From assembly GCA_017554335.1 (NCBI GenBank), contig JAFZIO010000073.1:1-64000 (forward strand): a stretch of DNA of 64,000 bases, given 5' to 3'. Source of the DNA: Bacteroidales bacterium (GTDB taxonomy: Bacteria; Bacteroidota; Bacteroidia; Bacteroidales; UBA932). Positions within the stretch are counted from its first letter, which is position 1. The number at the start of each line of letters is the position of its first letter. The notes beneath the pieces are model-generated. The model saw only the letters and a program-made list of their open reading frames with translations, did no database searches and had not been told where the DNA came from. Below are positions 1 to 64,000 of the stretch, one piece after another. Both the position numbers and the translations under genes were made by a program.

Positions 1-510
1 ATAGCGCCAGGCGGCAGCCTCGATTCCCACCACATTGCCTCCGAACGGGGCATTGGAAGCATACAGCAGCAGTATCTCCTTCTTGCGGCAGCGCATCTCC
101 AGCCGAGTCGCCATAACCGCCTCAAGCAGCTTCTCGGGCACGTTGCGTGGCGCGTCCGGCCTGCTCAGGCGTATCACCTGCATGGTGATGGTGCTGGCGC
201 CGCTTACCACCTCGTTACGGGAAACGTTCTGACGGAGGGCACGCCCTATGGACAGGAAATCGACTCCAGGATGCCACCAGAAACGCTTGTCTTCATAAGT
301 GACTATGCACTTCGCGAACTTCTCCGGAACGGCGTCGGCAGGAGGGAAGTGCCACTGCCCGTCGGCGGAGATACGGGCGCCCAGAAGCACCCCGTCTTTG
401 TCTGTGAGCACGGCGCTCACCGGAGACTTGAACAAGTTTGCCGGGAGGCAGAACAGATATAGTGCCAGCAACGGAGACAGAATCAAAAATATTTTCGTAC
501 TTTTGACCAT
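1..510 (-). CDS. pbpC: Penicillin-binding protein 1C, N-terminal part (runs off window start)
   Basis: The gene starts at 510 (MVKSTKIFLIL...) and leaves the window at base 1, so only about 170 N-terminal residues are present. After one membrane anchor (about residues 5-22) comes the glycosyltransferase 51 domain. It shows the acceptor and catalytic stretch YEDKRFWWHPGVD (E..D.RFxxHxGxD) and then GASTITMQVIRLSR, both hallmarks of class A PBPs and closest in wording to PBP1C. The enzyme polymerises lipid II glycan strands at the outer face of the inner membrane. It is divergent from an alpha-2-macroglobulin gene, the usual pbpC-yfhM pairing, which supports the PBP1C assignment. The transpeptidase domain is outside the window. 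Confidence 0.9.
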   Translation of the reverse strand, partial: MVKSTKIFLILSPLLALYLFCLPANLFKSPVSAVLTDKDGVLLGARISADGQWHFPPADAVPEKFAKCIVTYEDKRFWWHPGVDFLSIGRALRQNVSRNEVVSGASTITMQVIRLSRPDAPRNVPEKLLEAVMATRLEMRCRKKEILLLYASNAPFGGNVVGIEAAAWRY

Positions 511-515
511 AGAAA

Positions 516-523
516 CAAATATA
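516..523 (-). promoter_or_regulatory. Bacteroidota -7 box for pbpC
   Basis: Read on the minus strand the bases are TATATTTG, an exact TAnnTTTG -7 element. It lies only 5 bases before the pbpC start codon, so the mRNA would be leaderless or nearly so. I see no convincing -33 TTTG at the right distance. On the plus strand TACTTTTG at 498-505 is a matching -7 candidate for the macroglobulin gene starting at 534. Confidence 0.5.
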
Positions 524-533
524 ACCATATTAT

Positions 534-926
534 ATGAAAATCTCCAAACTTATCGGCAGCGTCCTTGTTGCAGCCATCCTTTTTGCAGGATGCGAACAGG
601 GTAACGGTAACGCCGGCACGGGCAGTGCAGGCGCCATCGGCGTAAAGAAAACTTCAGCAAAGGCTCCTCAGACCGTAGAAGAAGCAGGCTATCAGGCCTA
701 TGACGGCAGCGAAGAGGCCCAGGAAACTCCGGAAGTCCCGTCCATCAAGCTTCTCAGCCACGGCTCAGTGCTCCCAGCACCGGCAAGATGGACCTCCTGT
801 TCAGCTCATACGGCTATGTGCAGGCCCGCTTCCGCGTCCGCAAGATATTTACCAGCAATATCCTGCAGTTCATGCAGTTCGACAGCTACGAGGCTCGTTA
901 CAACCTCTTCAGGGTGGCAAAAGTAG
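534..926 (+). CDS. Signal peptide and N-terminus of the alpha-2-macroglobulin lipoprotein (frame broken from the rest)
   Basis: This frame encodes a lipoprotein signal peptide with lipobox LFAGC (Cys20), a low-complexity linker, and then VPSIKLLSHG. That is the sequence expected just before SAPSTGKMDLLFSSYGY, which is found in another frame starting a few bases later. Meaningful reading ends at about 764-767; the residues after that (LPAPARWTSC...) are out-of-frame noise. One missing base near 766 would restore a single protein from 534 to 5104. Either the base was lost in sequencing or assembly, or the gene is a true frameshift mutant. The downstream ORF alone would have no export signal. 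Confidence 0.75.
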   Translation: MKISKLIGSVLVAAILFAGCEQGNGNAGTGSAGAIGVKKTSAKAPQTVEEAGYQAYDGSEEAQETPEVPSIKLLSHGSVLPAPARWTSCSAHTAMCRPASASARYLPAISCSSCSSTATRLVTTSSGWQK

Positions 927-3900
927 TAGCAGATACCACCGTGGTACTCGGCACTACGGACGCCCCTCACCTCAGGGAGGTACGCAACTACGGCATCAGC
1001 ATGGACGAACTTATCACGCCCGAACCCGGAGCCATCTATTTTGTGGAGATACGCGGCATGGAGCCCCTGGAGGAAGAAGACTTCTGGGACAGCGACTCCT
1101 ACTTCGGCAACTATGAGACCTACGAAGAGCGCAGCACCTTCCTGGTGTCCAGCGACCTCGCCCTCATCGCCAAGAGCGGTGACAACAAGTGCGAGGTATT
1201 CGCCTGCGACATACTCAGCGGCGAACCCCTCAAAGGCGTGAAAATCAAACTCTACGACGACGTGCTCCAGGAAGTGGGCAAGGCCGTTACCGACAAGGAC
1301 GGCTGCGCGAGCTTCCCCGCAGGCGAAGGCCGCTACGTTATGGCCAACTCCGACAAGGGAGCCGCCTACCTGGCGCTCAAGAACGAAAAATCGCTCTCTA
1401 CCAGTAACTTCGACGTCAGCGGAGCCACCCGCGAAGGCGGCATGAAGGCATACATCTTCGGCGAGCGCGGCGTATGGCGTCCCGGCGACACCATGCACAT
1501 CACCGTAATCACCATGGCGGAAGGCGACGACCTGCCCGCCGGCCACCCCGTGGTAGCTGAACTCCGCAACCCCGACGGCCAGGTGACCAGCACCCTGACT
1601 GCAAAGAACGACGGCAGCCACATATACCATTTCCCCTTTGCCACCGAGCCTGACGCTCCTACCGGACGCTGGTACGTGAACGTGAAGGTGGGCGCCCAGA
1701 CCTTCGGCAAGACCCTCCGCGTAGAGACAGTCAAGCCCAACAAGCTGGACATCGACCTCAAGTTCGACAGCCCCGTGCTGGTTCCCAAGAGCAGCTGCGT
1801 GGGCCTGCTGACCGTTAAATGGCTCTACGGAGCCCCCGGCAGCGGCCTCAAGGTCAACGGCGACGTGGAACTCACCAACGCGCCCACCGTCTTCAAGAAT
1901 TACGAGGCGTACGACTTCAAGGACGACAGCCGCAGCTTCACCTCCCAGTCCCGCTACTACAGCGACATGCGTACCGACGAAAACGGCCAGATCACCCTGT
2001 CTACCAACATGGACCTGCGTGACGAGGGCGTTCCCGGCATGCTCAACATATCCTTCGCCATGCGCGCCTTCGAGCCGTCCGGCGAATTCAGCACCGGCGT
2101 CTCCAGTTATAAGATGTCGCCTTTCGACACCTACGTGGGCATGAAGGTGGAGCAGGACAAGTCCTCCTGGGGCGAAGAGTACCTCAAGGCCGGCAAGGCA
2201 CATAAGTTCGACGTGGCCACGGTCGGCTCCGACGGCGCACCAGTTTCCGTTTCCGACCTGCACGTTGAGGTCTACCACGTAGACTGGAGCTGGTGGTGGA
2301 ACTCCTCCTCCCAGATTGCCAGCTACATGTCCGGCAGCAGCAAGGAGCGCCTGTTCGACAAGCACATCGCCACCCGTTCCGGCGCCGGCTCCTTCACTTA
2401 CGACTGGGCCGACGCTCCCGAGGGCCTCTATTTCATACGTGTCTCCGACGAGAAGGGCGGCCACGCAACTTCAATGCTCTGCGAAGTTTACGAGAACTAC
2501 GGCGGAAGCCGGCAGAGCTCCGACGGCGCCGCCAGCCTGAGCATCGCAGCCAATAAAGAGACTTACAAGGTGGGCGAGACCGCCAGGCTCGTTATACCTT
2601 CCGCCAAGGGCAGCCGCGCCCTCGTTTCCATGGAGAAGGGCGGCCGCATCCTGAGCTCCGAATGGGTGGCTTGCGGCGCCGGCACTACTGAGATCAAGGT
2701 GCCCGTGACCAAGGACATGCTGCCCAACGTGTATGCGTTCGTCACTCTTGTGCAGCCGCACGCAGGCACGCTCAACGACGCCCCCATCCGCATGTATGGA
2801 GTCTGCAACCTCAATGTGGAGGATGAGGCTTCGCACCTGCAGCCGGAACTGGCAATCGCCTCCGAGGTCAAGCCGGAGAGCGAGGTCAGCTTCAAGGTGA
2901 GCGAGAAGAACGGCAAGGCCATGAGCTACATAGTAGCCTTCGTGGACGAGGGTCTGCTGGGGCTTACCGGCTACAAGACTGCGGACGCATGGAAGGCCTT
3001 CTACGCCAAGGAGGCCCTCCGCGTGCGTACCTGGGACCTCTACGACGACGTCATCGGTGCCTACGGCGGCAAGATTGAGCAGCTCTTCGCAATCGGTGGT
3101 GACGACGAGGCCGCCGACGGAGCGATGCGTCCGCAGAACGCCCAGCGCTTCAAGCCTGTGGTGAGCTACCTCGGTCCCTTCACCGTCAAGGCCGGCAAGA
3201 CCGCAAGCCATACCGTTGAGATTCCCCAGTATATAGGTTCCCTGCGCGCCATGGTTATCGCAACCGACGGCCGTGCCCAGGGCAGCTGCTCCAAGAACGT
3301 GGCCGTTACCAAGCCCGTCATGGTCCAGGCGACCCTGCCCAGAACCCTCAATATCGGTGAAACCATCAGCGTGCCCGTTACCGTCATGACCCTCAAGGAC
3401 GGTGTGGGCGACGTGAACGTGGGCATCAAGACCAACGGCCTGCTGGAAGTCAGCGGCCTGAACAAGCAGGAGGTGCATTCCGCGAAGGCCGGCACCGAAA
3501 TGTGCTACTTCCAGCTGAAAGTCAAGGACGCCACCGGCATTGCCAGCGTGAGCGTGACTGCAGAGGCCGCCGGCGACAAGTCGGCCCACGATATAGAAAT
3601 CGACGTGCTCAATCCCAATCCCGAGGTTACCCGCAGCAGCACTGTCCTGCTTGCCGCCGGTGAGACCAAGGAAGTGGAGGTTGAGGTCTTCGGCACCCCC
3701 GGCACCAACTCCGCCGCCCTCGAACTATCCACCATCCCCGCCATCGACCTGGATGCACGCCTGAAATACCTCATCCAGTATCCTTACGGATGCGTGGAGC
3801 AGACGGTTTCCGCCGCCTTCCCCCAGCTCTACCTGGATAAGGTGATGAATTGCGACGAGAAGATACGCACCCGCAGCCGCATCAATGTGGAGGCCGCCGT

Positions 3901-5104
3901 GCGCCGTCTGCAGAACTACCGCCGCAGCGACGGTTCCCTCAGCTACTGGCCCGGTGCCAGCAGCTCGTCCCTCTTCGGCAGCGCCTATGCCCTCCACTTC
4001 CTCAAGGAGGCTGAGGATCAGGGCTATGCCGTTCCCGTGGAACTGAAGAAGGAGCTCATCGCCTGGCTCGGCAAGGCCGTCTCCGACAGTCACGAGGACT
4101 TCACCTCCCGTGCCTACGGCGTCTATGCCCTTGCAGTTGCCGGCAAGCCTCAGCGCGGCGCCATGAACCTGCTGCGCGAGAAGGTCAAGAAGATGCCTGC
4201 AGGCGCCGCCTGGATGCTTGCTGCTGCCTATGCGGTAGACGGCAAGAAGAACGTCGCCCGCGAGATTGCAGCTCCTCTGCAGTACGAAGACAAGACTTAC
4301 GAGGCTTACGGCAGCTCCGACCGCAACCGCGCGGTGGCCCTCAAGACCATGCTGCTGACCGACCGCAAGGAAGAGGCCTTCCGCCTGGCATCCGACATAG
4401 CATCCCGCCTGAACGACAAGTCGGTGTGGATGAGCACCCAGTCTACCGCATGGAGCCTCTACTCCGTGTGCGACTACGCCCGTGCCAATGCTGGCGGCGT
4501 ACAGGCAAGCTGGACCGTTCCCGGCAAGTCCGGGAAGGCATCAGGCGGCAAGTGCATCGAGTCCGCGGAGCTGCCGGTAGACAATTCCGCCAAGACCCTG
4601 AAGGTCAAGGTTGAAAATGCCGGACAGGGCAATCTCTACGCAGTCGCTTCCGTAACCGGCATCCCTGCTGCTTCCGAAGAGAAGGCTGTCAGCAAGGGTC
4701 TGAAGATGAGCGTGAGTTATACCGACGAGAACGGCAGTGCCGTGAAGGTTGATACCCTGTCACGCGGCCGCACCGTCTACGCCGTGGTGACCGTTACCAA
4801 CCCGGGTGCCGCCGCACTCCACGACCTTGCCCTTAACCATAAGTTCCCTTCCGGATGGGAGATCCAGAACGAGCGCCTGTATTCCCAGGCCGTGTCCTAT
4901 CCCGCCGGCGTGAGCTATCAGGATATACGAGACGACAGGGTCTACAGCTTCTTTGACCTCGGTGCCGGCGCCAGCGTGACCGTCAAGACCAAGCTGATTG
5001 CCACGTATCCCGGCCGATTCTATCTGCCTGCAGTAAGCTGCGGCGCTATGTACGACGCATCCGTGTCGGCTCTGGTGCCCGGTAAGTGGGTGGAAGTCAA
5101 GTAA
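788..5104 (+). CDS. Alpha-2-macroglobulin family protein, main body
   Basis: This is a bacterial alpha-2-macroglobulin of the YfhM type. Such lipoproteins act as periplasmic protease traps and are thought to protect the envelope together with PBP1C. An MG2-like domain lies at about residues 220-310 (AYIFGERGVWRPGDTMHITV). The bait/ANATO-like middle region follows, then the A2M domain (VATLPRTLNIGE-like text at about 850). The thioester site is YPYGCVEQT with Cys at about residue 1002, matching CxEQ. The thioester-containing alpha-helical domain and a C-terminal receptor-like domain follow. The ATG at 788 is internal: homologous sequence extends upstream into the frame of the 534 ORF, which holds the signal peptide. 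It ends 1 base before the DMT transporter. Confidence 0.9.
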   Translation: MDLLFSSYGYVQARFRVRKIFTSNILQFMQFDSYEARYNLFRVAKVVADTTVVLGTTDAPHLREVRNYGISMDELITPEPGAIYFVEIRGMEPLEEEDFWDSDSYFGNYETYEERSTFLVSSDLALIAKSGDNKCEVFACDILSGEPLKGVKIKLYDDVLQEVGKAVTDKDGCASFPAGEGRYVMANSDKGAAYLALKNEKSLSTSNFDVSGATREGGMKAYIFGERGVWRPGDTMHITVITMAEGDDLPAGHPVVAELRNPDGQVTSTLTAKNDGSHIYHFPFATEPDAPTGRWYVNVKVGAQTFGKTLRVETVKPNKLDIDLKFDSPVLVPKSSCVGLLTVKWLYGAPGSGLKVNGDVELTNAPTVFKNYEAYDFKDDSRSFTSQSRYYSDMRTDENGQITLSTNMDLRDEGVPGMLNISFAMRAFEPSGEFSTGVSSYKMSPFDTYVGMKVEQDKSSWGEEYLKAGKAHKFDVATVGSDGAPVSVSDLHVEVYHVDWSWWWNSSSQIASYMSGSSKERLFDKHIATRSGAGSFTYDWADAPEGLYFIRVSDEKGGHATSMLCEVYENYGGSRQSSDGAASLSIAANKETYKVGETARLVIPSAKGSRALVSMEKGGRILSSEWVACGAGTTEIKVPVTKDMLPNVYAFVTLVQPHAGTLNDAPIRMYGVCNLNVEDEASHLQPELAIASEVKPESEVSFKVSEKNGKAMSYIVAFVDEGLLGLTGYKTADAWKAFYAKEALRVRTWDLYDDVIGAYGGKIEQLFAIGGDDEAADGAMRPQNAQRFKPVVSYLGPFTVKAGKTASHTVEIPQYIGSLRAMVIATDGRAQGSCSKNVAVTKPVMVQATLPRTLNIGETISVPVTVMTLKDGVGDVNVGIKTNGLLEVSGLNKQEVHSAKAGTEMCYFQLKVKDATGIASVSVTAEAAGDKSAHDIEIDVLNPNPEVTRSSTVLLAAGETKEVEVEVFGTPGTNSAALELSTIPAIDLDARLKYLIQYPYGCVEQTVSAAFPQLYLDKVMNCDEKIRTRSRINVEAAVRRLQNYRRSDGSLSYWPGASSSSLFGSAYALHFLKEAEDQGYAVPVELKKELIAWLGKAVSDSHEDFTSRAYGVYALAVAGKPQRGAMNLLREKVKKMPAGAAWMLAAAYAVDGKKNVAREIAAPLQYEDKTYEAYGSSDRNRAVALKTMLLTDRKEEAFRLASDIASRLNDKSVWMSTQSTAWSLYSVCDYARANAGGVQASWTVPGKSGKASGGKCIESAELPVDNSAKTLKVKVENAGQGNLYAVASVTGIPAASEEKAVSKGLKMSVSYTDENGSAVKVDTLSRGRTVYAVVTVTNPGAAALHDLALNHKFPSGWEIQNERLYSQAVSYPAGVSYQDIRDDRVYSFFDLGAGASVTVKTKLIATYPGRFYLPAVSCGAMYDASVSALVPGKWVEVK

Positions 5105-5105
5105 T

Positions 5106-5951
5106 ATGTGGACTTTCCTCGCAGTCTGTTCCGCTATTCTGCTGGGTCTTTACGACGCAGCAAAGAAGCAGGCGCTCAAGAAGAACGGCGTTCTTGCCGT
5201 TCTTCTTGTGGCTACTGCGTTATCCACACTTTTCGTCTCGCCTTTCCTGCGCTTCGGGCCGGGGGAGGACCATCTTAAGCTGGTATTCAAGGCTGTTCTG
5301 GTAACCTCTTCGTGGGTTTCCGGTATGGTGGGCCTGAAGCTGCTGCCGCTCACCACGGTGAGCATGATTAAGGGCTCCCGGCCCATGTTCGTAGTCCTCT
5401 TCTCCATAATCCTTTTCGGCGAAACCCTGAGCTGGATGCAATGGGCGGGGGTTGTAACCGTCCTCGCCGCCCTCTTCCTGCTCGGCCGCACAAGCCGCGG
5501 CGACGCTACAGTAGAAGTCCGCAAGGCCGGATTCATCTGGATGGCCGTCTCCGTCATTACCGGCGTAGCCAGCGCCCTCTACGACAAGCACATAATGGCC
5601 GGCATGGAGCCGCTCTTCGTGCAGAGCTGGACCAACTTGTATATCACTGTTATTCTGGCGCTGTGCTTTCTTTGGCAGCATGCCAATGACAGGGCACAGC
5701 GCTCATCATTTAAATGGGATTGGTGGATACTGGTGGTCGCGGTTTTGATAACTGGCGCAGACGCGCTCTACTTCTTCGCACTGAAGCAGCCCGGCGCCAT
5801 GTTGAGCGTTATATCGGTAATCCGCCGCGCCGCCGTCATAGTAACCTTCCTCTGCGGCGTAATATTCTTTAAAGAAGGCAACGTCCGGGCCAAAGGATTG
5901 AACATGCTCCTTATGGCCGCAGGCGTCGCCTTGCTTGTAATAGGAAGTTAA
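5106..5951 (+). CDS. EamA/DMT-family transporter
   Basis: The 281-residue protein has about ten hydrophobic segments, the size and pattern of two EamA halves of five helices each (drug/metabolite transporter superfamily). The first half contains TVSMIKGSRPMFVVLFSIIL and ETLSWMQWAGVVTVLAALFL, the second LSVISVIRRAAVIVTFLCGV and a matching final helix, a typical internal duplication. Substrate cannot be told from sequence. The gene starts 1 base after the macroglobulin stop, so it is probably cotranscribed, but no functional link is evident. Confidence 0.85.
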   Translation: MWTFLAVCSAILLGLYDAAKKQALKKNGVLAVLLVATALSTLFVSPFLRFGPGEDHLKLVFKAVLVTSSWVSGMVGLKLLPLTTVSMIKGSRPMFVVLFSIILFGETLSWMQWAGVVTVLAALFLLGRTSRGDATVEVRKAGFIWMAVSVITGVASALYDKHIMAGMEPLFVQSWTNLYITVILALCFLWQHANDRAQRSSFKWDWWILVVAVLITGADALYFFALKQPGAMLSVISVIRRAAVIVTFLCGVIFFKEGNVRAKGLNMLLMAAGVALLVIGS

Positions 5952-5962
5952 TTCTTACTTGA

Positions 5963-6652
5963 TTAGTTTCTCACCTCTACTCCTCCGAAGCCGACCTTGC
6001 CGGTGATTACGAGGAGGGGAGTGCCTGACCCCACTTTGCTGTAACGGTTGTCCGATACCCCGCCGAAGCCGCTGCTGACGGAAATCTGTACGGCGAGATC
6101 TTCAGGAACGATAATACAGACACCGGCAAAGCCTACGTTGAGGTCAATGAAAGCCTGGTCGGCAATGTTTGCGCCCTTAAGGTTTAGAGTCAGCCCGCCG
6201 AAAGACGTCTGCACGTCTGCACCCTCGAACTTCTCGCCTGCAAAAGAAATATCCTGCTTGCCGAAGGAATTCTCGATGCGGCGTATGTTCTTTCCGTCTC
6301 TGGAGACGGTCTCGAGCTCGCAGACTTCCGGGTGGTGATGGCACTTCTTGAAAAACAGTACCTGCACGCCGAATCCTATAATCATCAGGGCCAGGCCGAT
6401 CTGCCACATGATGTTCCAGGAAATCACATCCCTGGCCGCCAGGAGAAGCAGTACGCCCCAGGCTATTCCTATGCACGGGCCGACTTTGTCTTTATCGTTT
6501 ATGAGCCCGAACAGGCAGGGAACTATGATGAACAGGGTCCACCATCCCTTTGTTGAGAATTCAAAATCCAGTACGCCCGTGATACTCAATATCCATAACA
6601 CGCCGGCGACAATCAGCGCCAGGCCGAGGCAGATTTTTAAAGTTTGCTTCAT
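5963..6652 (-). CDS. LiaF-like membrane protein with cell-wall-stress response domain
   Basis: The 229-residue protein has four hydrophobic segments in residues 7-110 (LGLALIVAGVLWILSITGV; WWTLFIIVPCLFGLI; GIAWGVLLLLAARDV; IGLALMIIGFGVQVLFF), the DUF5668/LiaF transmembrane layout. The C-terminal half (about 140-229) is beta-rich, with FGGLTLNLKGANI and VGFAGVCIIVPEDLAVQI, matching the LiaF C-terminal toast-rack fold. LiaF proteins restrain envelope-stress two-component systems in Firmicutes. In Bacteroidota the role is unproven and no histidine kinase is adjacent. It is the last gene of a minus-strand run, 15 bp after the SGNH hydrolase. Confidence 0.75.
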   Translation of the reverse strand: MKQTLKICLGLALIVAGVLWILSITGVLDFEFSTKGWWTLFIIVPCLFGLINDKDKVGPCIGIAWGVLLLLAARDVISWNIMWQIGLALMIIGFGVQVLFFKKCHHHPEVCELETVSRDGKNIRRIENSFGKQDISFAGEKFEGADVQTSFGGLTLNLKGANIADQAFIDLNVGFAGVCIIVPEDLAVQISVSSGFGGVSDNRYSKVGSGTPLLVITGKVGFGGVEVRN

Positions 6653-6667
6653 AGTTTCAATTATTAA

Positions 6668-7840
6668 TTATTTAATACCGTATTTGGCAAGTATGGAAAG
6701 GATAGGCTTCTCGATGGATTTTGCCCAGAGGTAATAACCGTGGTCATCGGGATGTGTGCCGTCTACGGAATACTCATGGTTGCCTTTCTCGCAGGCGTTG
6801 GTCTGGATGAAGTAGACGTCCTTGTACTTGGGGTCTTTCAGCAACTCGTCGAAGAGGGTGGATGCCATATCCTGCTTGGCCTGCTCCTTGGCGTCGTAAG
6901 TCAGGGAGAAGTTTCTGGCCTCACGGTAGATGGTCTGCTGGAAAATGAGGGGCTTGCCGGGGTGGGCGGCGATCAGTCTGTCGATGAAAGGCTGAAGGCG
7001 CTCCTTGATCATCTTGTAGTCCGGGTTGGAGAAGGAGTCGAACACATAAGCGTCGGCGTCCACATCCTCCAGCACTGCGGCGAAGTAGGGCTGCATCTTG
7101 CAGTTGCCGCTCATACCGAAAGCCAGGACCTGCATGCCGGTGTGGCGCATGAACTGCATGGGATAGCTCATGCCCGGGCGGCTGGTGCTGATGCCGTGGG
7201 TGTAAGAAGAACCGTGGAACACAATCTTGTTGCGGAACTGTCCCTCCAGTTTCCTGACGTATGAGCCGACGGGCACTCCTATCTTGCAGGAACGTATCTC
7301 GGAATAGTTGGGAAGGTAAAGGAGGCATTCCTTGTCGCCGGGAGCCATGTCTTTGATGAGCACCAGGTTGTCTTCGCCGTAGTTTTTGGCTGCGCCGGAA
7401 GCGGCCCAGGTCCACTCGCCCTTCTTGTTCTTGATGTACAGGTCGTAGCCGCAGTAGGCAATGGGCATGGTGGCCACCGAATAGTACTGCTGGCCCCATT
7501 TGGTCTTGACGCTGATTGAAGTAGCATCCGTGCTGAACATCACGGTGATGCCCGGGCAGCAGCGGGCCTGGAAGTTCTCGCCCTTGGTCATACCCTTGTA
7601 CTTAACCGTGTCTATGCGGTGGTAGGGGTTGGGGGTGTCGTAGAACATCTTTCCGCACAGGCCGATGTCGGAAGCCTCGGTGAAGCTGTATGCGACATTC
7701 TTGGGCGTCGTGGGATTGTCCATGACGGCCTGTAACTTTGCGAAATGCTTGTCGTCGTAAGATTTGGTTACGTTGTAGAGCTTTGGCGCGCAGGAGCAGG
7801 CTATTACCAGCATGGCGGCCGCTAAGAAGAATTTTTTCAT
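6668..7840 (-). CDS. SGNH/GDSL-family hydrolase, lipoprotein
   Basis: The signal peptide ends in LVIACSC (Cys15 or Cys17 as lipid site). Residues about 30-180 form a beta-rich N-terminal domain of the kind that precedes SGNH_hydro_3 in Bacteroidota. The hydrolase core has block I HGSSYTHGIS (nucleophile Ser), GMSGNCKM as the oxyanion block, and a C-terminal VDGTHPDDHGYY giving the Asp-x-x-His pair. The likely activity is an ester hydrolase or carbohydrate deacetylase at the cell surface or periplasm; the substrate is unknown. A -7 box (TATATTTG, minus strand, 7868-7861) sits between this gene and uvrA and suggests its own promoter. Confidence 0.85.
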   Translation of the reverse strand: MKKFFLAAAMLVIACSCAPKLYNVTKSYDDKHFAKLQAVMDNPTTPKNVAYSFTEASDIGLCGKMFYDTPNPYHRIDTVKYKGMTKGENFQARCCPGITVMFSTDATSISVKTKWGQQYYSVATMPIAYCGYDLYIKNKKGEWTWAASGAAKNYGEDNLVLIKDMAPGDKECLLYLPNYSEIRSCKIGVPVGSYVRKLEGQFRNKIVFHGSSYTHGISTSRPGMSYPMQFMRHTGMQVLAFGMSGNCKMQPYFAAVLEDVDADAYVFDSFSNPDYKMIKERLQPFIDRLIAAHPGKPLIFQQTIYREARNFSLTYDAKEQAKQDMASTLFDELLKDPKYKDVYFIQTNACEKGNHEYSVDGTHPDDHGYYLWAKSIEKPILSILAKYGIK

Positions 7841-7860
7841 TGTGTTATAATTTGGTCTTA

Positions 7861-7868
7861 CAAATATA
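7861..7868 (-). promoter_or_regulatory. -7 box upstream of SGNH hydrolase gene
   Basis: TATATTTG on the minus strand, 20 bases upstream of the start codon at 7840 and downstream of the uvrA stop. Exact TAnnTTTG match; no clear -33 element because that position lies in the uvrA coding end. Confidence 0.45.
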
Positions 7869-7872
7869 CTAA

Positions 7873-10815
7873 TTATCTCAATACCTCTGCCAGGTATGGT
7901 CCTGTTACGGAAGCTGGATCATCCGCCACCTGCTCCGGCGTGCCCTGGGACACGATGAGCCCGCCGCGGCGTCCTCCTTCCGGCCCCATGTCTATGAGCC
8001 AGTCCACACTCTTGAGTATGTCGGGGTTGTGCTCTATTATGATGACGGTGTTTCCCTGGTCGACCAGCTTCTGAAGCACGCCCAGCAGGGTTTTGATGTC
8101 CTCGAAATGCAGGCCTGTGGTAGGTTCGTCCAGCATGTAGAGGGTGTTGCCGGTACCCTTGCGGAAGAGCTCTGCCGCCAGTTTCATGCGCTGGCTTTCG
8201 CCGCCCGACAGGGTCACGGACGACTGTCCCAGGTGCACGTATCCAAGACCTACGTCCACGAGCGCCTTGAGCTTCGGGGCGATTTTGGGATGCGCCTTGA
8301 AGAATTCGTACGCTTCGTCTATCGGCATCTCCAGTACCTCGCTAATATTCTTGCCCTTATAATGGACGGCCAGCGTATCCTCTTTGTAACGGCGGCCGCG
8401 GCAGGCGTCGCAGACAACGTTGACGGACGGCAGGAAATTCATCTCCACCACCTTGATGCCGGCGCCTTTGCACTCTTCGCAGCGGCCTCCGGGCACGTTG
8501 AAGGAGAATCGGCCGGCCCCGAAGCCTCTGACCTTGGCGTCCGGCGTTTCCTCGAAGAGTTTCCTTATGTCGTCGAATACGCCTGTAAATGTTGCCGGGT
8601 TCGAGCGCGGGGAACGCCCTATCGGGCTCTGGTCCACTTCCACCACCTTGTCGATATTCTCGATACCCTCTATACCCGCATACTGGAGGGGGCTTTCTTT
8701 GCTGCGGTTCAGCCTGGCCTTCAGGATAGGAATCAGCGTCTCGTTAACCAGCGAGCTCTTGCCGCTGCCGGACACTCCCGCAACGCCCACAAAACAGCCC
8801 AGCGGTATGCTTACATCTATGTTCTTCAGATTGTTGCCGCTCGCCCCTTGCAGCACCAACGTCTTCCCGTTACCCGTCCTTCTCTCCTTCGGCACCTCGA
8901 TACTCCGTCGGCCTGAAAGGTATTCGGCGGTAATAGATCCTTCGCTTCGCTCAGGATGACATAGGGAGGCGGCGTCGCTGGAGTAGCCGGAGGGGGCCTC
9001 ATGCTCCCGGGATCCGTGTCCACCCTCGGACACGTTAGAGGGAGGGGCCCACGAGCGCAGCGAAGTGGGAGGGATGAGCCCGCTATGCGGGCGAAGATAT
9101 CCGGGGGCAGAGGCCCCGCAGGCGGAATCCAGCGAAGTACAGCCGGGGCCGGAATAGCAAATACGACCTCCGAGCTCTCCGGCTCCGGGACCAACGTCCA
9201 CAAGCCAGTCGGCCGCCCGCATCGTCTCCTCGTCGTGCTCCACCACAATCACCGTATTCCCCTCGTCCCGCAACTTCTTCAGCGACGCAATAAGCTTGCG
9301 GTTGTCCCTCTGGTGCAAGCCGATAGACGGCTCGTCAAGGATATAGATAACGCCCACCAGCTTCGAACCTATCTGCGTCGCCAGGCGTATGCGCTGGCTC
9401 TCGCCGCCCGACAGGGACGCCGTAGCACGGTCAAGCGAAAGGTACTCAAGTCCTACGTCCACAAGGAACTGCAACCGGTCGCCAAGCTCCCGCAGCACGT
9501 CGTGCGCCACCGCCTTGCCGCGCCCGCTAAGCTTGCCGTCCAGCGACCGCACCCATTCCAGCAGGTCGGAAATCTCCAGCGCAGACACCTCCGTGATGGT
9601 TTTGCCGTCTATTCTAAAGCAGGATGTCTCTTCCCGCAGGCGAGTGCCGTTGCACACCGGGCACACGATGCGGTCTTCCACGTCGCCAACGACACCCTCC
9701 CAGGTGACCATCTGGATATCGTTCCCGTCGCCAATGCGGTAGAGGTCGTCGGAGCCGTTGACCAGCAGTGAGATACACTCCTGCGGCAGCTCCTCGATCG
9801 GGTCGTTCAGCGAGAACCCGTGCTTGCGGGCAATCGCGCGAACGGTCTCGAACTTGCGGTTGTTGCGCATGGGGCCCAGGGGTACTATACCACCGGCGGC
9901 AACCGACATGCGCGGGTCGGGGATGATGGTCTCCATACGCACGTCCGCAACCGTCCCGAGGCCCTTGCAATGCGGGCAGTAGCCTTCGGGCGAATTGAAG
10001 GAGAAGCTGTGCGGCTGGGGCTCCTGAAGCGAGACTCCGCTTTCCGGGTCCACCAGGTGCTTGGAGAAATGGCGGAGAGAACCGTCTTCCGCCGACAGCA
10101 CCGCCACCGAACCTTTGCCAAGCGACAGCGCCGCCGCGACAGAGTTGCGCACGCGCGCCTCGTCTCCTTCGCCCGGCTTCAGCTTATCCACCACCAGTTC
10201 TATGAAATGCGGCTTGTAACGGTCCAGCGCATCGATTTCCGGCAGCTCGAAAATCTCCCCGTCTATGCGTATCTGGGAGTAGCCGCGACGGCGCATCTGA
10301 TCGAAGAGCTCGCGGTAGTGGCCCTTTCGGCCGCGTACCAGCGGAGCCAGCAGTATGCACTTCTTGCCGGCGTACTCGGAGAGAATGAGGTCTACAATTT
10401 TGGAGTCGGTATAGCGTACCATCTCCTTGCCGCTGACGGGGGAGTAGGCGGTCGACGCTTTTGCGTACAGCAGTCGCAGGAAATCGTAGATCTCCGTAAT
10501 AGTGCCTACAGTCGAGCGGGGATTGGAGTTGGTGGTCTTCTGCTCTATGGCGATGATGGGGCTGAGGCCGTCGATGCTTTCCACGTCCGGCTTCTCCAAT
10601 ATGCCCATGAAATGCTTGGCGTAAGGGGAGAGGGTGTTCATGTAGCGGCGCTGCCCTTCGGCGTAAATGGTGTCGAACGCCAGCGAGCTCTTCCCGCTGC
10701 CGCTAATACCCGTGATAACCACGTACTTGCCGCGCGGAATGTCCACATCCACGTCCTTCAGGTTATGCGCCCTCGCACCCCGTATCTTGATGATTTCCTC
10801 AGCCATACAATTCAC
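7873..10815 (-). CDS. uvrA: Excinuclease ABC subunit UvrA with repeat-derived linker insertion
   Basis: UvrA is the DNA-damage-recognition ATPase of nucleotide excision repair. Both ABC halves are complete: Walker A GISGSGKSS (about residue 38) and GVSGSGKSS, signatures LSGGESQRIRLA and LSGGESQRMKLA, Walker B ILDEPSIGLH and MLDEPTTGLH. The C-terminal zinc module is present (GGRCEECKGAG ... CDACRG). The first zinc site shows only one Cys pair (CPHC). At 980 residues it is longer than the usual roughly 940 because about 73 residues (about 557-629) between the two halves are translated from an inserted repeat. They include CHPERSEGS, and normal UvrA sequence (TAEYLSGRRSIEVP) resumes after it. 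The frame stays open, so the protein is probably made. Confidence 0.95.
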   Translation of the reverse strand: MNCMAEEIIKIRGARAHNLKDVDVDIPRGKYVVITGISGSGKSSLAFDTIYAEGQRRYMNTLSPYAKHFMGILEKPDVESIDGLSPIIAIEQKTTNSNPRSTVGTITEIYDFLRLLYAKASTAYSPVSGKEMVRYTDSKIVDLILSEYAGKKCILLAPLVRGRKGHYRELFDQMRRRGYSQIRIDGEIFELPEIDALDRYKPHFIELVVDKLKPGEGDEARVRNSVAAALSLGKGSVAVLSAEDGSLRHFSKHLVDPESGVSLQEPQPHSFSFNSPEGYCPHCKGLGTVADVRMETIIPDPRMSVAAGGIVPLGPMRNNRKFETVRAIARKHGFSLNDPIEELPQECISLLVNGSDDLYRIGDGNDIQMVTWEGVVGDVEDRIVCPVCNGTRLREETSCFRIDGKTITEVSALEISDLLEWVRSLDGKLSGRGKAVAHDVLRELGDRLQFLVDVGLEYLSLDRATASLSGGESQRIRLATQIGSKLVGVIYILDEPSIGLHQRDNRKLIASLKKLRDEGNTVIVVEHDEETMRAADWLVDVGPGAGELGGRICYSGPGCTSLDSACGASAPGYLRPHSGLIPPTSLRSWAPPSNVSEGGHGSREHEAPSGYSSDAASLCHPERSEGSITAEYLSGRRSIEVPKERRTGNGKTLVLQGASGNNLKNIDVSIPLGCFVGVAGVSGSGKSSLVNETLIPILKARLNRSKESPLQYAGIEGIENIDKVVEVDQSPIGRSPRSNPATFTGVFDDIRKLFEETPDAKVRGFGAGRFSFNVPGGRCEECKGAGIKVVEMNFLPSVNVVCDACRGRRYKEDTLAVHYKGKNISEVLEMPIDEAYEFFKAHPKIAPKLKALVDVGLGYVHLGQSSVTLSGGESQRMKLAAELFRKGTGNTLYMLDEPTTGLHFEDIKTLLGVLQKLVDQGNTVIIIEHNPDILKSVDWLIDMGPEGGRRGGLIVSQGTPEQVADDPASVTGPYLAEVLR
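8930..9148 (-). repeat. Mosaic hairpin repeat inserted in uvrA coding sequence
   Basis: About 219 bp inside uvrA has no UvrA homology. It contains three recognisable pieces. The first is a 27-bp unit at 8935-8961 (reverse strand begins TGTCATCCTGAGCG), which encodes CHPERSEGS. The second is a perfect 6-bp-stem hairpin GTGTCC-ACCCTC-GGACAC at 9016-9033. The third is a stretch with small hairpins (CCCAC...GTGGG at about 9049-9070; GCCCGC-TAT-GCGGGC at about 9079-9093). The 27-bp unit recurs at 35402 and 48703, and the GTGTCC hairpin recurs at 42436 within a different arrangement. Borders are estimated from where UvrA homology stops. Confidence 0.75.
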
Positions 10816-10833
10816 AAAAATAGTGAATCCGCG

Positions 10834-11484
10834 CTATTTATACAACTCCCGAAGAACTGCAAGGGAACGTATTTGCAAAGGAGAGTCGATGTGATAGCCG
10901 AGGTAGTCCAAAAGAAGCGAGGCAACGGCGTTGCGCTGGGCTCCGGACATGGGAATGAGCATGGATTCTGCGGCGCTGCTTCGTAGCAGATGACTGACAA
11001 CTTCCAGATGCTCCCCACAGAATGGCATGAGGTCTTCGACTGAAGGGGAGAAGCCCAGGGCGCCGGCGAACTCCAGCAGGAAACGAAGGTGGTAATTGGA
11101 GAAGTCGCTCTCCATTGCGTCCAGGGTGAGGATGCTGCTCCGGCACCACTCAAACAGCCCTTCTTCCCTTGAGCCATCCTTGAGGGTTCGGAGTAGCACT
11201 TCACTAAGGAACAGCGTCATGGTGTTTTTTCGAACGTCGTTGCGTATACCATTCAGCGGCACACTCGCGCACACTTCACCCAGCCTCCAAAGGTCGGACT
11301 TACTGTTTTCTATTACCTCGGCGTCCAGCAGCGAAAGCGGCATGAACAGCGCCATCGGTGCCTTCCTGGACACACCCGTAATAAAGCTCCTGCGTCCCCA
11401 CTCCGGACTAAGCGTATGCAGCACCAGCGATTTGTCCCCAACCTTGGTGACAGACAGCAGTATGAACTGTGAGGCGTGACGCAT
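10834..11484 (-). CDS. recO: DNA repair protein RecO
   Basis: The 216-residue protein begins with the RecO OB-fold region (HASQFILLSVTKVGDKSLVLHT; Bacteroidota RecO starts similarly) and continues with the helical C-terminal domain (LFEWCRSSILTLDAME, FSNYHLRFLLEFAGALGF). The last pattern, F-x-x-x-F-L-x-x-x-A-x-x-L-G-F, is characteristic of RecO. It loads RecA onto SSB-coated single-stranded DNA together with RecR in the RecF pathway. The protein is slightly shorter than the usual 230-250. It sits 18 bp upstream of uvrA and 2 bp after the nucleoside kinase, so a repair-linked operon is likely. Confidence 0.85.
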   Translation of the reverse strand: MRHASQFILLSVTKVGDKSLVLHTLSPEWGRRSFITGVSRKAPMALFMPLSLLDAEVIENSKSDLWRLGEVCASVPLNGIRNDVRKNTMTLFLSEVLLRTLKDGSREEGLFEWCRSSILTLDAMESDFSNYHLRFLLEFAGALGFSPSVEDLMPFCGEHLEVVSHLLRSSAAESMLIPMSGAQRNAVASLLLDYLGYHIDSPLQIRSLAVLRELYK

Positions 11485-11486
11485 GC

Positions 11487-12482
11487 TTACAGCGTCTGGC
11501 CGCCGATGAACTCGCGCATGATGGAGGTGGGAGGGATGGCGGCGATTTCTGCGGGCCGCAGGGCGGTCACCTTGTCCAGGATGGACAGCAGCTGGCGGGC
11601 CTTTTCGTAAGCGGGGGAGGCCTCGGTGATGCCGTACAGCAGCGGCTCGGCGTAATACTTCAGCAGAGGGACGTCGTAGAGGGTGGAGGAGTTGAAAACG
11701 ATGTCGGCGTTCTCTTCGAAGGGGAAGATGTTGTAGGTCTCCCCGCGGCGTACCGACGGCCAGCGGAGTATGTTGTCTTCCGGGCTGATTCCGCGGACGC
11801 GGTTGTCCCTCACGATGCGGCGCAGCAGGCGCTTGTCGGTGGTGCTGTTGTGCACCTTCTCGCCTCCCGGCAGGGACGACAGGGCCGAAATATAAATGTA
11901 GAAGATGCGGCTGCGGTCAATTGAGTAGGTGAGCTCCGGGTTGAGGGCATGAATGCCTTCCATGAAGAGCACGTCGTTGGGCTCCAGCTTCATGGCCCTT
12001 TCCGGAAGGAACTCGCTGCGGCCCTCCTTGAAATTGAACTTGGGAATAATGACCTCTTTGCCGGCCAGAAGGTCGCTGAGGTTCTGGTTCAGCAGCTCCA
12101 CGTTCATCGCACCAAGGCACTCGAAATCGTACTCCCCGTTCTCGTCGCGGGGCGTCTCCTCGCGGTTGCGGAAATAGTTGTCCAGCTCTATTACCTTCGG
12201 GTTCATTCCCAGCACTTTGCATTGCTGGGCTATCCTCAGGGAACTGCTGGTCTTGCCGCTGGAGCTGGGACCGGAAATAAGCACTATGCTGGCCCTCTTG
12301 CGCACCCAGAAAATCTGGTCCGCAGCCTCTGCGTACTTACGCTCCTGGCGCGCCTCGCAAAGGTTTATGAGGGGTATGGCGTTGCCGCCGGCAACCACCT
12401 CGTTAACCTTCTCCAACGTATCGATTCCAATAGCGGAGCACCAGTCCCTGTACTCCTGCCTTGCTGCTTCAATCTTTGTCAT
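11487..12482 (-). CDS. Uridine kinase-like nucleoside kinase without TGS domain
   Basis: A P-loop kinase of the uridine kinase/phosphoribulokinase family: Walker A GPSSSGKTSS at about residue 83, then the substrate region VIELDNYFRNREETPRDENG and ECLGAMNVELLN, and the basic RRIVRDNRVRG stretch. Many Bacteroidota homologues are about 550 residues with an N-terminal TGS-like domain. This one is only 331 residues and begins just before the kinase core (ARQEYRDWCSAIGID), so that module is missing. It overlaps the MBL hydrolase by 4 bases (ATGA), implying translational coupling. The likely job is phosphorylation of a nucleoside; the specific substrate is not readable. Confidence 0.8.
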   Translation of the reverse strand: MTKIEAARQEYRDWCSAIGIDTLEKVNEVVAGGNAIPLINLCEARQERKYAEAADQIFWVRKRASIVLISGPSSSGKTSSSLRIAQQCKVLGMNPKVIELDNYFRNREETPRDENGEYDFECLGAMNVELLNQNLSDLLAGKEVIIPKFNFKEGRSEFLPERAMKLEPNDVLFMEGIHALNPELTYSIDRSRIFYIYISALSSLPGGEKVHNSTTDKRLLRRIVRDNRVRGISPEDNILRWPSVRRGETYNIFPFEENADIVFNSSTLYDVPLLKYYAEPLLYGITEASPAYEKARQLLSILDKVTALRPAEIAAIPPTSIMREFIGGQTL

Positions 12483-13147
12483 AATTCGTTCAGTTCGGGA
12501 ATCTCTTCCCTTTCGTTAAACGGCTCCAGGAAGGGGTTGCTCACCCTCTCGGTGCCTATTGTGCTGGGACCGCCGTGGCCGGGATAAATCTGGATACGGC
12601 TGTCCAGCCATATAAGTTTCTCCATGATGGAGCGTATCTCGTCGTCGTAGCTGCCGTAGATGAGGTCGGTGCGGCCGATGGCGCCGGCGAACAAAGTGTC
12701 GCCGGTGAATATGACCTCCTCCTTCTCCATCAGCCAGCAGATGCTGCCGGGGGAGTGGCCAGGGGTGCTTATCGCCTTGAAACTCAGGCCTGCGGCTTCT
12801 ACGGTCTGACCATCGGTAACGGGGGTGATGGGGAAGCTGCGGTCCGCTACCGGGACGCCGAACTTAGAGAGCCTCTCCAGATAATCCATGGTCTTCACGT
12901 CCTCCGGCGACATGTAAACGGGCACGCCGAAGCGGCTGTGCAGTTCCGTGACGCCGTAAATATGGTCCATGTGGCCGTGCGTAAGGAGCACTGCCGCCGG
13001 CTTCAGGCCGCTCAGGTAAGAGATTACCTTCATGCTCTCCTCCGGGTCCAGAAAGCCCGGGTCAATCACCACGCAGGAGTCTCCTTCGCCGTGCACGACG
13101 TAGGTATTTTCCTGAAGCATATTGACCGTAAAAACTTTTATCTCCAT
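12479..13147 (-). CDS. MBL-fold metallo-hydrolase (glyoxalase II-like)
   Basis: The 222-residue metallo-beta-lactamase fold protein has the metal motif LLTHGHMDHIYGV (HxHxDH) at about residues 55-67, a distal STPGHSPGS histidine, FTGDTLFAGAIGRTD with the bridging Asp, and YPGHGGPSTI for the last His. This pattern matches small hydroxyacylglutathione-hydrolase-like enzymes; true substrates in Bacteroidota are mostly unknown. No signal peptide, so cytoplasmic. It is the first gene of the minus-strand run that leads to uvrA and is divergent from the deoxynucleoside kinases. A minus-strand -7 box (TATTTTTG, 13172-13165) lies 17 bases upstream. Confidence 0.85.
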   Translation of the reverse strand: MEIKVFTVNMLQENTYVVHGEGDSCVVIDPGFLDPEESMKVISYLSGLKPAAVLLTHGHMDHIYGVTELHSRFGVPVYMSPEDVKTMDYLERLSKFGVPVADRSFPITPVTDGQTVEAAGLSFKAISTPGHSPGSICWLMEKEEVIFTGDTLFAGAIGRTDLIYGSYDDEIRSIMEKLIWLDSRIQIYPGHGGPSTIGTERVSNPFLEPFNEREEIPELNEL

Positions 13148-13159
13148 ACGCTAAGATTA

Positions 13160-13192
13160 TTTGGCAAAAATACGAAATTCTCACTATTTTTG
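13160..13192 (+). promoter_or_regulatory. Divergent promoter region, deoxynucleoside kinase side
   Basis: TTTG at 13160-13163 and TATTTTTG at 13185-13192 are separated by 21 bp, a full Bacteroidota promoter for the kinase gene starting at 13212. The same short space carries TATTTTTG on the opposite strand (13172-13165) for the MBL gene, so the two promoters overlap. Confidence 0.65.
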
Positions 13193-13211
13193 TAAAACTA
13201 GTTTCAAAGAT

Positions 13212-13826
13212 ATGCATATAGGAATAGCTGGCAATATAGGCTGCGGAAAAACCACTCTCACACGCATGCTTGCCGAACATTACGGATGGACCCCGAAATT
13301 CGAGGCTGTAACCTACAATCCCTATCTGGAGGACTACTACAAGGATATTCCGCGCTGGTCTTACAACCTGGAAACCTACTTCCTGGCCCAGCGTTTCAAG
13401 GACGTCCTGGAGATTGCCAGCTCCAAGGACGTTATAATCCAGGACCGCACCCTGCTGGAAGGCGTGCATATCTTCGTGGCCAACAACCGCGAGCAGGGCA
13501 ACCTGTCGGAGCGGGACTATGAGACTTACATGGAACTGTTCAACCTCATGATGTCCATGGTGAACCCGCCGGACCTGCTGATTTACCTCAAATCTTCCGT
13601 GCCGCACCTGGTATCCCAGATACAGAAACGCGGACGCGATTACGAGCAGACCATCAGTTTGGATTACCTCGCCGGGCTCAACCGCCATTACGAGGAGTGG
13701 ATAGGCAATTACAAAGGCCGCCTGCTGATTATTGACGCGGATTCCATAGACTTCGAGCACAACCCTGAAGACTTTTCTTCAATTACCGATAAAATCGACG
13801 CTGAACTTTTCGGCTTATTTAAATAA
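13212..13826 (+). CDS. Deoxynucleoside kinase (first of a tandem pair)
   Basis: Deoxyadenosine/deoxyguanosine-type kinase of the salvage pathway. P-loop GNIGCGKTTLTRML sits right after the start, the catalytic and substrate motif QDRTLLEGVHIF in the middle, and the LID region SQIQKRGRDYEQ near residue 145. The start at 13212 (MHIGIAGNIG) was chosen because the P-loop strand must begin at the N-terminus and the sister gene starts identically; the 17 codons upstream overlap the promoter. The length of 204 residues fits the dGK/dAK family. The next gene is a close paralogue, as in other bacteria where such pairs form heterodimers. Confidence 0.88.
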   Translation: MHIGIAGNIGCGKTTLTRMLAEHYGWTPKFEAVTYNPYLEDYYKDIPRWSYNLETYFLAQRFKDVLEIASSKDVIIQDRTLLEGVHIFVANNREQGNLSERDYETYMELFNLMMSMVNPPDLLIYLKSSVPHLVSQIQKRGRDYEQTISLDYLAGLNRHYEEWIGNYKGRLLIIDADSIDFEHNPEDFSSITDKIDAELFGLFK

Positions 13827-13830
13827 TTGT

Positions 13831-13838
13831 TAACTTTG
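13831..13838 (+). promoter_or_regulatory. -7 box for second deoxynucleoside kinase
   Basis: TAACTTTG in the 33-bp gap between the two kinase genes, 21 bases before the start at 13860. Matches TAnnTTTG; no clear -33 partner, because that position lies in the end of the first kinase gene. Confidence 0.45.
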
Positions 13839-13859
13839 TAGATTGTAATACCGGATAAT

Positions 13860-14480
13860 ATGCACGTAGCTATTGCAGGAAATATCGGAAGCGGAAAAAC
13901 CACGCTGACCAAGATGCTTGCCGCCCATTATGGGTGGACTCCTAAGTTCGAACCCGTCGATTTCAACCCCTATCTCGCAGACTACTACGAAGATATGGAG
14001 CGTTGGTCTTTCAATCTCCAGATCTACTTCCTGAACAAGCGCTTCAAGGATATTCTGGACATCTCCAAGTCGGACAAGGTGATTATCCAGGACCGCACCA
14101 TCTATGAGGATGCGCGCATTTTCTCCCGCAACCTTCATGACATGGGCCTCATGAGCACCCGTGACTATGAGAATTACACGGATCTGTTCGACCTCATGAT
14201 GTCCCTGGTAGGACTTCCCGACCTGCTTATCTACCTCCGTTCTTCCATACCCAACCTCATTGCCCAGATTCAGAAACGCGGCCGCGAGTACGAGAAGAGC
14301 ATACGCATTGATTACCTTACCGGTCTGAATGAGAAATATGAAGACTGGATCGGCAGCTACAAGGGCAACCTGCTCATCGTGGATGCCGACAATATAAAAT
14401 TCGGCAACAAGCCCGAGGACTTTGAGCTCATTACCAACATGATAGACGCCAAGCTCTACGGTTTGTTCCCTGAAAAGTAG
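13860..14480 (+). CDS. Deoxynucleoside kinase (second of a tandem pair)
   Basis: Paralogue of the preceding gene, similar over its whole length: P-loop GNIGSGKTTLTKML, QDRTIYEDARIF, and LID RGREYEKSIRID. It phosphorylates deoxynucleosides for dNTP salvage. Differences between the copies are concentrated in the middle (LLEGVHIFVANNREQG here becomes IYEDARIFSRNLHDMG), which in this family borders the nucleoside pocket and may set dA versus dG preference; which copy does which cannot be read directly. It is followed after 4 bases by the acyl-CoA synthetase. Confidence 0.88.
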   Translation: MHVAIAGNIGSGKTTLTKMLAAHYGWTPKFEPVDFNPYLADYYEDMERWSFNLQIYFLNKRFKDILDISKSDKVIIQDRTIYEDARIFSRNLHDMGLMSTRDYENYTDLFDLMMSLVGLPDLLIYLRSSIPNLIAQIQKRGREYEKSIRIDYLTGLNEKYEDWIGSYKGNLLIVDADNIKFGNKPEDFELITNMIDAKLYGLFPEK

Positions 14481-14484
14481 AATA

Positions 14485-16401
14485 ATGGAAAAAGAACTTC
14501 TTACAATCATTGACTTCGTGGACCATTACGCCGCCAAGTATGGCAGCGATACATTCCTCCGCGAAAAAGTCGGCGACACCTGGACTGAAACTTCATTTGC
14601 AATGACCCGCGAAGAGGGTCGTATCTACGCCGCCGGATTCATGGCCCTGGGACTCAAGAAGGGCGAAAAGGTGGCACTCATATCGGAAGGCCGCAACAAG
14701 TGGATATTCAGCGAGCTCGGCGTGTTGTACGCAGGCGGCGTGGACGTACCTCTCTCCTTTAAGCTGGAGTCCGATTACGACCTCACCTTCCGCATCAACC
14801 ATTCCGATTCCCGCTTCATAATAGCTTCCGAAAGCCAGATAGACAAGGTGCGCCGCGTGGCCCCGCTCTGCCCGGCAATCGAAAAGATAATAGTCCTGGA
14901 CGACCTTCCCCTCAATGAGGGCGAAATGTACATCGGCGAGCTCCGCAAGATGGGTGAGGACTACCTGCAGGAGCACGCAGCCGAGCTGGAGGAGCGCATA
15001 GCCTCCATCAAGCCGGACGATTACGCCAACATATCCTACACCTCCGGCACCACCGCCGACCCCAAGGGAATACTTCTGACGCACAACAACTACACTTCCA
15101 ACATAGTGCAGTGCAACTCCGTGGTCAAGGTCGACAGGGGCAACGTAATGCTCATCATAACCCCTCTGGACCACTGCTTCGCTCACGTGGCCGGCTTCTA
15201 CTTCATGATGGCCAACGGCGGCAGCATCGCCACCGTGCCGGGAGGCAAGAGCGCCATCACCATGCTGCGCAACATCCCCATGGCCATCCGTGAGACCCGT
15301 CCTCACCTGATGCTCTCCGTTCCCGCCATTTCCAGGAACTTCCGCAAGAACATCGAGGCCGGCATCAAGAAGAAAGGCCCGGCAGTGCAGAAGCTCTATG
15401 AGTTCGCACTCAACAACGCCATCAAATATAACCGCGAGTACTACAACATGGGCAAGCCCTGCTGGAAACTCTGGTGGCGCAAGCCCATCAAGGACCTCAT
15501 GGACAAGCTGGTCTTCAAGGGCGTACGCGAGAGCTTCGGCGGCCGTATGCAGTTCTTCATCGGCGGAGGCGCCCTGCTGGACATCGAGCTGCAGCGCTAC
15601 TTCTGCGCCATCGGCATGCCTATCTTCCAGGGATACGGTCTCACCGAGGCCACCCCTGTTATCTGCGCCAACTCCGTCGGACATGCCCGCTTCGGCTCCT
15701 CCGGCCGCACCGTGCAGCCCATGGACATCAAGATATGCGCCGAGGACGGCTCCGAGCTGCCTCTGGGCGAGACGGGCGAGATAGTCATCCGCGGCGGCAA
15801 CGTAATGGCCGGCTATTGGAAGAACCCCGAGGCCACTGCCGCCACCATCAAGGACGGCTGGCTGCACACCGGCGACCGCGGCTACCTCTGCAAGGAGGAT
15901 CCCCGCTACCTCTATGTGACCGGACGCTTCAAGAGCCTCCTCATCTCCTCCGACGGCGAGAAGTACTCTCCTGAAGGATACGAGGACAGCCTGGCCGACG
16001 GATCCAAGTATATCGACGCATCCGTGCTCTACAACAACCAGAGCCCCTGGACCGTGGTGCTGGTGATTCCCAACAAGGCCGCTCTTGCGGAAGCGGTGCA
16101 GGCCAAGGGCATCGATCCTGCATCCGAGGCAGGCCTCAAGGCCCAGCTGGACATCATAAAGGGCGAGGTCGACTCCTACCGTCCGGGCGGACGTCACCAG
16201 GGTCTCTTCCCGGAGAAGTGGCTCCCCGCCGCCATCATAGTGGGCGAGACTCCTTTCACCGAGCAGAACGGCATGCTCAACACCACCTCCAAGATGGTCC
16301 GCGGCAAAGTGGAGAAGTTCTATGCAGACCGCATTCAGTTCGCCATGACCGCCGAGGGCAAGGAGCTTTATAACGCTAAAAACTTAGAATCAATTAAATA
16401 A
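14485..16401 (+). CDS. AMP-binding long-chain acyl-CoA synthetase
   Basis: A 638-residue adenylate-forming enzyme of the ANL superfamily. Signatures: the Thr/Ser/Gly-rich P-loop SYTSGTTADPKGILLTH at about residues 184-200, the A5 motif GYGLTEATPV at about 385, GDRGYL with the ribose-binding Asp at about 465, and the hinge region VTGRFKSLLISSDGEKYSPE. It activates fatty acids with ATP and couples them to CoA; chain-length preference is unknown. Close relatives in Bacteroidota are annotated as FadD-like. It ends 8 bases before the MFS gene, inside the same plus-strand run. Confidence 0.88.
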   Translation: MEKELLTIIDFVDHYAAKYGSDTFLREKVGDTWTETSFAMTREEGRIYAAGFMALGLKKGEKVALISEGRNKWIFSELGVLYAGGVDVPLSFKLESDYDLTFRINHSDSRFIIASESQIDKVRRVAPLCPAIEKIIVLDDLPLNEGEMYIGELRKMGEDYLQEHAAELEERIASIKPDDYANISYTSGTTADPKGILLTHNNYTSNIVQCNSVVKVDRGNVMLIITPLDHCFAHVAGFYFMMANGGSIATVPGGKSAITMLRNIPMAIRETRPHLMLSVPAISRNFRKNIEAGIKKKGPAVQKLYEFALNNAIKYNREYYNMGKPCWKLWWRKPIKDLMDKLVFKGVRESFGGRMQFFIGGGALLDIELQRYFCAIGMPIFQGYGLTEATPVICANSVGHARFGSSGRTVQPMDIKICAEDGSELPLGETGEIVIRGGNVMAGYWKNPEATAATIKDGWLHTGDRGYLCKEDPRYLYVTGRFKSLLISSDGEKYSPEGYEDSLADGSKYIDASVLYNNQSPWTVVLVIPNKAALAEAVQAKGIDPASEAGLKAQLDIIKGEVDSYRPGGRHQGLFPEKWLPAAIIVGETPFTEQNGMLNTTSKMVRGKVEKFYADRIQFAMTAEGKELYNAKNLESIK

Positions 16402-16409
16402 CTGTACTT

Positions 16410-17669
16410 ATGGCCAAAACATCATCCAGCCAGAATTACACACCTGCAATCGTGGTGTGTTTCGCGCTTTTCTTCATGATTGCGTTCGTTACCAACCTCG
16501 CCGGTTCCATGGGCGTTGTGGTAACCAATCAGTTCGGTGCCAGCAAGGCTCTCAGCCAGCTGGGAACCCTCGCTAACTTCATCGCTTATGCCTGCATGGG
16601 TATTCCCGCAGGTATCATTCTGCGCCGCAAGGGCTACAAGTTCACCGCCCTGGCCGCCGTTATCATCGGCTTTGTGGGTGTCGGCATCCAGTTCCTCTCC
16701 GGCTATGCCGAGAGCTTCGCAGTGTATGTTGCAGGCGCATTCGTGGCAGGTTTCTCCATGTGTATGCTGAACATCGTGGTCAACCCTATGCTCAACACCC
16801 TCGGCGGCGGCGGCAACAAGGGTAACCAGCTGATCCAGTGGGGCGGTTCCTGCAACTCCATCGGCGGAACCATCGCTCCTTTCCTCGTGGGCTGGCTCGT
16901 AGGCGGCTCCATCGCTGACGCTACCGTTGCAAAGGCAGCTCCAGTGATGATCATCGCCATGGTCATCTTCGCCATCGCTTTCGTGGTCATCCTTCTCACC
17001 AATATCCCCGAGCCTCATATGGAGACTCCCGAGGAGAAGGCCGCACGTCTGGCCGGCAACAAGGAGAAAGATCCTCACAGCCCCCTGTCTTTCCGTCATT
17101 TCGTGCTTGGCGCCATCGCCATCTTCTTCTATGTAGGTATCGAGGTCGGTATCCCCAACACCGCCAACATCTACTATTCCGGACTTGACTGGGTAGGACC
17201 CGCACTTGCAGGTACATTCATCAGTGCATACTGGCTGAGCATGCTCTTCGGCCGTCTCGTAGGTGCTTCCGTAGGTGCTAAGGTGTCCAGCAAGACCATG
17301 CTCATGTGCATGTCCGCACTGGCCATCGTATTCATACTCCTGGCTATCTTCATGCCCGAGAGCGTCACCGTAGGCAAGGCTCCTATAAGCCTGCTCTTCC
17401 TCACCCTCTGCGGTCTGTGCACCTCCATCATGTGGGGTTCCATCTTCAACCTCTCCACTGAGGGCCTCGGCAAATACACTGCAGCTGCTTCCGGTATCTT
17501 CATGACCCTGGTCTGCGGCGGCGGTATCATCCCCTTCGTACAGAATGCACTGGCAGACAAGGTCGGTTCCCTCCAGAGCTACTGGGTGCTCATCATCTGC
17601 CTGGCATACCTTATTTTCTATGCCGTCGTCGGCAGCAAGAACGTAAACAAGGACATCCCTGTAGAGTAG
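16410..17669 (+). CDS. Sugar MFS transporter
   Basis: A 419-residue protein with about twelve hydrophobic helices, of the major facilitator superfamily, closest in wording to the fucose/glucose-galactose permease group (GMCMLNIVVNPMLN-like text and QWGGSCNSIGGTIAPFLVG in the first half; NTANIYYSG and WGSIFNLSTEGLGKYTAAAS in the second). It probably imports a hexose with protons. The ROK kinase starts 4 bases after its stop, so import and phosphorylation of the same sugar are likely coupled. Confidence 0.85.
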   Translation: MAKTSSSQNYTPAIVVCFALFFMIAFVTNLAGSMGVVVTNQFGASKALSQLGTLANFIAYACMGIPAGIILRRKGYKFTALAAVIIGFVGVGIQFLSGYAESFAVYVAGAFVAGFSMCMLNIVVNPMLNTLGGGGNKGNQLIQWGGSCNSIGGTIAPFLVGWLVGGSIADATVAKAAPVMIIAMVIFAIAFVVILLTNIPEPHMETPEEKAARLAGNKEKDPHSPLSFRHFVLGAIAIFFYVGIEVGIPNTANIYYSGLDWVGPALAGTFISAYWLSMLFGRLVGASVGAKVSSKTMLMCMSALAIVFILLAIFMPESVTVGKAPISLLFLTLCGLCTSIMWGSIFNLSTEGLGKYTAAASGIFMTLVCGGGIIPFVQNALADKVGSLQSYWVLIICLAYLIFYAVVGSKNVNKDIPVE

Positions 17670-17673
17670 TAGT

Positions 17674-18633
17674 ATGGAACAGCCTTACGTTTTAGGAATA
17701 GACATAGGCGGCCAGACCGCTAAGTGCGGTATCGTGAACGCCCGCGGCGAGGTTCTCGCCCAGACCATTCTGGTGTCCAACACTCAGACGGACGCTCAAT
17801 CTTTCGTTGATGCTCTCGCTTCTACCCTTAAGAAGCTTATGAACGACGCCGGCCTCGAGGGTCAGGTGCGCGGCATAGGCGTAGGCGCCCCCAACGGCAA
17901 CTACTACACCGGAGAGATCAAGGACGCCCCCAACCTTACATGGGCGCGCGCCAAGAACGTTCCTTTCGCAAAGATGCTTTCCGAGGCCATGGACGGCATG
18001 CCCGTGGCCCTGACCAACGACGCCAACGCTGCCGCCGTGGGTGAAATGACCTACGGTGCCGCCCGCGGCCTCAAGGATTTCATCATGATAACCCTCGGTA
18101 CGGGTGTGGGTAGCGGCATCGTCATCGGCGGCAACGTGCTCTACGGACACGACGGATTCGCCGGCGAACTCGGCCACACATGCGCGGTTCGCGGCGGCCG
18201 TGTCTGCGGTTGCGGCAAGCAGGGATGCCTGGAGGCTTATTGCTCCGCTATCGGAGTGGCCCGCACTGCTGTCGAGTGGCTGGAGCAGCACCCTGAGGAG
18301 TCATCACTCCTGCGCCTGCGCGAGAACATCACCTCCAAGGATGTGTTTGAGGCCGCGAAGGCAGGGGACAAGGCCGCGAAGGAGATTTTCGATTTCACCG
18401 GAACCCTCCTGGGACGCAGTTTCGCCGACTTCATCGCCTTCTCCGCTCCCGAGGCCATAGTGCTCTTCGGAGGACTGGCACGCGCGAAGGAATTCCTTTA
18501 CGAGCCCATCGTGAAGGCTATGAACGATAATCTTTTGGCAATCTGGAAAGACAAGGTGAAAGTCTTGTTCTCCAGCTTGTCCGAGTCGGATGCCGCCATA
18601 CTTGGCGCTTCCGCTCTCGCATGGAACTTATAA
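17674..18633 (+). CDS. ROK-family glucokinase
   Basis: A 319-residue ROK kinase with ATP-binding N-terminus LGIDIGGQTAKCGIV, catalytic TNDANAAAVGE, GTGVGSGIVIGG, and the ROK zinc/sugar signature GFAGELGHTCA followed by CGCGKQGCLEAY. It phosphorylates glucose or a related hexose in the cytoplasm. It is directly downstream of the MFS sugar transporter and upstream of an FKBP isomerase, all in one orientation with tiny gaps. There is no helix-turn-helix N-terminus, so it is an enzyme and not a ROK repressor. Confidence 0.9.
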   Translation: MEQPYVLGIDIGGQTAKCGIVNARGEVLAQTILVSNTQTDAQSFVDALASTLKKLMNDAGLEGQVRGIGVGAPNGNYYTGEIKDAPNLTWARAKNVPFAKMLSEAMDGMPVALTNDANAAAVGEMTYGAARGLKDFIMITLGTGVGSGIVIGGNVLYGHDGFAGELGHTCAVRGGRVCGCGKQGCLEAYCSAIGVARTAVEWLEQHPEESSLLRLRENITSKDVFEAAKAGDKAAKEIFDFTGTLLGRSFADFIAFSAPEAIVLFGGLARAKEFLYEPIVKAMNDNLLAIWKDKVKVLFSSLSESDAAILGASALAWNL

Positions 18634-18655
18634 ACAACTTTTTTATAATTTAAAA

Positions 18656-19450
18656 ATGAAAACTGGAAAATTCTTTTTGGCACTCGCACTGGGTGCAATG
18701 ACATTTGCCTGCTCCCCCAAGCCGGTTGAGCCCGCCGTTGATGGCGAAGAGGCAAACGAGGCGGTTAAAGAGGCTGTGAAGACTCTCAAAGATTACACTC
18801 CTACCAAGGCAGAAATAGACACCGTGAGCTATCTGCTCGGCGTTAACTTCGGTAGCTTCCTGAAGGGTTACAACTTCGGAGACGTCAACTACGCAAAGGT
18901 GGTTGCCGGTATGAAGGACTACATGAAGGCCGAGGGTGACTTCCGTGATCCCGACTTCAACAAGCAGTTCAAGGTCAGCCCTGACCGCATCAACGATGTT
19001 TTCAACGCTTATCTTGAGAAGAGGCACAACTACACTCTCCTCGCCAACAAGGAGAAGGGTGACAAGTTCCTTGCCGCAAACAAGAAGAAGGCTGGCGTAG
19101 TCGAGACCGAGAGCGGTCTTCAGTACAAGATCATCGAACCCGGTAACGATGTGAAGCCTTCACCCGAGGATACCGTCTGGGTTAAGTACAAGGGTACCCA
19201 TATCGACGGCAAGGTGTTCGACGAGACCGCAGAGGATGCCGATGCAGTGAAATTCACCCTTAAGGGCGTTATCGCCGGCTGGACCGAGGGCCTGCAGCTT
19301 ATCGGCGAAGGTGGCCACATCGAGCTTTACGTTCCTGCAAGCCTCGCTTACGGCGAGCAGGGCCGTCCCGGTATCGACCCCAACTCCACTCTTATTTTTG
19401 ACGTTGTGATGGAGAAGGTCGGCAAGTTCGTTCCCGCTCCCGAGGAGTAA
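18656..19450 (+). CDS. FKBP-type peptidyl-prolyl cis-trans isomerase, lipoprotein
   Basis: Start at 18656 gives a lipoprotein signal peptide with TFAC (Cys19). An earlier in-frame start at 18590 would lie inside the ROK gene and hide the signal. The N-terminal FKBP_N dimerisation domain spans about residues 45-150 (DTVSYLLGVNFGSFLKGYNF). The FKBP_C catalytic domain spans 155-255, with VKYKGTHIDGKVFDET, GWTEGLQLIGEGGHIELYVP and AYGEQGRPGIDPNSTLIFDV. It should act as a periplasmic or outer-membrane folding helper similar to FkpA or Mip. It is the last gene before a strong terminator. Confidence 0.9.
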   Translation: MKTGKFFLALALGAMTFACSPKPVEPAVDGEEANEAVKEAVKTLKDYTPTKAEIDTVSYLLGVNFGSFLKGYNFGDVNYAKVVAGMKDYMKAEGDFRDPDFNKQFKVSPDRINDVFNAYLEKRHNYTLLANKEKGDKFLAANKKKAGVVETESGLQYKIIEPGNDVKPSPEDTVWVKYKGTHIDGKVFDETAEDADAVKFTLKGVIAGWTEGLQLIGEGGHIELYVPASLAYGEQGRPGIDPNSTLIFDVVMEKVGKFVPAPEE

Positions 19451-19470
19451 TTATTATTAAGGACAAAAAA

Positions 19471-19503
19471 ACAGGCGGCCCGTGAAGGTCGCCTGTTTTT
19501 TTG
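19471..19503 (+). terminator. Rho-independent terminator after FKBP gene
   Basis: A 10-bp stem, ACAGGCGGCC paired with GGTCGCCTGT around the loop CGTGAA, followed by a run of seven T. The upstream A-run lets it work for the convergent FN3 gene as well. Confidence 0.9.
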
Positions 19504-19517
19504 TGCTATACCATCAA

Positions 19518-21818
19518 CTACAGGATGTTGTAGTTGATGGTGTGGTTTGCATGGGTGTTCTTGGAACCGCGGATATTCTCTGCGGACGGGGCGTTGCCGT
19601 TGAGGCTGCCGGAAACCTTGATGGGGCTGTCGGTGGAGCCGAGGACGATGACCTTGGTTGTGCCGTTGAAGTAGCCTACTACGAAGCCGGTGGTTTCAGC
19701 AGCAGCGGAATCCACGGTGGTGATCTTGCAGTTTACGACGCAGCCTTCACCGGTCGTGTGGTCAACGTTACCGATGTTGCCGATGAGGCCGCCGACGCCG
19801 CTGGTAGCCTTTACCCTGGCGATGACTTCACCCTTTGCGGTACAGCCGGTGATGGCGTGTCCCTGGGAGTGGAATCCGCAGATGGAGCCGATTGCGCAGG
19901 CTGTGTTGGTGACCTCAAGGATGATGATACCCTCGTTGGTAGAGTTCTCGATCACACCGGTACCACCCTCGATGCCGCCGATACGGCACTTCATGGCGCC
20001 CTTGCCGGTGATGGTACCCTTGTTGGTACATCCGCTTACAACGGTTCCGGTAACAGGCTTCTCCTGGCCGGGCCATCCGACTATGCCGCCGATTGCGGAG
20101 TTGGATGCGGAAGCGTCGGAATCCACGTTGATGTTAGCCTCATTCACACAGTTGATGTAGCTGGTGTTGGAGTAAGCATCTGAGGCTCCGGTGCCGGTGA
20201 ACTGGTAGTCACCGCCGCCGATACCGCCTACGCAAACAATGAATTCCTTGGGCAGTGCAGTGCCGGGAGCGCTGTTCTTCACGTACACGTTGATCTCGCC
20301 GTAGTTGTTGCTGTTGGAGATCACGCCGCAAGGGGAACCGGCGATACCGCCGATCTGGTTACGGTTGACGTTGATAACGGCACCGGCATCATCGTGTGCG
20401 GGAATATCTGCAGAAGTAATGTTATAGGTAACCTTTCCATAGTTCTTGCAGCCTTCAACGCCGAAGCCAGGAGCGCCGTAGCCGACGATACCGCCGATGG
20501 TAGGCAGGGCATTCTTGGCGTCGATGATCTGAGCCTTCTGGGAAATGCTGGCGGCCTTGAAGCTGACGGGACCGTTGTTGGTACAATCCTTAACGGCAGC
20601 TGCCTGGTATCCGACGATACCAGCAACACCGGTGGAAAGTGCGGAAGCGGAGGCTTCCACGCTGACGGCTCCGTCGTTGACGCAGCCAACGATCTCACCG
20701 CTGGACTGGCCTGCGATGGCAGCAATGAGCATAGGTTCGGTAATGTCGGCTCCGGTCCATTCAATCTGCGCCCTGTTGGTTACGCCGGAGATGGTTCCCA
20801 TGTTGTTGCCGGCAATGATGCCGAAGAAAGGAACGGAAGGAACGAACTTGCAGCTCTCGTCGATGACGATATTCTTCACGGTACCGGTCAGGGTGGCGAA
20901 GAAAGGAGTGCCGGACTTCAGGCCCTTGATAATATGGCCCTTGCCGTCGAGGATACCCTTGAAGGACTCGGCGCTGGGAACGGTCTTGCCGCTCAGGTCG
21001 ATGTCTGCCTCAAGGCTGTACTCGTTGGTGCCGGATGCCAGGGCGGCCTCGCTGGTGAGGAACTCGATGAATGCATCGGCCGTCGCCATTTCAGGCTTGA
21101 ATCCGCTGGGCGGCAGGGTGGTTACGGTAGCCGTTGAATAGTCGGATACCTGCTCGCCCTTGTGCGCCTTCACTCGTACGTCATAAGTAGTCTCGGCCAC
21201 GAGTCCTTCAACTTCATAAGCGGGAACTGTAAGCTCGCCGACCACAGACCAGTCGCCGGAGCTCTGTGCCTTGTACTCGAAGGTGTAGCTGTCTGCAAAC
21301 GGGGTTGCATCCCAGGAGGCCTTGAAGCTGGTCTCGGTGGGGACGAACTTGATGTTTGCAGGAGCTCCGAAGCTGGCTTCCACTACACCGGTGCCGACCA
21401 GCACCGCATAGGGGCTGGCGGCAGATCCGAGGTAGGTCCAGTCTGAATAATAGTAGCCTTCGTAGTTGGCACGTATACGTGCATAGTAGAACTTACCGGC
21501 AGCGATTCCCTTGGTCATCACGTATGATGTCTCGGGAGCGTACACTACCTTGCAAGCCGTACCGTTCTCCACGTCGTCGGTGGAGATGTTGTCGGTAAGC
21601 TCGAGGGTAAAGGAGGTCGCGCCGGCGGCGAGAGCCTGTGTGGCATCCCATGTAAAGCCGGCTGAAGCTGCTCCGGAAGTGGCTTCGTCATAGCTGAGCG
21701 AAGCTACTTTGGCCTTGCTTGAATCAAGACCTCCCGGAAGAACGAAACCATTTTCCTTCTGGCAGGCGGCAATTGTCAGCAGGCAAGCCGCCAGAGTGAA
21801 TATCTTGTAATGTTTCAT
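19518..21818 (-). CDS. Surface lipoprotein with FN3-like domains and GLUG-type beta repeats (copy A)
   Basis: A 766-residue lipoprotein with lipobox IAAC (Cys19). Residues about 35-135 and 145-235 look like fibronectin-III modules (ASFGAPANIKFVPTETSFKASW, VEGLVAETTYDVRVKAHKG). From about 265 to the end it is made of repeats ending in patterns such as GGIVGY...CTNNGPVSF and GGIAGSPCGVISNSNNYG, the GLUG/right-handed beta-helix type. That fold is common in surface-exposed binding proteins and adhesins. No catalytic signature is visible. It is a tandem paralogue of the next gene (12 bp apart) and is divergent from susC, suggesting surface binding for the same ligand. Confidence 0.75.
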   Translation of the reverse strand: MKHYKIFTLAACLLTIAACQKENGFVLPGGLDSSKAKVASLSYDEATSGAASAGFTWDATQALAAGATSFTLELTDNISTDDVENGTACKVVYAPETSYVMTKGIAAGKFYYARIRANYEGYYYSDWTYLGSAASPYAVLVGTGVVEASFGAPANIKFVPTETSFKASWDATPFADSYTFEYKAQSSGDWSVVGELTVPAYEVEGLVAETTYDVRVKAHKGEQVSDYSTATVTTLPPSGFKPEMATADAFIEFLTSEAALASGTNEYSLEADIDLSGKTVPSAESFKGILDGKGHIIKGLKSGTPFFATLTGTVKNIVIDESCKFVPSVPFFGIIAGNNMGTISGVTNRAQIEWTGADITEPMLIAAIAGQSSGEIVGCVNDGAVSVEASASALSTGVAGIVGYQAAAVKDCTNNGPVSFKAASISQKAQIIDAKNALPTIGGIVGYGAPGFGVEGCKNYGKVTYNITSADIPAHDDAGAVINVNRNQIGGIAGSPCGVISNSNNYGEINVYVKNSAPGTALPKEFIVCVGGIGGGDYQFTGTGASDAYSNTSYINCVNEANINVDSDASASNSAIGGIVGWPGQEKPVTGTVVSGCTNKGTITGKGAMKCRIGGIEGGTGVIENSTNEGIIILEVTNTACAIGSICGFHSQGHAITGCTAKGEVIARVKATSGVGGLIGNIGNVDHTTGEGCVVNCKITTVDSAAAETTGFVVGYFNGTTKVIVLGSTDSPIKVSGSLNGNAPSAENIRGSKNTHANHTINYNIL

Positions 21819-21830
21819 ACTCGGTTACTG

Positions 21831-24203
21831 TTAATTGTAATCTCCACCACGGAGTTCGCCGGTTACTACGTTGCCGGAGCTGGTGTAGTTCATCTTGCCG
21901 GTGTTGGAACAATCGGTGAAGGTGATTTCAACGCCGCTCTTGCCGCAGCCGACGATACCGCCGATGGCGCTGGTCTTGCTCGTGGCGGGAGTGGCGGTGG
22001 ACTCTAATGTGAGGTTACCGCTGTTGACGCACTTGGTGTAAGTGGGAGCGCTGGGGGCCTTGTTGACATCAGCGGTAATACCTCCGATGAAGTGCCTCCA
22101 GTCATTCTTGGTGATGGCAGGGTGGACCACCTTGAGGTCGCCGGTGTTGGTACAGTTGCTCACATCGCACTTGGAACCGCCTGCAATACCGCCGAGACGG
22201 TTGATTGCGGTAGGACAGGTAACGGTGAAGTTACCCTTGTTCTGGCAGTTGTCGATCTTGCCGGTCACGAATCCGAACACGGCGCCGATGTGGTGGTTCG
22301 GGGTCTCGGTGATGGTGCCGATATTGAGCTCGAGGTCAACCTCGTTGGTGCACTTCTCGAACAAGACGTCGTTGCTGGGCTCGTAAGGACCTGCAGCACC
22401 GATGACGCCGCCGAAGCAGCTGGTCTCAATGTTACCTGCGCCACGGTTGCCTGCAGTACCGCCTGCAAGGAGTGCGGAGACGCTGATGTGACCGTAGTTG
22501 TGGCAGTCGGACGCGCCACGGGTCACTGTTCCGCCCACGCCTGCAAGACGAGTGCAGGTCCATGTGTTGGAAGCGGAGTCGCAGAGGATGGAGATGTTAC
22601 CCTTGTTCACGCAGCCCTTCAGCTGGCCTTCTGTGTAACCCACGACACCGCCGATGTTCGGGTATGCGCCGGAACCACCGTTGATGTAATGCATATGGAC
22701 GTTGCCCTCATTGGTACAGTTTTCAATTACTCCGTAGTTGCCGGGAGCTGCCTTGTCGGAAGGGGTTCCGCCCACGACGCCGCCGGTGTAGAAGTACACT
22801 GCAGTGCCGTATTCGACGCTCACCTCGCCGGTGTTGGTGCACTTGATTACCGTAGATTTGCCGGCCTCTCCCTCGGTCATACCGACCACGCCGCCGAAGC
22901 AGTGGAATGTGTTCTTAGTGGGAGCCTCTACGCTCAGGGAGAACTTGCCGCTGTTGGAGCACTCGCTCACAACGCCCTTGGAGTAACCTACGATTCCGCC
23001 CCAGTTGCAGCTGGCACCAGGCAGGGCCGCGAACTTGAAGCTGGCGGTTGCGGCGGAGGAACATTTCTCCACGGTGCCCTCGGTGTAGCCTGCAAGTGCG
23101 CCGTAGTTTGCGCTCTCTGCGGGCTCGGGGAATTCAAGCACGCACTTGTTGTCGAGAGAGACGTTGGCAATCTTGGATGTGGCGGTTCCGGTGAGGGCGA
23201 GACTGTTCTTGAGGGTGATGCCGGAGAGCTTCAGGTTCTCGATGGAGCCTGACAGCACGCCGAAGAGACCGTCGGGGATGACGGCGTTGGAAATGGTGTG
23301 GCCCTTGCCGTCGAACTTGCCGGCGAAACCTTCAGACAGAGGCAGTTCGGCTCCGCCCAGGTCGAGGTCGGCCTCGAGGGTGATCACGTCAGATGCCACA
23401 GAGGTTGCGGCGATGGCGCTGACGAACTGGATAAACGCATCTCTTTCCTTGATGTTGGGCTCGAACGGCGGTTTCTCGGGAGTGGTGATGGATTCCTGGA
23501 TGTAATCTGTGTACTCTTTGTTGCCGTCGGTTTCGCGATATGCCCTTACGCGCACATCATAAGAGGTCTGGGCGGAAAGGTCGTTGATTTCCTCACTGGC
23601 CTTGACGGTCTCGGAGAGGATATTCCAGTTGGAGTCCTTGCTGGCCTTCCATGAAACCTCATAGCCGTCGGCCTTGCCGACGAGAGACCAGCTGGCAAGA
23701 ATCTTACTGTAAGAAGGGGAGGAGAGGGTGAGTACCTTGGGGGCTACGAAGCTCATGGTAACGATTCCGTGTCCCACGCTGATACAGACAAGTCCGTCGC
23801 TGTCCCTCAGCTCTGTCCACTCGGAATATATGGAGCGGGGATAGTTGGCCCTTACGCGGGCATAGTACATAGTGTACTCTTTAAGTCCGGTAAAGATTAC
23901 GCCGTCGTTGACGGTGGCATCATGCTGAATGGTTTTTCCCACTGTGGGCTCATACATGTCGATGTCGGAGAAGTCTTCCTTCTGAGCAAGCTGCACAGAG
24001 AATGAAGTCGCTCCGTCCTGCAGCGCCTGGGTGGGATTCCAAACGAATGAAATGGCCGTCTCGGAAGACATTGTTTCATCGTAAGCGAAGTCCGTTACGA
24101 CTGCTTTGGAGCTGTCGATGCCGGTGAAGATCTCCTTCTTGCATCCGGAGAAGAGCACCGCAGCGACGGCTGCAGCAGCGAACAGGATTTTGAATGATTT
24201 CAT
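21831..24203 (-). CDS. Surface lipoprotein with FN3-like domains and GLUG-type beta repeats (copy B)
   Basis: Start at 24203 (MKSFKILF) gives a clean lipoprotein signal with LFSGC (Cys21); an upstream start at 24320 would bury it. Two FN3-like domains (residues about 35-135 and 145-245; ETVKASEEINDLSAQTSYDV) precede a long array of GGIVG/GGVVG...C-N-G repeats to the C-terminus. It has the same architecture as the downstream paralogue and begins with a near-identical segment (SSKAVVTDFAYDE here, SSKAKVASLSYDE there), so the pair arose by duplication. It is first in the two-gene operon and is driven by a full consensus promoter at 24348-24318. Confidence 0.75.
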   Translation of the reverse strand: MKSFKILFAAAAVAAVLFSGCKKEIFTGIDSSKAVVTDFAYDETMSSETAISFVWNPTQALQDGATSFSVQLAQKEDFSDIDMYEPTVGKTIQHDATVNDGVIFTGLKEYTMYYARVRANYPRSIYSEWTELRDSDGLVCISVGHGIVTMSFVAPKVLTLSSPSYSKILASWSLVGKADGYEVSWKASKDSNWNILSETVKASEEINDLSAQTSYDVRVRAYRETDGNKEYTDYIQESITTPEKPPFEPNIKERDAFIQFVSAIAATSVASDVITLEADLDLGGAELPLSEGFAGKFDGKGHTISNAVIPDGLFGVLSGSIENLKLSGITLKNSLALTGTATSKIANVSLDNKCVLEFPEPAESANYGALAGYTEGTVEKCSSAATASFKFAALPGASCNWGGIVGYSKGVVSECSNSGKFSLSVEAPTKNTFHCFGGVVGMTEGEAGKSTVIKCTNTGEVSVEYGTAVYFYTGGVVGGTPSDKAAPGNYGVIENCTNEGNVHMHYINGGSGAYPNIGGVVGYTEGQLKGCVNKGNISILCDSASNTWTCTRLAGVGGTVTRGASDCHNYGHISVSALLAGGTAGNRGAGNIETSCFGGVIGAAGPYEPSNDVLFEKCTNEVDLELNIGTITETPNHHIGAVFGFVTGKIDNCQNKGNFTVTCPTAINRLGGIAGGSKCDVSNCTNTGDLKVVHPAITKNDWRHFIGGITADVNKAPSAPTYTKCVNSGNLTLESTATPATSKTSAIGGIVGCGKSGVEITFTDCSNTGKMNYTSSGNVVTGELRGGDYN

Positions 24204-24317
24204 ACTGAATTGTTTGTGATATTGATAAAACAATAATAAGTAAACGCCTTTTGCGGGCGCCTTTGACAAACAATCCGTTTCAGCCGGCCTTCCGGCCCAT
24301 CGTCTGACTTGCGAACA

Positions 24318-24348
24318 CAAATATAGAAAGAATTAAACGAAACGCAAA
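24318..24348 (-). promoter_or_regulatory. Consensus Bacteroidota promoter for the FN3 lipoprotein operon
   Basis: On the minus strand TTTG (24348-24345) and TATATTTG (24325-24318) are separated by exactly 19 bp. Transcription would start near 24312, giving a leader of about 110 nt before the start at 24203. Confidence 0.7.
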
Positions 24349-24399
24349 ATAATAGTGGAAATTTGCGCAGATAAAGTATCAATATGCGAAATATTGTTT

Positions 24400-24407
24400 T
24401 ATATTTG
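24400..24407 (+). promoter_or_regulatory. -7 box upstream of susC with AT-rich leader
   Basis: TATATTTG fits TAnnTTTG, but I find no -33 element at 19-21 bp. The following 150 bases up to susC are very AT-rich, with one short hairpin (GAAAA...TTTTC, about 24486-24503), a plausible regulated leader. The 24204-24558 gap holds nothing else beyond this and the divergent promoter. Confidence 0.45.
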
Positions 24408-24558
24408 TACTATAATTTATAAAAACTATTCATAATTATTAATTATTTTTAAAAAGGAACTTTAACCAATTTTAATCAATCCTTTGAAAACCATCTGATT
24501 TTCAGTGTCATATTCGTCCTGGCTTGCGCGATTCTAATTTAATAACTAAGGACCATTT

Positions 24559-27500
24559 ATGATGAAAATCACGATTCCCAGAAGATTTGCGCTGGCTCTT
24601 ATCGCCCTCTTTGCAGGACTGAGTGCCTTCGCACAGACTTCTACGATTACCGGTGTGGTACGAGATTCCCAGGGTGTGCCTGTCATAGGCGCAGCCGTCA
24701 TGGTAAAGGGTACAACCACCGGTGTTATGACAAATGCGGACGGCTCCTATGCCATCAAGGCCAAGAGCGACGCCGTCCTTGTCTGCCAGCTCTTCGGATA
24801 CAAGACCAAAGAGGAGTCCGTAAACGGTCGGTCCAAGATCGACTTTACGCTTGCAGACGATGCGGAAATGCTGGAAGCCACCGTCGTGGTGGGTTACGGT
24901 ACTTTGAAGAAAACCCAGTTGGTAGGTTCCGTAGAGAACCTCTCCGGCGAGGTTATCGAGGACCGTCCTAACGCCAACATCGCCCGTAACCTCCAGGGCC
25001 AGGTCGCCGGTCTTAACATTATCCAGGTCGACGGTAAAGCGTCCCACACCGGTAATGTTTACATCCGAGGCAACAAGACCACCCATTACACCCGTACGAA
25101 CTTCAACAGCAGCGCTTCCGGTGCAACCCGTTCCATAGGTACCGGCGGTTCCGCCCTCATCCTCATCGATGGCGTTGAAGGAGACCTTAACTCCATCAAC
25201 TCCGCCGATATCGAGACGGTAGCCGTGCTCAAGGACGCATCCTCCGCTGCCATTTACGGTTCCAAAGGTGCATTCGGCGTTATCATGGTCACCACCAAGA
25301 ACGCCAACGCCAATGAAAAATTCACCCTTTCCTATAACGGTACATACTCATACAACGACCGTATCGTCAAGTGGGAAGACCACATCGTGACCGACGGTCT
25401 GGAGTACACCGAAGCTTTCTACGAGCTCTTCGCAGGTGATACCCGTACTCCTACGTCCACCGGTAAGATGGCTTCCACCATCAACACCTTCACGATCGGT
25501 GCTGACTATCTTGACCGTCTGCGTGAGCGCAGGATCGCCGGCAATACCAATGTCTACGACATGTATGAAGGCGCCTATGCATACTATGGAAACACCGACT
25601 GGTTCTCCGAGTTCTACAAGAAGGGATATTCTTCCACGACTCACGACATCAGCCTCAGGGGTTCTTCCAAGAAGCTTACGTACTCCCTCACCGGCCGTTA
25701 CTACACCCAGGAGGGCGTATATAAAATAGGTGAAGATACCTACAACCGTTTCAACCTGCGTGCTAAGGCCAAGATGCAGATCAACGACTGGCTGTCCATC
25801 GACAACAACACCTCGATGTTCCGCAGTATCCAGCGTCAGCCTATGTTCACCACCTCCTCCATCCTCGGTTACCAGATCCAGTGCCACGCCGCACCTGTCC
25901 TGGTTCCCTACAATGAGGACGGCACATGGACCCTGGCGGCCAACAAGTCCGGTTTCACCTCCTTCGCAGAGGGCAACACCGGCCAGTATGACTCCAAGCT
26001 TCAGTTCGTGACCACCACCGGCGCCAATATTGACTTTATCAAGGACGTTCTGGTATTCCGCGCCGACTTCACCTACAAGGCCGACCGCCAGATCAAGGAG
26101 CGTTACCGTTCCCCTATGGCTTTCTCTTTGGCTCCCGGCAACTCCACCAATTATGTTACTCAGGAGTCTTCTTACAAGTCCCGCTGGACTTATGACTATG
26201 ACCGTATCTTCGCCAACGCATACTTCACCTGGACTCCCAAGCTCGGTGAGAACCACGACCTCAACGTCGTAGCAGGTTGGAACCTGGAGAATTACGATTA
26301 CGAGCGTTTCTACATCCAGCGCAAGGGTATGCTCTTCCCGGACAAGTATATGTCCTACGAGCTCTTCGACGGTACCGACATCAAGCTCGAGCAGTACGAC
26401 CGCAGCTACGGTACCATCGGTTACTTCGCCCGTGCCAACTACACCCTTCTCAAGCGTTACATCCTCGAGGCCTCCATCCGTGCTGACGGCAGCTCCAAGT
26501 TCCCGAGCAGCCAGCGTTGGGGCGTGTTCCCTTCCGCATCCATAGGCTGGCGCGTGAGCGAGGAGCCCTGGATGAAGTGGAGCCGCAGCTGGCTGGACAA
26601 CTTCAAGATCCGTGCGAACTACGGTTCCCTGGGCAACGGTAACATCAGTGCATACTACTTCCTTGAGACTATGAACATCGAGAAGACCGGTATTCCTATC
26701 AACGGTCTCAAGGCCAACTACACCACCGTGCCCAGCCCTATTCCTGACAGCCTGACCTGGGAAATGGTTACCACCTATGACCTCGGTCTCGATATCGACG
26801 TTCTTAAGAACAGGCTCTCGTTCTCCGGAGATATCTATCGCCGTTACAACTCCGACCTTATCACAGGCGGTCCTCAGCTTCCTGCAGTCTACGGCGCCGG
26901 TTCTCCTTCCGGAAACTACGGTGAGCTTACCACCAACGGCTGGGAGGCAACCCTCTCCTGGAGAGACGCCTTCAAGCTCGGCGGAAAGGACTTCCAGTAC
27001 AGCATCAAGGGAAGTGTATGGGACAGCCGCACCTTCGTATCCAAGTATGAGGCTACTTCCGGTAACATCCTTTCCATGTACAAGGGCAAGGAAATCGGTG
27101 AAATCTGGGGATTCCGTACCGACGGATACTTCCTCAACTACACCGAGGCCAACAACTGGGCTACCGATACCTATCATAAGAACGGTTCCAACTTCCGCGA
27201 GTATGCCGGTGACCTTAAGTTCATCGACGTGAACGGTGACGGTACTATCAACTACGGTAACCAGAGCTTCACTATGGATGAGAACGGAGACGTAACCCTC
27301 GACACCGGCGACCTTGAGGTCATCGGTAACGTGACTCCCCGCTACCAGTTCGGTCTGAACATGGACTTCAAGTGGAACGGCTTCGGCCTGAGCGTCTTCT
27401 TCCAGGGTGTAGGACACCGCGATTGGTATCCTTCCTGCGAAACCGGTTTGTTCTACGGCGGTTACAACCGTCCTTACATGGGCGTCATGAAGACCCAGAT

Positions 27501-27951
27501 CGGAGACAACTATGTAAAGATCAATTACACCAACGAAGACGGTTCCGTCAACCCTTACTGGGAGGTCACCAATGCTGACAAGCATCCTTACTGGACCCGC
27601 CGAGTCGGCTATTGCGCCAACCGTAACGTCGGTCCTCTGACTGTTGAGAACGACTACTACATGCAGAACGCTGCATACGTCCGTCTCAAGAACCTCACTC
27701 TGGACTATACTCTCCCCAAGAACGTTGTGAGCAAAGTGGGTATGAGCAACATCAAGTTCTACGTAACTCTCGAGAACCTGCTCACCTGGTCTCCCATGTT
27801 CAAGTACACCCAGGCTTTCGATCCTGAAGGAATCGACCTCGGAGACTCCGACTTCGACAGCGCCAGCAACTACGGTCTGAGCGGTATCGGTCAGGGCTAC
27901 AGCTATCCTATGCTCAAGTCCTACACCTTCGGCGTAAACCTCACATTCTAA
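24559..27951 (+). CDS. SusC/RagA-family TonB-dependent outer-membrane transporter
   Basis: An 1130-residue TonB-linked outer-membrane protein. Signal peptide ends in GLSAFAQ. A carboxypeptidase-regulatory-like domain (residues about 28-105: TITGVVRDSQGVPVIGAAVM) is followed by the TonB-box/plug region (ATVVVGYGTLKKTQLVGSV; IARNLQGQVAGLNI; SALILIDGVEGDLNSIN; IETVAVLKDASSAAIYGSKG) and a beta-barrel ending in the aromatic LKSYTFGVNLTF. It imports a ligand too large for porins using TonB energy, with the SusD partner as lid. No glycan-degrading enzyme is encoded beside it. The downstream phosphoesterases and upstream FN3 proteins are the only neighbours. Confidence 0.95.
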   Translation: MMKITIPRRFALALIALFAGLSAFAQTSTITGVVRDSQGVPVIGAAVMVKGTTTGVMTNADGSYAIKAKSDAVLVCQLFGYKTKEESVNGRSKIDFTLADDAEMLEATVVVGYGTLKKTQLVGSVENLSGEVIEDRPNANIARNLQGQVAGLNIIQVDGKASHTGNVYIRGNKTTHYTRTNFNSSASGATRSIGTGGSALILIDGVEGDLNSINSADIETVAVLKDASSAAIYGSKGAFGVIMVTTKNANANEKFTLSYNGTYSYNDRIVKWEDHIVTDGLEYTEAFYELFAGDTRTPTSTGKMASTINTFTIGADYLDRLRERRIAGNTNVYDMYEGAYAYYGNTDWFSEFYKKGYSSTTHDISLRGSSKKLTYSLTGRYYTQEGVYKIGEDTYNRFNLRAKAKMQINDWLSIDNNTSMFRSIQRQPMFTTSSILGYQIQCHAAPVLVPYNEDGTWTLAANKSGFTSFAEGNTGQYDSKLQFVTTTGANIDFIKDVLVFRADFTYKADRQIKERYRSPMAFSLAPGNSTNYVTQESSYKSRWTYDYDRIFANAYFTWTPKLGENHDLNVVAGWNLENYDYERFYIQRKGMLFPDKYMSYELFDGTDIKLEQYDRSYGTIGYFARANYTLLKRYILEASIRADGSSKFPSSQRWGVFPSASIGWRVSEEPWMKWSRSWLDNFKIRANYGSLGNGNISAYYFLETMNIEKTGIPINGLKANYTTVPSPIPDSLTWEMVTTYDLGLDIDVLKNRLSFSGDIYRRYNSDLITGGPQLPAVYGAGSPSGNYGELTTNGWEATLSWRDAFKLGGKDFQYSIKGSVWDSRTFVSKYEATSGNILSMYKGKEIGEIWGFRTDGYFLNYTEANNWATDTYHKNGSNFREYAGDLKFIDVNGDGTINYGNQSFTMDENGDVTLDTGDLEVIGNVTPRYQFGLNMDFKWNGFGLSVFFQGVGHRDWYPSCETGLFYGGYNRPYMGVMKTQIGDNYVKINYTNEDGSVNPYWEVTNADKHPYWTRRVGYCANRNVGPLTVENDYYMQNAAYVRLKNLTLDYTLPKNVVSKVGMSNIKFYVTLENLLTWSPMFKYTQAFDPEGIDLGDSDFDSASNYGLSGIGQGYSYPMLKSYTFGVNLTF

Positions 27952-27960
27952 AGAAAGGAC

Positions 27961-29793
27961 ATGATTATGAAAAAGATTTTCAATATAGCGATCTGCGCCG
28001 TTGCCCTGTTCGCGATGACCTCTTGCGAGAAGTTCTTTACCAGAACTCCCTGGAACGAGTTCGATGCCGAAACGTACTTCCAGAGCGAGAGCGAGCTCAA
28101 GATGTATACCGACGGCTTCCTCAACGCCTGGATTCCGGATTATACGGAAACCGACGGTGACGACGCATACAATGACCTTATCGCCACAAAGACTTCCACT
28201 GACTTCTTCCGTGCCGACACACAGTGGGACGGTGCCAAGCAGGGTTCATGGACATGGACCTGGCTGCGTCGTATCAACTTTATGATCCAGGGCATGGAGA
28301 AGAACGCAAAGGACAAGGTTGATGAGGCTACCTACAACCATTATCTCGGTCTTGCCCGTTTCTGGAGAGCATATCATTATGTTTCCAGGGTCAAGCTCTT
28401 CTCTGATGTGCCGTGGATTGACACTTACGTTCAGCCCCAGGATACCCTTATCCTCTACGGCCAGCGTGAAGACCGCGAGTATGTGTTCCACAACATAGTG
28501 GAAGACCTCAAGTTCGCCTGCGAGAACGTGGACAACCGCGTCCATGCTTCCGCCGCCAACTCCCGTAACCAGGTAGACAAGTATGTGGTGAATGCAATGG
28601 CTGCCAGAATGCTCCTCTACGAAGGAACTTTCCGCAAGAACCATGCTGTCAACCCTGCCACCAACAAGCCCTGGACCAACGAATACGAAAAGCCCGAGGA
28701 TCTCATCAGGCTCTCCGCACAGTTCTCCAAGTATGTCATCGACTCCGGCGAGTACAAGCTGTACAAGGGTGACTGGTCCAACCTGTTCCTGAGCAAGGAA
28801 CTCATCACCGACGAGGTGCTCTGGGGCCAGGTGTTCATTCTCGAGTCCAACGGACGTCATGCTTACACCCGTTACTTCAACTCTTCAACTCTCGGTCAGC
28901 AGTATTCCGGAACCAAGGAGCTTCTCCACCACTTCCTGAAGGTGGACGGTACTCCTATCGATTCCGACTACAAGACCATCAACCAGGAGTTCGAGGGACG
29001 TGATCCCCGTCTTTCCAAGACCATCCTCGGCCCCGGCCATACCATTACCGACCTTGACGGTGTTTCCCAGGTTCTGCAGCCTATCAACTGCACCTTCTGC
29101 TGGACCGCTTACATGATCATCAAGTGGTGTGTCCCCGACAAGAGCCACTGGCAGAACAGCGTTGATGAGAACTGCATCCCTATCATCCGTTATGCTGAGG
29201 TGCTGCTTAACTATGCAGAGGCAATGAACGAACTCGGCGAGTTCAACGAGGGTATCTGGAACCAGACCGTCGGTGCTCTCCGCGAGCGTGCAGGTGTTAA
29301 GAGCATCTATCCCAAGACCTCCGATCCCTGGCTCAAGGATTACTACACCAGGGGTCTGGAGAACCAGCACATCACCGATGGCGATGAGGCTGTCGCTCTG
29401 GAAATCCGCCGCGAGCGTGTGACCGAGCTCTGCTTCGAAGCTGAATCCCGTCAGCCCGACCTCTATCGTTGGGGTATCTGCGACATCATCCCTCGCCGTG
29501 GCGGCAACGGTAACGGCTGGACCGGCGTGTGGCTGTCTGCAGACGACGTGAAGAACGGTTTCACTTTCAATGGAGTGAAGTACACCTTCAACGAAACCGT
29601 CAAGAAGGGTACCGAGAATGCCTATCCTATTACGGGCACCAACAACAGCTGCTGGTCCCTCGAGAAGGCAGGCGACGGTTACTTCCTGGTTTACAACTAC
29701 AAGCTTAAGTGGGAAGACAGGATGTACTGCCGTCCTATCCCTAGTGCCGACCAGGTTCTCAACCCTGCTCTGGGCCAGAACTACGGCTGGTAG
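27961..29793 (+). CDS. SusD/RagB-family nutrient-binding outer-membrane lipoprotein
   Basis: A 610-residue SusD-like lipoprotein with lipobox AMTSC (Cys22). An alternative start two codons later (27967) fits equally well. The N-terminal RagB/SusD helical region includes FDAETYFQSESELKMYTDGF and LGLARFWRAYHYVSRVKLFS with the typical TPR helices. The C-terminal SusD domain holds PIIRYAEVLLNYAEAMNELG and LEIRRERVTELCFEAESRQ, and the end has the usual NPALGQNYGW-like finish. It forms the surface lid on the SusC barrel. The gap to susC is 9 bp. A strong terminator closes the pair. Confidence 0.95.
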   Translation: MIMKKIFNIAICAVALFAMTSCEKFFTRTPWNEFDAETYFQSESELKMYTDGFLNAWIPDYTETDGDDAYNDLIATKTSTDFFRADTQWDGAKQGSWTWTWLRRINFMIQGMEKNAKDKVDEATYNHYLGLARFWRAYHYVSRVKLFSDVPWIDTYVQPQDTLILYGQREDREYVFHNIVEDLKFACENVDNRVHASAANSRNQVDKYVVNAMAARMLLYEGTFRKNHAVNPATNKPWTNEYEKPEDLIRLSAQFSKYVIDSGEYKLYKGDWSNLFLSKELITDEVLWGQVFILESNGRHAYTRYFNSSTLGQQYSGTKELLHHFLKVDGTPIDSDYKTINQEFEGRDPRLSKTILGPGHTITDLDGVSQVLQPINCTFCWTAYMIIKWCVPDKSHWQNSVDENCIPIIRYAEVLLNYAEAMNELGEFNEGIWNQTVGALRERAGVKSIYPKTSDPWLKDYYTRGLENQHITDGDEAVALEIRRERVTELCFEAESRQPDLYRWGICDIIPRRGGNGNGWTGVWLSADDVKNGFTFNGVKYTFNETVKKGTENAYPITGTNNSCWSLEKAGDGYFLVYNYKLKWEDRMYCRPIPSADQVLNPALGQNYGW

Positions 29794-29816
29794 TAATATC
29801 CCCTAAAAGTGTTATG

Positions 29817-29850
29817 AAAGACCGGTCTCAGGGCCGGTCTTTCTTTTTTT
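29817..29850 (+). terminator. Terminator after susD homologue
   Basis: Stem AAAGACCGG / CCGGTCTTT with a short loop (TCTCAGGG) and the T-rich tail TTCTTTTTTT. Confidence 0.88.
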
Positions 29851-29863
29851 ACAGAATAAATAT

Positions 29864-29871
29864 TATATTTG
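29864..29871 (+). promoter_or_regulatory. -7 box for the phosphoesterase pair
   Basis: TATATTTG, 27 bases before the start at 29899, directly after the susD terminator. No good -33 match, but position and sequence fit a separate promoter for the two phosphoesterase genes. Confidence 0.5.
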
Positions 29872-29898
29872 TAGGATATAATAAACACCACACAAATT

Positions 29899-31653
29899 AT
29901 GAAAACCGGCAGATTCATCTCGTTGTTTACGCTGTTAGCCCTTCTTGCCTGGTCCTGTGACCCCAAAGTGGATCCGGACGATCCCGGCAGCGGTGATAAT
30001 CCGGAAGAAACACGCGTAGACGTTATCAATGGAACCCAAATTCAGGACGGCATGAATGCTGTCGGCCTTGTATCCGATGCTACAAGCGGAGAAGGCATTG
30101 CCGGAATACCTGTAACGGACGGTTATTCTTATGTTCTGACAGACGAAAACGGTGTTTACCAGATGGCGGCGAACCGTTACACCCGTAACATCTATCTGTC
30201 CGTTCCGTCCAATTACAAGATTCCCCTGGATCCCGGAACGCATCTGCCTCTAATCTACTCCACCAAGAAGTTCGACAAGGCTGTCGTGAACCGCAACGAC
30301 TTCAAGCTGGAGCCTCAGGCCGTGGAAGATAAGTTCACCCTTGTCATGATAGGCGATCCGCAGTGCCAGAATACGAACCAGATTTCAAGGTACAACAACG
30401 AGACTGTGCCCAGCATGCTCTCTACTCTGAACCAGGGTATTGCCGAAGGCCGCTATCCCAATCCTTACGGCGTCACGCTGGGGGACATTACCTTCGACAG
30501 CACCGATCTTTGGGATGGAATGAAGAAGACCATGACCAACCTTAAGCTCAACAATGGCGAATGGTATCCGATCTTCCAGTGCATAGGAAACCATGACCAC
30601 AACTCCCTTGAGCAGAACAGCGATTATGATGCAACCGGCAAGTTCGTCGAGTTTTTCGGCCCTACCGACTATTCCTTCAACAGGGGACAGGCGCACATCA
30701 TAGTCATGGACGACATACAGTGCACCAAGGTTTCCAGCAACTCTTCACCCAACAGGTACACCTGGGGTTACAATGCCGGGCTTACAAAGATCCAGTACAA
30801 GTGGCTGGAAGAGGACATAGCCCAGGTAAAGGATAAGAACCAGAAGATAGGCATACTGTGCATGCATATCCCCATGCGTTCAGGTGCCAATTCCGGCGGC
30901 GCGTCATTCAATACTTCAGCTTACTACAAGGAGGTCCTTACCCTGCTCAAGGGTTTCAAGGAGGCCCACATCATGATAGGCCACACCCATTATACCCAGA
31001 ATTACGTTCATACAGGCTATACCTGTGCAGGAGGCGTCCCTATCTATGAACATGTCCACGGAGCGGCCTGCGGCGGCTGGTGGAGCTGCGATTCCAACGT
31101 TACCGGCGCCCCCAACGGCTACACGGTTTATGAGATTGAGGGCAATACCGTAATGAACTGGGTTCTTAAAGGAACCAAAACCGCAGCCGATTACCAGATG
31201 CGCGTTTACGACGGAAACCAGTTGTACACCGGTACCAAGGGCTATGAGTACATGTGGAGCCGTTCGTCCAACGTCGGCGGCTCATCCAACATCACCGCTA
31301 CCGGCAACGCCAACCTGAAGAACGCATTCGTGGCTGAAGTGTTCGACGACGACGACCGCTACTGGAAGTTGGAGATGTGGCAGAACGGCGTCAAGATTGG
31401 AGACTTCAAGCGTCTCACCAACGGCAGTTGCTGCAATGTCTGCTTAGCTTCGTACTTCTTTAATGAATTGGGAAAGAACACCGATTCCTGGACAAACAAA
31501 ACTGCTAGCCATTATTGGTATTTTGTGCCTGAATCAAAGAATCCTTCATCTGAAAAGAACTGGGAGGTCCGTGCATACCAGACAATACCGACGAGCAATC
31601 GTACCAACACATATTTCTGCACTTCTATGACCACCGATTACGGTGAATTCTGA
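29899..31653 (+). CDS. Calcineurin-like phosphoesterase lipoprotein (MetallophosN-Metallophos-MetallophosC), copy A
   Basis: A 584-residue lipoprotein with LLAWSC (Cys20). Residues about 40-125 are a small carboxypeptidase-regulatory-like N domain (GEGIAGIPVTDGYSYVLTDENG). The metallophosphoesterase core follows: MIGDPQCQN (Asp at about 152; the usual second-position His is Gln), LGDITFDS, IGNHDHN (about 231), a lone His in CMHIPM, and MIGHTHYTQ (about 361). The last about 170 residues match the MetallophosC beta domain. It should hydrolyse phosphomono- or diesters outside the inner membrane. Its stop overlaps the start of the paralogous next gene by one base (TGATG), so the two are translationally coupled. 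Confidence 0.85.
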   Translation: MKTGRFISLFTLLALLAWSCDPKVDPDDPGSGDNPEETRVDVINGTQIQDGMNAVGLVSDATSGEGIAGIPVTDGYSYVLTDENGVYQMAANRYTRNIYLSVPSNYKIPLDPGTHLPLIYSTKKFDKAVVNRNDFKLEPQAVEDKFTLVMIGDPQCQNTNQISRYNNETVPSMLSTLNQGIAEGRYPNPYGVTLGDITFDSTDLWDGMKKTMTNLKLNNGEWYPIFQCIGNHDHNSLEQNSDYDATGKFVEFFGPTDYSFNRGQAHIIVMDDIQCTKVSSNSSPNRYTWGYNAGLTKIQYKWLEEDIAQVKDKNQKIGILCMHIPMRSGANSGGASFNTSAYYKEVLTLLKGFKEAHIMIGHTHYTQNYVHTGYTCAGGVPIYEHVHGAACGGWWSCDSNVTGAPNGYTVYEIEGNTVMNWVLKGTKTAADYQMRVYDGNQLYTGTKGYEYMWSRSSNVGGSSNITATGNANLKNAFVAEVFDDDDRYWKLEMWQNGVKIGDFKRLTNGSCCNVCLASYFFNELGKNTDSWTNKTASHYWYFVPESKNPSSEKNWEVRAYQTIPTSNRTNTYFCTSMTTDYGEF

Positions 31654-33782
31654 TGAAAAATCTCAAGTTACTGCTGTTTGCGGCCATCTGCGCTGCAACT
31701 CTTCTCTCTTGTGAGAAGGAAGATCCGTTCCAGCCTGCTACAATACAGGGCACATGGGTGTTCTCCGAGGCTAATACCGGAACTCAGTGGAAGGAACTGA
31801 ACATAGACAAGATCTACTACTTCGACGGGGCCGGCACTTATACGGTAAAGACCCTCAAGTCCGGTATTTCCAAAGTGACTTTCTACAACGGGAAGGTCTA
31901 CGAAGAAGAGAGCTCTTATGAGCAGACGGACACCAAGTCGTATACCGTAAAATGCGCGGGTGACAAGTACAAATTCGAATCTGTAAGCGGAGAATTCGTG
32001 CTCACCGCATCGGTTGACGGAAAAATGACCTTCGCCTTTTCCAGCAGCGCTTCCGAAGTGAAGGGATACAAACTCTGCCAGGTCAGCCAGTTCGGCAAGT
32101 CGGTCACTCCTGATCCTCCCACCCCGCAGGAACCGGATGAGCCCGAAGGGACTTCCATCAACGGCACCAAGCTGGACGAGAGCAACGACCTGGTCGGTCT
32201 GGTTACTGATTCTTCCACCAAGAAGGGTATCCCCGGCGTGGTCGTGTCCGACGGCTACGACTGCGTAGCCACCGATGCCAACGGCGTGTATCAGTTCAAG
32301 TCCAACAGTCTTACCAGGCTGGTGTATATCTCCACTCCTTCAGAGTACGCAGTGCCCGTCGGATCCGTCCCCAGCAAGCCGGAGTTCTACAAGTCCGTCA
32401 AGCCTGACGGGACGGTCATACGCACCGACTTCACCCTCACGCCTCTGGCAGACGGCAAAGAGACCAACTGGACATTCGTCGGTATAGGCGACCCCCAGTG
32501 CGCAACCAGCAGCAACGCCTCCCGCTATTCGGGAGAAACCATCCCGGACATCAAGAAGACCACTGCCGGTAAGAAGAGCGTGTATGCCATGACTCTGGGC
32601 GACATTGTCTTCGACAGCACCGACATGTGGCCCAGCATGAAGACATCCATGTCCTCCGTATACAACGGCGCATGGTTCATTCCCTTCTTCCAGACCATAG
32701 GCAATCACGACCACGACTCGTTAAAGCCGGATACTTCCGATGACGCTATGGACGATTATGTGGCCACATCCACCTTCGAAGGAGTATTCGGACCGTGCAA
32801 CTACTCCTTCAACAGGGGAGATGTGCATGTGGTGTCCATGGATGACATAATCGTCAGTTCCAAAAAGAGCTCGTCCAAGAGCAACAAGTATACCTGGAGC
32901 TACAGCGGCGGCTTTACCGACAAGCAGCTTGCATGGCTTAAGAAAGATCTGGAGCTGGTGCCCGACAAGGCCAACAAGATGATTTTCGTCTGCTGCCACA
33001 TTCAGTTCAGAACCGCCACCACAAACCACTACCCGGATGTGATGAGGCTCATGACCGAATTCAAGGAGGCCCATTTGATGATAGGTCACACCCACTATAC
33101 CCAGAACTACCTCCATACCAGTTACAAGACCAAGAACGGTATGTCTCTTTATGAGCACATTCACGGCTCAGCCTGCGGTGCGTGGTGGACCACCACCAGC
33201 AGTTCCACTGTTACCGGCGAACCTTCAGGTTACACTGTATACGACATAGAGGGCCCCCACATCAAGGACTGGCACTTCAAAGGAACCAACCGCTCCGCCG
33301 ACGAGCAGTTGCGTGTCTTCGACGGCAATGAGGTCTACTATCAGTCCAAGTATCCTCTCGACTGGTACACCGCCTCTCAGAAGGTGGGTACGTACACCTT
33401 CACCGTGAAAGGCAATGCCAACTACAAGGGCTGTTTTGTGGCCACGGTGTTCAACGACGACAACACTTTCTGGAAAGTGGAGCTGAGGAAGAAGAGCACC
33501 GGAGCCAAGATAGGCGACTTCAAGCGTGTGGCGGACGGCGGCTCCACCAATATCGCGATGAGCGCCTTCTATTACAACGAAAAGAACAAGACAACAGACA
33601 GTTACTGCAGCAAGACCGCCAGCCATTACTGGTACTACAAGCCGGCCTCAGGTATGCCTGCGGACGAAGATGACTGGGAGGTCGTTGCAACGCATACGCT
33701 TCCTGCCGGCGACGTGGTCCACACCTACAAGTGCTCCACTCTCACCAAGCAGTCAGACTTCAGTAAGGCGTTCTATTATTAG
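31653..33782 (+). CDS. Calcineurin-like phosphoesterase lipoprotein with extra N-terminal lipocalin-like domain, copy B
   Basis: A 709-residue lipoprotein (TLLSC, Cys20). It repeats the architecture of the preceding gene, with GIGDPQCAT (about 277), LGDIVFDS, IGNHDHDS (about 350), CCHIQF and MIGHTHYTQ (about 478). Inserted before the N domain is a roughly 120-residue beta domain (TIQGTWVFSEANTGTQWKEL ... YKFESVSGEFVLTASVDGKM) resembling lipocalin-like domains of Bacteroidota. That domain may bind the substrate or the cell surface. Tandem duplication followed by domain gain is the simplest reading. The gene converges on the minus-strand lipoprotein gene with a 4-base overlap at the stop codons. 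Confidence 0.85.
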   Translation: MKNLKLLLFAAICAATLLSCEKEDPFQPATIQGTWVFSEANTGTQWKELNIDKIYYFDGAGTYTVKTLKSGISKVTFYNGKVYEEESSYEQTDTKSYTVKCAGDKYKFESVSGEFVLTASVDGKMTFAFSSSASEVKGYKLCQVSQFGKSVTPDPPTPQEPDEPEGTSINGTKLDESNDLVGLVTDSSTKKGIPGVVVSDGYDCVATDANGVYQFKSNSLTRLVYISTPSEYAVPVGSVPSKPEFYKSVKPDGTVIRTDFTLTPLADGKETNWTFVGIGDPQCATSSNASRYSGETIPDIKKTTAGKKSVYAMTLGDIVFDSTDMWPSMKTSMSSVYNGAWFIPFFQTIGNHDHDSLKPDTSDDAMDDYVATSTFEGVFGPCNYSFNRGDVHVVSMDDIIVSSKKSSSKSNKYTWSYSGGFTDKQLAWLKKDLELVPDKANKMIFVCCHIQFRTATTNHYPDVMRLMTEFKEAHLMIGHTHYTQNYLHTSYKTKNGMSLYEHIHGSACGAWWTTTSSSTVTGEPSGYTVYDIEGPHIKDWHFKGTNRSADEQLRVFDGNEVYYQSKYPLDWYTASQKVGTYTFTVKGNANYKGCFVATVFNDDNTFWKVELRKKSTGAKIGDFKRVADGGSTNIAMSAFYYNEKNKTTDSYCSKTASHYWYYKPASGMPADEDDWEVVATHTLPAGDVVHTYKCSTLTKQSDFSKAFYY

Positions 33783-34564
33783 TAGATTATAGTCCTGCGG
33801 AGCACTGCGACTGCAGCGCCTTCGGGATTCACACGTTCGGCGCGGGAAATCCAATTCCCGCGCTCGTCGTATTCATAGCTGTACCAGCGCATGGGGTTTA
33901 CCTCCAGGTCCGGAATCCATTCCATCTCGCCCTGTGAGTTGAGGACCGCATTGCGGCAGAATACGGGAAGGCCGTTGTCGTCGTACTTGATTTCCACGTC
34001 AATCTCGTCGCCTTTGATGCGGCTGGGCTTGTTTTCTGTCCTGAAGAACTCCACTTCAGCACTGCCGATCAGCTCACCGTCGGGAGTATGGGACTGTTCT
34101 GTATACTTGTTGCCGGAGAATTCCTTGGTGGTGATGTACTGCAGTTCCCCTTCGCCGTAATACTCGGTCCATACTATGTGGCGGCCGTCATTCTGGTGTA
34201 CCCAGCGGTGTACTTCCTGGTTGTTCATGCCGTATACGCGGCATTCGCGGATGAACTTGCCGTCAATTTCGAACTCGTAACGGGATTCGTTTTCGTTTGC
34301 AGCATTCAGCCCTGCAATCTCTTCCAGCTGATGCCTGGAATTGTATGAGTAGGTCTCGATGAAGCGGAAAGAACCGTCGAAGTTACGTGTTACAACGCTG
34401 TCCAGCTGGCCCCTGCCGTTAAGGTAGGCGGTGTAGGGGAGTTCCAGGCTGTCGCTCTGGAGTATTACCTCGCTGGCCTTGCAGTTAAGGGCATATTTCT
34501 CCAGGTCTGTGCGTATGGGCGCGCAGGCACAAAGAGCAAAAACGATAAGAAGTCTGAACTTCAT
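33779..34564 (-). CDS. Hypothetical lipoprotein with YD-like beta strands
   Basis: The 261-residue protein has a very short lipoprotein signal ending LCAC (Cys14). The mature part is made of beta-strand pairs rich in Tyr/Asp/Arg, such as YSYNSRHQLEEI, YEFEIDGKF and YSYEYDERGNWISRAE. These resemble single YD/RHS-type repeats and DUF-type antiparallel sheets in other Bacteroidota lipoproteins. No catalytic motif is seen and I do not recognise a named family. It is 15 bp upstream of truB's stop in the same orientation, but a functional link is not evident. Confidence 0.6.
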   Translation of the reverse strand: MKFRLLIVFALCACAPIRTDLEKYALNCKASEVILQSDSLELPYTAYLNGRGQLDSVVTRNFDGSFRFIETYSYNSRHQLEEIAGLNAANENESRYEFEIDGKFIRECRVYGMNNQEVHRWVHQNDGRHIVWTEYYGEGELQYITTKEFSGNKYTEQSHTPDGELIGSAEVEFFRTENKPSRIKGDEIDVEIKYDDNGLPVFCRNAVLNSQGEMEWIPDLEVNPMRWYSYEYDERGNWISRAERVNPEGAAVAVLRRTIIY

Positions 34565-34579
34565 ATACTCATTTATTCG

Positions 34580-35407
34580 TTAATCAAGCAGTTCGAGGGC
34601 CTGTTCAAGGCTGATGGCCTCGGAAATGTCATATCCACCGTTGCGGGTGCGCCGTAGCGATCCCAGGAAGGCGCCGCTTCCGAGGGCCTCTCCCAGGTCG
34701 CGGGCGAGGGCCCGTATGTAGGTGCCCTTTGAGCAGTCGACTTTTATAAGTGCGTGCTTCAGTTCGCAGTCGCGCACGTCCGCCACGTTGATGCGGCCGC
34801 GTCCTTCGGTGGCGGGTATGGGCTCCGGGGCGTCAAAGCTCTCGTCGAAGCGCAGCAGCTCCAGCCCGTAAATGTTGATGATGGACGATTGCAGCACGTC
34901 CCCCGGGTCGAAGGCCTCTCCGCGCGCCTGCGCCTCCTTCAGCAGCTTGCGTGCCGTCTCGTAGGCGCGTACGCCGTCCACCGATTTGGCGCTGAAGAGG
35001 GGAGCGACCTGCCGCTGCTCGCCGACGAATTTGGGCAGCACGGCACGGACGGAGGCCTCGGTGACGCCGTCCAGCGGGCAGGTCCGGTCTATCGGTTTCT
35101 CCAGGTCGTAGGAAGGGGTGACGGCGCCGAAGCACACTCCTGCATGGTACTGCTTCTCAGAGGCTTGCAGCTCTTCGGCCCGACGGGTGGCGGGCCCGAT
35201 GCACACCAGCAGTATGCCGGTGGCCAGAGGGTCCAGGGTGCCTGCGTGCCCCACCTTCAGGTTCTTCTTCCCGAAGTGCCGGCACGCGGCCCATTTTATC
35301 TTGCGTACGAGGTCGGCGGAGGTCCAGCGGTACGGCTTGTCCACCGGCAGCACTATGCCGTCGGGGTAATCTGCGATGTCATGCGAAAGCGGACCGTATC
35401 CTGTCAT
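34580..35407 (-). CDS. truB: tRNA pseudouridine(55) synthase
   Basis: TruB converts U55 of the tRNA T-loop to pseudouridine. The N-terminus LPVDKPYRWTSADLVRKIK is the family start. The catalytic motif is GHAGTLDPLATGILLVCIG, with Asp as nucleophile. YDLEKPID and the later CSKGTYIRALARDLGEALG stretch complete the TruB_N domain. It is 275 residues, slightly shorter than average because the C-terminal PUA-type part is reduced. The start codon at 35407 lies inside the 27-bp repeat at 35402-35428, so the repeat supplies the first residues or the region just before the true start. Confidence 0.92.
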   Translation of the reverse strand: MTGYGPLSHDIADYPDGIVLPVDKPYRWTSADLVRKIKWAACRHFGKKNLKVGHAGTLDPLATGILLVCIGPATRRAEELQASEKQYHAGVCFGAVTPSYDLEKPIDRTCPLDGVTEASVRAVLPKFVGEQRQVAPLFSAKSVDGVRAYETARKLLKEAQARGEAFDPGDVLQSSIINIYGLELLRFDESFDAPEPIPATEGRGRINVADVRDCELKHALIKVDCSKGTYIRALARDLGEALGSGAFLGSLRRTRNGGYDISEAISLEQALELLD

Positions 35408-35428
35408 TCTGAGCGAAGCGAAGAATCT
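35402..35428 (+). repeat. 27-bp dispersed repeat between rpiB and truB
   Basis: Begins TGTCATTCTGAGCG and ends GAAGCGAAGAATCT. It differs by two substitutions from the copy in uvrA (8935-8961, opposite strand) and is related to the copy in pheT (48703-48730). It bridges the rpiB stop codon and the truB start codon, filling the whole intergenic gap. This is the nucleotide source of the CHPERSEGS / VILSEAKNL peptides seen when such repeats are translated. Confidence 0.8.
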
Positions 35429-35858
35429 ACTTCACCGGAATTTTCTCTATGCGGCGTGCGTGCCTGCCGCCGGCGAACTCGGTGGTGAGCCACTCTCGCA
35501 CCATGCTGACGCACATACGGTAACTGGCAAAGCGGGCCGGCATCACCAGCACGTTGGCGAGGTTGTGCTCCTTTACCAGATGGGCGATGGCGGTGTTCCA
35601 GGCCAGTCCGGCACGTATGCCCTGATGCTTGTTGAGGGTGATGGCCATGCCGTTGCCTGTGCCGCAAATGGCTATGCCCTTGTCCACTTCGCCCTTCTCC
35701 ACGGCGACTGCCAGGGGATGTGCGAAATCGGCGTAGTCGCATGAATCTTCGGTATTCGTGCCGAAGTTCACCACTTTGTAACCCTTGCCCTCAAGATACT
35801 TGACGAGCTTGTTCTTGTATTCCACGCCGGCGTGGTCGTTGCAGATGCCTATAGTCAT
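35427..35858 (-). CDS. rpiB: Ribose-5-phosphate isomerase B
   Basis: A 143-residue RpiB/LacA/LacB-family isomerase interconverting ribose 5-phosphate and ribulose 5-phosphate. Motifs: IGICNDHAGVEYK at the start (phosphate and substrate binding), YPDFA-type segment as YADFAHPLA, and catalytic ICGTGNGMAITLNKHQGIRAGL with the active Cys. The length fits the family. It overlaps the glycosyltransferase gene by 4 bases (ATGA) and is followed by truB. Its stop codon lies in the dispersed repeat. Confidence 0.92.
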   Translation of the reverse strand: MTIGICNDHAGVEYKNKLVKYLEGKGYKVVNFGTNTEDSCDYADFAHPLAVAVEKGEVDKGIAICGTGNGMAITLNKHQGIRAGLAWNTAIAHLVKEHNLANVLVMPARFASYRMCVSMVREWLTTEFAGGRHARRIEKIPVK

Positions 35859-36805
35859 AATTCTTCCTTTATGTTGTAAGTGTTGCGTTCAGGGGCGGAA
35901 CGGGCGATCATCTCTCCCAGCAGTCCTGCCAGGAACAGCATGACGCCCAGTACTACGGCCAGCAGGGCCAGGTAGAAGAGGGGCTGGTCCGTGACGGGAC
36001 GGAACCTGAATCCGTGGGCCTGCAGGACCAGTTTCTGAATGATTATCCAAACTGTTATTACGAAACCTGCGAGGAACATCAGCAGGCCGGTGGTGCCGAA
36101 GAAATGCATGGGCTTCTTGCCGAAGGCGCTCAGGAACCACAGGCTCTGGAGGTCCAGGAAGCCGTTTACAAAGCGCTCCAGGCCGAACTTGCTTTTGCCG
36201 TACTTGCGCTTTTCATGGTGCACCTCTTTCTCGCCTATGCGGGAGAAACCGGCATTCTTGGCGAGGTAGGGGATATAGCGGTGCATCTCGCCGTAAACCT
36301 CCACGCTCTTTACCACCTCGTTGCGGTACGCCTTCAGGCCGCAGTTCATGTCGTGCAGCTTGATGCCGGTGATGCGGCGGGCGGTGGCGTTGTAGAGTTT
36401 GGACGGCAGGTTCTTGGTGATGGCGTTGTCTTTGCGGTGCTTCTTCCATCCGCTCACCAGGTCGTAGCCGTCTTCCACTATCATGCGGCGGAGTTCCGGT
36501 ATCTCGGCGGGGTCGTCCTGCAGGTCGGCGTCCATGGTCACGACCACGTCGCCTTGTGCGCGCTCGAAGCCGCAGTAGAGGGCGGCCGACTTGCCGTAGT
36601 TGCGGCGGAAGCGCACCCCGTGCACGTTGGGGTCGGCGGCGGAGAGCTCCCGTATGCAGTCCCAGGAGCCGTCGGTGCTGCCGTCGTCTATCATCAGTAT
36701 CTCGTAGCTCCAGCCGTGCTCCTGCATGACTGCTGCGATCCGCTCGCGGAGCTCCGGCAGCGACTCCCGTTCGTTGAGCAGGGGAACTATGACGGAAATG
36801 TCCAT
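35855..36805 (-). CDS. Family 2 glycosyltransferase, membrane-anchored (ArnC/DPM1-like)
   Basis: A 316-residue GT-A enzyme: nucleotide-binding start SVIVPLLNERESLPELRERI, IDDGSTDGSW, metal-binding VTMDADLQDDPAEIP, and GLKAYRNEVVKSVEVYGEMHRYIP, as in polyprenyl-phosphate sugar transferases. Two C-terminal membrane helices (LLMFLAGFVITVWIIIQKLV; LFYLALLAVVLGVMLFLAGL) anchor it. The likely reaction is transfer of a sugar from a nucleotide donor to undecaprenyl phosphate at the inner face of the membrane. It is coupled to rpiB by a 4-base overlap and preceded 3 bases away by the DUF4199 gene. Confidence 0.88.
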   Translation of the reverse strand: MDISVIVPLLNERESLPELRERIAAVMQEHGWSYEILMIDDGSTDGSWDCIRELSAADPNVHGVRFRRNYGKSAALYCGFERAQGDVVVTMDADLQDDPAEIPELRRMIVEDGYDLVSGWKKHRKDNAITKNLPSKLYNATARRITGIKLHDMNCGLKAYRNEVVKSVEVYGEMHRYIPYLAKNAGFSRIGEKEVHHEKRKYGKSKFGLERFVNGFLDLQSLWFLSAFGKKPMHFFGTTGLLMFLAGFVITVWIIIQKLVLQAHGFRFRPVTDQPLFYLALLAVVLGVMLFLAGLLGEMIARSAPERNTYNIKEEL

Positions 36806-36808
36806 AAA

Positions 36809-37381
36809 TTATTGGTTGTCAGGGCCCATGGCCTGGTCAAAGGGGTTGCGGGAAGGGATGTTGCGGGAGAAGATGGCCGCCAGCACGGTTCCGAAGAGCC
36901 AGCACCATACAAGGTTGGCGAAGAAGGTGATGGTGGGCAGCTTGGGGGCGAGCTCCTTCATGCTGTCCAGCTGGTCGGCGGTGAGTACGTTCTCGTACAT
37001 CTCCAGGGCCGCATCCATGCTGTCCACGAACATGTCGGGCTGGATGAACAGCACCCATGCCAGGTAGAAGCCGGAATACAGCAGGGCGGAAAGCAGGGCG
37101 GTGGAACTGCCGAAACGGAAGCTCTCGCGGTTGGTGATTTCGCTGTTGCCCTCGGCGTACTTCAGCATGAAATGCTTCATCAGGCGTATGCAGATGACCA
37201 GCTTGGCCACCCAGAGAAGGACGTCGACTACGTTGATTACAGCGGCTCCTGCTCCGGATGCCTGTATTTTGCTCATGAGAGCGGTGCAAACCATGTAAAC
37301 TATGGAAACAAGGCCAAGTACGAGCCCGCTGCGGGCAGCCTCGTTCCAGAGGCTCTTTCTTTCGATCTCAATGTCTTTCAT
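36809..37381 (-). CDS. DUF4199 membrane protein
   Basis: The 190-residue protein has four hydrophobic segments (SGLVLGLVSIVYMVCTALM; VVDVLLWVAKLVICIRLM; STALLSALLYSGFYLAWVLF; ITFFANLVWCWLFGTVLAAIF), matching the Bacteroidota-specific DUF4199 family. This family is very often next to the same GT2 gene, as here (3-bp gap). Function is unknown; a role with the glycosyltransferase is inferred from context only. A minus-strand TATATTTG at 37393-37386 ends 4 bases before the start codon, implying a leaderless or very short-leader mRNA, or a slightly later start. Confidence 0.8.
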   Translation of the reverse strand: MKDIEIERKSLWNEAARSGLVLGLVSIVYMVCTALMSKIQASGAGAAVINVVDVLLWVAKLVICIRLMKHFMLKYAEGNSEITNRESFRFGSSTALLSALLYSGFYLAWVLFIQPDMFVDSMDAALEMYENVLTADQLDSMKELAPKLPTITFFANLVWCWLFGTVLAAIFSRNIPSRNPFDQAMGPDNQ

Positions 37382-37404
37382 ATTACAAATATAGATATTT
37401 TTTG

Positions 37405-37412
37405 TAACTTTG
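37405..37412 (+). promoter_or_regulatory. -7 box for the thrS-infC-rpmI-rplT operon
   Basis: TAACTTTG lies 24 bases before the thrS start in a 55-bp divergent gap shared with the DUF4199 promoter. No exact -33 element at normal distance. An in-frame stop at 37425-37427 prevents any upstream extension of thrS. Confidence 0.5.
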
Positions 37413-37436
37413 CAGATTGCAAATTAAAACTATTGT

Positions 37437-39224
37437 ATGTTAACTATAGCATTTACCGATGGCACCATCCGTCCCTGGGACGATGACGAGGCAAAACACA
37501 TCTTCTGGCATTCTTCAGCCCACCTTATGGCAGAGGCCCTCGAGGCCCTGTACCCCGGGGTGAAGTTCGGAGTGGGCCCCGCAGTAGAGACAGGATTCTA
37601 CTACGACGTAGACCTTGGCGACGCCCAGATCAGCGAGGCCGACCTGAAGAAGATAGAGGATAAAATGATTGAGCTGGCGCGCTCCAAAGAGACTTTCGAG
37701 CGCAGCGAGGTCTCCAAGGCCGACGCTCTCAAGTACTTCACCGAAAAGGGCGACCCCTACAAGGTGGAGCTAATCCACGACCTCGAGGACGGTACCATCA
37801 CTTTCTATAAGAACGGTTGCTTCACGGACCTGTGCCGCGGCCCTCACGTAAAGCACGTCGACGACATAAAGGCGGTGAAGCTCACCGCTATTGCCGGTGC
37901 CTACTGGAAGGGCGACCAGAACCGCCAGCAGCTTACCCGTATCTACGGCGTAACCTTCCCCAAGAAGAGCATGCTGGACGAGTATCTGCAGATGCTGGAA
38001 GAGGCCAAGAAGCGCGACCACCGCAAGCTGGGCAAGGAGATGGAACTCTTCACCTTCTCCAGCCGCGTGGGCCTCGGACTGCCCCTCTGGCTGCCCCGCG
38101 GCGCCGTCATGCGCAACATCCTGGAGAACTTCCTCCGCGTAAAGCAGGCCGAGATGGGCTACCTGCCCGTCGTGACCCCGCATATCGGCAGCAAGGAACT
38201 CTACGTGACCTCCGGCCACTATGCCAAGTACGGCAAGGATTCCTTCCAGCCCATACATACCCCGCAGGAGGGCGAGGAGTACATGCTCAAACCTATGAAC
38301 TGCCCCCACCACTGCGAGATTTTCCGCAGCGCACCCCGCTCCTACCGCGACCTGCCCCTCAGGTTCGCCGAGTTCGGCACCGTGTACCGTTACGAGCAGA
38401 GCGGTGAGCTCCACGGACTTACCCGCGTCCGCGGTTTCACCCAGGACGACGCCCACCTCTTCTGCCGCCCCGACCAGCTGCAGGAGGAGTTCGAGAAGGT
38501 CATCGACCTCATCCTCTACGTCTTCAAGACCCTGAAAATGACGGACTACATGGCCCAGGTGTCCCTGCGCGACCCCAAGAACAAGGAGAAGTACATAGGC
38601 ACCGACGAGCACTGGGATATGGCCGAGAAGGCTATTATCGAGGCAGCGGAGAAGAAGGGTCTCAAAACCGTCGTGGAACTCGGCGAGGCTGCATTCTACG
38701 GCCCCAAGCTGGACTTCATGGTAAAGGACGCCATCGGCCGCAAGTGGCAGCTCGGCACCATCCAGGTAGACTACAACCTGCCTGAGCGCTTCGACCTGGA
38801 GTTTACCGACGCAGACGGCAGCAAGCAGCGTCCCGTGATGATTCACCGCGCACCGTTCGGCTCCCTTGAGCGTTTCACCGCCGTGGTGCTCGAGCACACC
38901 GCCGGACACCTGCCCGTATGGCTCTCTCCGGATCAGGTCAAAGTGCTGCCAATCAGCGAAAAATACGCGGATTATGCAGAAAAAGTTTGTAATTTGCTGA
39001 AAAATTCCGATATTCGCGCCTCCATAGACTCTCGTAATGAGACACTTGGCAAGAGAATTCGCGAGATTTCCTTGCTGCGCGTGCCTGTAATTGCGATTGT
39101 CGGTGAAAAAGAGGCAACTGAAGGCACCGTCTCCGTAAGAAGGGAGGGTGTCGATCAGGGTGCCATGACTGTTGAACAATTTGTAAATTACATTAAAGCA
39201 GCGGTAGCTGAAGAATTAGCTTGA
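37437..39224 (+). CDS. thrS: Threonine-tRNA ligase lacking the TGS domain
   Basis: ThrRS charges tRNA-Thr. The second N-terminal (editing) domain begins almost at the start, [20 protein letters not shown], with the zinc-like HxxxH. The class II catalytic core has [28 protein letters not shown] (zinc Cys), [20 protein letters not shown] and the C-terminal anticodon domain ([17 protein letters not shown]). Usual ThrRS has about 60 TGS residues in front. Here only [14 protein letters not shown] remains before the editing domain, and an upstream in-frame stop shows the rest is absent. The length of 595 versus about 640 agrees. The infC start overlaps its stop (TGATG). Confidence 0.93.
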
Positions 39225-39814
39225 TGGCAGGACCATACAGACCAAAGCCGACCTACAAACCAGCAGGTCGCCGTCCGGACCCCAGAGGTCAGAAGAAGGA
39301 CGAGAACGAACTCAACATCAACGGGCAGATTACTGCTCCGCAGGTGAGACTCGTGGGAGAGAACATCCCCGAGCCGGGCATCTGGCCCATCGCAAAGGCG
39401 ATGGCTCTTGCCGACCAGCTTGAGCTCGACCTGGTTGAGATCAGCGCCAAGGCCGATCCTCCTGTATGCAAGATCCTGGATTACCAGAAGTATCTGTACC
39501 AGCAGCGCAAGAAGGCCAAGGAGATGAAGTCCAACGCCGCCAAGGTGGTCATCAAGGAAATACGTTTCGGCCCCAACACCGACGAGCACGACTTCCAGTT
39601 CAAGCTGAAGCATGCCCAGGAGTTCCTCCAGGAAGGTTCCAAGGTCAAGGCGTCCATATTCTTCCGTGGCCGTTCCATCATGTTCGCCGAGCAGGGCGAG
39701 AAGCAGCTTCTCCGTTTCGCGGTAGAGCTCGAGCCCTACGGACGCGCCGAGAACATGCCTACGCTGGAAGGCAAGCGCATGACCATGATGCTGGCCCCGC
39801 TGAAAAAGAAATAA
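39224..39814 (+). CDS. infC: Translation initiation factor IF-3
   Basis: IF-3 binds the 30S subunit and checks initiator tRNA pairing. After a basic 30-residue extension ([17 protein letters not shown]) comes the N-domain, NINGQITAPQVRLVGENI, then DLVEISAKADPPVCKILDYQK at the linker and the C-domain VVIKEIRFGPNTDEHDFQFK and KVKASIFFRGRSIMF. The ATG at 39224 overlaps the thrS stop by one base; a TTG one codon earlier is also possible. Classic IF-3 genes use rare start codons for autoregulation, which is not evident here. Part of the conserved thrS-infC-rpmI-rplT operon. Confidence 0.95.
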   Translation: MAGPYRPKPTYKPAGRRPDPRGQKKDENELNINGQITAPQVRLVGENIPEPGIWPIAKAMALADQLELDLVEISAKADPPVCKILDYQKYLYQQRKKAKEMKSNAAKVVIKEIRFGPNTDEHDFQFKLKHAQEFLQEGSKVKASIFFRGRSIMFAEQGEKQLLRFAVELEPYGRAENMPTLEGKRMTMMLAPLKKK

Positions 39815-39863
39815 ACCGTGTGATACGGTTAATATATTTATTAACAACTAATTATTTAAAACA

Positions 39864-40058
39864 ATGGCAAAGCTTAAAACCAACTCCGGTGCCAAAAAGC
39901 GTTTCACGCTTACCGGATCGGGAAAGATCAAGAGGAAGCATGCTTACCACAGCCACATCCTCACCAAGAAGACCAAGAAACGTAAAAGAAATCTCGACCA
40001 TTTCGCCCTTCTCGAGAAGGCCGATCAGGTGAGAGTAAAGGAAATGTTGGTTCTCTAA
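39864..40058 (+). CDS. rpmI: 50S ribosomal protein L35
   Basis: The 64-residue basic protein has the L35 signature [20 protein letters not shown] near the start and the [14 protein letters not shown] stretch. It assembles in the large subunit. A short hairpin (AACCGT...ACGGTT, about 39814-39829) lies in the 49-bp gap after infC, a possible attenuation or processing site in this operon, although too small for a known L20-binding leader. Confidence 0.96.
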
Positions 40059-40070
40059 AAGTATTGAATT

Positions 40071-40415
40071 ATGCCTAGATCAGTTAACTCAGTCGCTTCA
40101 CGCGCACGCCGCAAGAAGATTCTCAAGAGAACCCGCGGTAATTTCCTGTCAAGGAAAAATGTCTGGACAGTAGCAAAGAACACCTACGAGAAAGGTCTCA
40201 CCTATGCTTATCGTGACCGCAGGGCCAAGAAGCGCAATTTCCGCGCCCTTTGGATCCAGCGTATCAACGCAGCTGCCCGTCAGTACGGAATGTCCTATTC
40301 CCAGTTCATGGGCAAGCTCAACGCTCAGAACATCGGCCTCAACCGCAAGGTGCTCGCCGACCTGGCAATGAACAACCCCCAGGCGTTCGAAGCTATCATC
40401 AATTCTGTTAAATAA
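40071..40415 (+). CDS. rplT: 50S ribosomal protein L20
   Basis: A 114-residue protein with the L20 text [41 protein letters not shown] and the C-terminal [20 protein letters not shown]20 is needed early in 50S assembly and is an operon repressor in other bacteria. It is in the standard position after rpmI (12-bp gap). Confidence 0.97.
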
Positions 40416-40427
40416 TTAGAGAGTTAA

Positions 40428-41585
40428 GTGAGCCCGAGGAAGAAGATCAGGACCAAGAGCAAGTTCCTGAACTGGATACTTGACTGGGTAGACGCCATAC
40501 TGTTCGCAGTGGTGGTGGTCACTCTCATCAACGTATTCTGGTTCCAGAGCTTCAAGATCCCTTCCTCCTCAATGGAAAGCAGCCTCTATACGGGAGACCA
40601 CCTGTTCGTCAGCAAGCTGACCTACGGTGCCCGCATGCCCATGACCCCTCTGACCATTCCCTTCACGCACAACGTCATCGGACGCAACGAGTCCTACTCG
40701 ACCGCCGTCCAGTGGAAGTACAAGCGCCTGCCGGGATTCAGGACGGTCCGCAAAGGAGACTGCGTAGTGTTCGGATTCCCCAACGGGGACACCGTTCTCA
40801 CCAAGGCTCCGGTAGAAGATTACCATGCTGTCGTGCGTTATATGGGACGCGATGCCGCAGTTGCTGCGCTGGGCCCCGTGATTGTACGCCCCATGGACAA
40901 GAAAGACCACTACGTAAAGCGTTGCGTCGCGGTTGCCGGAGATACTTTGGAAGTGCGTGACGGCCTCGTATGGGTGAACGGAGAGCAGCAGACCGTATGG
41001 CCCGGCGTCCAGTTGAGCTACAGGGTCGTGACTACCGGCAGGGAACTCAATCCCAAGGTGGTTGACCAGCTTGGACTCAACGTGAACGAGCTGCATTTCT
41101 CATCCGCCCTTCCCGGCTATCCCGAGCTGCCTCTGACGGCCGAGATGCTGGAGCAGGTTAAGGCGATGAAAAATGTGGTGAGCGTGGAACCGGTTCTCCA
41201 GACCGAATCTGCAGACTACAGGGAGATTTTCCCTTTCTCGCCGGACTACAGCTGGGCCAGGGATTCCTTCGGCCCGCTGTGGATACCCCGCAAGGGAGCC
41301 ACCGTCGAGATTACAGAAGCCAACATCCCTCTGTACGAGCGCATTATCCGCGATTACGAGCACTCAAGCGTAGAAGAAGCACTTTCCGCAGGCTCTTATA
41401 CTTTCAAGCAGGATTACTATTTCATGATGGGAGACAACAGGCACAATTCCCTGGACTCAAGGTACTGGGGCTTCGTTCCTGAAGATCACATAGTCGGTCG
41501 TCCGGCAGTGATTTGGCTCTCCACCGATGCGGGACGGCAATTCCCGAAAAACATAAGGTGGAACAGATTCTTCAAGTTTCTGTAA
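40428..41585 (+). CDS. lepB: Signal peptidase I
   Basis: A 385-residue membrane-anchored S26 peptidase that removes Sec/Tat signal peptides. The anchor helix is about residues 19-38 (DWVDAILFAVVVVTLINVFW). Box B is KIPSSSMESSL with catalytic Ser48 just before Met. The general base Lys164 is in DHYVKRCVAVAGDTLEV. Box E is MMGDNRHNSLDSRYWGFVPE. Between the catalytic boxes is a large insert (about 180-300), common in Bacteroidota LepB. The start is GTG at 40428, 12 bases after rplT, so it joins the ribosomal operon. Confidence 0.93.
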   Translation: MSPRKKIRTKSKFLNWILDWVDAILFAVVVVTLINVFWFQSFKIPSSSMESSLYTGDHLFVSKLTYGARMPMTPLTIPFTHNVIGRNESYSTAVQWKYKRLPGFRTVRKGDCVVFGFPNGDTVLTKAPVEDYHAVVRYMGRDAAVAALGPVIVRPMDKKDHYVKRCVAVAGDTLEVRDGLVWVNGEQQTVWPGVQLSYRVVTTGRELNPKVVDQLGLNVNELHFSSALPGYPELPLTAEMLEQVKAMKNVVSVEPVLQTESADYREIFPFSPDYSWARDSFGPLWIPRKGATVEITEANIPLYERIIRDYEHSSVEEALSAGSYTFKQDYYFMMGDNRHNSLDSRYWGFVPEDHIVGRPAVIWLSTDAGRQFPKNIRWNRFFKFL

Positions 41586-41622
41586 ACCCGCTTATAAGAA
41601 AACAATTAAAAATCAGATAATT

Positions 41623-41865
41623 ATGGCAAAAGTTTGTCAAGTGACAGGAAGGAAAAGGATGAAAGGCAACAATGTTGCCCATTCCAAACTCCGCACCAAG
41701 CGCGACTTCTCCCTCAACCTCAAGAACAAGAGGTTCTGGAGCGAGGAAGAGCAGAGGTACATTACCCTCAAGGTCTCATGCAAGGGCATGAGGATTATAG
41801 AGAAGAACGGTCTCGAGGCTACGCTTCGCGACGCTCAGAAGAAAGGACTTATTAACCTTGTTTAA
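41623..41865 (+). CDS. rpmB: 50S ribosomal protein L28
   Basis: An 80-residue L28 with [20 protein letters not shown] and [16 protein letters not shown], the family hallmarks. First gene of the Bacteroidota block rpmB-rpmG-DUF4295 that normally continues into ftsY. No own promoter was seen in the 37-bp gap after lepB. Confidence 0.96.
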
Positions 41866-41876
41866 TTTTTACGATT

Positions 41877-42065
41877 ATGGCAAAGAAAGCAAAAGGAAAC
41901 AGGGTGCAGGTCATCCTCGAGTGCACAGAGCAGAAAGCTTCCGGAGTACCGGGCATTTCCCGCTACATCACTACCAAGAATAAGAAGAACACCCCCGACC
42001 GTCTGGAGCGTAAGAAATACAACCCTTACCTGAAGAAGGTCACTGTTCACCGTGAAATCAAATAA
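41877..42065 (+). CDS. rpmG: 50S ribosomal protein L33
   Basis: A 62-residue L33: [40 protein letters not shown] and the [14 protein letters not shown] end. Only one Cys is present, so it is a zinc-free (C-) version of L33. It lies 11 bases after rpmB. Confidence 0.96.
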
Positions 42066-42083
42066 GTTATAGGAGATTAGATT

Positions 42084-42245
42084 ATGGCAAAGAAAGCCGT
42101 TGCAACCTTCGCTGCCAAGGCCGGTGCTAAGAGCATGGTCAAGTGCATCCGTATGGAGAAATCCCCCAAGACCGGCGCTTATGTTTTCACTGAGCAGCTG
42201 GTGGAAGCCGAGAAGGCTAAAGACTTCTTCGCAAACAAGAAGTAA
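42084..42245 (+). CDS. DUF4295 small basic protein
   Basis: A 53-residue protein beginning MAKKAVATFAAKAGAKSMVK and ending DFFANKK. It matches the Bacteroidota-only DUF4295 family, which sits directly after rpmG and is presumed to be a ribosome-associated protein. It is short and easily missed by gene callers. In most relatives ftsY follows immediately; here a terminator and about 5 kb of accessory DNA intervene. Confidence 0.92.
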   Translation: MAKKAVATFAAKAGAKSMVKCIRMEKSPKTGAYVFTEQLVEAEKAKDFFANKK

Positions 42246-42269
42246 GATACTTACGAGTAATTCAGAGAG

Positions 42270-42302
42270 GAGGTCGACTAAAAAAGGTCGGCCTCTTTTT
42301 TT
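42270..42302 (+). terminator. Terminator of the ribosomal protein operon
   Basis: Stem GAGGTCGAC / GTCGGCCTC (one G-T pair), loop TAAAAAAG, then seven T. Closes the rpmB-rpmG-DUF4295 unit before the inserted block. Confidence 0.88.
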
Positions 42303-42328
42303 GCGCCAGGCTCCGCTGCGGCGGCAGC

Positions 42329-42468
42329 TTGCCTCTGAGAGGACTCCGCTCACTTCGTTCGCTCCGGCCCCTCCCATCGTCATCTGCGTCATCGCTGCGC
42401 GATAACTTGCTGACGACGGGCCCCACCCCCTGCCCGTGTCCGGGGGTGGACACGCCTCTCAGAGGCAA
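42329..42468 (+). repeat. Mosaic element with 14-bp terminal inverted repeats
   Basis: TTGCCTCTGAGAGG at 42329-42342 is matched by its exact complement CCTCTCAGAGGCAA at 42455-42468. Inside are CACTTCGTTCGCTCCGGCCC, similar to part of the uvrA insert, and the hairpin GTGTCC-GGGGGT-GGACAC at 42436-42453, which shares stem and nearly the loop with 9016-9033. GC-rich flanks extend to about 42560 with more small hairpins (GCCGCCCGC...GCGGCGC). No ORF of its own. It looks like a non-autonomous, module-shuffled repeat. The rest of the 42303-42702 stretch has no gene; a hairpin GAGC...GCTC followed by T-rich sequence lies at 42683-42710. Confidence 0.7.
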
Positions 42469-42702
42469 CAGCCGCCCGCAATGCGGCGCCCCGGCGCATA
42501 AGATGGAGGCTCTGCCTCCAGCTTGGTCTGCGCCGGACGGCTTTTATCCCATTTTTGCCGGGTGACGTGACTCGGGAGACTCTCAGAATCACGTCACCAG
42601 CGGTTTTCGGCGCTTTTCTGCGAAATAATGCCAGCGACGTGATAAAATGGGGTGCGAGAGTCATTTCGCCAGGGTAAGACAGTAGAGCGCTTCGGCTCTC
42701 CT

Positions 42703-42734
42703 TTTGCTTTGTTGATAGTTTATTATTATATTTG
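42703..42734 (+). promoter_or_regulatory. Full consensus promoter of the leader-microprotein-M64 unit
   Basis: TTTG at 42703-42706 and TATATTTG at 42727-42734 with a 20-bp spacer. A perfect 7-bp hairpin, AGCGTCC-TGA-GGACGCT (42740-42756), begins at the expected transcription start. Confidence 0.75.
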
Positions 42735-42739
42735 TTGAA

Positions 42740-42977
42740 AGCGTCCTGAGGACGCTGTACATATTTGAGCGTTAAGCTTGTTCCGTTCCGGTGAGTCTGG
42801 AAAATTCAAAGTAAAGGCGGATATAGTGAGACGCTTGCATTGGCTGTATTGTGGGCTTCGGCTCCTAACATAGCAGTGTGAGCTAATCCCTTATCTTCTT
42901 TACAGGCCCTCCAGAGTCCACCGGAAGGATAAGACCGAGAGGCTCACACTTTATGTAACCACAACACTAACAATAGA
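42740..42977 (+). ncRNA. Candidate structured 5' leader RNA (unrecognised class)
   Basis: About 238 nt of non-coding sequence separate a consensus promoter from the microprotein gene. Visible folds: the 5' hairpin at 42740-42756; a UUCG-capped hairpin at about 42846-42868 (GGGC-TTCG-GCTC); a 9-bp perfect long stem AGTGTGAGC (42875-42883) with GCTCACACT (42942-42950); and nested in it CTTATCTT (42890-42897) with AAGGATAAG (42925-42933), eight pairs including one G-U. The inner loop holds CAGGCCCTCCAGAGTCCACC. No T-run terminator follows, so translation control or RNA processing is more likely than attenuation. I do not recognise it as a known riboswitch. Confidence 0.55.
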
Positions 42978-43130
42978 ATGACTATTCACCACAATCCAGC
43001 CAAGGGAAGAGCGCTCTTGAAGTACAGTTCTCCCAGAATGGAGTTGTCTCCAATTGATTATGATTGTTTAATCGCCCAGTCCCTGATAGAGAACCCCGAG
43101 GACGGTGGCCAGTGGAACTGGGAGGAATAA
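42978..43130 (+). CDS. 50-aa microprotein upstream of the M64 lipoprotein
   Basis: ATG at 42978 opens a 50-codon frame ending TAA at 43128-43130, 3 bases before the next start. The peptide reads MTIHHNPAKGRALLKYSSPR then MELSPIDYDCLIAQSLIENP and EDGGQWNWEE. It has no signal peptide, is acidic at the C-terminus and ends in a Trp/Glu motif. Short peptides of the form Y-x-S-P-x-(M/V)-E ... S ... acidic-Trp tail are widespread just upstream of secreted-protein genes in Bacteroidales, with unknown function; the likeness is from memory, not a search. It may be a coupling or leader peptide for the large gene. Confidence 0.6.
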   Translation: MTIHHNPAKGRALLKYSSPRMELSPIDYDCLIAQSLIENPEDGGQWNWEE

Positions 43131-43133
43131 GCT

Positions 43134-46100
43134 ATGAAAAAAGCATTGTTTGCAGCTCTATTGCTGAGCCTGTCCGGTTGTATGATATCGGAGTTCGAAG
43201 AGAACGCAATAAGTCTGGGCCTCAACAGCCCTGTTTATACCGCCGCCTTTGATGATTCAGGCACAAAGGTTTATTCCGATACTGATTTGAAGCTACATTG
43301 GAACGCCGGAGATGAGATTAGTATCTTCAGTACTACTGGCAACCAGAGATACTCATTTGACGGACAGACCGGAGACCGGGAAGGTACATTTTCTGTTCAG
43401 GGCGATCCCGTAGGCGGCTCTGCTTTAGCCAATACTGTTGCTGTTTTCCCTTATGCTTCAGAAACTACTGTTAGCTCAGATGGCATCATTAGCTTGAATC
43501 TGCCGTCCGTCCAGGGTTACGCTGAGAACTCTTTCGGCATGGCTGACAATACTATGGTGGCGGTTGCCGAGAACAAGGATTCAGATAAGCTGTACTTCAA
43601 GAACCTGTGCGGATATATAGTAGTGCGGTTATACGGAGAAGGGGTGGTTAAGTCCATCGCTCTCACAGGCAACAACGAGGAGAAACTCTCCGGGCAGGCA
43701 ACTGTAACCGCCTCCTTCGGAGAAGCTCCCGTGCTCACAATGTCCGAGAGTGCCGGAACTTCCATCTCGCTCGATTGCGGAGAGGGTGTACCGTTGGGTG
43801 CCTCTGCGGAGGATGCAACCGAGTTCTGGTTCGTGGTGCCGCCGGTAAAGTTTACGCACGGGTTTTCGGTTACGGTAACTGACGTAAATTTAAGCACCCT
43901 CACTAAAAGGATGGGCGTTGAAAGGACAGTGCAGCGGAATGTTAAAACCTCTCTTGCCCCGGTCAAGGTCTCTCCGCTCACTATTACCTTCGATTCTTCC
44001 GACCTGGTCGTGATGCCGGTGAACGCCACAAGGGATATACATTACTCTATCGTATCTGAGTCAGACGATATCACCATTGAAGCTCATGCGTCCGGGAAAG
44101 TTGAAGCCGAAGTGGTGAATACCAATGCGAGAACCGGCTCCATAAAGGTAAAGACAGGTGATGTGATTAATGAGGCTTGCAAGGTGGTGGTGCTAGTTTC
44201 CAACGGCAGCCAGGCCATCATGCGGACGTTGAACTTCGAGGAGGAAGCGATTGAGGTTGAGGAGAATACCACGAAGGAAGTGACCGACGAAGGCGGCGAA
44301 GTGACGCTGGAATTCTTCTCCAATGTGTCTTGCCATGCTGTAATTCCGGAGGAGGCGCAAAGCTGGATTAGCGTTGCGCCGGAGACTAAGTCGATGGAGA
44401 AGCAGTCGATAGGCTTGATTCTTCAGCCAAATACTGGTGCTGCGAGAAGTGCGACAGTGAATGTCATGAGCGAAGATGGGACACTTCTTCTTCCATATTT
44501 GATTGATCAAGGGCCGAATCATGATTATCAGCTAGCGATTGAGCGAGAAGCGTTAATCGCTATATATAATGCTCTTGACGGAGACCATTGGGAGAACAAT
44601 ACTAATTGGTGTTCAGATAAACCTGTCTGGGAATGGTATGGTGTGGTAACTGGGGATAATCATTATGTAAATCATTTAAACTTAATTCAAAACTCAAAAC
44701 CAATGAAGGGGCAAATTCCTTCAGAGATTGGAAAATTGATTCACCTGAAGTCTATCAACTTCTGGTTGGAAACAAATATGGGATTACCTGAAGAGATAGG
44801 TCATTTGAAGGAAATGGAGCAATTTACATTATGGTTTTTTGACACATCAGAAGAGACTCAATTCCCGGAAGGATTATACGATTGTACGGGGCTTAAAATA
44901 CTGAATCTAACAGGAGCTGGCATCGGCGGTACTATTTCTCCCAAAATAGGACAATTAAAGAATCTTGAGCGGCTTGAATTGGGATCGAATAATATTTCTG
45001 GCCCTTTGCCAGACGAAATAGGGGAACTATCAAATCTGGAAATCCTTAACATCCGTGGATCAAAAGAAATAGGACAAATCCCGTCATCGATTGGCAATTT
45101 GAAGAAATTGAAGTCGATTCATTTAACTCATATGAGTGGGGCTATTCCTAAAGAAATTGGGGATATTCCCGGTCTTGAGGAGATTCATTTCTATAGTGAG
45201 TATCCAATAACCAGTATACCGGATGAGATTTACAACATAAAGACTTTGACATTCCTTGAATTAAGTTTCACGCAATGCCCCTATTCAATTCCAGAAACAA
45301 TTGGAAACTTGACAGAACTGGAATTCCTTACTATCAATTATGATCTTACTGGAGTAATACCTGCATCAATAGGTAATCTTAAAAAACTAAAGTATTTGAA
45401 TCTTTCGAATCCTTATTCGATGGGGAATGAGTCTTTGTCCGGTGAAATACCAGAATCAATTCAACAACTAGAATACTGGCCATATTTCTGGGCTGATGTT
45501 ATTTCTGGGCATCCAAAATTAAACACAAACAATCTAGCATTGCCAGCACCTCATATTCAAGCCAAAGATCTTGATGGTGTTATTATTGATACTGATGTTA
45601 TTTATTCAAGCAATCGACTGACAATCATCTATTCTTGGGATGAAGTATGTCCTGCCGTTCAATACCTCCATCCGATTCTAAAGGAAGCATTTGCGAAATA
45701 TAACGACGCTGGTCTGGAAATAATAGGTTATAATGGTGGGCAATACGAAGACTATATTCAAACTCTTGTAGAAAGATTTGATGTACCATGGAGAAATTTC
45801 AGTGGTCCGCATTACCCATTCGCCAATGGACAGACAATGTGCCCGGGTTTTATAACCGGACTTGCATTAGCGATAGATTCTTCGGGAACAATTGTTTATA
45901 ATACACTAACCGGCAGTTTTAAAGGTCTTGAGGACTACATTGAAACAGTTTTTGGTAATCCTGATTGGTATATATCCTCCGATTATTCCGCCGATGGCAC
46001 CGCAACGACACTCCAACAATCTACCGCCGGCTCCGGCATCGACCTAATTCTTATGGGTGATGCGTTCTCAGATCGGCAAATTGCAGACGGAACATACGGC

Positions 46101-47003
46101 AACGTCATGCTAAAGGCCATGAACGGTTTCTTCTCCGAAGAACCGTACAAGTCCATGAAAGACCGATTCAACGTGTACACAGTGAATGTCGTATCTGCAA
46201 CCGAGGGCTATGAGCACGCCGAACAGGCGCTCAGCACCGGACACGGCGACGGAACATACGTCTATGGTAATGACTCCAAGGTTATCGAGTATGCCAAGAA
46301 GGCCGTCGGCGAAGACAGCCTGGATGATGCTCTCATCATCGTAATGATGAACGAAGACGCATGTGCCGGCACCTGCTTCATGTACAACCCGCCGTCCGGC
46401 AACTACGGCCGGGGCCTTTCCATCGCATACTTCCCCACCAGTAGCGACACCGACACCTTCAACGGCCTGGTGTCCCACGAGGCAGGTGGCCACGGCTTCG
46501 CCAAACTCGCCGATGAATATGCTTACGAGAGCATGGGCGCCATATCGGCAGATGCTATTGCGAGCACTAAGGTCAACGAACCGTACGGTTGGTGGAAGAA
46601 CGTGGACTTCACCTCCGACCCGGCACAGGTGAAATGGTCGCAGTTCCTCAGCGACCCTCGCTATGCGAACGAAGGCCTCGGCTGCTACGAAGGCGGCCTT
46701 ACTTACTGGACCGGCGTCTGGCGGCCCACCGAGAATAGCATCATGCGCTACAACACCGGCGGGTTCAACGCCCCCAGCCGCTACGCCATCTGGTACCGTA
46801 TCGGTAAACTGGCCTATGGTCAAAGCTGGGAAGGGAGCTACGAAGATTTCGTTGCCTACGATCAGGTGAATCGTACCCCTGCGGCCGTTCAACGCCGCCA
46901 CGAGCAGGCTCGACGTCAGCGGCTCTCCAAACCGATGCCGCCGCTCGCTCCGCCGGTAGTTATCAATCATAGCTGGAGGGAAGAACTCTCAAAGGCCAAA
47001 TAG
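43134..47003 (+). CDS. Chimeric surface lipoprotein: fimbrillin-like, BACON, LRR, thioredoxin-like and M64 peptidase domains
   Basis: A 1289-residue lipoprotein (LSGC, Cys16). Domain order: fimbrillin-like N-terminus (about 30-290; WNAGDEISIFSTTG, LCGYIVVRLYGEGVVKSIAL); a beta domain; BACON-like domain (about 375-465); leucine-rich repeats with a plant-type cap (REALIAIYNALDGDHWENNT) and GxIPxxIGxLxxL units (about 470-800); a thioredoxin-like fold without a CxxC (about 815-945); and an M64-type metallopeptidase (about 955-1270) with VSHEAGGHGFAKLADEY. The zinc ligands would be His1115 and His1120, spaced HExxxH. The LRR/thioredoxin stretch (about 44.5-46.0 kb) is visibly AT-richer than both flanks, suggesting module transfer. 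M64 enzymes include IgA-cleaving proteases; the target here is unknown. Confidence 0.8.
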   Translation: MKKALFAALLLSLSGCMISEFEENAISLGLNSPVYTAAFDDSGTKVYSDTDLKLHWNAGDEISIFSTTGNQRYSFDGQTGDREGTFSVQGDPVGGSALANTVAVFPYASETTVSSDGIISLNLPSVQGYAENSFGMADNTMVAVAENKDSDKLYFKNLCGYIVVRLYGEGVVKSIALTGNNEEKLSGQATVTASFGEAPVLTMSESAGTSISLDCGEGVPLGASAEDATEFWFVVPPVKFTHGFSVTVTDVNLSTLTKRMGVERTVQRNVKTSLAPVKVSPLTITFDSSDLVVMPVNATRDIHYSIVSESDDITIEAHASGKVEAEVVNTNARTGSIKVKTGDVINEACKVVVLVSNGSQAIMRTLNFEEEAIEVEENTTKEVTDEGGEVTLEFFSNVSCHAVIPEEAQSWISVAPETKSMEKQSIGLILQPNTGAARSATVNVMSEDGTLLLPYLIDQGPNHDYQLAIEREALIAIYNALDGDHWENNTNWCSDKPVWEWYGVVTGDNHYVNHLNLIQNSKPMKGQIPSEIGKLIHLKSINFWLETNMGLPEEIGHLKEMEQFTLWFFDTSEETQFPEGLYDCTGLKILNLTGAGIGGTISPKIGQLKNLERLELGSNNISGPLPDEIGELSNLEILNIRGSKEIGQIPSSIGNLKKLKSIHLTHMSGAIPKEIGDIPGLEEIHFYSEYPITSIPDEIYNIKTLTFLELSFTQCPYSIPETIGNLTELEFLTINYDLTGVIPASIGNLKKLKYLNLSNPYSMGNESLSGEIPESIQQLEYWPYFWADVISGHPKLNTNNLALPAPHIQAKDLDGVIIDTDVIYSSNRLTIIYSWDEVCPAVQYLHPILKEAFAKYNDAGLEIIGYNGGQYEDYIQTLVERFDVPWRNFSGPHYPFANGQTMCPGFITGLALAIDSSGTIVYNTLTGSFKGLEDYIETVFGNPDWYISSDYSADGTATTLQQSTAGSGIDLILMGDAFSDRQIADGTYGNVMLKAMNGFFSEEPYKSMKDRFNVYTVNVVSATEGYEHAEQALSTGHGDGTYVYGNDSKVIEYAKKAVGEDSLDDALIIVMMNEDACAGTCFMYNPPSGNYGRGLSIAYFPTSSDTDTFNGLVSHEAGGHGFAKLADEYAYESMGAISADAIASTKVNEPYGWWKNVDFTSDPAQVKWSQFLSDPRYANEGLGCYEGGLTYWTGVWRPTENSIMRYNTGGFNAPSRYAIWYRIGKLAYGQSWEGSYEDFVAYDQVNRTPAAVQRRHEQARRQRLSKPMPPLAPPVVINHSWREELSKAK

Positions 47004-47093
47004 ACGTGGCGGTGGCGCAGGTCTTGCCATTCTTGGCGCAGGTCCGAAGAAATTAGGGAGTCCTGCGCCGCGAAAACGAGTTCAACGCTATTC

Positions 47094-47136
47094 CAGTGGC
47101 GCAGGTGTCCCGGGTAAAATCGGACCTGCGCCACTG
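47094..47136 (+). repeat. 13-bp inverted repeat and GGCGCAGG cluster between M64 gene and ftsY
   Basis: CAGTGGCGCAGGT (47094-47106) is the exact complement of ACCTGCGCCACTG (47124-47136) around a 17-base loop. The core GGCGCAGG also occurs upstream at about 47011-47021 and 47034-47042, and its complement at about 47062-47068. It may act as a bidirectional terminator-like hairpin or be a further dispersed repeat marking the right edge of the inserted block. Confidence 0.6.
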
Positions 47137-47181
47137 TAGTGCATCATAATAATACTGACATAGGCTCCGTTACCACATAGT

Positions 47182-47213
47182 TTTGCTAATCTTCTAAAAA
47201 AAAAGTACATTTG
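47182..47213 (+). promoter_or_regulatory. Full consensus promoter for ftsY
   Basis: TTTG (47182-47185), 20-bp spacer, TACATTTG (47206-47213). The ATG at 47220 is only 6 bases further, so the transcript would be leaderless or nearly so. In relatives ftsY is read from the upstream ribosomal operon; this promoter could replace that link after the insertion. Confidence 0.65.
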
Positions 47214-47219
47214 TGAGTT

Positions 47220-48101
47220 ATGGCATTCAGTTTCTTTCAGAAGATAGGCAGGGCCATTGCCGGGCGCTCCAGGGTGGATGATGACACTCTGGATGCAATA
47301 GAGGAGGCCCTGGTGGAGTCCGACATGGGCGTGGATACGACCCTCAAGGTTATTGACAATCTGGAGGAGCGTGTAGACCGCGACAAGTATATGAGCCAGG
47401 ATGAACTCCGCGGCATGCTGCGCGAGGAAATCTCGGCCCTGATTCCGGACACCAAAGAAGGCCCCGAGCTGAAGGGCCACCCCCATATCATACTGGTGGT
47501 CGGCGTGAACGGGGTGGGGAAGACCACTACCATAGGCAAGCTGGCCAATTACTGGCGCAAGCAGGGCAAGAAGGTGCTCCTGGGCGCCGCCGATACCTTC
47601 CGTGCCGCAGCCGTCGACCAGCTGGACATCTGGGCGGAACGCGCCGGCGTGGAAATTGTTAAGCAGCAGATGGGCTCCGACCCCGCTGCCGTAGCCTACG
47701 ACACGGCCAAGGCTGCAATAGCCAGGGATGCCGACGTGGTGCTCATAGATACCGCAGGCCGCCTGCACAACCGTGTAGACCTCATGAACGAGCTGACCAA
47801 GATACGCAACTCAGTCCGCAAGGTGGTGCCCGACGGCCCCCATGAGGTACTGCTGGTGCTGGATGCAAGCACCGGGCAGAACGCCTTTGCCCAGGCCAAG
47901 GAATTCGCCCGCGCAACGGACATCACCGGCCTGGTGGTCACCAAGCTGGACGGCACTGCCAAAGGTGGCGTCGTGGTGGGCGTAAGCGACCAGTTCGGAA
48001 TACCCGTACGCTACATCGGAGTAGGAGAAAAAATAGACGACATAAAGCCGTTCGACAAGGAATCCTTCGTCGCGGCGCTTTTTAATCCCGAAGAGATATG
48101 A
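47220..48101 (+). CDS. ftsY: Signal recognition particle receptor FtsY
   Basis: A 293-residue SRP GTPase that docks SRP-ribosome complexes at the membrane. The NG domain is complete: N-domain helices ([20 protein letters not shown]), G1 [38 protein letters not shown] and [10 protein letters not shown]. The acidic A domain is absent, as is normal in Bacteroidota. It overlaps pheT by 4 bases (ATGA). It has been separated from its usual neighbour DUF4295 by the 42.3-47.2 kb block. Confidence 0.95.
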
Positions 48102-50542
48102 AACTCAGTTACAGTTGGTTAAAGGACTATTTGAAGTGTGATCTCACCCCCGCCCAGGTGGCGGAGGCCATGACTTCCATCGGTATAGAGGTGGACGGCG
48201 TGGAAGAGAGCGAAGAGATACCCGGCGGTCTGGCCGGAGTGGTGGTGGCCGAGGTGCTTACCTGCGAGCCCCATCCCGACAGCGACCACCTGCACGTCAC
48301 GACCGTCAATACCGGTTCCGGCGAGCCCGTTACGGTGGTTTGCGGCGCCCCCAACGTTGCTGCGGGACAGAAGGTCCTGCTGGCACAGATAGGCACCGTG
48401 CTGCCCGGAGACTTCAAGATCAAGAAGTCCAAGATACGCGGAATAGAGTCCTTCGGCATGATCTGCGCCGAGGACGAGCTGGGCATTGGCGCCAGTCACG
48501 ACGGCATCATGGTGCTGCCCGCGGACGCGGTTCCCGGCACCCCCGCCAAGGAGTTCCTGCACCTCAAGACCGAGGCCGTCATAGAATACGAAATCACCGC
48601 CAACCGCGTTGATGCCGCCTCCCACTGGGGCGTGGCCCGCGATCTCTACGCCTGGTGTGTTTTGAATAACGTTCCCTGCGAGCTGCAGCTGCCGGATGCT
48701 CCTGTCATCCTGAGCGCCAGCGAAGGATCTTCAATCCCCGTGGAAGTACTGGATACCGACGGAGCTCCCCGCTACTGTGGCGTCACCATCCGCGGCCTCA
48801 AGGTCGGCCCGTCCCCCGAGTGGCTCCAGAAACGCCTCCTCAGCATCGGCAGCCACCCCATCAACAACATCGTAGACATCAGCAACTTCATACTGTTCGA
48901 GCTGGGTCAGCCCCTGCATACCTTCGACGCCGGCAAGATACGTGGCGGCAAGGTTATCGTACGCCGTGCAGGCGAGGGCGAGCCCATCAAGACACTCGAC
49001 GGCATCGAGCGTAAGCTGCACGCCTCCGACATGGTAATAGCCGATACAGTCGGCCCCATGTGCATCGCGGGCGTCTTCGGCGGAGAAGACAGCGGCGTCA
49101 CCGACGGCACCGTGGACGTGTTCGTAGAGAGCGCCTACTTCGATCCCGCTTCCGTGCGCAAGACCTCCAAGAGCCAGGGCCTGCAGACCGACGCCTCCTT
49201 CCGCTTCGAGCGCGGAGCCGACCCTTTCATGCAGCCGTACGCCCTCAGGCGTGCCGTGCAGCTCATTCAGGAGTGTGCCGGCGGAACCGTATGCGGTGGG
49301 GCCGTGGACATCTGCCCCAAGGCTCCCGAGCGCAAGCGCATCGAGCTGGACTACAACCGCATACGCGGCTTCGTGGGCAAGGATATAGAGGACTCCGTCA
49401 TCGAATGCATCCTGAAGTCGCTCAACTATGAGTTCGAAAGCAGGACTGCCGGCGGCGCAACGGTGCTCGCCCCTTCGTACATGGTAGACGTGTACCGCGA
49501 GTGCGACGTGGTGGAGGAGATACTCCGCATCTACGGCTACAACAACGTGGACCTGCCGGCCCGCATGAAGATGTCCGTGGCTCCCACGCCCGACCCGGAT
49601 CCGGAGGCCCTCCGCAACCATATCTCCAACTTCCTGGCCGCCAACGGCTTCACGGAGATAATGAACAACTCCCTTACCAAGAAGGACTACTACACGCAGC
49701 TGAAGACCTACCCGGCCGAGGCGTGCGTCGAAATAGTGAACCCCCTCAGCCAGGACCTTAACGTCATGCGCCAGAGCCTGCTGCCCGGCGCCCTGGAGGT
49801 GGTGGCCTACAACTTCAACCGTCAGCTCGGATACCTCAAGATGTTCGAGTACGGAAACGTCTACCGCAAGCTCGAGGGACGCGACGCCACCAAGCTGGAG
49901 GCGTACGAGGAGCACAGCTGCTTCTGCCTCACGCTCGCCGGCACGCCGGAGAAGTCTTGGAAGGCCGCTCCCGTCAAGAGCGACTACTTCCAGCTGAAGG
50001 GCTACGTGGAGCTGCTGCTGAAGCGTTACGGCGCCGACCTCTACCAGATGTGGGCCGAGCCTGCACCCGCCGACCTCTTCTCCGACGGCGTATGCTACAA
50101 GGTGCCCGGAAAGGGGCGCCTGCTCGTCAGCATGGGTATAGTGAATCCGGCCCTCTGCAGGCGCTTCGGCATCAAGCAGCAGGTGGTGGCCGCCGAGGTA
50201 TCCTGGCCTGCGCTGTTGGAACTCGTAACCCGTAACAAGGTGGCTTTCAAGGAACTGCCCAAGTTCCCCGAGGTGCGCCGCGACCTGGCACTGCTGCTCG
50301 ACGAGAGCGTCAGTTACGCCGACCTGCGCGCCGCCGCATTCAAGCAGGCGAAGAAGCTCCTGCGCCAGGTGGGCCTGTTCGACGTGTACCGCGGCGACAA
50401 GATTCCCGCCGGCAAGAAGCAGTACGCCCTCAGCTTCGTCATCCGCGACGAGGAGAAGACCCTCACCGATCAGGATACCGAACGTCTGATGGACAGGCTG
50501 CTGCAGATGTTCAAGAACGACTTCGGCGCAGAACTCAGATAA
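48098..50542 (+). CDS. pheT: Phenylalanine-tRNA ligase beta subunit
   Basis: An 814-residue PheRS beta chain. Domains: N-terminal fold ([20 protein letters not shown]), EMAP-like tRNA-binding domain (about 40-155; HPDSDHLHVTTVNTG), B3/4 editing domain with RYCGVTIRGLKVGPSPEWLQ, B5 domain, catalytic-like core (GADPFMQPYALRRA; NPLSQDLNVMRQSLLPGALE) and FDX-ACB anticodon domain at the end (KFPEVRRDLALLLDE). At about residues 202-212 a copy of the dispersed 27-bp repeat is translated as PVILSASEGSS in a variable loop, with no frame damage. pheS is not in the window. Confidence 0.95.
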   Translation: MKLSYSWLKDYLKCDLTPAQVAEAMTSIGIEVDGVEESEEIPGGLAGVVVAEVLTCEPHPDSDHLHVTTVNTGSGEPVTVVCGAPNVAAGQKVLLAQIGTVLPGDFKIKKSKIRGIESFGMICAEDELGIGASHDGIMVLPADAVPGTPAKEFLHLKTEAVIEYEITANRVDAASHWGVARDLYAWCVLNNVPCELQLPDAPVILSASEGSSIPVEVLDTDGAPRYCGVTIRGLKVGPSPEWLQKRLLSIGSHPINNIVDISNFILFELGQPLHTFDAGKIRGGKVIVRRAGEGEPIKTLDGIERKLHASDMVIADTVGPMCIAGVFGGEDSGVTDGTVDVFVESAYFDPASVRKTSKSQGLQTDASFRFERGADPFMQPYALRRAVQLIQECAGGTVCGGAVDICPKAPERKRIELDYNRIRGFVGKDIEDSVIECILKSLNYEFESRTAGGATVLAPSYMVDVYRECDVVEEILRIYGYNNVDLPARMKMSVAPTPDPDPEALRNHISNFLAANGFTEIMNNSLTKKDYYTQLKTYPAEACVEIVNPLSQDLNVMRQSLLPGALEVVAYNFNRQLGYLKMFEYGNVYRKLEGRDATKLEAYEEHSCFCLTLAGTPEKSWKAAPVKSDYFQLKGYVELLLKRYGADLYQMWAEPAPADLFSDGVCYKVPGKGRLLVSMGIVNPALCRRFGIKQQVVAAEVSWPALLELVTRNKVAFKELPKFPEVRRDLALLLDESVSYADLRAAAFKQAKKLLRQVGLFDVYRGDKIPAGKKQYALSFVIRDEEKTLTDQDTERLMDRLLQMFKNDFGAELR
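48703..48730 (+). repeat. Dispersed repeat copy inside pheT
   Basis: Begins TGTCATCCTGAGCG and ends AGCGAAGGATCT. It matches the uvrA unit except for a one-base insertion plus a nearby change (GCGCCAGC instead of GCGAAGC). Coding frame is kept. It lies at the boundary between the tRNA-binding and B3/4 domains, where length varies in the family. Confidence 0.75.
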
Positions 50543-51165
50543 TGTCTCCCGTCCGTCATATCCTTCCGGCCGTTCTGCTGGTCTGCCTGCTGGCTTCGTG
50601 CAGCGGGAAGCCACGCATTATCCCCAGGAACGAGATGACGGACATATATGCGGAGATGTTCCTGGCCGACCAGTGGCTGGCAGACCATCCCTCCGAGCGC
50701 AAGAGAGTTGACACGATGCTGTTCTACGACCCTATTTTCGAGCGCTACGGCTATACCTTCGAGGATTACGACGCTTCGGTAAAGCACTACCTGAAGGACC
50801 CCGAGCGCTATTCCAGGATATTCAGGGATGCCTCAGCCAAACTTAAGAAGGGGAGGGAAAAGTACCTGGCCCAGATGAAACGGCTGGAAGAAGTACGGGA
50901 GTTCAATTCCGCCATCAAAGGTTACTCCAGCTCTGATTTTGAGAAGGATACTTTGTTGTGGCGCAGCGCCTACAAGGACTCCTTGCGGCACATGGCGATT
51001 ATACAGGACTCCATAATCAGGGATTCTATTATACGGGATTCAATAATCCGTGATTCCATTGTCCGCGACTCCCTGGTGCGTGATTCCCTAAGGCTGGAAA
51101 AAGAAAAACCTCTGAGGAAGAAGAAACTGCAGAAGCGTCTGGACGCTGAACCGGTATTAACATAA
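50542..51165 (+). CDS. DUF4296 lipoprotein with DSIIR tandem repeats
   Basis: The 207-residue lipoprotein (LLASC, Cys20) carries the Bacteroidota DUF4296 domain at about 25-115 (IIPRNEMTDIYAEMFLADQW; DASVKHYLKDPERYSRI). The C-terminal part contains six near-identical 5-residue units DSIIR/DSIVR/DSLVR, coded by a 15-bp tandem repeat at 51007-51093, followed by a basic tail. The repeat should form a charged helix. Function unknown. The start codon overlaps the pheT stop (TAATG). Confidence 0.8.
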   Translation: MSPVRHILPAVLLVCLLASCSGKPRIIPRNEMTDIYAEMFLADQWLADHPSERKRVDTMLFYDPIFERYGYTFEDYDASVKHYLKDPERYSRIFRDASAKLKKGREKYLAQMKRLEEVREFNSAIKGYSSSDFEKDTLLWRSAYKDSLRHMAIIQDSIIRDSIIRDSIIRDSIVRDSLVRDSLRLEKEKPLRKKKLQKRLDAEPVLT

Positions 51166-51192
51166 ACATAATAACCAATTAATATTACCTTT

Positions 51193-52083
51193 ATGATTTA
51201 TCTCGAGAAATACGGGTACACACCCGATGAGGCAAAAATCAATGCCGACATCAAGGCGATTGCCGACAAGATTGCGGAGAATACTTCTCCCGAAGCACTC
51301 AAGCTTTGCTTCTCCATCATGGATCTTACCACGCTCTCTCCCTCCGACACCGTCGAGTCCGTAGGAAAACTGGTAGAAAAGGTCAACGGCCTTCCCGAGG
51401 CCTTCCCCGAGTATCCTGCTCCCGCTTCCATCTGTGTATATCCCAATTTCGCAGCGACCGTACGCAGCCTCAAGAAGGATCCCAAGGTACACGTGACCAC
51501 GGTTGCAAGCTGCTTCCCCTCCGCCCAGAGCTTCCTTGAGGTAAAGGTGCGCGAGTGCGAACTGGCCGTCGAGACCGGTGCCGATGAGATTGACATAGTG
51601 CTGGCACTCAACGCCTTCCTCGCCGGAGACGAGCAGCGTGCCTTCGACGAAATCGTGGCCATGAAGAAGGCCATCGACAAGGCTGCCGCCGCCGTCAAGC
51701 GTGAGGTGGTCCTGAAAGTCATTCTCGAGACCGGACTGCTGGTGACTCCCGAGAAGATTGCCGAGGCGTCCTTCCTCGCAATGGAGGCCGGAGCAGACTT
51801 CATCAAGACCTCTACCGGCAAGGTTGAGGTAAATGCCACCCCCGTTGCCGCATACGTAATGTGCGAGGCCATCCGCCGCTTCTACGAGGTGACCGGCAGG
51901 CGCGTAGGATTCAAGGCCGCCGGCGGTATCTCCAATGCCCAGGATGCTATCGGCTATTACAGCATCGCCGCCAGGATTCTCGGCTCCGAGTGGCTCAATC
52001 CCAAGTATCTCCGCTTCGGCGTCAGCCGCCTCGGCAACAGCCTGGTTAGCGCAATCGAGGGCAAGACCGTCAAATACTTCTAA
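51193..52083 (+). CDS. deoC: Deoxyribose-phosphate aldolase
   Basis: A 296-residue class I aldolase splitting 2-deoxyribose 5-phosphate into glyceraldehyde 3-phosphate and acetaldehyde. Key text: ICVYPNFAATV, VETGADEIDIVLALNAFLAG, VILETGLL, and the Schiff-base lysine in GADFIKTSTGK, followed by FKAAGGISNAQDA. This is the longer DeoC type common in Bacteroidota. It is 27 bp after the DUF4296 gene and ends at a terminator. With the tandem deoxynucleoside kinases elsewhere in the window it covers deoxynucleoside salvage and catabolism. Confidence 0.93.
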   Translation: MIYLEKYGYTPDEAKINADIKAIADKIAENTSPEALKLCFSIMDLTTLSPSDTVESVGKLVEKVNGLPEAFPEYPAPASICVYPNFAATVRSLKKDPKVHVTTVASCFPSAQSFLEVKVRECELAVETGADEIDIVLALNAFLAGDEQRAFDEIVAMKKAIDKAAAAVKREVVLKVILETGLLVTPEKIAEASFLAMEAGADFIKTSTGKVEVNATPVAAYVMCEAIRRFYEVTGRRVGFKAAGGISNAQDAIGYYSIAARILGSEWLNPKYLRFGVSRLGNSLVSAIEGKTVKYF

Positions 52084-52118
52084 AAAAGCAGGCACTTTTT
52101 TGAAAGTTTGATTTTTAG

Positions 52119-52150
52119 AATCGGCCTCCGGGATAGCTCGGGGGCCGATT
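52119..52150 (+). terminator. Terminator after deoC
   Basis: A 12-bp stem from AATCGGCCTCCG to CGGGGGCCGATT (one T-G pair), loop GGATAGCT, short T-run TTTT at the end. Confidence 0.8.
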
Positions 52151-52225
52151 TTGCAAATAAGCGTTGCTGAAGAAGGAAATACCGTTAATAACCTTCATCT
52201 TTGCAACAGAGAAAAACAGAGAGCT

Positions 52226-53824
52226 ATGAAAAACTTAGTAATTGCAGCGACAGTCGCCGCAGCGGCCTTGACCGCCTGCTCGGAGAACGCAAAATTCCCA
52301 TGGGACCGTCCGGACAGTGACAGCAGCAACCAGCTCTCCCACGACATGATAGTCCTGGGGGAGCATCTGCAGGACCCTTATTCAGTAGAGAACATGACCA
52401 AGGCGTACAACGCAGTCTATCCTGCCACGAAGGCTGAACGCAATCCGGTCAAAACCACCGATTTCTATGTCCGCTTTTTGCCGAAGGACGACGAGCAGAT
52501 GCAGATACTGATAGACAAGGGCGTGCAGCTTATAGACCATCCCCTGGACTATCGTATAGTCAGGGAAGGGGACTGGTATCACGACCCGGGCCTGCCGGAA
52601 GACGGCTTTACCTGGATGTACGGGGTTGTGCCCATCGACTTCGAGTTTCCTCTGAACGTCCGTTTCGAGCGCCTGGAAGACTGCTACCTGGCCGAACACG
52701 ACCCCGCCACCAAGTCAGATGGCATAGACTGGCTTGCGGTGGAACGGGAGGCATACCGTCTGACCGGCAACGAGTCCATGCTGATGCCGGAGACCAAAGG
52801 ATCGGACGGTATGTTCTACCCGGAGGGCTATATCACCATCATGGATCCGGACCACTCCGACGAGCCTGTGGGCGTGAAGGGCGTGCGCGTGTGCTGCAAT
52901 TCCTTTGTAAAGATTGCCACGGCGTATACCGACGAAAACGGGTACTACAAGATGAGCCGCAGTTACTCTTCGGACCTGCGTTACAGGCTGATGTTCAAGA
53001 ACGTGAAGGGATTCTCCCAGGGCATCAACAACCTCCTGCTCGCCGCTTCCGTATCCACCCTGGGTACGCACCCTGCCGGGGGATGCAACGTGACTATAGA
53101 CAATTACTCGGATTACTACCAGTTCATACGCTGCGTGGTCAACAATGCCGGATACGATTACTGCAAGGCCTGCGAGAAGTCGGCCGGATCCATTCCGCCT
53201 ATTCCCAAGGACCTGCGTATCTGGGACCTTCCCCTGCTTAGCGGAAGCTTCAACGTGATGATGCATCACGGGGTGCTGCTGGAGACGTTCGAGCCCCTGC
53301 ATGCCGTGCTTGGCGAGCTGGTAATAGTAGCCAGGCTGGCCCAGGCCGACGCTTACCTGGGACTGGAAGGCTGCGGCAGCTACAACGACGCCTACGAGCG
53401 CGGCATGCTTATTTTTGCGCAGGCAGGGCATTTCTCCCGCGTGGGCCGGGACTGGTGGTACGAGTATGTGCTGAGTGCTTTAGGTTCCAAGGTGTTCGAG
53501 ACCTTTGCCCAAATGCTTGGAGAAGTGACGGAGAGCGTGGACGTAGGCACGCAGGCAGAGGTCGTGAACGCCTATTCGAATTATTGCCGGACGGTTATGT
53601 ACCGCAGGAATTATCCGGGTTCGACGGCCGTTTTCGAGAGCGGAGACACCGGAGCCACGCAGATGCTGATGTATCTGGACGAGCGCGGTCTCGGCCTGGA
53701 GAGCCTGGCACCGCTGTTCAGTACGGACGTGGTAGACATGGATATACTCCAGCAGAAGATGCTGAGTTATTATCCTCAGCACAAAACATCCATAATAGAA
53801 GCATTTGCCAAGTATAATAATTAA
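52226..53824 (+). CDS. Large lipoprotein of unknown function
   Basis: Start at 52226 gives a lipoprotein signal (ALTAC, Cys18). The 532-residue protein has an N-terminal region with VRFLPKDDEQMQILIDKGVQ, then a carboxypeptidase-regulatory-like piece (GVRVCCNSFVKIATAYTDENG, about 230-260), and a mostly helical C-terminal half with QAGHFSRVGRDWWYEYVLSA. I cannot assign it to a named family; the histidines in FNVMMHHGVLLE and QAGHFSRVG could be metal ligands but no complete motif is present. The next gene, an outer-membrane-type DUF3575 protein, follows after 15 bp in the same direction. Confidence 0.65.
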   Translation: MKNLVIAATVAAAALTACSENAKFPWDRPDSDSSNQLSHDMIVLGEHLQDPYSVENMTKAYNAVYPATKAERNPVKTTDFYVRFLPKDDEQMQILIDKGVQLIDHPLDYRIVREGDWYHDPGLPEDGFTWMYGVVPIDFEFPLNVRFERLEDCYLAEHDPATKSDGIDWLAVEREAYRLTGNESMLMPETKGSDGMFYPEGYITIMDPDHSDEPVGVKGVRVCCNSFVKIATAYTDENGYYKMSRSYSSDLRYRLMFKNVKGFSQGINNLLLAASVSTLGTHPAGGCNVTIDNYSDYYQFIRCVVNNAGYDYCKACEKSAGSIPPIPKDLRIWDLPLLSGSFNVMMHHGVLLETFEPLHAVLGELVIVARLAQADAYLGLEGCGSYNDAYERGMLIFAQAGHFSRVGRDWWYEYVLSALGSKVFETFAQMLGEVTESVDVGTQAEVVNAYSNYCRTVMYRRNYPGSTAVFESGDTGATQMLMYLDERGLGLESLAPLFSTDVVDMDILQQKMLSYYPQHKTSIIEAFAKYNN

Positions 53825-53839
53825 AATACAAACTATACT

Positions 53840-54388
53840 ATGAAGAACTTAATGTCGGCTGCCGCAGGATTGCTCTTGTGCGGTCTGGTCTCAGCACAGA
53901 ACTTTTCCGTATCGACTAATGTGTTGGACTATGTGAATTTGGGGACGTTGAATCTGGAAGCGTCCTGCGGTCTTGCCCGGCAGTGGAGCGTATCTGCCGG
54001 AGTTAAATACAATCCCTTTTCTTTCGGGGAGGGAGTCAGCGGCTTCGCCGACCGCCAGCGCAGCGTAGATGCCGGAGCCCGTTTCTGGCCCTGGCACATA
54101 TACTCGGGCTGGTGGATGTCGGGCAAACTCAAGTGGCAGGAGTACAACAGGGGAGGCTTCGTGTCTTCCCAGGCCGTCGAGGGCGACCGTTACGGCGGCG
54201 GGCTGGCGGCAGGATATTCATTCATGCTAAATACACACCTGAACCTTGATGTCGGTCTTGGTCTGTGGGGAGGATACGACAAGTATATTGCCTACGAGTG
54301 CTTGAAATGTGGGAAAGTTGTTGGCGGCGGAGGAAAAATTTTCGTGCTTCCTAATGATATTCTTTTGACAATATCGTACATTTTCTGA
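53840..54388 (+). CDS. DUF3575-type outer-membrane beta-barrel protein
   Basis: The 182-residue protein has a signal peptide ending LVSAQ. Alternating strands (VLDYVNLGTLNLEASCGLAR, WSVSAGVKYNPFSFGEG, GGGLAAGYSFMLNTHLNLDV, LGLWGGYDKYIAYEC) and a C-terminal aromatic ILLTISYIF fit a small eight-stranded barrel of the DUF3575 group often coded beside fimbrial or surface lipoprotein genes. CLKC in the last loop might bind metal or form a disulfide. Ligand and role unknown. Probably cotranscribed with the preceding lipoprotein. Confidence 0.75.
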   Translation: MKNLMSAAAGLLLCGLVSAQNFSVSTNVLDYVNLGTLNLEASCGLARQWSVSAGVKYNPFSFGEGVSGFADRQRSVDAGARFWPWHIYSGWWMSGKLKWQEYNRGGFVSSQAVEGDRYGGGLAAGYSFMLNTHLNLDVGLGLWGGYDKYIAYECLKCGKVVGGGGKIFVLPNDILLTISYIF

Positions 54389-54396
54389 AAAAATTG

Positions 54397-54404
54397 TATA
54401 TTTG
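54397..54404 (+). promoter_or_regulatory. -7 box of tRNA-Leu
   Basis: TATATTTG ends 15 bases before the mature 5' end at 54420, overlapping the region just after the DUF3575 stop. Confidence 0.5.
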
Positions 54405-54419
54405 CAGTCCAATTCCGAA

Positions 54420-54502
54420 GCGCGGGTGGCGAAATGGTAGACGCGCTAGTTTCAGGAGCTAGTGGGGTAAAACCTGTGTGAGTTCGAGTCTCATCTCGCG
54501 CA
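54420..54502 (+). tRNA. tRNA-Leu (anticodon CAG)
   Basis: Acceptor stem GCGCGGG pairs with CTCGCGC (one G-T). D-arm region TGGCGAAATGGTAGACGC. Anticodon stem CTAGT/GCTAG with loop TTCAGGA, anticodon CAG. Long class II variable arm (TGGGGTAAAACCTGTG region) and T-arm with GTTCGAGTC. CCA is not encoded. Its 3' end is a common integration target for Bacteroidota islands, and the DNA changes character right after it. Confidence 0.95.
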
Positions 54503-54505
54503 CAA

Positions 54506-54550
54506 GAACCGGTCTCAGAGTTACTCTGGGGCCGGTTCGCTTTTATTTTT
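54506..54550 (+). terminator. Terminator after tRNA-Leu
   Basis: A 15-bp stem (GAACCGGTCTCAGAG with CTCTGGGGCCGGTTC, two T-G pairs), loop TTA, then TTTTATTTTT. Confidence 0.9.
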
Positions 54551-54700
54551 GGCGACTTTTTGGCGACTTAGTATAGATTATACCATATTAAGCCTTGTCT
54601 ATTCGGCGCTGAAGAAACTGCCGGACTGGATGGTGGAGGTAAATGATGCATTTGACGCGGTTGTCAATCAAAATAAATAACGTATCTTTACAACTAGAGC
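54551..54700 (+). other. Island junction with direct repeat and gene remnant
   Basis: Just after the terminator GGCGACTT occurs twice (54552 and 54563 regions). One frame then reads YSALKKLPDWMVEVNDAFDA followed by VVNQNK and a stop at about 54678, without a start codon; it looks like the last 30-40 codons of a lost gene, which I cannot identify. A weak -7-like TATCTTTA lies about 20 bases before the helicase start. From here on base composition is more AT-rich. Confidence 0.4.
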
Positions 54701-54709
54701 GTGAATCAT

Positions 54710-56728
54710 ATGGAAAAGCGACTTACCCCAGAAAAAGTTGATCGTCTTTCCGGGCGACAACTTAAATCAGGTGATAACACTGATTTTGAAGTAGATGGTA
54801 TTATTTTGGACCCTGACAACAAAGAATTTAAGTTCGCATTACAATTCGCACTTGAGTCAAAAAGAAATCTTTATCTTACCGGAAAAGCCGGTTCTGGAAA
54901 AACCACGTTCCTAAGATACTTAAGGAAAGTATCTAATAAGCAAATGGCTGTTGTAGCACCAACCGGCATCGCCGCTACCAATGCCGAGGGGCAAACAATT
55001 CATTCTTTTTTCAATATTAGACCATCGTTGTACATTCCTAACGATAAGAGGCTTCGCACTTACGCGCCTATTAATGATACAGATAAATCCACCATATACG
55101 ATAATTTCAAGTTAAATAGAAATAAGCGTGAGATTATAAGAAACCTAGAGCTTCTTGTGATTGATGAAGTTTCGATGGTTCGTGCAGATTTATTAGATGT
55201 TGTTGATACCCTTCTTCGAGTATTTAGAAATAGCCATTTGCCGTTCGGCGGCGTCCAGGTTATTCTTATTGGGGATACGTTCCAACTGCCACCTGTGGTT
55301 AAAGGGGAGGAACGCGATTTGCTACTACGGTTCTACAATAGTGAATTTTTCTTTAGCTCTAAAGTCATTCAGCAGAATAAACCGCTTTACATTGAATTAA
55401 AAAAGATATACCGTCAAAACGAGCAAGATTTCATCGATTTACTAAACCGGGTACGAGTTAACAAGATGTTGCCCTCTGATTTCCAGTTACTAAATAGTAA
55501 AGTGGACCCATCTTTTGAGCCGGACGCAACGGAAAATTACATAATACTTGCAACAAAGAATGATCGTGTTAATGAAGTTAATGAGAGTAAATTGGCTGAA
55601 CTGGCAGCACCTCAAAGACTATATATTGCAGAAGTGAAAGGTGATTTTCCTGTCAATAATCGTCCAACAGATACAGAATTATTTTTAAAAGTTGGCGCTC
55701 AAGTGATGTTTATAAAGAACGATTATGAGAAGCGTTTTTGTAATGGAACTCTTGGAGTTGTCACCGAGACCAATGAAAACGGTATTAAGGTGGAGGTAGG
55801 TAATGGAAAGGGGGATCGAAGCGTTATTGTGGTTAATCAAATGACTTGGGAGAATATTGAATATAAGTGGGATGAAGAAGAGAAACAAATCAGGGAAGAG
55901 GTTAAAGGAACATTTAAACAGTATCCTTTGCGCCTAGCATGGGCAATAACTGTTCATAAGAGCCAGGGCTTAACATTTGATAAAGTAAATGCTGATATAG
56001 GTAATTCGTTTGCACCTGGACAAGTATATGTGGCACTTAGTCGTTGTACATCGCTTAACGGATTAGTGTTGACCTCCCCAATTGTGCCGAGTTGTGTAAT
56101 AACCGATAATCGTGTTTTGTCATTCGCACGAAACGAAACCCCAGAAACTTTATTAACCGAGCAACTATCTGCCGGCAAAGCAGATTATTACTATGGTGAA
56201 GTGCGTAAAGCATTTCGTGCTCATAATGTATCTGGAATGATTGAGAATTTCTATTCTGCTTTAAAGTACCGTAATGATGTCACGACCAACACGTTTCGTC
56301 GTTATGTGTCATTATGGTCCCAACGCCTTTTTGACTATCTTGATATGCTTCAGGATACTATTAATGAAAAGGATTTGAGCATTAAACAATCCTCTGATCG
56401 CATTAACTCTCTGTGCTTGAACTTATCAGATAGAGAGGTGGAGAATCAAGAATTAAAGCTAGCGCTTAATCACGAAAAGATAAAGAGTTCCTCTGAAATA
56501 AGCAAAAATGAGGCCACGCAAAAAGAATTATTAACGTTAAAAAAAACCCTTGAACAGGTACGAATAGAAAAACAAGAGGCTTTAAGGCATATCAATAAAC
56601 TGGAGGAAAGAGTTGAAGACCAACGCGTATTATTGGAAAGCGTTCAAAAACATATGATAGAAAAGGATATAGAAATTGAGCGCCTGCGAAATCTTTCTTG
56701 GTTACAAAAGCTGTTTGGGAAAAAGTAG
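54710..56728 (+). CDS. PIF1-like helicase with C-terminal coiled coil
   Basis: A superfamily 1 helicase (672 residues from ATG at 54710; a GTG at 54701 is possible). Walker A LTGKAGSGKTTFLRYL at about residue 60, VVAPTGIAATNAEGQTIHSF (motif Ia, PIF1 type), Walker B LLVIDEVSMVRADLLD, LIGDTFQLPPVV (motif III), and C-terminal UvrD_C_2 text AITVHKSQGLTFDKVNADIG plus GQVYVALSRCTSLNGLVL. About 560-665 is a charged coiled coil (LKLALNHEKIKSSSEISKNE). It likely unwinds DNA 5' to 3', in replication or maintenance of the island or in defence. Codon use is AT-rich relative to the core genes. Confidence 0.88.
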   Translation: MEKRLTPEKVDRLSGRQLKSGDNTDFEVDGIILDPDNKEFKFALQFALESKRNLYLTGKAGSGKTTFLRYLRKVSNKQMAVVAPTGIAATNAEGQTIHSFFNIRPSLYIPNDKRLRTYAPINDTDKSTIYDNFKLNRNKREIIRNLELLVIDEVSMVRADLLDVVDTLLRVFRNSHLPFGGVQVILIGDTFQLPPVVKGEERDLLLRFYNSEFFFSSKVIQQNKPLYIELKKIYRQNEQDFIDLLNRVRVNKMLPSDFQLLNSKVDPSFEPDATENYIILATKNDRVNEVNESKLAELAAPQRLYIAEVKGDFPVNNRPTDTELFLKVGAQVMFIKNDYEKRFCNGTLGVVTETNENGIKVEVGNGKGDRSVIVVNQMTWENIEYKWDEEEKQIREEVKGTFKQYPLRLAWAITVHKSQGLTFDKVNADIGNSFAPGQVYVALSRCTSLNGLVLTSPIVPSCVITDNRVLSFARNETPETLLTEQLSAGKADYYYGEVRKAFRAHNVSGMIENFYSALKYRNDVTTNTFRRYVSLWSQRLFDYLDMLQDTINEKDLSIKQSSDRINSLCLNLSDREVENQELKLALNHEKIKSSSEISKNEATQKELLTLKKTLEQVRIEKQEALRHINKLEERVEDQRVLLESVQKHMIEKDIEIERLRNLSWLQKLFGKK

Positions 56729-56839
56729 CAATTAATAATGAGCATTCTTTTCAGAAATATCATACACGCCATTTTAATCATATGGTATTACATAGGATAG
56801 TATTGTAACTCTCCTAGATTTGCCGTTTTCGATAATTTT

Positions 56840-57163
56840 TCAAGAATGCCTGGTCTTTTTCCACTCTTCGAACTCTTCTAGCTCTTTGGCTCGCTGTTGC
56901 CGCTCTTTCGCGAGTTTATCATCGAGTGCCTGTTGTATTTCTTCCCTCTTTTTGGGCGTGAGATACTTTCGCATGGCTTTCGCTTCGCTATAGTGCTTTC
57001 TGTTTTTATTATAGAAATCCCAGAACTCATCCATGTACCCGGACTCGCGCAGTAGATTATTATATTCATCATTATGTTTTAAACGAATAAAAGCAATAAG
57101 TAAAAGAATTATTATAAAAATAACAGCACCTATCGTTTCCAAGGTATCAGATGAGATATACAT
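56840..57163 (-). CDS. Small single-pass membrane protein, unknown
   Basis: The 107-residue protein has one N-terminal membrane helix (AVIFIIILLLIAFI, about 13-27) followed by a highly charged, helical cytoplasmic part (LTPKKREEIQQALDDKLAKE). No family recognised. A minus-strand TATATTTG at 57186-57179 lies 15 bases upstream. It is divergent from the next membrane protein gene; whether the two act together cannot be told. The 110-bp gap after the helicase shows nothing notable. Confidence 0.55.
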   Translation of the reverse strand: MYISSDTLETIGAVIFIIILLLIAFIRLKHNDEYNNLLRESGYMDEFWDFYNKNRKHYSEAKAMRKYLTPKKREEIQQALDDKLAKERQQRAKELEEFEEWKKTRHS

Positions 57164-57232
57164 GACGAGTGTTTTTTACAAATATAATTGAATATTTGCA
57201 TCTATCCTATTATTCGCAAGCCTTGTGAATCG

Positions 57233-57263
57233 GTTGCTTTGTTAAAACTATGTAATATCTTTG
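57233..57263 (+). promoter_or_regulatory. Promoter for the 483/452-aa membrane protein gene
   Basis: TTG (57234-57236) and TATCTTTG (57256-57263) with a 19-bp spacer. The predicted transcription start near 57269 lies downstream of the ATG at 57188 and just before the GTG at 57281, which is why the shorter form is preferred. Confidence 0.55.
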
Positions 57264-57280
57264 TAAAAAAGGATTTAATT

Positions 57281-58639
57281 GTGCTTGTTTTCATCATTGA
57301 ATCTTTACTGCTGTTTCTTCTAGGGGTTAGTCTTGTCCTCCCCCGGGCGCGATATTATCTTTGGTATTTAGTAAAGGACACAGCGAAGGAGCTTTGGAGT
57401 ATCATTGAAGACTTTGCACCATCTAAACATCATGGTGTGAGCTCGTTTCTGCTATTCCCTTTTGTACTTATTGTCGTGATACCCGTGGGGGCCTTGTTCG
57501 CAATTGTATTACTTGCGATTGGCCCAGTTATCAGTATTGTCAAGGCAATTAAGAATCCGGATAAGGTGGATGACATGAATAAGCTTGATAATGATCTGCA
57601 TCAATCAAGTACTAAGAAGCCTAAGAAGACACTAGAAGAAATCGAGGAAGAAAAGAGGCTTAAAGCAGAGGAAGTTCTTGCCACTCACTTTGATACTCCG
57701 GTTGAACGGGTATCTATCATACCAGATCTATGGGAATTCGTTTTCTATTCGCCGACGCCTGACACGATAGTCGAGAAAAGCATTGAGGACAATCTCACCT
57801 ATATCAAAACCCAATTTGAGAAAGGCGGATTCCATTTTTTCTTTCTGCCGGAAAGCAATCGCATGGCCGCCAGAAGGGAGAACAAAAACCTACGAACCAT
57901 ATCTTATGACGACATAAAGAATGCGATTTCAATCCCAGAAAAGGTCGATGCTCCGTGTTTTATCAATTATTACGCTAGAGTAAAAGAGGTGCATCGTTTT
58001 TACTTCTGGAGGATTGCTCCTCAAGATGGTACGAGTTTCCTTGATTCGTTTAACCTCTTTATGGAAAAGCTTCGAAGCGGCCATATTTCTCACTTCGCGG
58101 ATGACGATGAAGTTAAGTATGTATTTGAGCGTAATGCATACAGAATCGAGAGATTAGATAAAAATATTCAGGATTTTATTGTTAATTCAGGCTCTTGGGG
58201 CGTTGCATCGATAGCGGATGGTTGTACCAAGGATAGAGCGAGACCAGTAAGACTGCATATCACCAAGCGTAATAAAATCGTCCTTCCCGACCATGGGAAC
58301 AAGGAGGTGAAGATGGAACCTATACAAAAAGCCGTTTATTTCCTGTTCCTGCGTCATCCAGAAGGTATCTTCTTCAAGGACCTTCGTGATTATCAGGAAG
58401 AACTTGGTGCCATCTACCGTGAGATTACCGGTCGCGAGAGTCTCGCCGGCATCCAGGACAGCATCAATAAACTGACGGATCCACTCAATAACTCCATCAA
58501 TGAGAAGTGCGCCCGAATCAAAAATGCTTTCGTTTCGGAACTCCCGGAAGACGTAGCACAGTGGTACTTCATCGACGGTAACCGTGGCGAGAAGAAAAGT
58601 ATCAAATTACCTCGTGACCTGGTGACCTGGGAGGATTAA
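57281..58639 (+). CDS. Two-helix membrane protein with helical C-terminal domain, unknown
   Basis: With GTG at 57281 the protein has 452 residues; ATG at 57188 would add 31. Two membrane segments (LVFIIESLLLFLLGVSLVL; FLLFPFVLIVVIPVGALFAIVLLAI) are followed by a charged linker and a soluble domain. The last about 110 residues (PIQKAVYFLFLRHPEGIFFK, NSINEKCARIKNAFVSELPE) form a module I have seen in hypothetical Bacteroidota proteins but which has no known function to me. No catalytic motif. AT-rich at the 5' end, more GC-rich at the 3' end, hinting at a composite origin. Confidence 0.6.
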   Translation: MLVFIIESLLLFLLGVSLVLPRARYYLWYLVKDTAKELWSIIEDFAPSKHHGVSSFLLFPFVLIVVIPVGALFAIVLLAIGPVISIVKAIKNPDKVDDMNKLDNDLHQSSTKKPKKTLEEIEEEKRLKAEEVLATHFDTPVERVSIIPDLWEFVFYSPTPDTIVEKSIEDNLTYIKTQFEKGGFHFFFLPESNRMAARRENKNLRTISYDDIKNAISIPEKVDAPCFINYYARVKEVHRFYFWRIAPQDGTSFLDSFNLFMEKLRSGHISHFADDDEVKYVFERNAYRIERLDKNIQDFIVNSGSWGVASIADGCTKDRARPVRLHITKRNKIVLPDHGNKEVKMEPIQKAVYFLFLRHPEGIFFKDLRDYQEELGAIYREITGRESLAGIQDSINKLTDPLNNSINEKCARIKNAFVSELPEDVAQWYFIDGNRGEKKSIKLPRDLVTWED

Positions 58640-58691
58640 TAGTATGTTTCCGCAAGCCTTGCGGAGATTTGAAATAGGGAACATAACACCT

Positions 58692-58727
58692 TATTTTTGT
58701 ATCGCATTCGAGATGCCGAATGCGATA
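58692..58727 (+). promoter_or_regulatory. -7 box with an 11-bp hairpin at the transcription start
   Basis: TATTTTTG (58692-58699) is followed at once by TATCGCATTCG ... CGAATGCGATA (58700-58710 and 58717-58727), an 11-bp perfect inverted repeat with a 6-base loop. It overlaps the expected start of transcription, so it may be an operator, a 5' mRNA stabiliser, or with the following ATTATTTT a premature terminator. Another small hairpin (TCCGCAAG-C-CTTGCGGA) is at about 58650-58666. Confidence 0.55.
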
Positions 58728-58770
58728 TTATTTTAATAACAGGAGAGATGATTCACATTTCAGGAAAACG

Positions 58771-59274
58771 ATGCATAGAGTATTGCTTTTAGCCTTTCTG
58801 CTTCTTGCGCACCTTTCCACCTTCGCACAGGAGCCGGCAAATCACCTGGGGAGAAACTGGAATCAAGTTAAAACGAAGTTCCCAGGAGCAGTCAACACCG
58901 GCCCTTGCGAAGGCGAGGATGGCGACCTTTGGATCGCCTTCGATGAAGATGAATATCACGAGTACGACTTCTACTTCGTAGTGAGAGATGGAAGGGTTCA
59001 GTCTGAGTCGTTGCGCGTATCTCCAACCGGAGTAATACCTGAAGCCGGGTATCTATTTTACATTACGACCGTCAAGAAGTATTATTCCAAAGGCGGGTGG
59101 CTGTTCTGTGATGTTGATAATCGCATTCTACGGGCTGCCAGTATCTTCAATAGCGAGCGTAGGATAATCTGGGTCACCGAGACGACCGCTGAACTGGAAT
59201 ACTCAAACTTCCTCGTTTACTTTCAATACAATGAGGATGAAAAGTATTGTTTTATGACGTATTATCCGCGATAA
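58771..59274 (+). CDS. Small secreted protein, unknown
   Basis: ATG at 58771 gives a signal peptide MHRVLLLAFLLLAHLSTFAQ; the earlier ATG at 58720 lies inside the promoter hairpin. The mature about 147 residues are acidic and beta-rich (LWIAFDEDEYHEYDFYFVVR, WLFCDVDNRILRAASIFN). No family recognised. It is first of four co-oriented small genes (58.8-60.6 kb) with short gaps. Such clusters often hold immunity or surface accessory proteins, but that is only a suggestion. Confidence 0.6.
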   Translation: MHRVLLLAFLLLAHLSTFAQEPANHLGRNWNQVKTKFPGAVNTGPCEGEDGDLWIAFDEDEYHEYDFYFVVRDGRVQSESLRVSPTGVIPEAGYLFYITTVKKYYSKGGWLFCDVDNRILRAASIFNSERRIIWVTETTAELEYSNFLVYFQYNEDEKYCFMTYYPR

Positions 59275-59278
59275 CACA

Positions 59279-59782
59279 ATGAGTTATATTATTATTTTTA
59301 TACTAAAAGTGGCTGGCATCCTGGTGCTGTCGGCAGCCTTGGTGTTCTTGTTTATTGTGCTTTGCCTTTCATTTGCCTTTTCCCCTAACCCAAGTTACAA
59401 AGAGAGTATATGTTTTGCGGAAAGACTTCTTGGTTTCAGCCTGGGCTATGAGCACGAGTTCATTGAGTTCAACGCGCAATACGGCCATCCCGACCGGCCT
59501 TTGCATTTCGTGGCTAAGATACCACACGAGCAGTTCAAGAAGGTTGTCGAGTATTGTGAAAAGGACGCTCAGCAGCAAGAAGAGGTTACGACAGATGACG
59601 GAAAGTACATAACGACAGAATCGCCACTCTCCTTTGTATGTATAGATTGGAAGCGTGATAGTCCGGAGTATGGCTATATGAAAACTCGAACTGTTAGGAC
59701 TTCCGGCGTACCCGTCTTTATTCAGGAGCTATTCGTTAATGTGGATAAGGGCCAAATCGAGTATAAGCATTTCGGGTGTTAA
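59279..59782 (+). CDS. Small membrane-anchored protein, unknown
   Basis: The 167-residue protein has a strong N-terminal hydrophobic segment (IIIFILKVAGILVLSAALVF plus LFIVLCLSFAF) and a soluble alpha/beta domain (HEFIEFNAQYGHPDRPLHFV, PHEQFKKVVEYCEKDAQQQE). It begins 4 bases after the previous stop, so the two are an operon. No family recognised. Confidence 0.6.
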   Translation: MSYIIIFILKVAGILVLSAALVFLFIVLCLSFAFSPNPSYKESICFAERLLGFSLGYEHEFIEFNAQYGHPDRPLHFVAKIPHEQFKKVVEYCEKDAQQQEEVTTDDGKYITTESPLSFVCIDWKRDSPEYGYMKTRTVRTSGVPVFIQELFVNVDKGQIEYKHFGC

Positions 59783-59810
59783 ACAGAATCTATAATAAAC
59801 ATAAACAAGA

Positions 59811-60239
59811 ATGATTATAGAAGATATCTTGGCGAATCGCCAACCGATCGAGCATATTCTTGAATTCACGCTCGAGGAGGCCCGCCAAATAAAGTCAGCA
59901 GGCGTAATAGCATTTAAAGTGAGTGATCAAGGATGGTCGGACTTATTATGCAGAAATGGGAAGATATACTCCCATTGCAGTGAGGACATTGATTTTGGAA
60001 GTTATTTCAATATTCCCATAGTTCATTTTCGTGAGATACGATTTAATACATATCCAGGATGGACTGGTGTATACTGTGGGGTGGGCCATTTTGTGATAAT
60101 GAGGGATGAGTACTATTTCCAATTCAAGGCAATAACACAGGGAATGTTTAATCCAAGACGCTGGGAGTTTGCCTACGATGTCTTAATGTATTTAGCCTCG
60201 AACTCGAGTACTCCTTGTAGCCTTCCTATTGACATATAG
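59811..60239 (+). CDS. Small cytoplasmic protein, unknown
   Basis: The 142-residue protein has no signal peptide or membrane segment. Text such as FTLEEARQIKSAGVIAFKVS and FREIRFNTYPGWTGVYCGVG suggests an alpha/beta fold. It starts 28 bases after the previous gene. Size and context resemble immunity proteins of contact-toxin clusters, but no known immunity motif is visible. Confidence 0.5.
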   Translation: MIIEDILANRQPIEHILEFTLEEARQIKSAGVIAFKVSDQGWSDLLCRNGKIYSHCSEDIDFGSYFNIPIVHFREIRFNTYPGWTGVYCGVGHFVIMRDEYYFQFKAITQGMFNPRRWEFAYDVLMYLASNSSTPCSLPIDI

Positions 60240-60243
60240 TTGT

Positions 60244-60597
60244 ATGGAAGTATTTCTCAGAGATATATTAAAAAACGATGGATATAAGCCGAGGTTTATA
60301 ATAATAGGCCCTGACGCGATTGATGGTGACAACTATATTGTTAGGTCTGTCAGGGTAATGTATCGTGCCCCATTTATCTGTGAATACGGCATTGTATACT
60401 GCTCCAAATTCATTGATATAGATACTATTGCAGATATAGTTATTGATAAAAAGGATTTTCAGCGTAGATGGGGGAATGAAGACTTGTTACTGTATATTCT
60501 TGACGGCTCTGCTATATCGCTCCATAATCCGGATACAAAAGTGGTAGATATAAAAACTATCAACGGATGGAGCAACAGGCCTGATTGTTATGATTAA
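60244..60597 (+). CDS. Small cytoplasmic protein, unknown
   Basis: The ATG at 60244 (MEVFLRDILKNDGYKPRFII) is preferred over a TTG at 60229 that overlaps the previous gene. The 117-residue protein has no export signal and is predicted alpha/beta. Last of the four-gene cluster; no family recognised. Confidence 0.5.
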   Translation: MEVFLRDILKNDGYKPRFIIIGPDAIDGDNYIVRSVRVMYRAPFICEYGIVYCSKFIDIDTIADIVIDKKDFQRRWGNEDLLLYILDGSAISLHNPDTKVVDIKTINGWSNRPDCYD

Positions 60598-60644
60598 GCA
60601 ATTCTATTAGTATCGCAGCTTATACGGTAAACTGGTAGAGAGAA

Positions 60645-60822
60645 TTAACCGGTTAAGAGTCTTTACCAGCGAAATGTTCCTTTTTTGGTGTACTGGCACA
60701 AGGCTTTTAAGGGTTTTCCTGTCATATAAGAATTCCAGCGTCATTTCGTTATTTAGTGGCCAACTCTCTTAACCAGATGTGTTAGCCTTAGTTAACCGGT
60801 ACCGGTTAAAATATTGACCGGT
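60645..60822. repeat. Cluster of TTAACCGGTTAA-type palindromes
   Basis: A 12-bp perfect palindrome TTAACCGGTTAA at 60645-60656, an 18-bp perfect palindrome TTAACCGGTACCGGTTAA at 60792-60809, and a further ACCGGT at 60817-60822. Partial TTAACC motifs lie between (60768 region) and GGTTAA follows at about 60826. They sit in a 460-bp stretch without an intact gene (60598-61058) and could be binding sites for an island regulator, replication or recombination protein. Confidence 0.55.
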
Positions 60823-60849
60823 AGGTGGTTAAATGGCTAAACCGCCCTT

Positions 60850-61002
60850 CTACCCAAGGATATACCTTGCCGCCTCCTCGGCCTTGGCCGATGCCCATAC
60901 GATCATCCGGTTGTCGTCCTTTAGGGCCTTCAGCCAAGACTGGATGTACGCCGTCGAATTCCGGAAGGCCTTCTCCGATTCGGAATGGTGGTGCAGGTCC
61001 GA
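60850..61002 (-). pseudogene. C-terminal fragment of an ArdC-type antirestriction protein
   Basis: The minus strand encodes, after an in-frame stop at 61003-61005, about 50 codons ending RYILG and a stop at 60850-60852. The peptide contains NSTAYIQSWLKALKDDNRMI followed by VWASAKAEEAA. This is the typical end of ArdC-like zincin metallopeptidases carried by Bacteroidota conjugative elements. The ssDNA-binding domain and HExxH are missing, so this is a decayed remnant of a mobile element. Confidence 0.7.
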
Positions 61003-61033
61003 TTAGTTTGTCGTGTATTTTGACAAAAAAGAC

Positions 61034-61041
61034 TAACTTTG
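61034..61041 (+). promoter_or_regulatory. -7 box for the MazG-helicase pair
   Basis: TAACTTTG, 17 bases before the start at 61059; TTTG motifs lie at 61007-61010 and 61019-61022 but neither has the usual spacing. It probably drives both downstream genes. Confidence 0.5.
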
Positions 61042-61058
61042 TAGGAACTCCTATTATT

Positions 61059-61388
61059 ATGACAGATATTGAACAGATTCTGGAAGAACTGCGCAGGTTT
61101 AACCAGGAGCGGGACTGGGATCAGTTCCATAACGGGAAGGACCTCGCCATTGGCCTTTCTGTGGAGGCGTCGGAATTGCTGGAAGCTTTTCTGTGGAAGG
61201 CTCCTGAGGATGTGAATCGCGATAAGGTGAGGGAAGAACTGGCCGACGTGCTGAATTATGCCTTCCAGATGGCCGACAAGTATAATCTTGATATCAAGGA
61301 GATTATGCTGGAAAAGATTCGCAAGAATGCGGCTAAGTATCCGGTGGAGAAAGCAAAGGGAAGTGCCAAGAAATATAACGAGCTGTAG
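61059..61388 (+). CDS. MazG-like nucleotide pyrophosphohydrolase
   Basis: A 109-residue all-alpha NTP pyrophosphatase. The metal-binding pattern is clear: GLSVEASELLEAFLW (ExxE) and EELADVLNYAFQMADKYNLD (ExxD). Small MazG-like enzymes of this form cleave dCTP or other (d)NTPs to monophosphates. The start at 61059 was chosen because the upstream reading (60825) crosses the promoter and the ArdC remnant. The next gene follows after 5 bases. This MazG-helicase pairing suggests a nucleotide-linked defence or repair unit, an inference from context. Confidence 0.85.
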   Translation: MTDIEQILEELRRFNQERDWDQFHNGKDLAIGLSVEASELLEAFLWKAPEDVNRDKVREELADVLNYAFQMADKYNLDIKEIMLEKIRKNAAKYPVEKAKGSAKKYNEL

Positions 61389-61393
61389 GTTGC

Positions 61394-63250
61394 ATGATAG
61401 TCTACAACGCCAGTAAAGGACAATTTGTCCAGGATGTAAGAACGGGTGTCATTGCTCCCAAGATTCTCAATCTTATCAGAGAAAAGGGACTTAATGCCGG
61501 GCAGGACCGTGAATTTGAGTCTTGGCACAATTCCATGAAGTTCATGCGGGACATCGTTGATGACCGCGATATCGATGATGAGGTCCAGATTGCCATTGAA
61601 TACAACATACCACAGACTTCCAAGCGCGTAGATTTCATCATTATCGGCTCCAATGATAAGGGCAAGGACAATATCGTCATCGTTGAACTGAAGCAGTGGA
61701 CCAAGGCGGAAGTAGTGGATGACGATATGCACTTCTGCGTGCGTACCTTTGTCGCAAATGACAACCGTATTGTCTGCCATCCGTCTTATCAGGCATATTC
61801 TTATTCACGCTTCATCAGCAATTACTCGCAGGTTGTCAATTCCAACAACATCAGCCTGGTTCCTTGTGCATACCTGCACAATTACCTGTCCAAGTATAAA
61901 CCTGCGCTGGCCGCAGACATTTATAAAGAATGGTATACTTCGGCGCCGTTCTTTGTGATGGACGAGGTGCAGCCGTTCATTGATTTCGTTAAGAAATACG
62001 TCACAAAGAAGTCTTCGAACGGGGACCTGTTGTACCTTATTGACCACGGCCGCATCAAGCCCGCCAAGTCATTGCAGGATGCCATGGCAACCATGGTCAG
62101 GAACGAGCCGATGTTTGATCTTCTGGATGAGCAGGCGGTCTGCTTCGATATGTGCGTACGCACAATGCTCCAGTGTCTGAAGGACCAAAAGAAGCGTACG
62201 ATTATTATACAAGGAGGCCCAGGAACGGGGAAATCGGTTCTGGCTGTGAATCTGCTTCTGCATCTCCTCCTCAGCAATTGCAATGCTGCTTACGTTACCA
62301 AGAACAGCGCACCCCGGCAGGCTTTTTTATCCATCCTGTCGCATAACAAGGCAGAGGGTATTGCAGATATCTGCCCGCTTTTCCGCTCTCCGTTCGGCCT
62401 CTCAAGTGTCCCTGCAGATGCGTATGATTGCCTTATCGTTGATGAGGCTCACCGGCTGGTGAAGAAGATGTATGGGGACTGGGGCGGTGAGAATCAGGTT
62501 AAGGAATGTATAAAGGCCTCACTTCTTACGGTATTTATGTTGGATGAAGACCAGGCGGTCACAACTAAGGATATCGGAAGTGTCCAAGAGATTACAAAAT
62601 GGTGTAATAAGCTGGGCTCCAGCATCATAATGCGGGAAGAGACCAAACTTGTTTCTCAGTTCCGCTGCAACGGAAGCGATGCTTATATCCAGTTCGTTGA
62701 CAACTTATTACAGCGGGGGGATGAAACAATCAACGTGCAACTGACTGAGCTGAATTATGATTTCCGGGTCTTTGATGACGCATGCGAGATGCGTGAGGCA
62801 TTGAGGGAAAAGAATGCCGATAACAAGGCCCGCATGGTTGCCGGTTATTGCTATGACTGGAATGTAAAGCATCATCGTGGTGATGTGGATATCAGTCTCC
62901 CCGGCGGATTCCAGGCAAAATGGAATCTGGAGAACGATAAGATCTGGGCTATCAATCCGAAGTCGTTTGAAGAGGTAGGTTGTATTCACACTGCCCAAGG
63001 CTTGGAGTTCGATTATGTAGGAGTCCTGATTGGGAAGGATTTGAAGTATGTAGACGGACGGGTAGTGACTGATAAGTCTGAAATCTCTGTCGATGACAAA
63101 TCTTCCGGCATCCGCGGGGCAAGTGATGAGGTGGCTCGACGACTAATCCTTAACACCTACAAAACCTTGCTCACACGCGGTCAGAAAGGCTGTTATGTCT
63201 ATTGTGAGGATGAGGCGTTGAGGGAGTATTTAAAGACGATGATTAGCTAA
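61394..63250 (+). CDS. Nuclease-helicase fusion with Schlafen group 3-like (DUF2075) helicase domain
   Basis: A 618-residue protein. The N-terminal part resembles a PD-(D/E)xK nuclease: KRVDFIIIG (Asp80) and NIVIVELKQW (Glu98, Lys100). From about 255 a DUF2075/SLFN-g3 helicase follows: Walker A IIQGGPGTGKSVLAVNL (about 275-283), Walker B DCLIVDEAHRLV (about 347), MLDEDQAV, a Gln/Arg motif LVSQFRCNGSDAYIQF, and near the end CIHTAQGLEFDYVGVLIG and LLTRGQKGCYVY. These are SF1-type motifs. It probably acts on DNA or RNA in a stress- or phage-dependent way. It forms an operon with the MazG-like gene. Confidence 0.85.
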   Translation: MIVYNASKGQFVQDVRTGVIAPKILNLIREKGLNAGQDREFESWHNSMKFMRDIVDDRDIDDEVQIAIEYNIPQTSKRVDFIIIGSNDKGKDNIVIVELKQWTKAEVVDDDMHFCVRTFVANDNRIVCHPSYQAYSYSRFISNYSQVVNSNNISLVPCAYLHNYLSKYKPALAADIYKEWYTSAPFFVMDEVQPFIDFVKKYVTKKSSNGDLLYLIDHGRIKPAKSLQDAMATMVRNEPMFDLLDEQAVCFDMCVRTMLQCLKDQKKRTIIIQGGPGTGKSVLAVNLLLHLLLSNCNAAYVTKNSAPRQAFLSILSHNKAEGIADICPLFRSPFGLSSVPADAYDCLIVDEAHRLVKKMYGDWGGENQVKECIKASLLTVFMLDEDQAVTTKDIGSVQEITKWCNKLGSSIIMREETKLVSQFRCNGSDAYIQFVDNLLQRGDETINVQLTELNYDFRVFDDACEMREALREKNADNKARMVAGYCYDWNVKHHRGDVDISLPGGFQAKWNLENDKIWAINPKSFEEVGCIHTAQGLEFDYVGVLIGKDLKYVDGRVVTDKSEISVDDKSSGIRGASDEVARRLILNTYKTLLTRGQKGCYVYCEDEALREYLKTMIS

Positions 63251-63254
63251 AAGA

Positions 63255-63285
63255 TTTGCCAATTCAAGAAAAAGCATTACCTTTG
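63255..63285 (+). promoter_or_regulatory. Consensus promoter with no ORF downstream
   Basis: TTTG (63255-63258), 19-bp spacer, TACCTTTG (63278-63285): an exact Bacteroidota promoter, immediately after the helicase stop. The next feature on this strand is a terminator hairpin about 35 bases on, so it would make a very short RNA. Confidence 0.65.
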
Positions 63286-63289
63286 CATC

Positions 63290-63350
63290 AAGTGATTCTA
63301 CGGATTCGCTGCACACTGGGCTGATGAGCTTTTCATCAGCCTTCAGTTTT
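63290..63350 (+). ncRNA. Candidate small RNA antisense to the 3' end of the toxin-like gene
   Basis: From the expected start near 63290 a transcript of roughly 60 nt would end at the hairpin GGCTGATGA-GCTTT-TCATCAGCC (63319-63341) followed by TTCAGTTTTA. Its last bases overlap the stop codon (63336-63338) of the opposite gene. No ORF lies within. An antisense control RNA for the toxin-like gene is possible; a leftover promoter of a deleted gene is the alternative. Confidence 0.4.
63319..63341. terminator. Hairpin terminator shared by convergent units
   Basis: A 9-bp perfect stem with a 5-base loop and T-rich sequence on the plus side (CAGTTTTATA). It overlaps the stop of the minus-strand gene. 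Confidence 0.65.
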
Positions 63351-63824
63351 ATATAGTGGTCTTAGATTGTGCCCGTCAAAGATCCATACTTTAGAAACTG
63401 ATCCCCCTTTTTCTTTTTTACTTAGTATTTTTCTAATCATATAACCATCAGTGAGATTGCATTGCCGAATTATGATGGTGTCAGATTGCTCCAATCCATA
63501 ATGCAGCATATTTCGAAACGCCTTCTTTGACTGTGCTGTTTTATAGGACTCATATTCCACAAAAATACCATCCACAAGCATGTCTGGGCACTTACGGTAG
63601 TATTTTGTTCCGATTAGTTCACCGAATACCTCACTATATAGTGGGTCTTTATAATGAACCGCATGAAGCACTTTTACTTCATGTCCGCTTTTTGCCAGGC
63701 AATTTGCGATGGCTAGTATGTCATCATAATCCGAACCTGTGGTCTCCAGTCCCAGCATTAACCAAATTTTCCCACCGCTCGGATATTGCTTGTATAACAC
63801 AAACAAATCACAAGATTCATCCAT
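63336..63824 (-). CDS. Orphan toxin-like nuclease (CdiA C-terminal-like), uncertain
   Basis: A 162-residue protein from ATG at 63824 (MDESCDLFVLYKQYPSGGKI); a TTG at 63872 would add 16 residues. The pattern ILAIANCLAKSGHEVKVLHA followed by YRKCPDMLVDGIFVEYESYK and FRNMLHYGLEQSDTIIIRQC resembles toxin domains of the CdiA-CT tRNA nuclease group, where a PDxxvdG...E-x-K core is used. Here the last Lys of that core is Ser, so activity is doubtful or a variant. It has no delivery domain or signal. A minus-strand -7 box (63972-63965) gives a leader of about 135 nt with the hairpin CCTCCA-TTC-TGGAGG. Confidence 0.5.
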   Translation of the reverse strand: MDESCDLFVLYKQYPSGGKIWLMLGLETTGSDYDDILAIANCLAKSGHEVKVLHAVHYKDPLYSEVFGELIGTKYYRKCPDMLVDGIFVEYESYKTAQSKKAFRNMLHYGLEQSDTIIIRQCNLTDGYMIRKILSKKEKGGSVSKVWIFDGHNLRPLYKTEG

Positions 63825-63964
63825 AATAATGCAGGATAATAACCGGGAGCACCTTCCCGATACTATAAACAATATGAATTTGAAGGGAGCCGCCTCCAGA
63901 ATGGAGGACTTACCATACTCCTGATTTCATTACCGGCCGATTCGACGACCGTTAGCTTGATATG

Positions 63965-63972
63965 CAAATATA
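63965..63972 (-). promoter_or_regulatory. -7 box upstream of the toxin-like gene
   Basis: TATATTTG on the minus strand about 140 bases before the ATG at 63824. The leader between them includes a perfect 6-bp hairpin at about 63893-63907. The remaining 28 bases to the window end show nothing. Confidence 0.4.
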
Positions 63973-64000
63973 TCAAAAATAGCTATATTTTGTGCGTCCA

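Follow-up and report, generated by a model that had tools for sequence, protein, structure and literature searches.

A conserved, structured 5' leader RNA preceding unrelated and often exported-protein genes in Bacteroidia

The purine, preQ1-II and SAM-II riboswitches have loop-loop or pseudoknot cores, and attenuators of the trp type consist of four mutually complementary segments, the 3:4 pairing being followed by a U-run. From Bacteroidetes, structured or palindromic RNAs are listed among the HMP2 structured-RNA candidates, going by the descriptions given of them (PMC8040213).

Here we describe a leader RNA encoded in a 64,000-nt stretch of a Bacteroidales contig (referred to as the window) and its relatives elsewhere. 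We consider it rather probable that it represents a class of cis-acting 5' leaders which would gate the start of translation, perhaps combined with attenuation. The large and strongly covarying RNA has no match in Rfam 15 and is found in numerous genera of a class that includes many gut bacteria.

The leader locus in the window

The leader lies between a promoter and a small reading frame, which is followed by a lipoprotein gene. The elements of the locus are:

42703-42734, + strand: promoter, TTTG (42703-42706), 20-nt spacer and TATATTTG (42727-42734), read directly
42740-42756, + strand: 8-bp hairpin where the RNA is expected to begin (inverted-repeat search)
42763-42955, + strand: conserved core of the leader RNA (covariance model R2, 162.7 bits, the window being one of the 10 sequences behind the model)
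42764-42772, + strand: segment 1, 6/9 pairs with segment 4 (42946-42954)
42768-42772, + strand: part of segment 1, 5/5 possible pairs with segment 2 (42831-42835)
42786-42792, + strand: helix S-A, with 42920-42926, 7/7 pairs in the window
42793-42807, + strand: hairpin I (conserved fold mapped on the window)
42796-42802, + strand: helix K, loop strand of hairpin I, with 42909-42915, 6/7 pairs
42811-42816, + strand: helix S-B, with 42897-42903, 6/7 pairs
42833-42841, + strand: segment 2, 9/9 pairs with segment 3 (42875-42883)
about 42842-42874, + strand: UUCG-capped apical hairpin (fold and alignment)
42875-42883, + strand: segment 3, with segment 4 (42942-42950) as alternative partner
42905-42918, + strand: hairpin III, second strand of helix K (conserved fold mapped on the window)
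42943-42954, + strand: segment 4, 3' strand of the core with a T-rich run at its end (alignment)
42978-43130, + strand: 50-aa peptide frame, an independent module (ORF and homologues)
43134-47003, + strand: lipoprotein of 1289 aa with BACON, leucine-rich repeats and Peptidase_M64 (ORF and domain search)

By consensus we take the two boxes to be a Bacteroides-type promoter. An earlier note on this DNA had proposed a promoter, a hairpin at the transcription start, a leader of about 238 nt, a UUCG-capped hairpin and a frame of 50 codons that stops 3 bases short of the lipoprotein gene, and each of these is borne out: both boxes are present 20 nt apart, the start hairpin has 8 bp, the leader occupies the interval between promoter and frame, the UUCG-capped hairpin is where it was placed, and the stop codon of the frame (43130) is followed by the ATG at 43134. 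In many copies of the RNA the UUCG-capped hairpin is reduced or absent. Just 5' of the promoter there is a hairpin AGAGC..GCTCT with a T-rich run (42684-42711), which looks like the terminator of a ribosomal-protein operon and touches the -33 box. The G+C-rich spacer 5' of the promoter also contains inverted repeats (42329-42468 / 42558-42673; 14 nt exact, 13 nt at 92%).

The leader (42737-42985) folds with -86.1 kcal/mol, compared with -63.4 ± 4.4 kcal/mol for shuffled sequences (z -5.1), and none of 200 shuffles was as stable. The earlier note had drawn a two-layer long-range stem as the fold of this RNA. Its complementarity is real (outer 9 nt 100%, inner layer 7/7), but the strands pair elsewhere in the lowest-energy fold, namely 42875-42883 with 42833-42841 and the segment 4 strand with the 5' end of the leader. 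The stem as drawn is a competing alternative (3:4 plus arm III), less stable in the window than the rod (-61.1 versus -65.2 kcal/mol).

Distribution, conserved fold and competing pairings

By BLASTN the leader together with the frame was matched in 16 of 249 relatives, the own genome counted. Covariance model R2, built from ten correctly oriented sequences including one from an Alistipes MAG (L030), matched 113 of 393 genomes of the order, in 68 of 206 genera, and 20 of 247 genomes of the class (5 of these 20 from the window's own order); these counts are lower bounds because the filters were strict and few candidates were scored per genome, and the weak matches among them may include false ones. 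The leader had been called one of a conserved type, and homologous leaders were found accordingly. Fuller scoring of twelve genomes, picked for having R2 matches, gave 1 to 21 places per genome. The window's own genome carries a second copy (L171, 2807-3025, - strand) 48 nt 5' of an ORF with an export-like start. Beyond the order the RNA looks similar by eye. A weaker R2 match (32.5 bits, E 9.7e-7) was obtained in a Bacteroidaceae MAG (L029) upstream of an LRR-M64 lipoprotein like that of the window, where it ends 64 nt 5' of the ATG with no peptide between. Tandem copies before one gene were seen at L088 (1501-1655 and 1280-1454), L096 (2501-2696 and 2870-3060) and G572:C817 (254-408 and 458-633), an arrangement known for some riboswitches.

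One copy (L072) searched in plasmids gave no match, and two exact patterns searched in viral contigs found nothing. Another copy (L071) searched in phages had a single match, on the unverified metagenomic scaffold MT838511.1. This copy (L184, 1861-2057) lies on a scaffold that was deposited as an unverified bacteriophage without annotation and may be bacterial.

As the earlier note had led us to expect, Rfam 15 contained no match to the leader core, neither for the window (up to E 5) nor for its relatives (8 loci to E 2 and 20 loci to E 0.5, and at the gathering score for 20 loci). The leader RNA is also not described in those parts of the literature that were covered (among others PMC8040213, PMC9723704, PMC7366714 and PMC2864571).

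The fold was assessed in an alignment (A7) of 99 copies from 98 sources, 98 of them distinct, which was drawn from best-scoring matches and fitted to the rod model; the shuffled controls keep the relatedness of the copies. The native structure has 54 pairs. Over the 98 distinct copies 92.1% of 5172 cells are paired, compared with 71.3% after shuffling, and covariation is 0.585 versus 0.199 (0.070-0.109 for slid versions). The covariation that the earlier note had asked for in the stems is therefore present, in the native fold, and such compensatory changes in a conserved leader structure are those of a cis-regulatory 5' leader RNA. Helices S-A (98.1% paired) and S-B (92.5%), both with all four Watson-Crick types in bulk, flank hairpins I and III, whose stems covary as well (A-U 56/G-C 26 and U-A 50/C-G 29/G-C 7). 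The loops of both hairpins are joined by helix K, 7 bp long and 98.2% paired, in which G-C, C-G, A-U and U-A all occur. Helix K fits a plain nested rod too, so that we infer the simultaneous kissing of the two loops in one molecule. In several copies (e.g. L077, L086, L129) ACATA 5' and TATGT 3' of the core lengthen the base of the rod by eye.

Four segments of the core are mutually complementary and can pair either as 1:4 and 2:3, giving the rod, or as 1:2 and 3:4. In the window the pairs formed are 6/9 for 1:4, 9/9 for 2:3, 5/5 for 1:2 and 8/8 for 3:4. These competing pairings raise the question of a transcription attenuator with a logic like that of the trp attenuator: 1:2 and 3:4, the latter a hairpin followed by the U-run, would terminate transcription, while the rod of 2:3 and 1:4 would let it read through, and either the core or ribosomes at a mini-ORF 5' of it would receive the signal. 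The alternative helices do exceed their shuffles (85.0% versus 80.4% paired, covariation 0.299 versus 0.222), and two 3:4 pairs covary with ten genus copies excluded (p 1.2e-4 and 1.6e-3). Conservation of T at the end of segment 4 exceeds that of A where segment 1 begins (92 and 81 versus 65 and 43 of 98 copies), and ATG(NNN)stop occurs 5' of the core in 36 of 97 copies, compared with 20.3 in shuffled sequences (maximum 29), which would also suit an attenuator. Against this, 77 of 82 copies favour the rod over 3:4 energetically, by a median of 14 kcal/mol (16 of the 98 copies, with fewer than five 3:4 pairs, were dropped). Where a 1:4 pair is broken by C.A (28 copies), the corresponding 3:4 pair is retained in 14, lost in 13 and a gap in 1. 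Moreover, the docking hairpin described below lies 3' of the U-run and therefore could not act on termination there. We regard an attenuator of this kind as unlikely. The 1:2 / 3:4 pairing is weakly supported as an alternative and is not the resting state.

No leader peptide with regulatory amino-acid codons was seen in the 97 copies, only start-stop mini-ORFs upstream (ATGACATAA, ATGTAA and similar; e.g. L073, L082, L083, L105), and these could instead be a DNA or RNA motif. Attenuation controlled by the peptide was set aside, no support for it having been found.

Downstream genes, the docking hairpin and the peptide module

In 87 of 99 copies the first ORF downstream shares the strand of the RNA (opposite in 5, none within the stretch in 7), as it does in 29 of 30 copies of a second set, ORFs being called crudely (ATG, at least 60 aa, longest first). 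The strand of the upstream gene is unbiased (48 +, 51 - or none). In 48 of the 87 cases the distance to the same-strand ORF is 45-70 nt. A TAnnTTTG motif occurs within 89 nt upstream in 72 of 97 copies (two of the 99 dropped for too short flanks), whereas composition-shuffled sequences gave a mean of 5.2 and a maximum of 12. This same-strand position upstream of ORFs is again that of a cis-regulatory 5' leader RNA.

Two explanations in which the neighbouring genes play no part can be judged on these observations. A mobile palindromic DNA element of the MITE or REP type could account for the self-complementarity, the many copies and tandem pairs, and the location of several copies near contig ends. 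No strand preference is expected of such a palindrome, while the alignment contains 498 G.U cells against 122 A.C cells, an excess that points to selection on this RNA strand. Given this excess, the one-sided orientation and the attached promoter, we set the mobile element aside as hardly credible. A free-standing small RNA, a rod like 6S RNA with incidental neighbours, would agree with the shape, the own promoter and the weak match of the downstream genes to each other. The orientation, the preferred spacing and the pairing partner downstream of the core (see below) all contradict it, and 6S RNA of Bacteroides is, as described, already known as another RNA (PMC7366714). It was set aside on the orientation and spacing to ORFs, as very improbable.

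The RNA precedes many unrelated ORFs and not one gene family. A strongly hydrophobic N-terminus, which is only a proxy for export and is missing from about one third of the downstream products, was found in 61 of 87 of them compared with 8 of 29 upstream neighbours, only those with a known start being considered (p 7.5e-5). The earlier note was right to see in the window a conserved and structured leader lying in cis upstream of a gene for an exported protein, but the RNA is not confined to this lipoprotein. Since the leader recurs before many different genes, often for exported proteins, it probably controls their expression. It might be argued that the leader is an unregulated stabiliser or ribosome-recruiting element which merely boosts the expression of acquired genes; the variety of these genes, the large number of copies (as many as 21 places in a single genome) and the strong promoter context would all be understandable. 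Yet compensated long helices and competing pairings exceed the needs of a stabiliser, and we think this explanation quite unlikely.

Some downstream regions deserve mention. At L073 (1388-1456, - strand) and L074 (1704-1769) a DUF805 RNA (RF03081) separates the RNA core from the ORF. Behind the RNA at L064 (1501-1703, - strand) come first a 41-aa frame containing three cysteines and next a 438-aa ORF whose product resembles a peptide-modification protein. The ORFs behind the RNA at L012, L158 and L159 resemble restriction-system DNA methyltransferases.

Many copies have a further hairpin 3' of the core. A stretch in this region can pair with the 5' part of segment 4, and the two vary together across the copies: the mean helix score is 15.14, compared with 12.06 ± 0.22 for swapped partners (98 copies, z 13.9), and in 129 copies z is 12.9. 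Taken singly, 25 of the 129 copies score above the 95th percentile for swapped partners, and in 9 of these 25 the pairing stretch falls inside a predicted hairpin loop (152 of 645 for random positions), so that the docking pairing rests on the whole set. The docking stretch ends a median of 24 nt 5' of the start codon (quartiles 21-33), as measured in the 77 of 129 copies with a score of 15 or more and a start codon. In the window copy the best partner scores 13.7, the level of swapped pairs, and no partner is visible. The AUG of the window peptide, 23 nt past the core, sits where the docking partner usually begins, so this copy may work differently.

The peptide was matched in 8 of 249 relatives. 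Six peptides including that of the window have 13 invariant columns in common, and a profile made from these six found matches in 14 of 200 genomes of the genus, that of the window among them. At 14 of 15 distinct places a frame of 40-70 aa directly precedes a lipoprotein-like ORF (seen at L022-L026, L189 and L191-L198), in keeping with the conserved peptide that had been claimed; the spacing ranges from a 19-nt overlap to a 23-nt gap, and the ORFs read 333-505 codons, most of them still open where the fetched sequence ends. At L190 the frame is interrupted by a stop. Two of seven peptide matches, L027 and L028 (E 0.004 and 0.078), were dropped as no ORF followed. The tight spacing suggests that translation of the peptide and of the lipoprotein is probably coupled. 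For the window peptide neither Pfam nor NCBIfam gave a family match, and for six varied peptides NCBIfam gave none.

The earlier note had treated RNA and peptide as one arrangement. The 19 peptide loci (15 different places, four of them fetched twice) gave no R2 match to E 1, and therefore the two are independent modules that sometimes meet. Among the loci inspected they occur together with the lipoprotein only in the window, L030, L045 and probably L061. The microproteins encoded directly before lipoprotein-like genes can thus be separated out as a second module.

A possible mechanism and comparison with known systems

Gating of translation by a cis-acting leader might proceed as follows. Leaders of this kind, present in many genera of the class, have a promoter of their own and fold into a long rod, in the middle of which two facing hairpins pair loop to loop. 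Helix K is best read as a pair of kissing hairpins that meet at a four-way junction, and the paired loops are where a ligand or protein would most likely be recognised. In many copies the loop of the further hairpin would dock at the rod's foot, on the 5' portion of segment 4. Docking at the edge of the ribosome footprint, about 24 nt before the start codon, would then set the start of translation, and the competing 2:3 and 3:4 pairings with the U-run after 3:4 could provide a second, transcriptional exit. We infer the level and direction of this control, as well as a common trans signal, from the arrangement of the elements; that such a signal is shared is suggested by the number of copies that precede genes for unrelated and often exported products. 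Tentatively, these leaders could constitute an RNA-controlled regulon of the Bacteroidia, in which bistable kissing-loop leaders at up to 21 places per genome would allow one ligand or RNA-binding protein to set jointly the expression of many genes for unrelated surface, exported and accessory products. Exact contacts within the leader are given by the helices mapped here (K, S-A, S-B, the docking loop and the competing stems).

Within a known kind of element the leader forms a family that is new with respect to Rfam 15 and to the literature covered. It may be distinct from the HMP2 candidates, which as described are 38-132 nt long and lie near other genes (PMC8040213). It resembles 6S RNA in its rod-like fold and own promoter and differs in being positioned and oriented before ORFs. 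Like DUF805 RNA (RF03081) it is a cis element before related genes, but DUF805 RNA is a separate 68-nt element and the leader core does not match it. With the trp-type attenuator it shares the four mutually complementary segments and the U-run after 3:4; unlike there, the rod is far more stable than 3:4, a loop-loop helix and a docking hairpin are added, and no regulatory peptide with amino-acid codons is seen. Compared with the purine, preQ1-II and SAM-II riboswitches the rod is much longer, no shared sequence was seen, and the downstream genes have no common pathway and are too varied to hint at a ligand. What the leader has in common with these riboswitches is the 5' leader position, a compact core with loop contacts and an element near the start codon.
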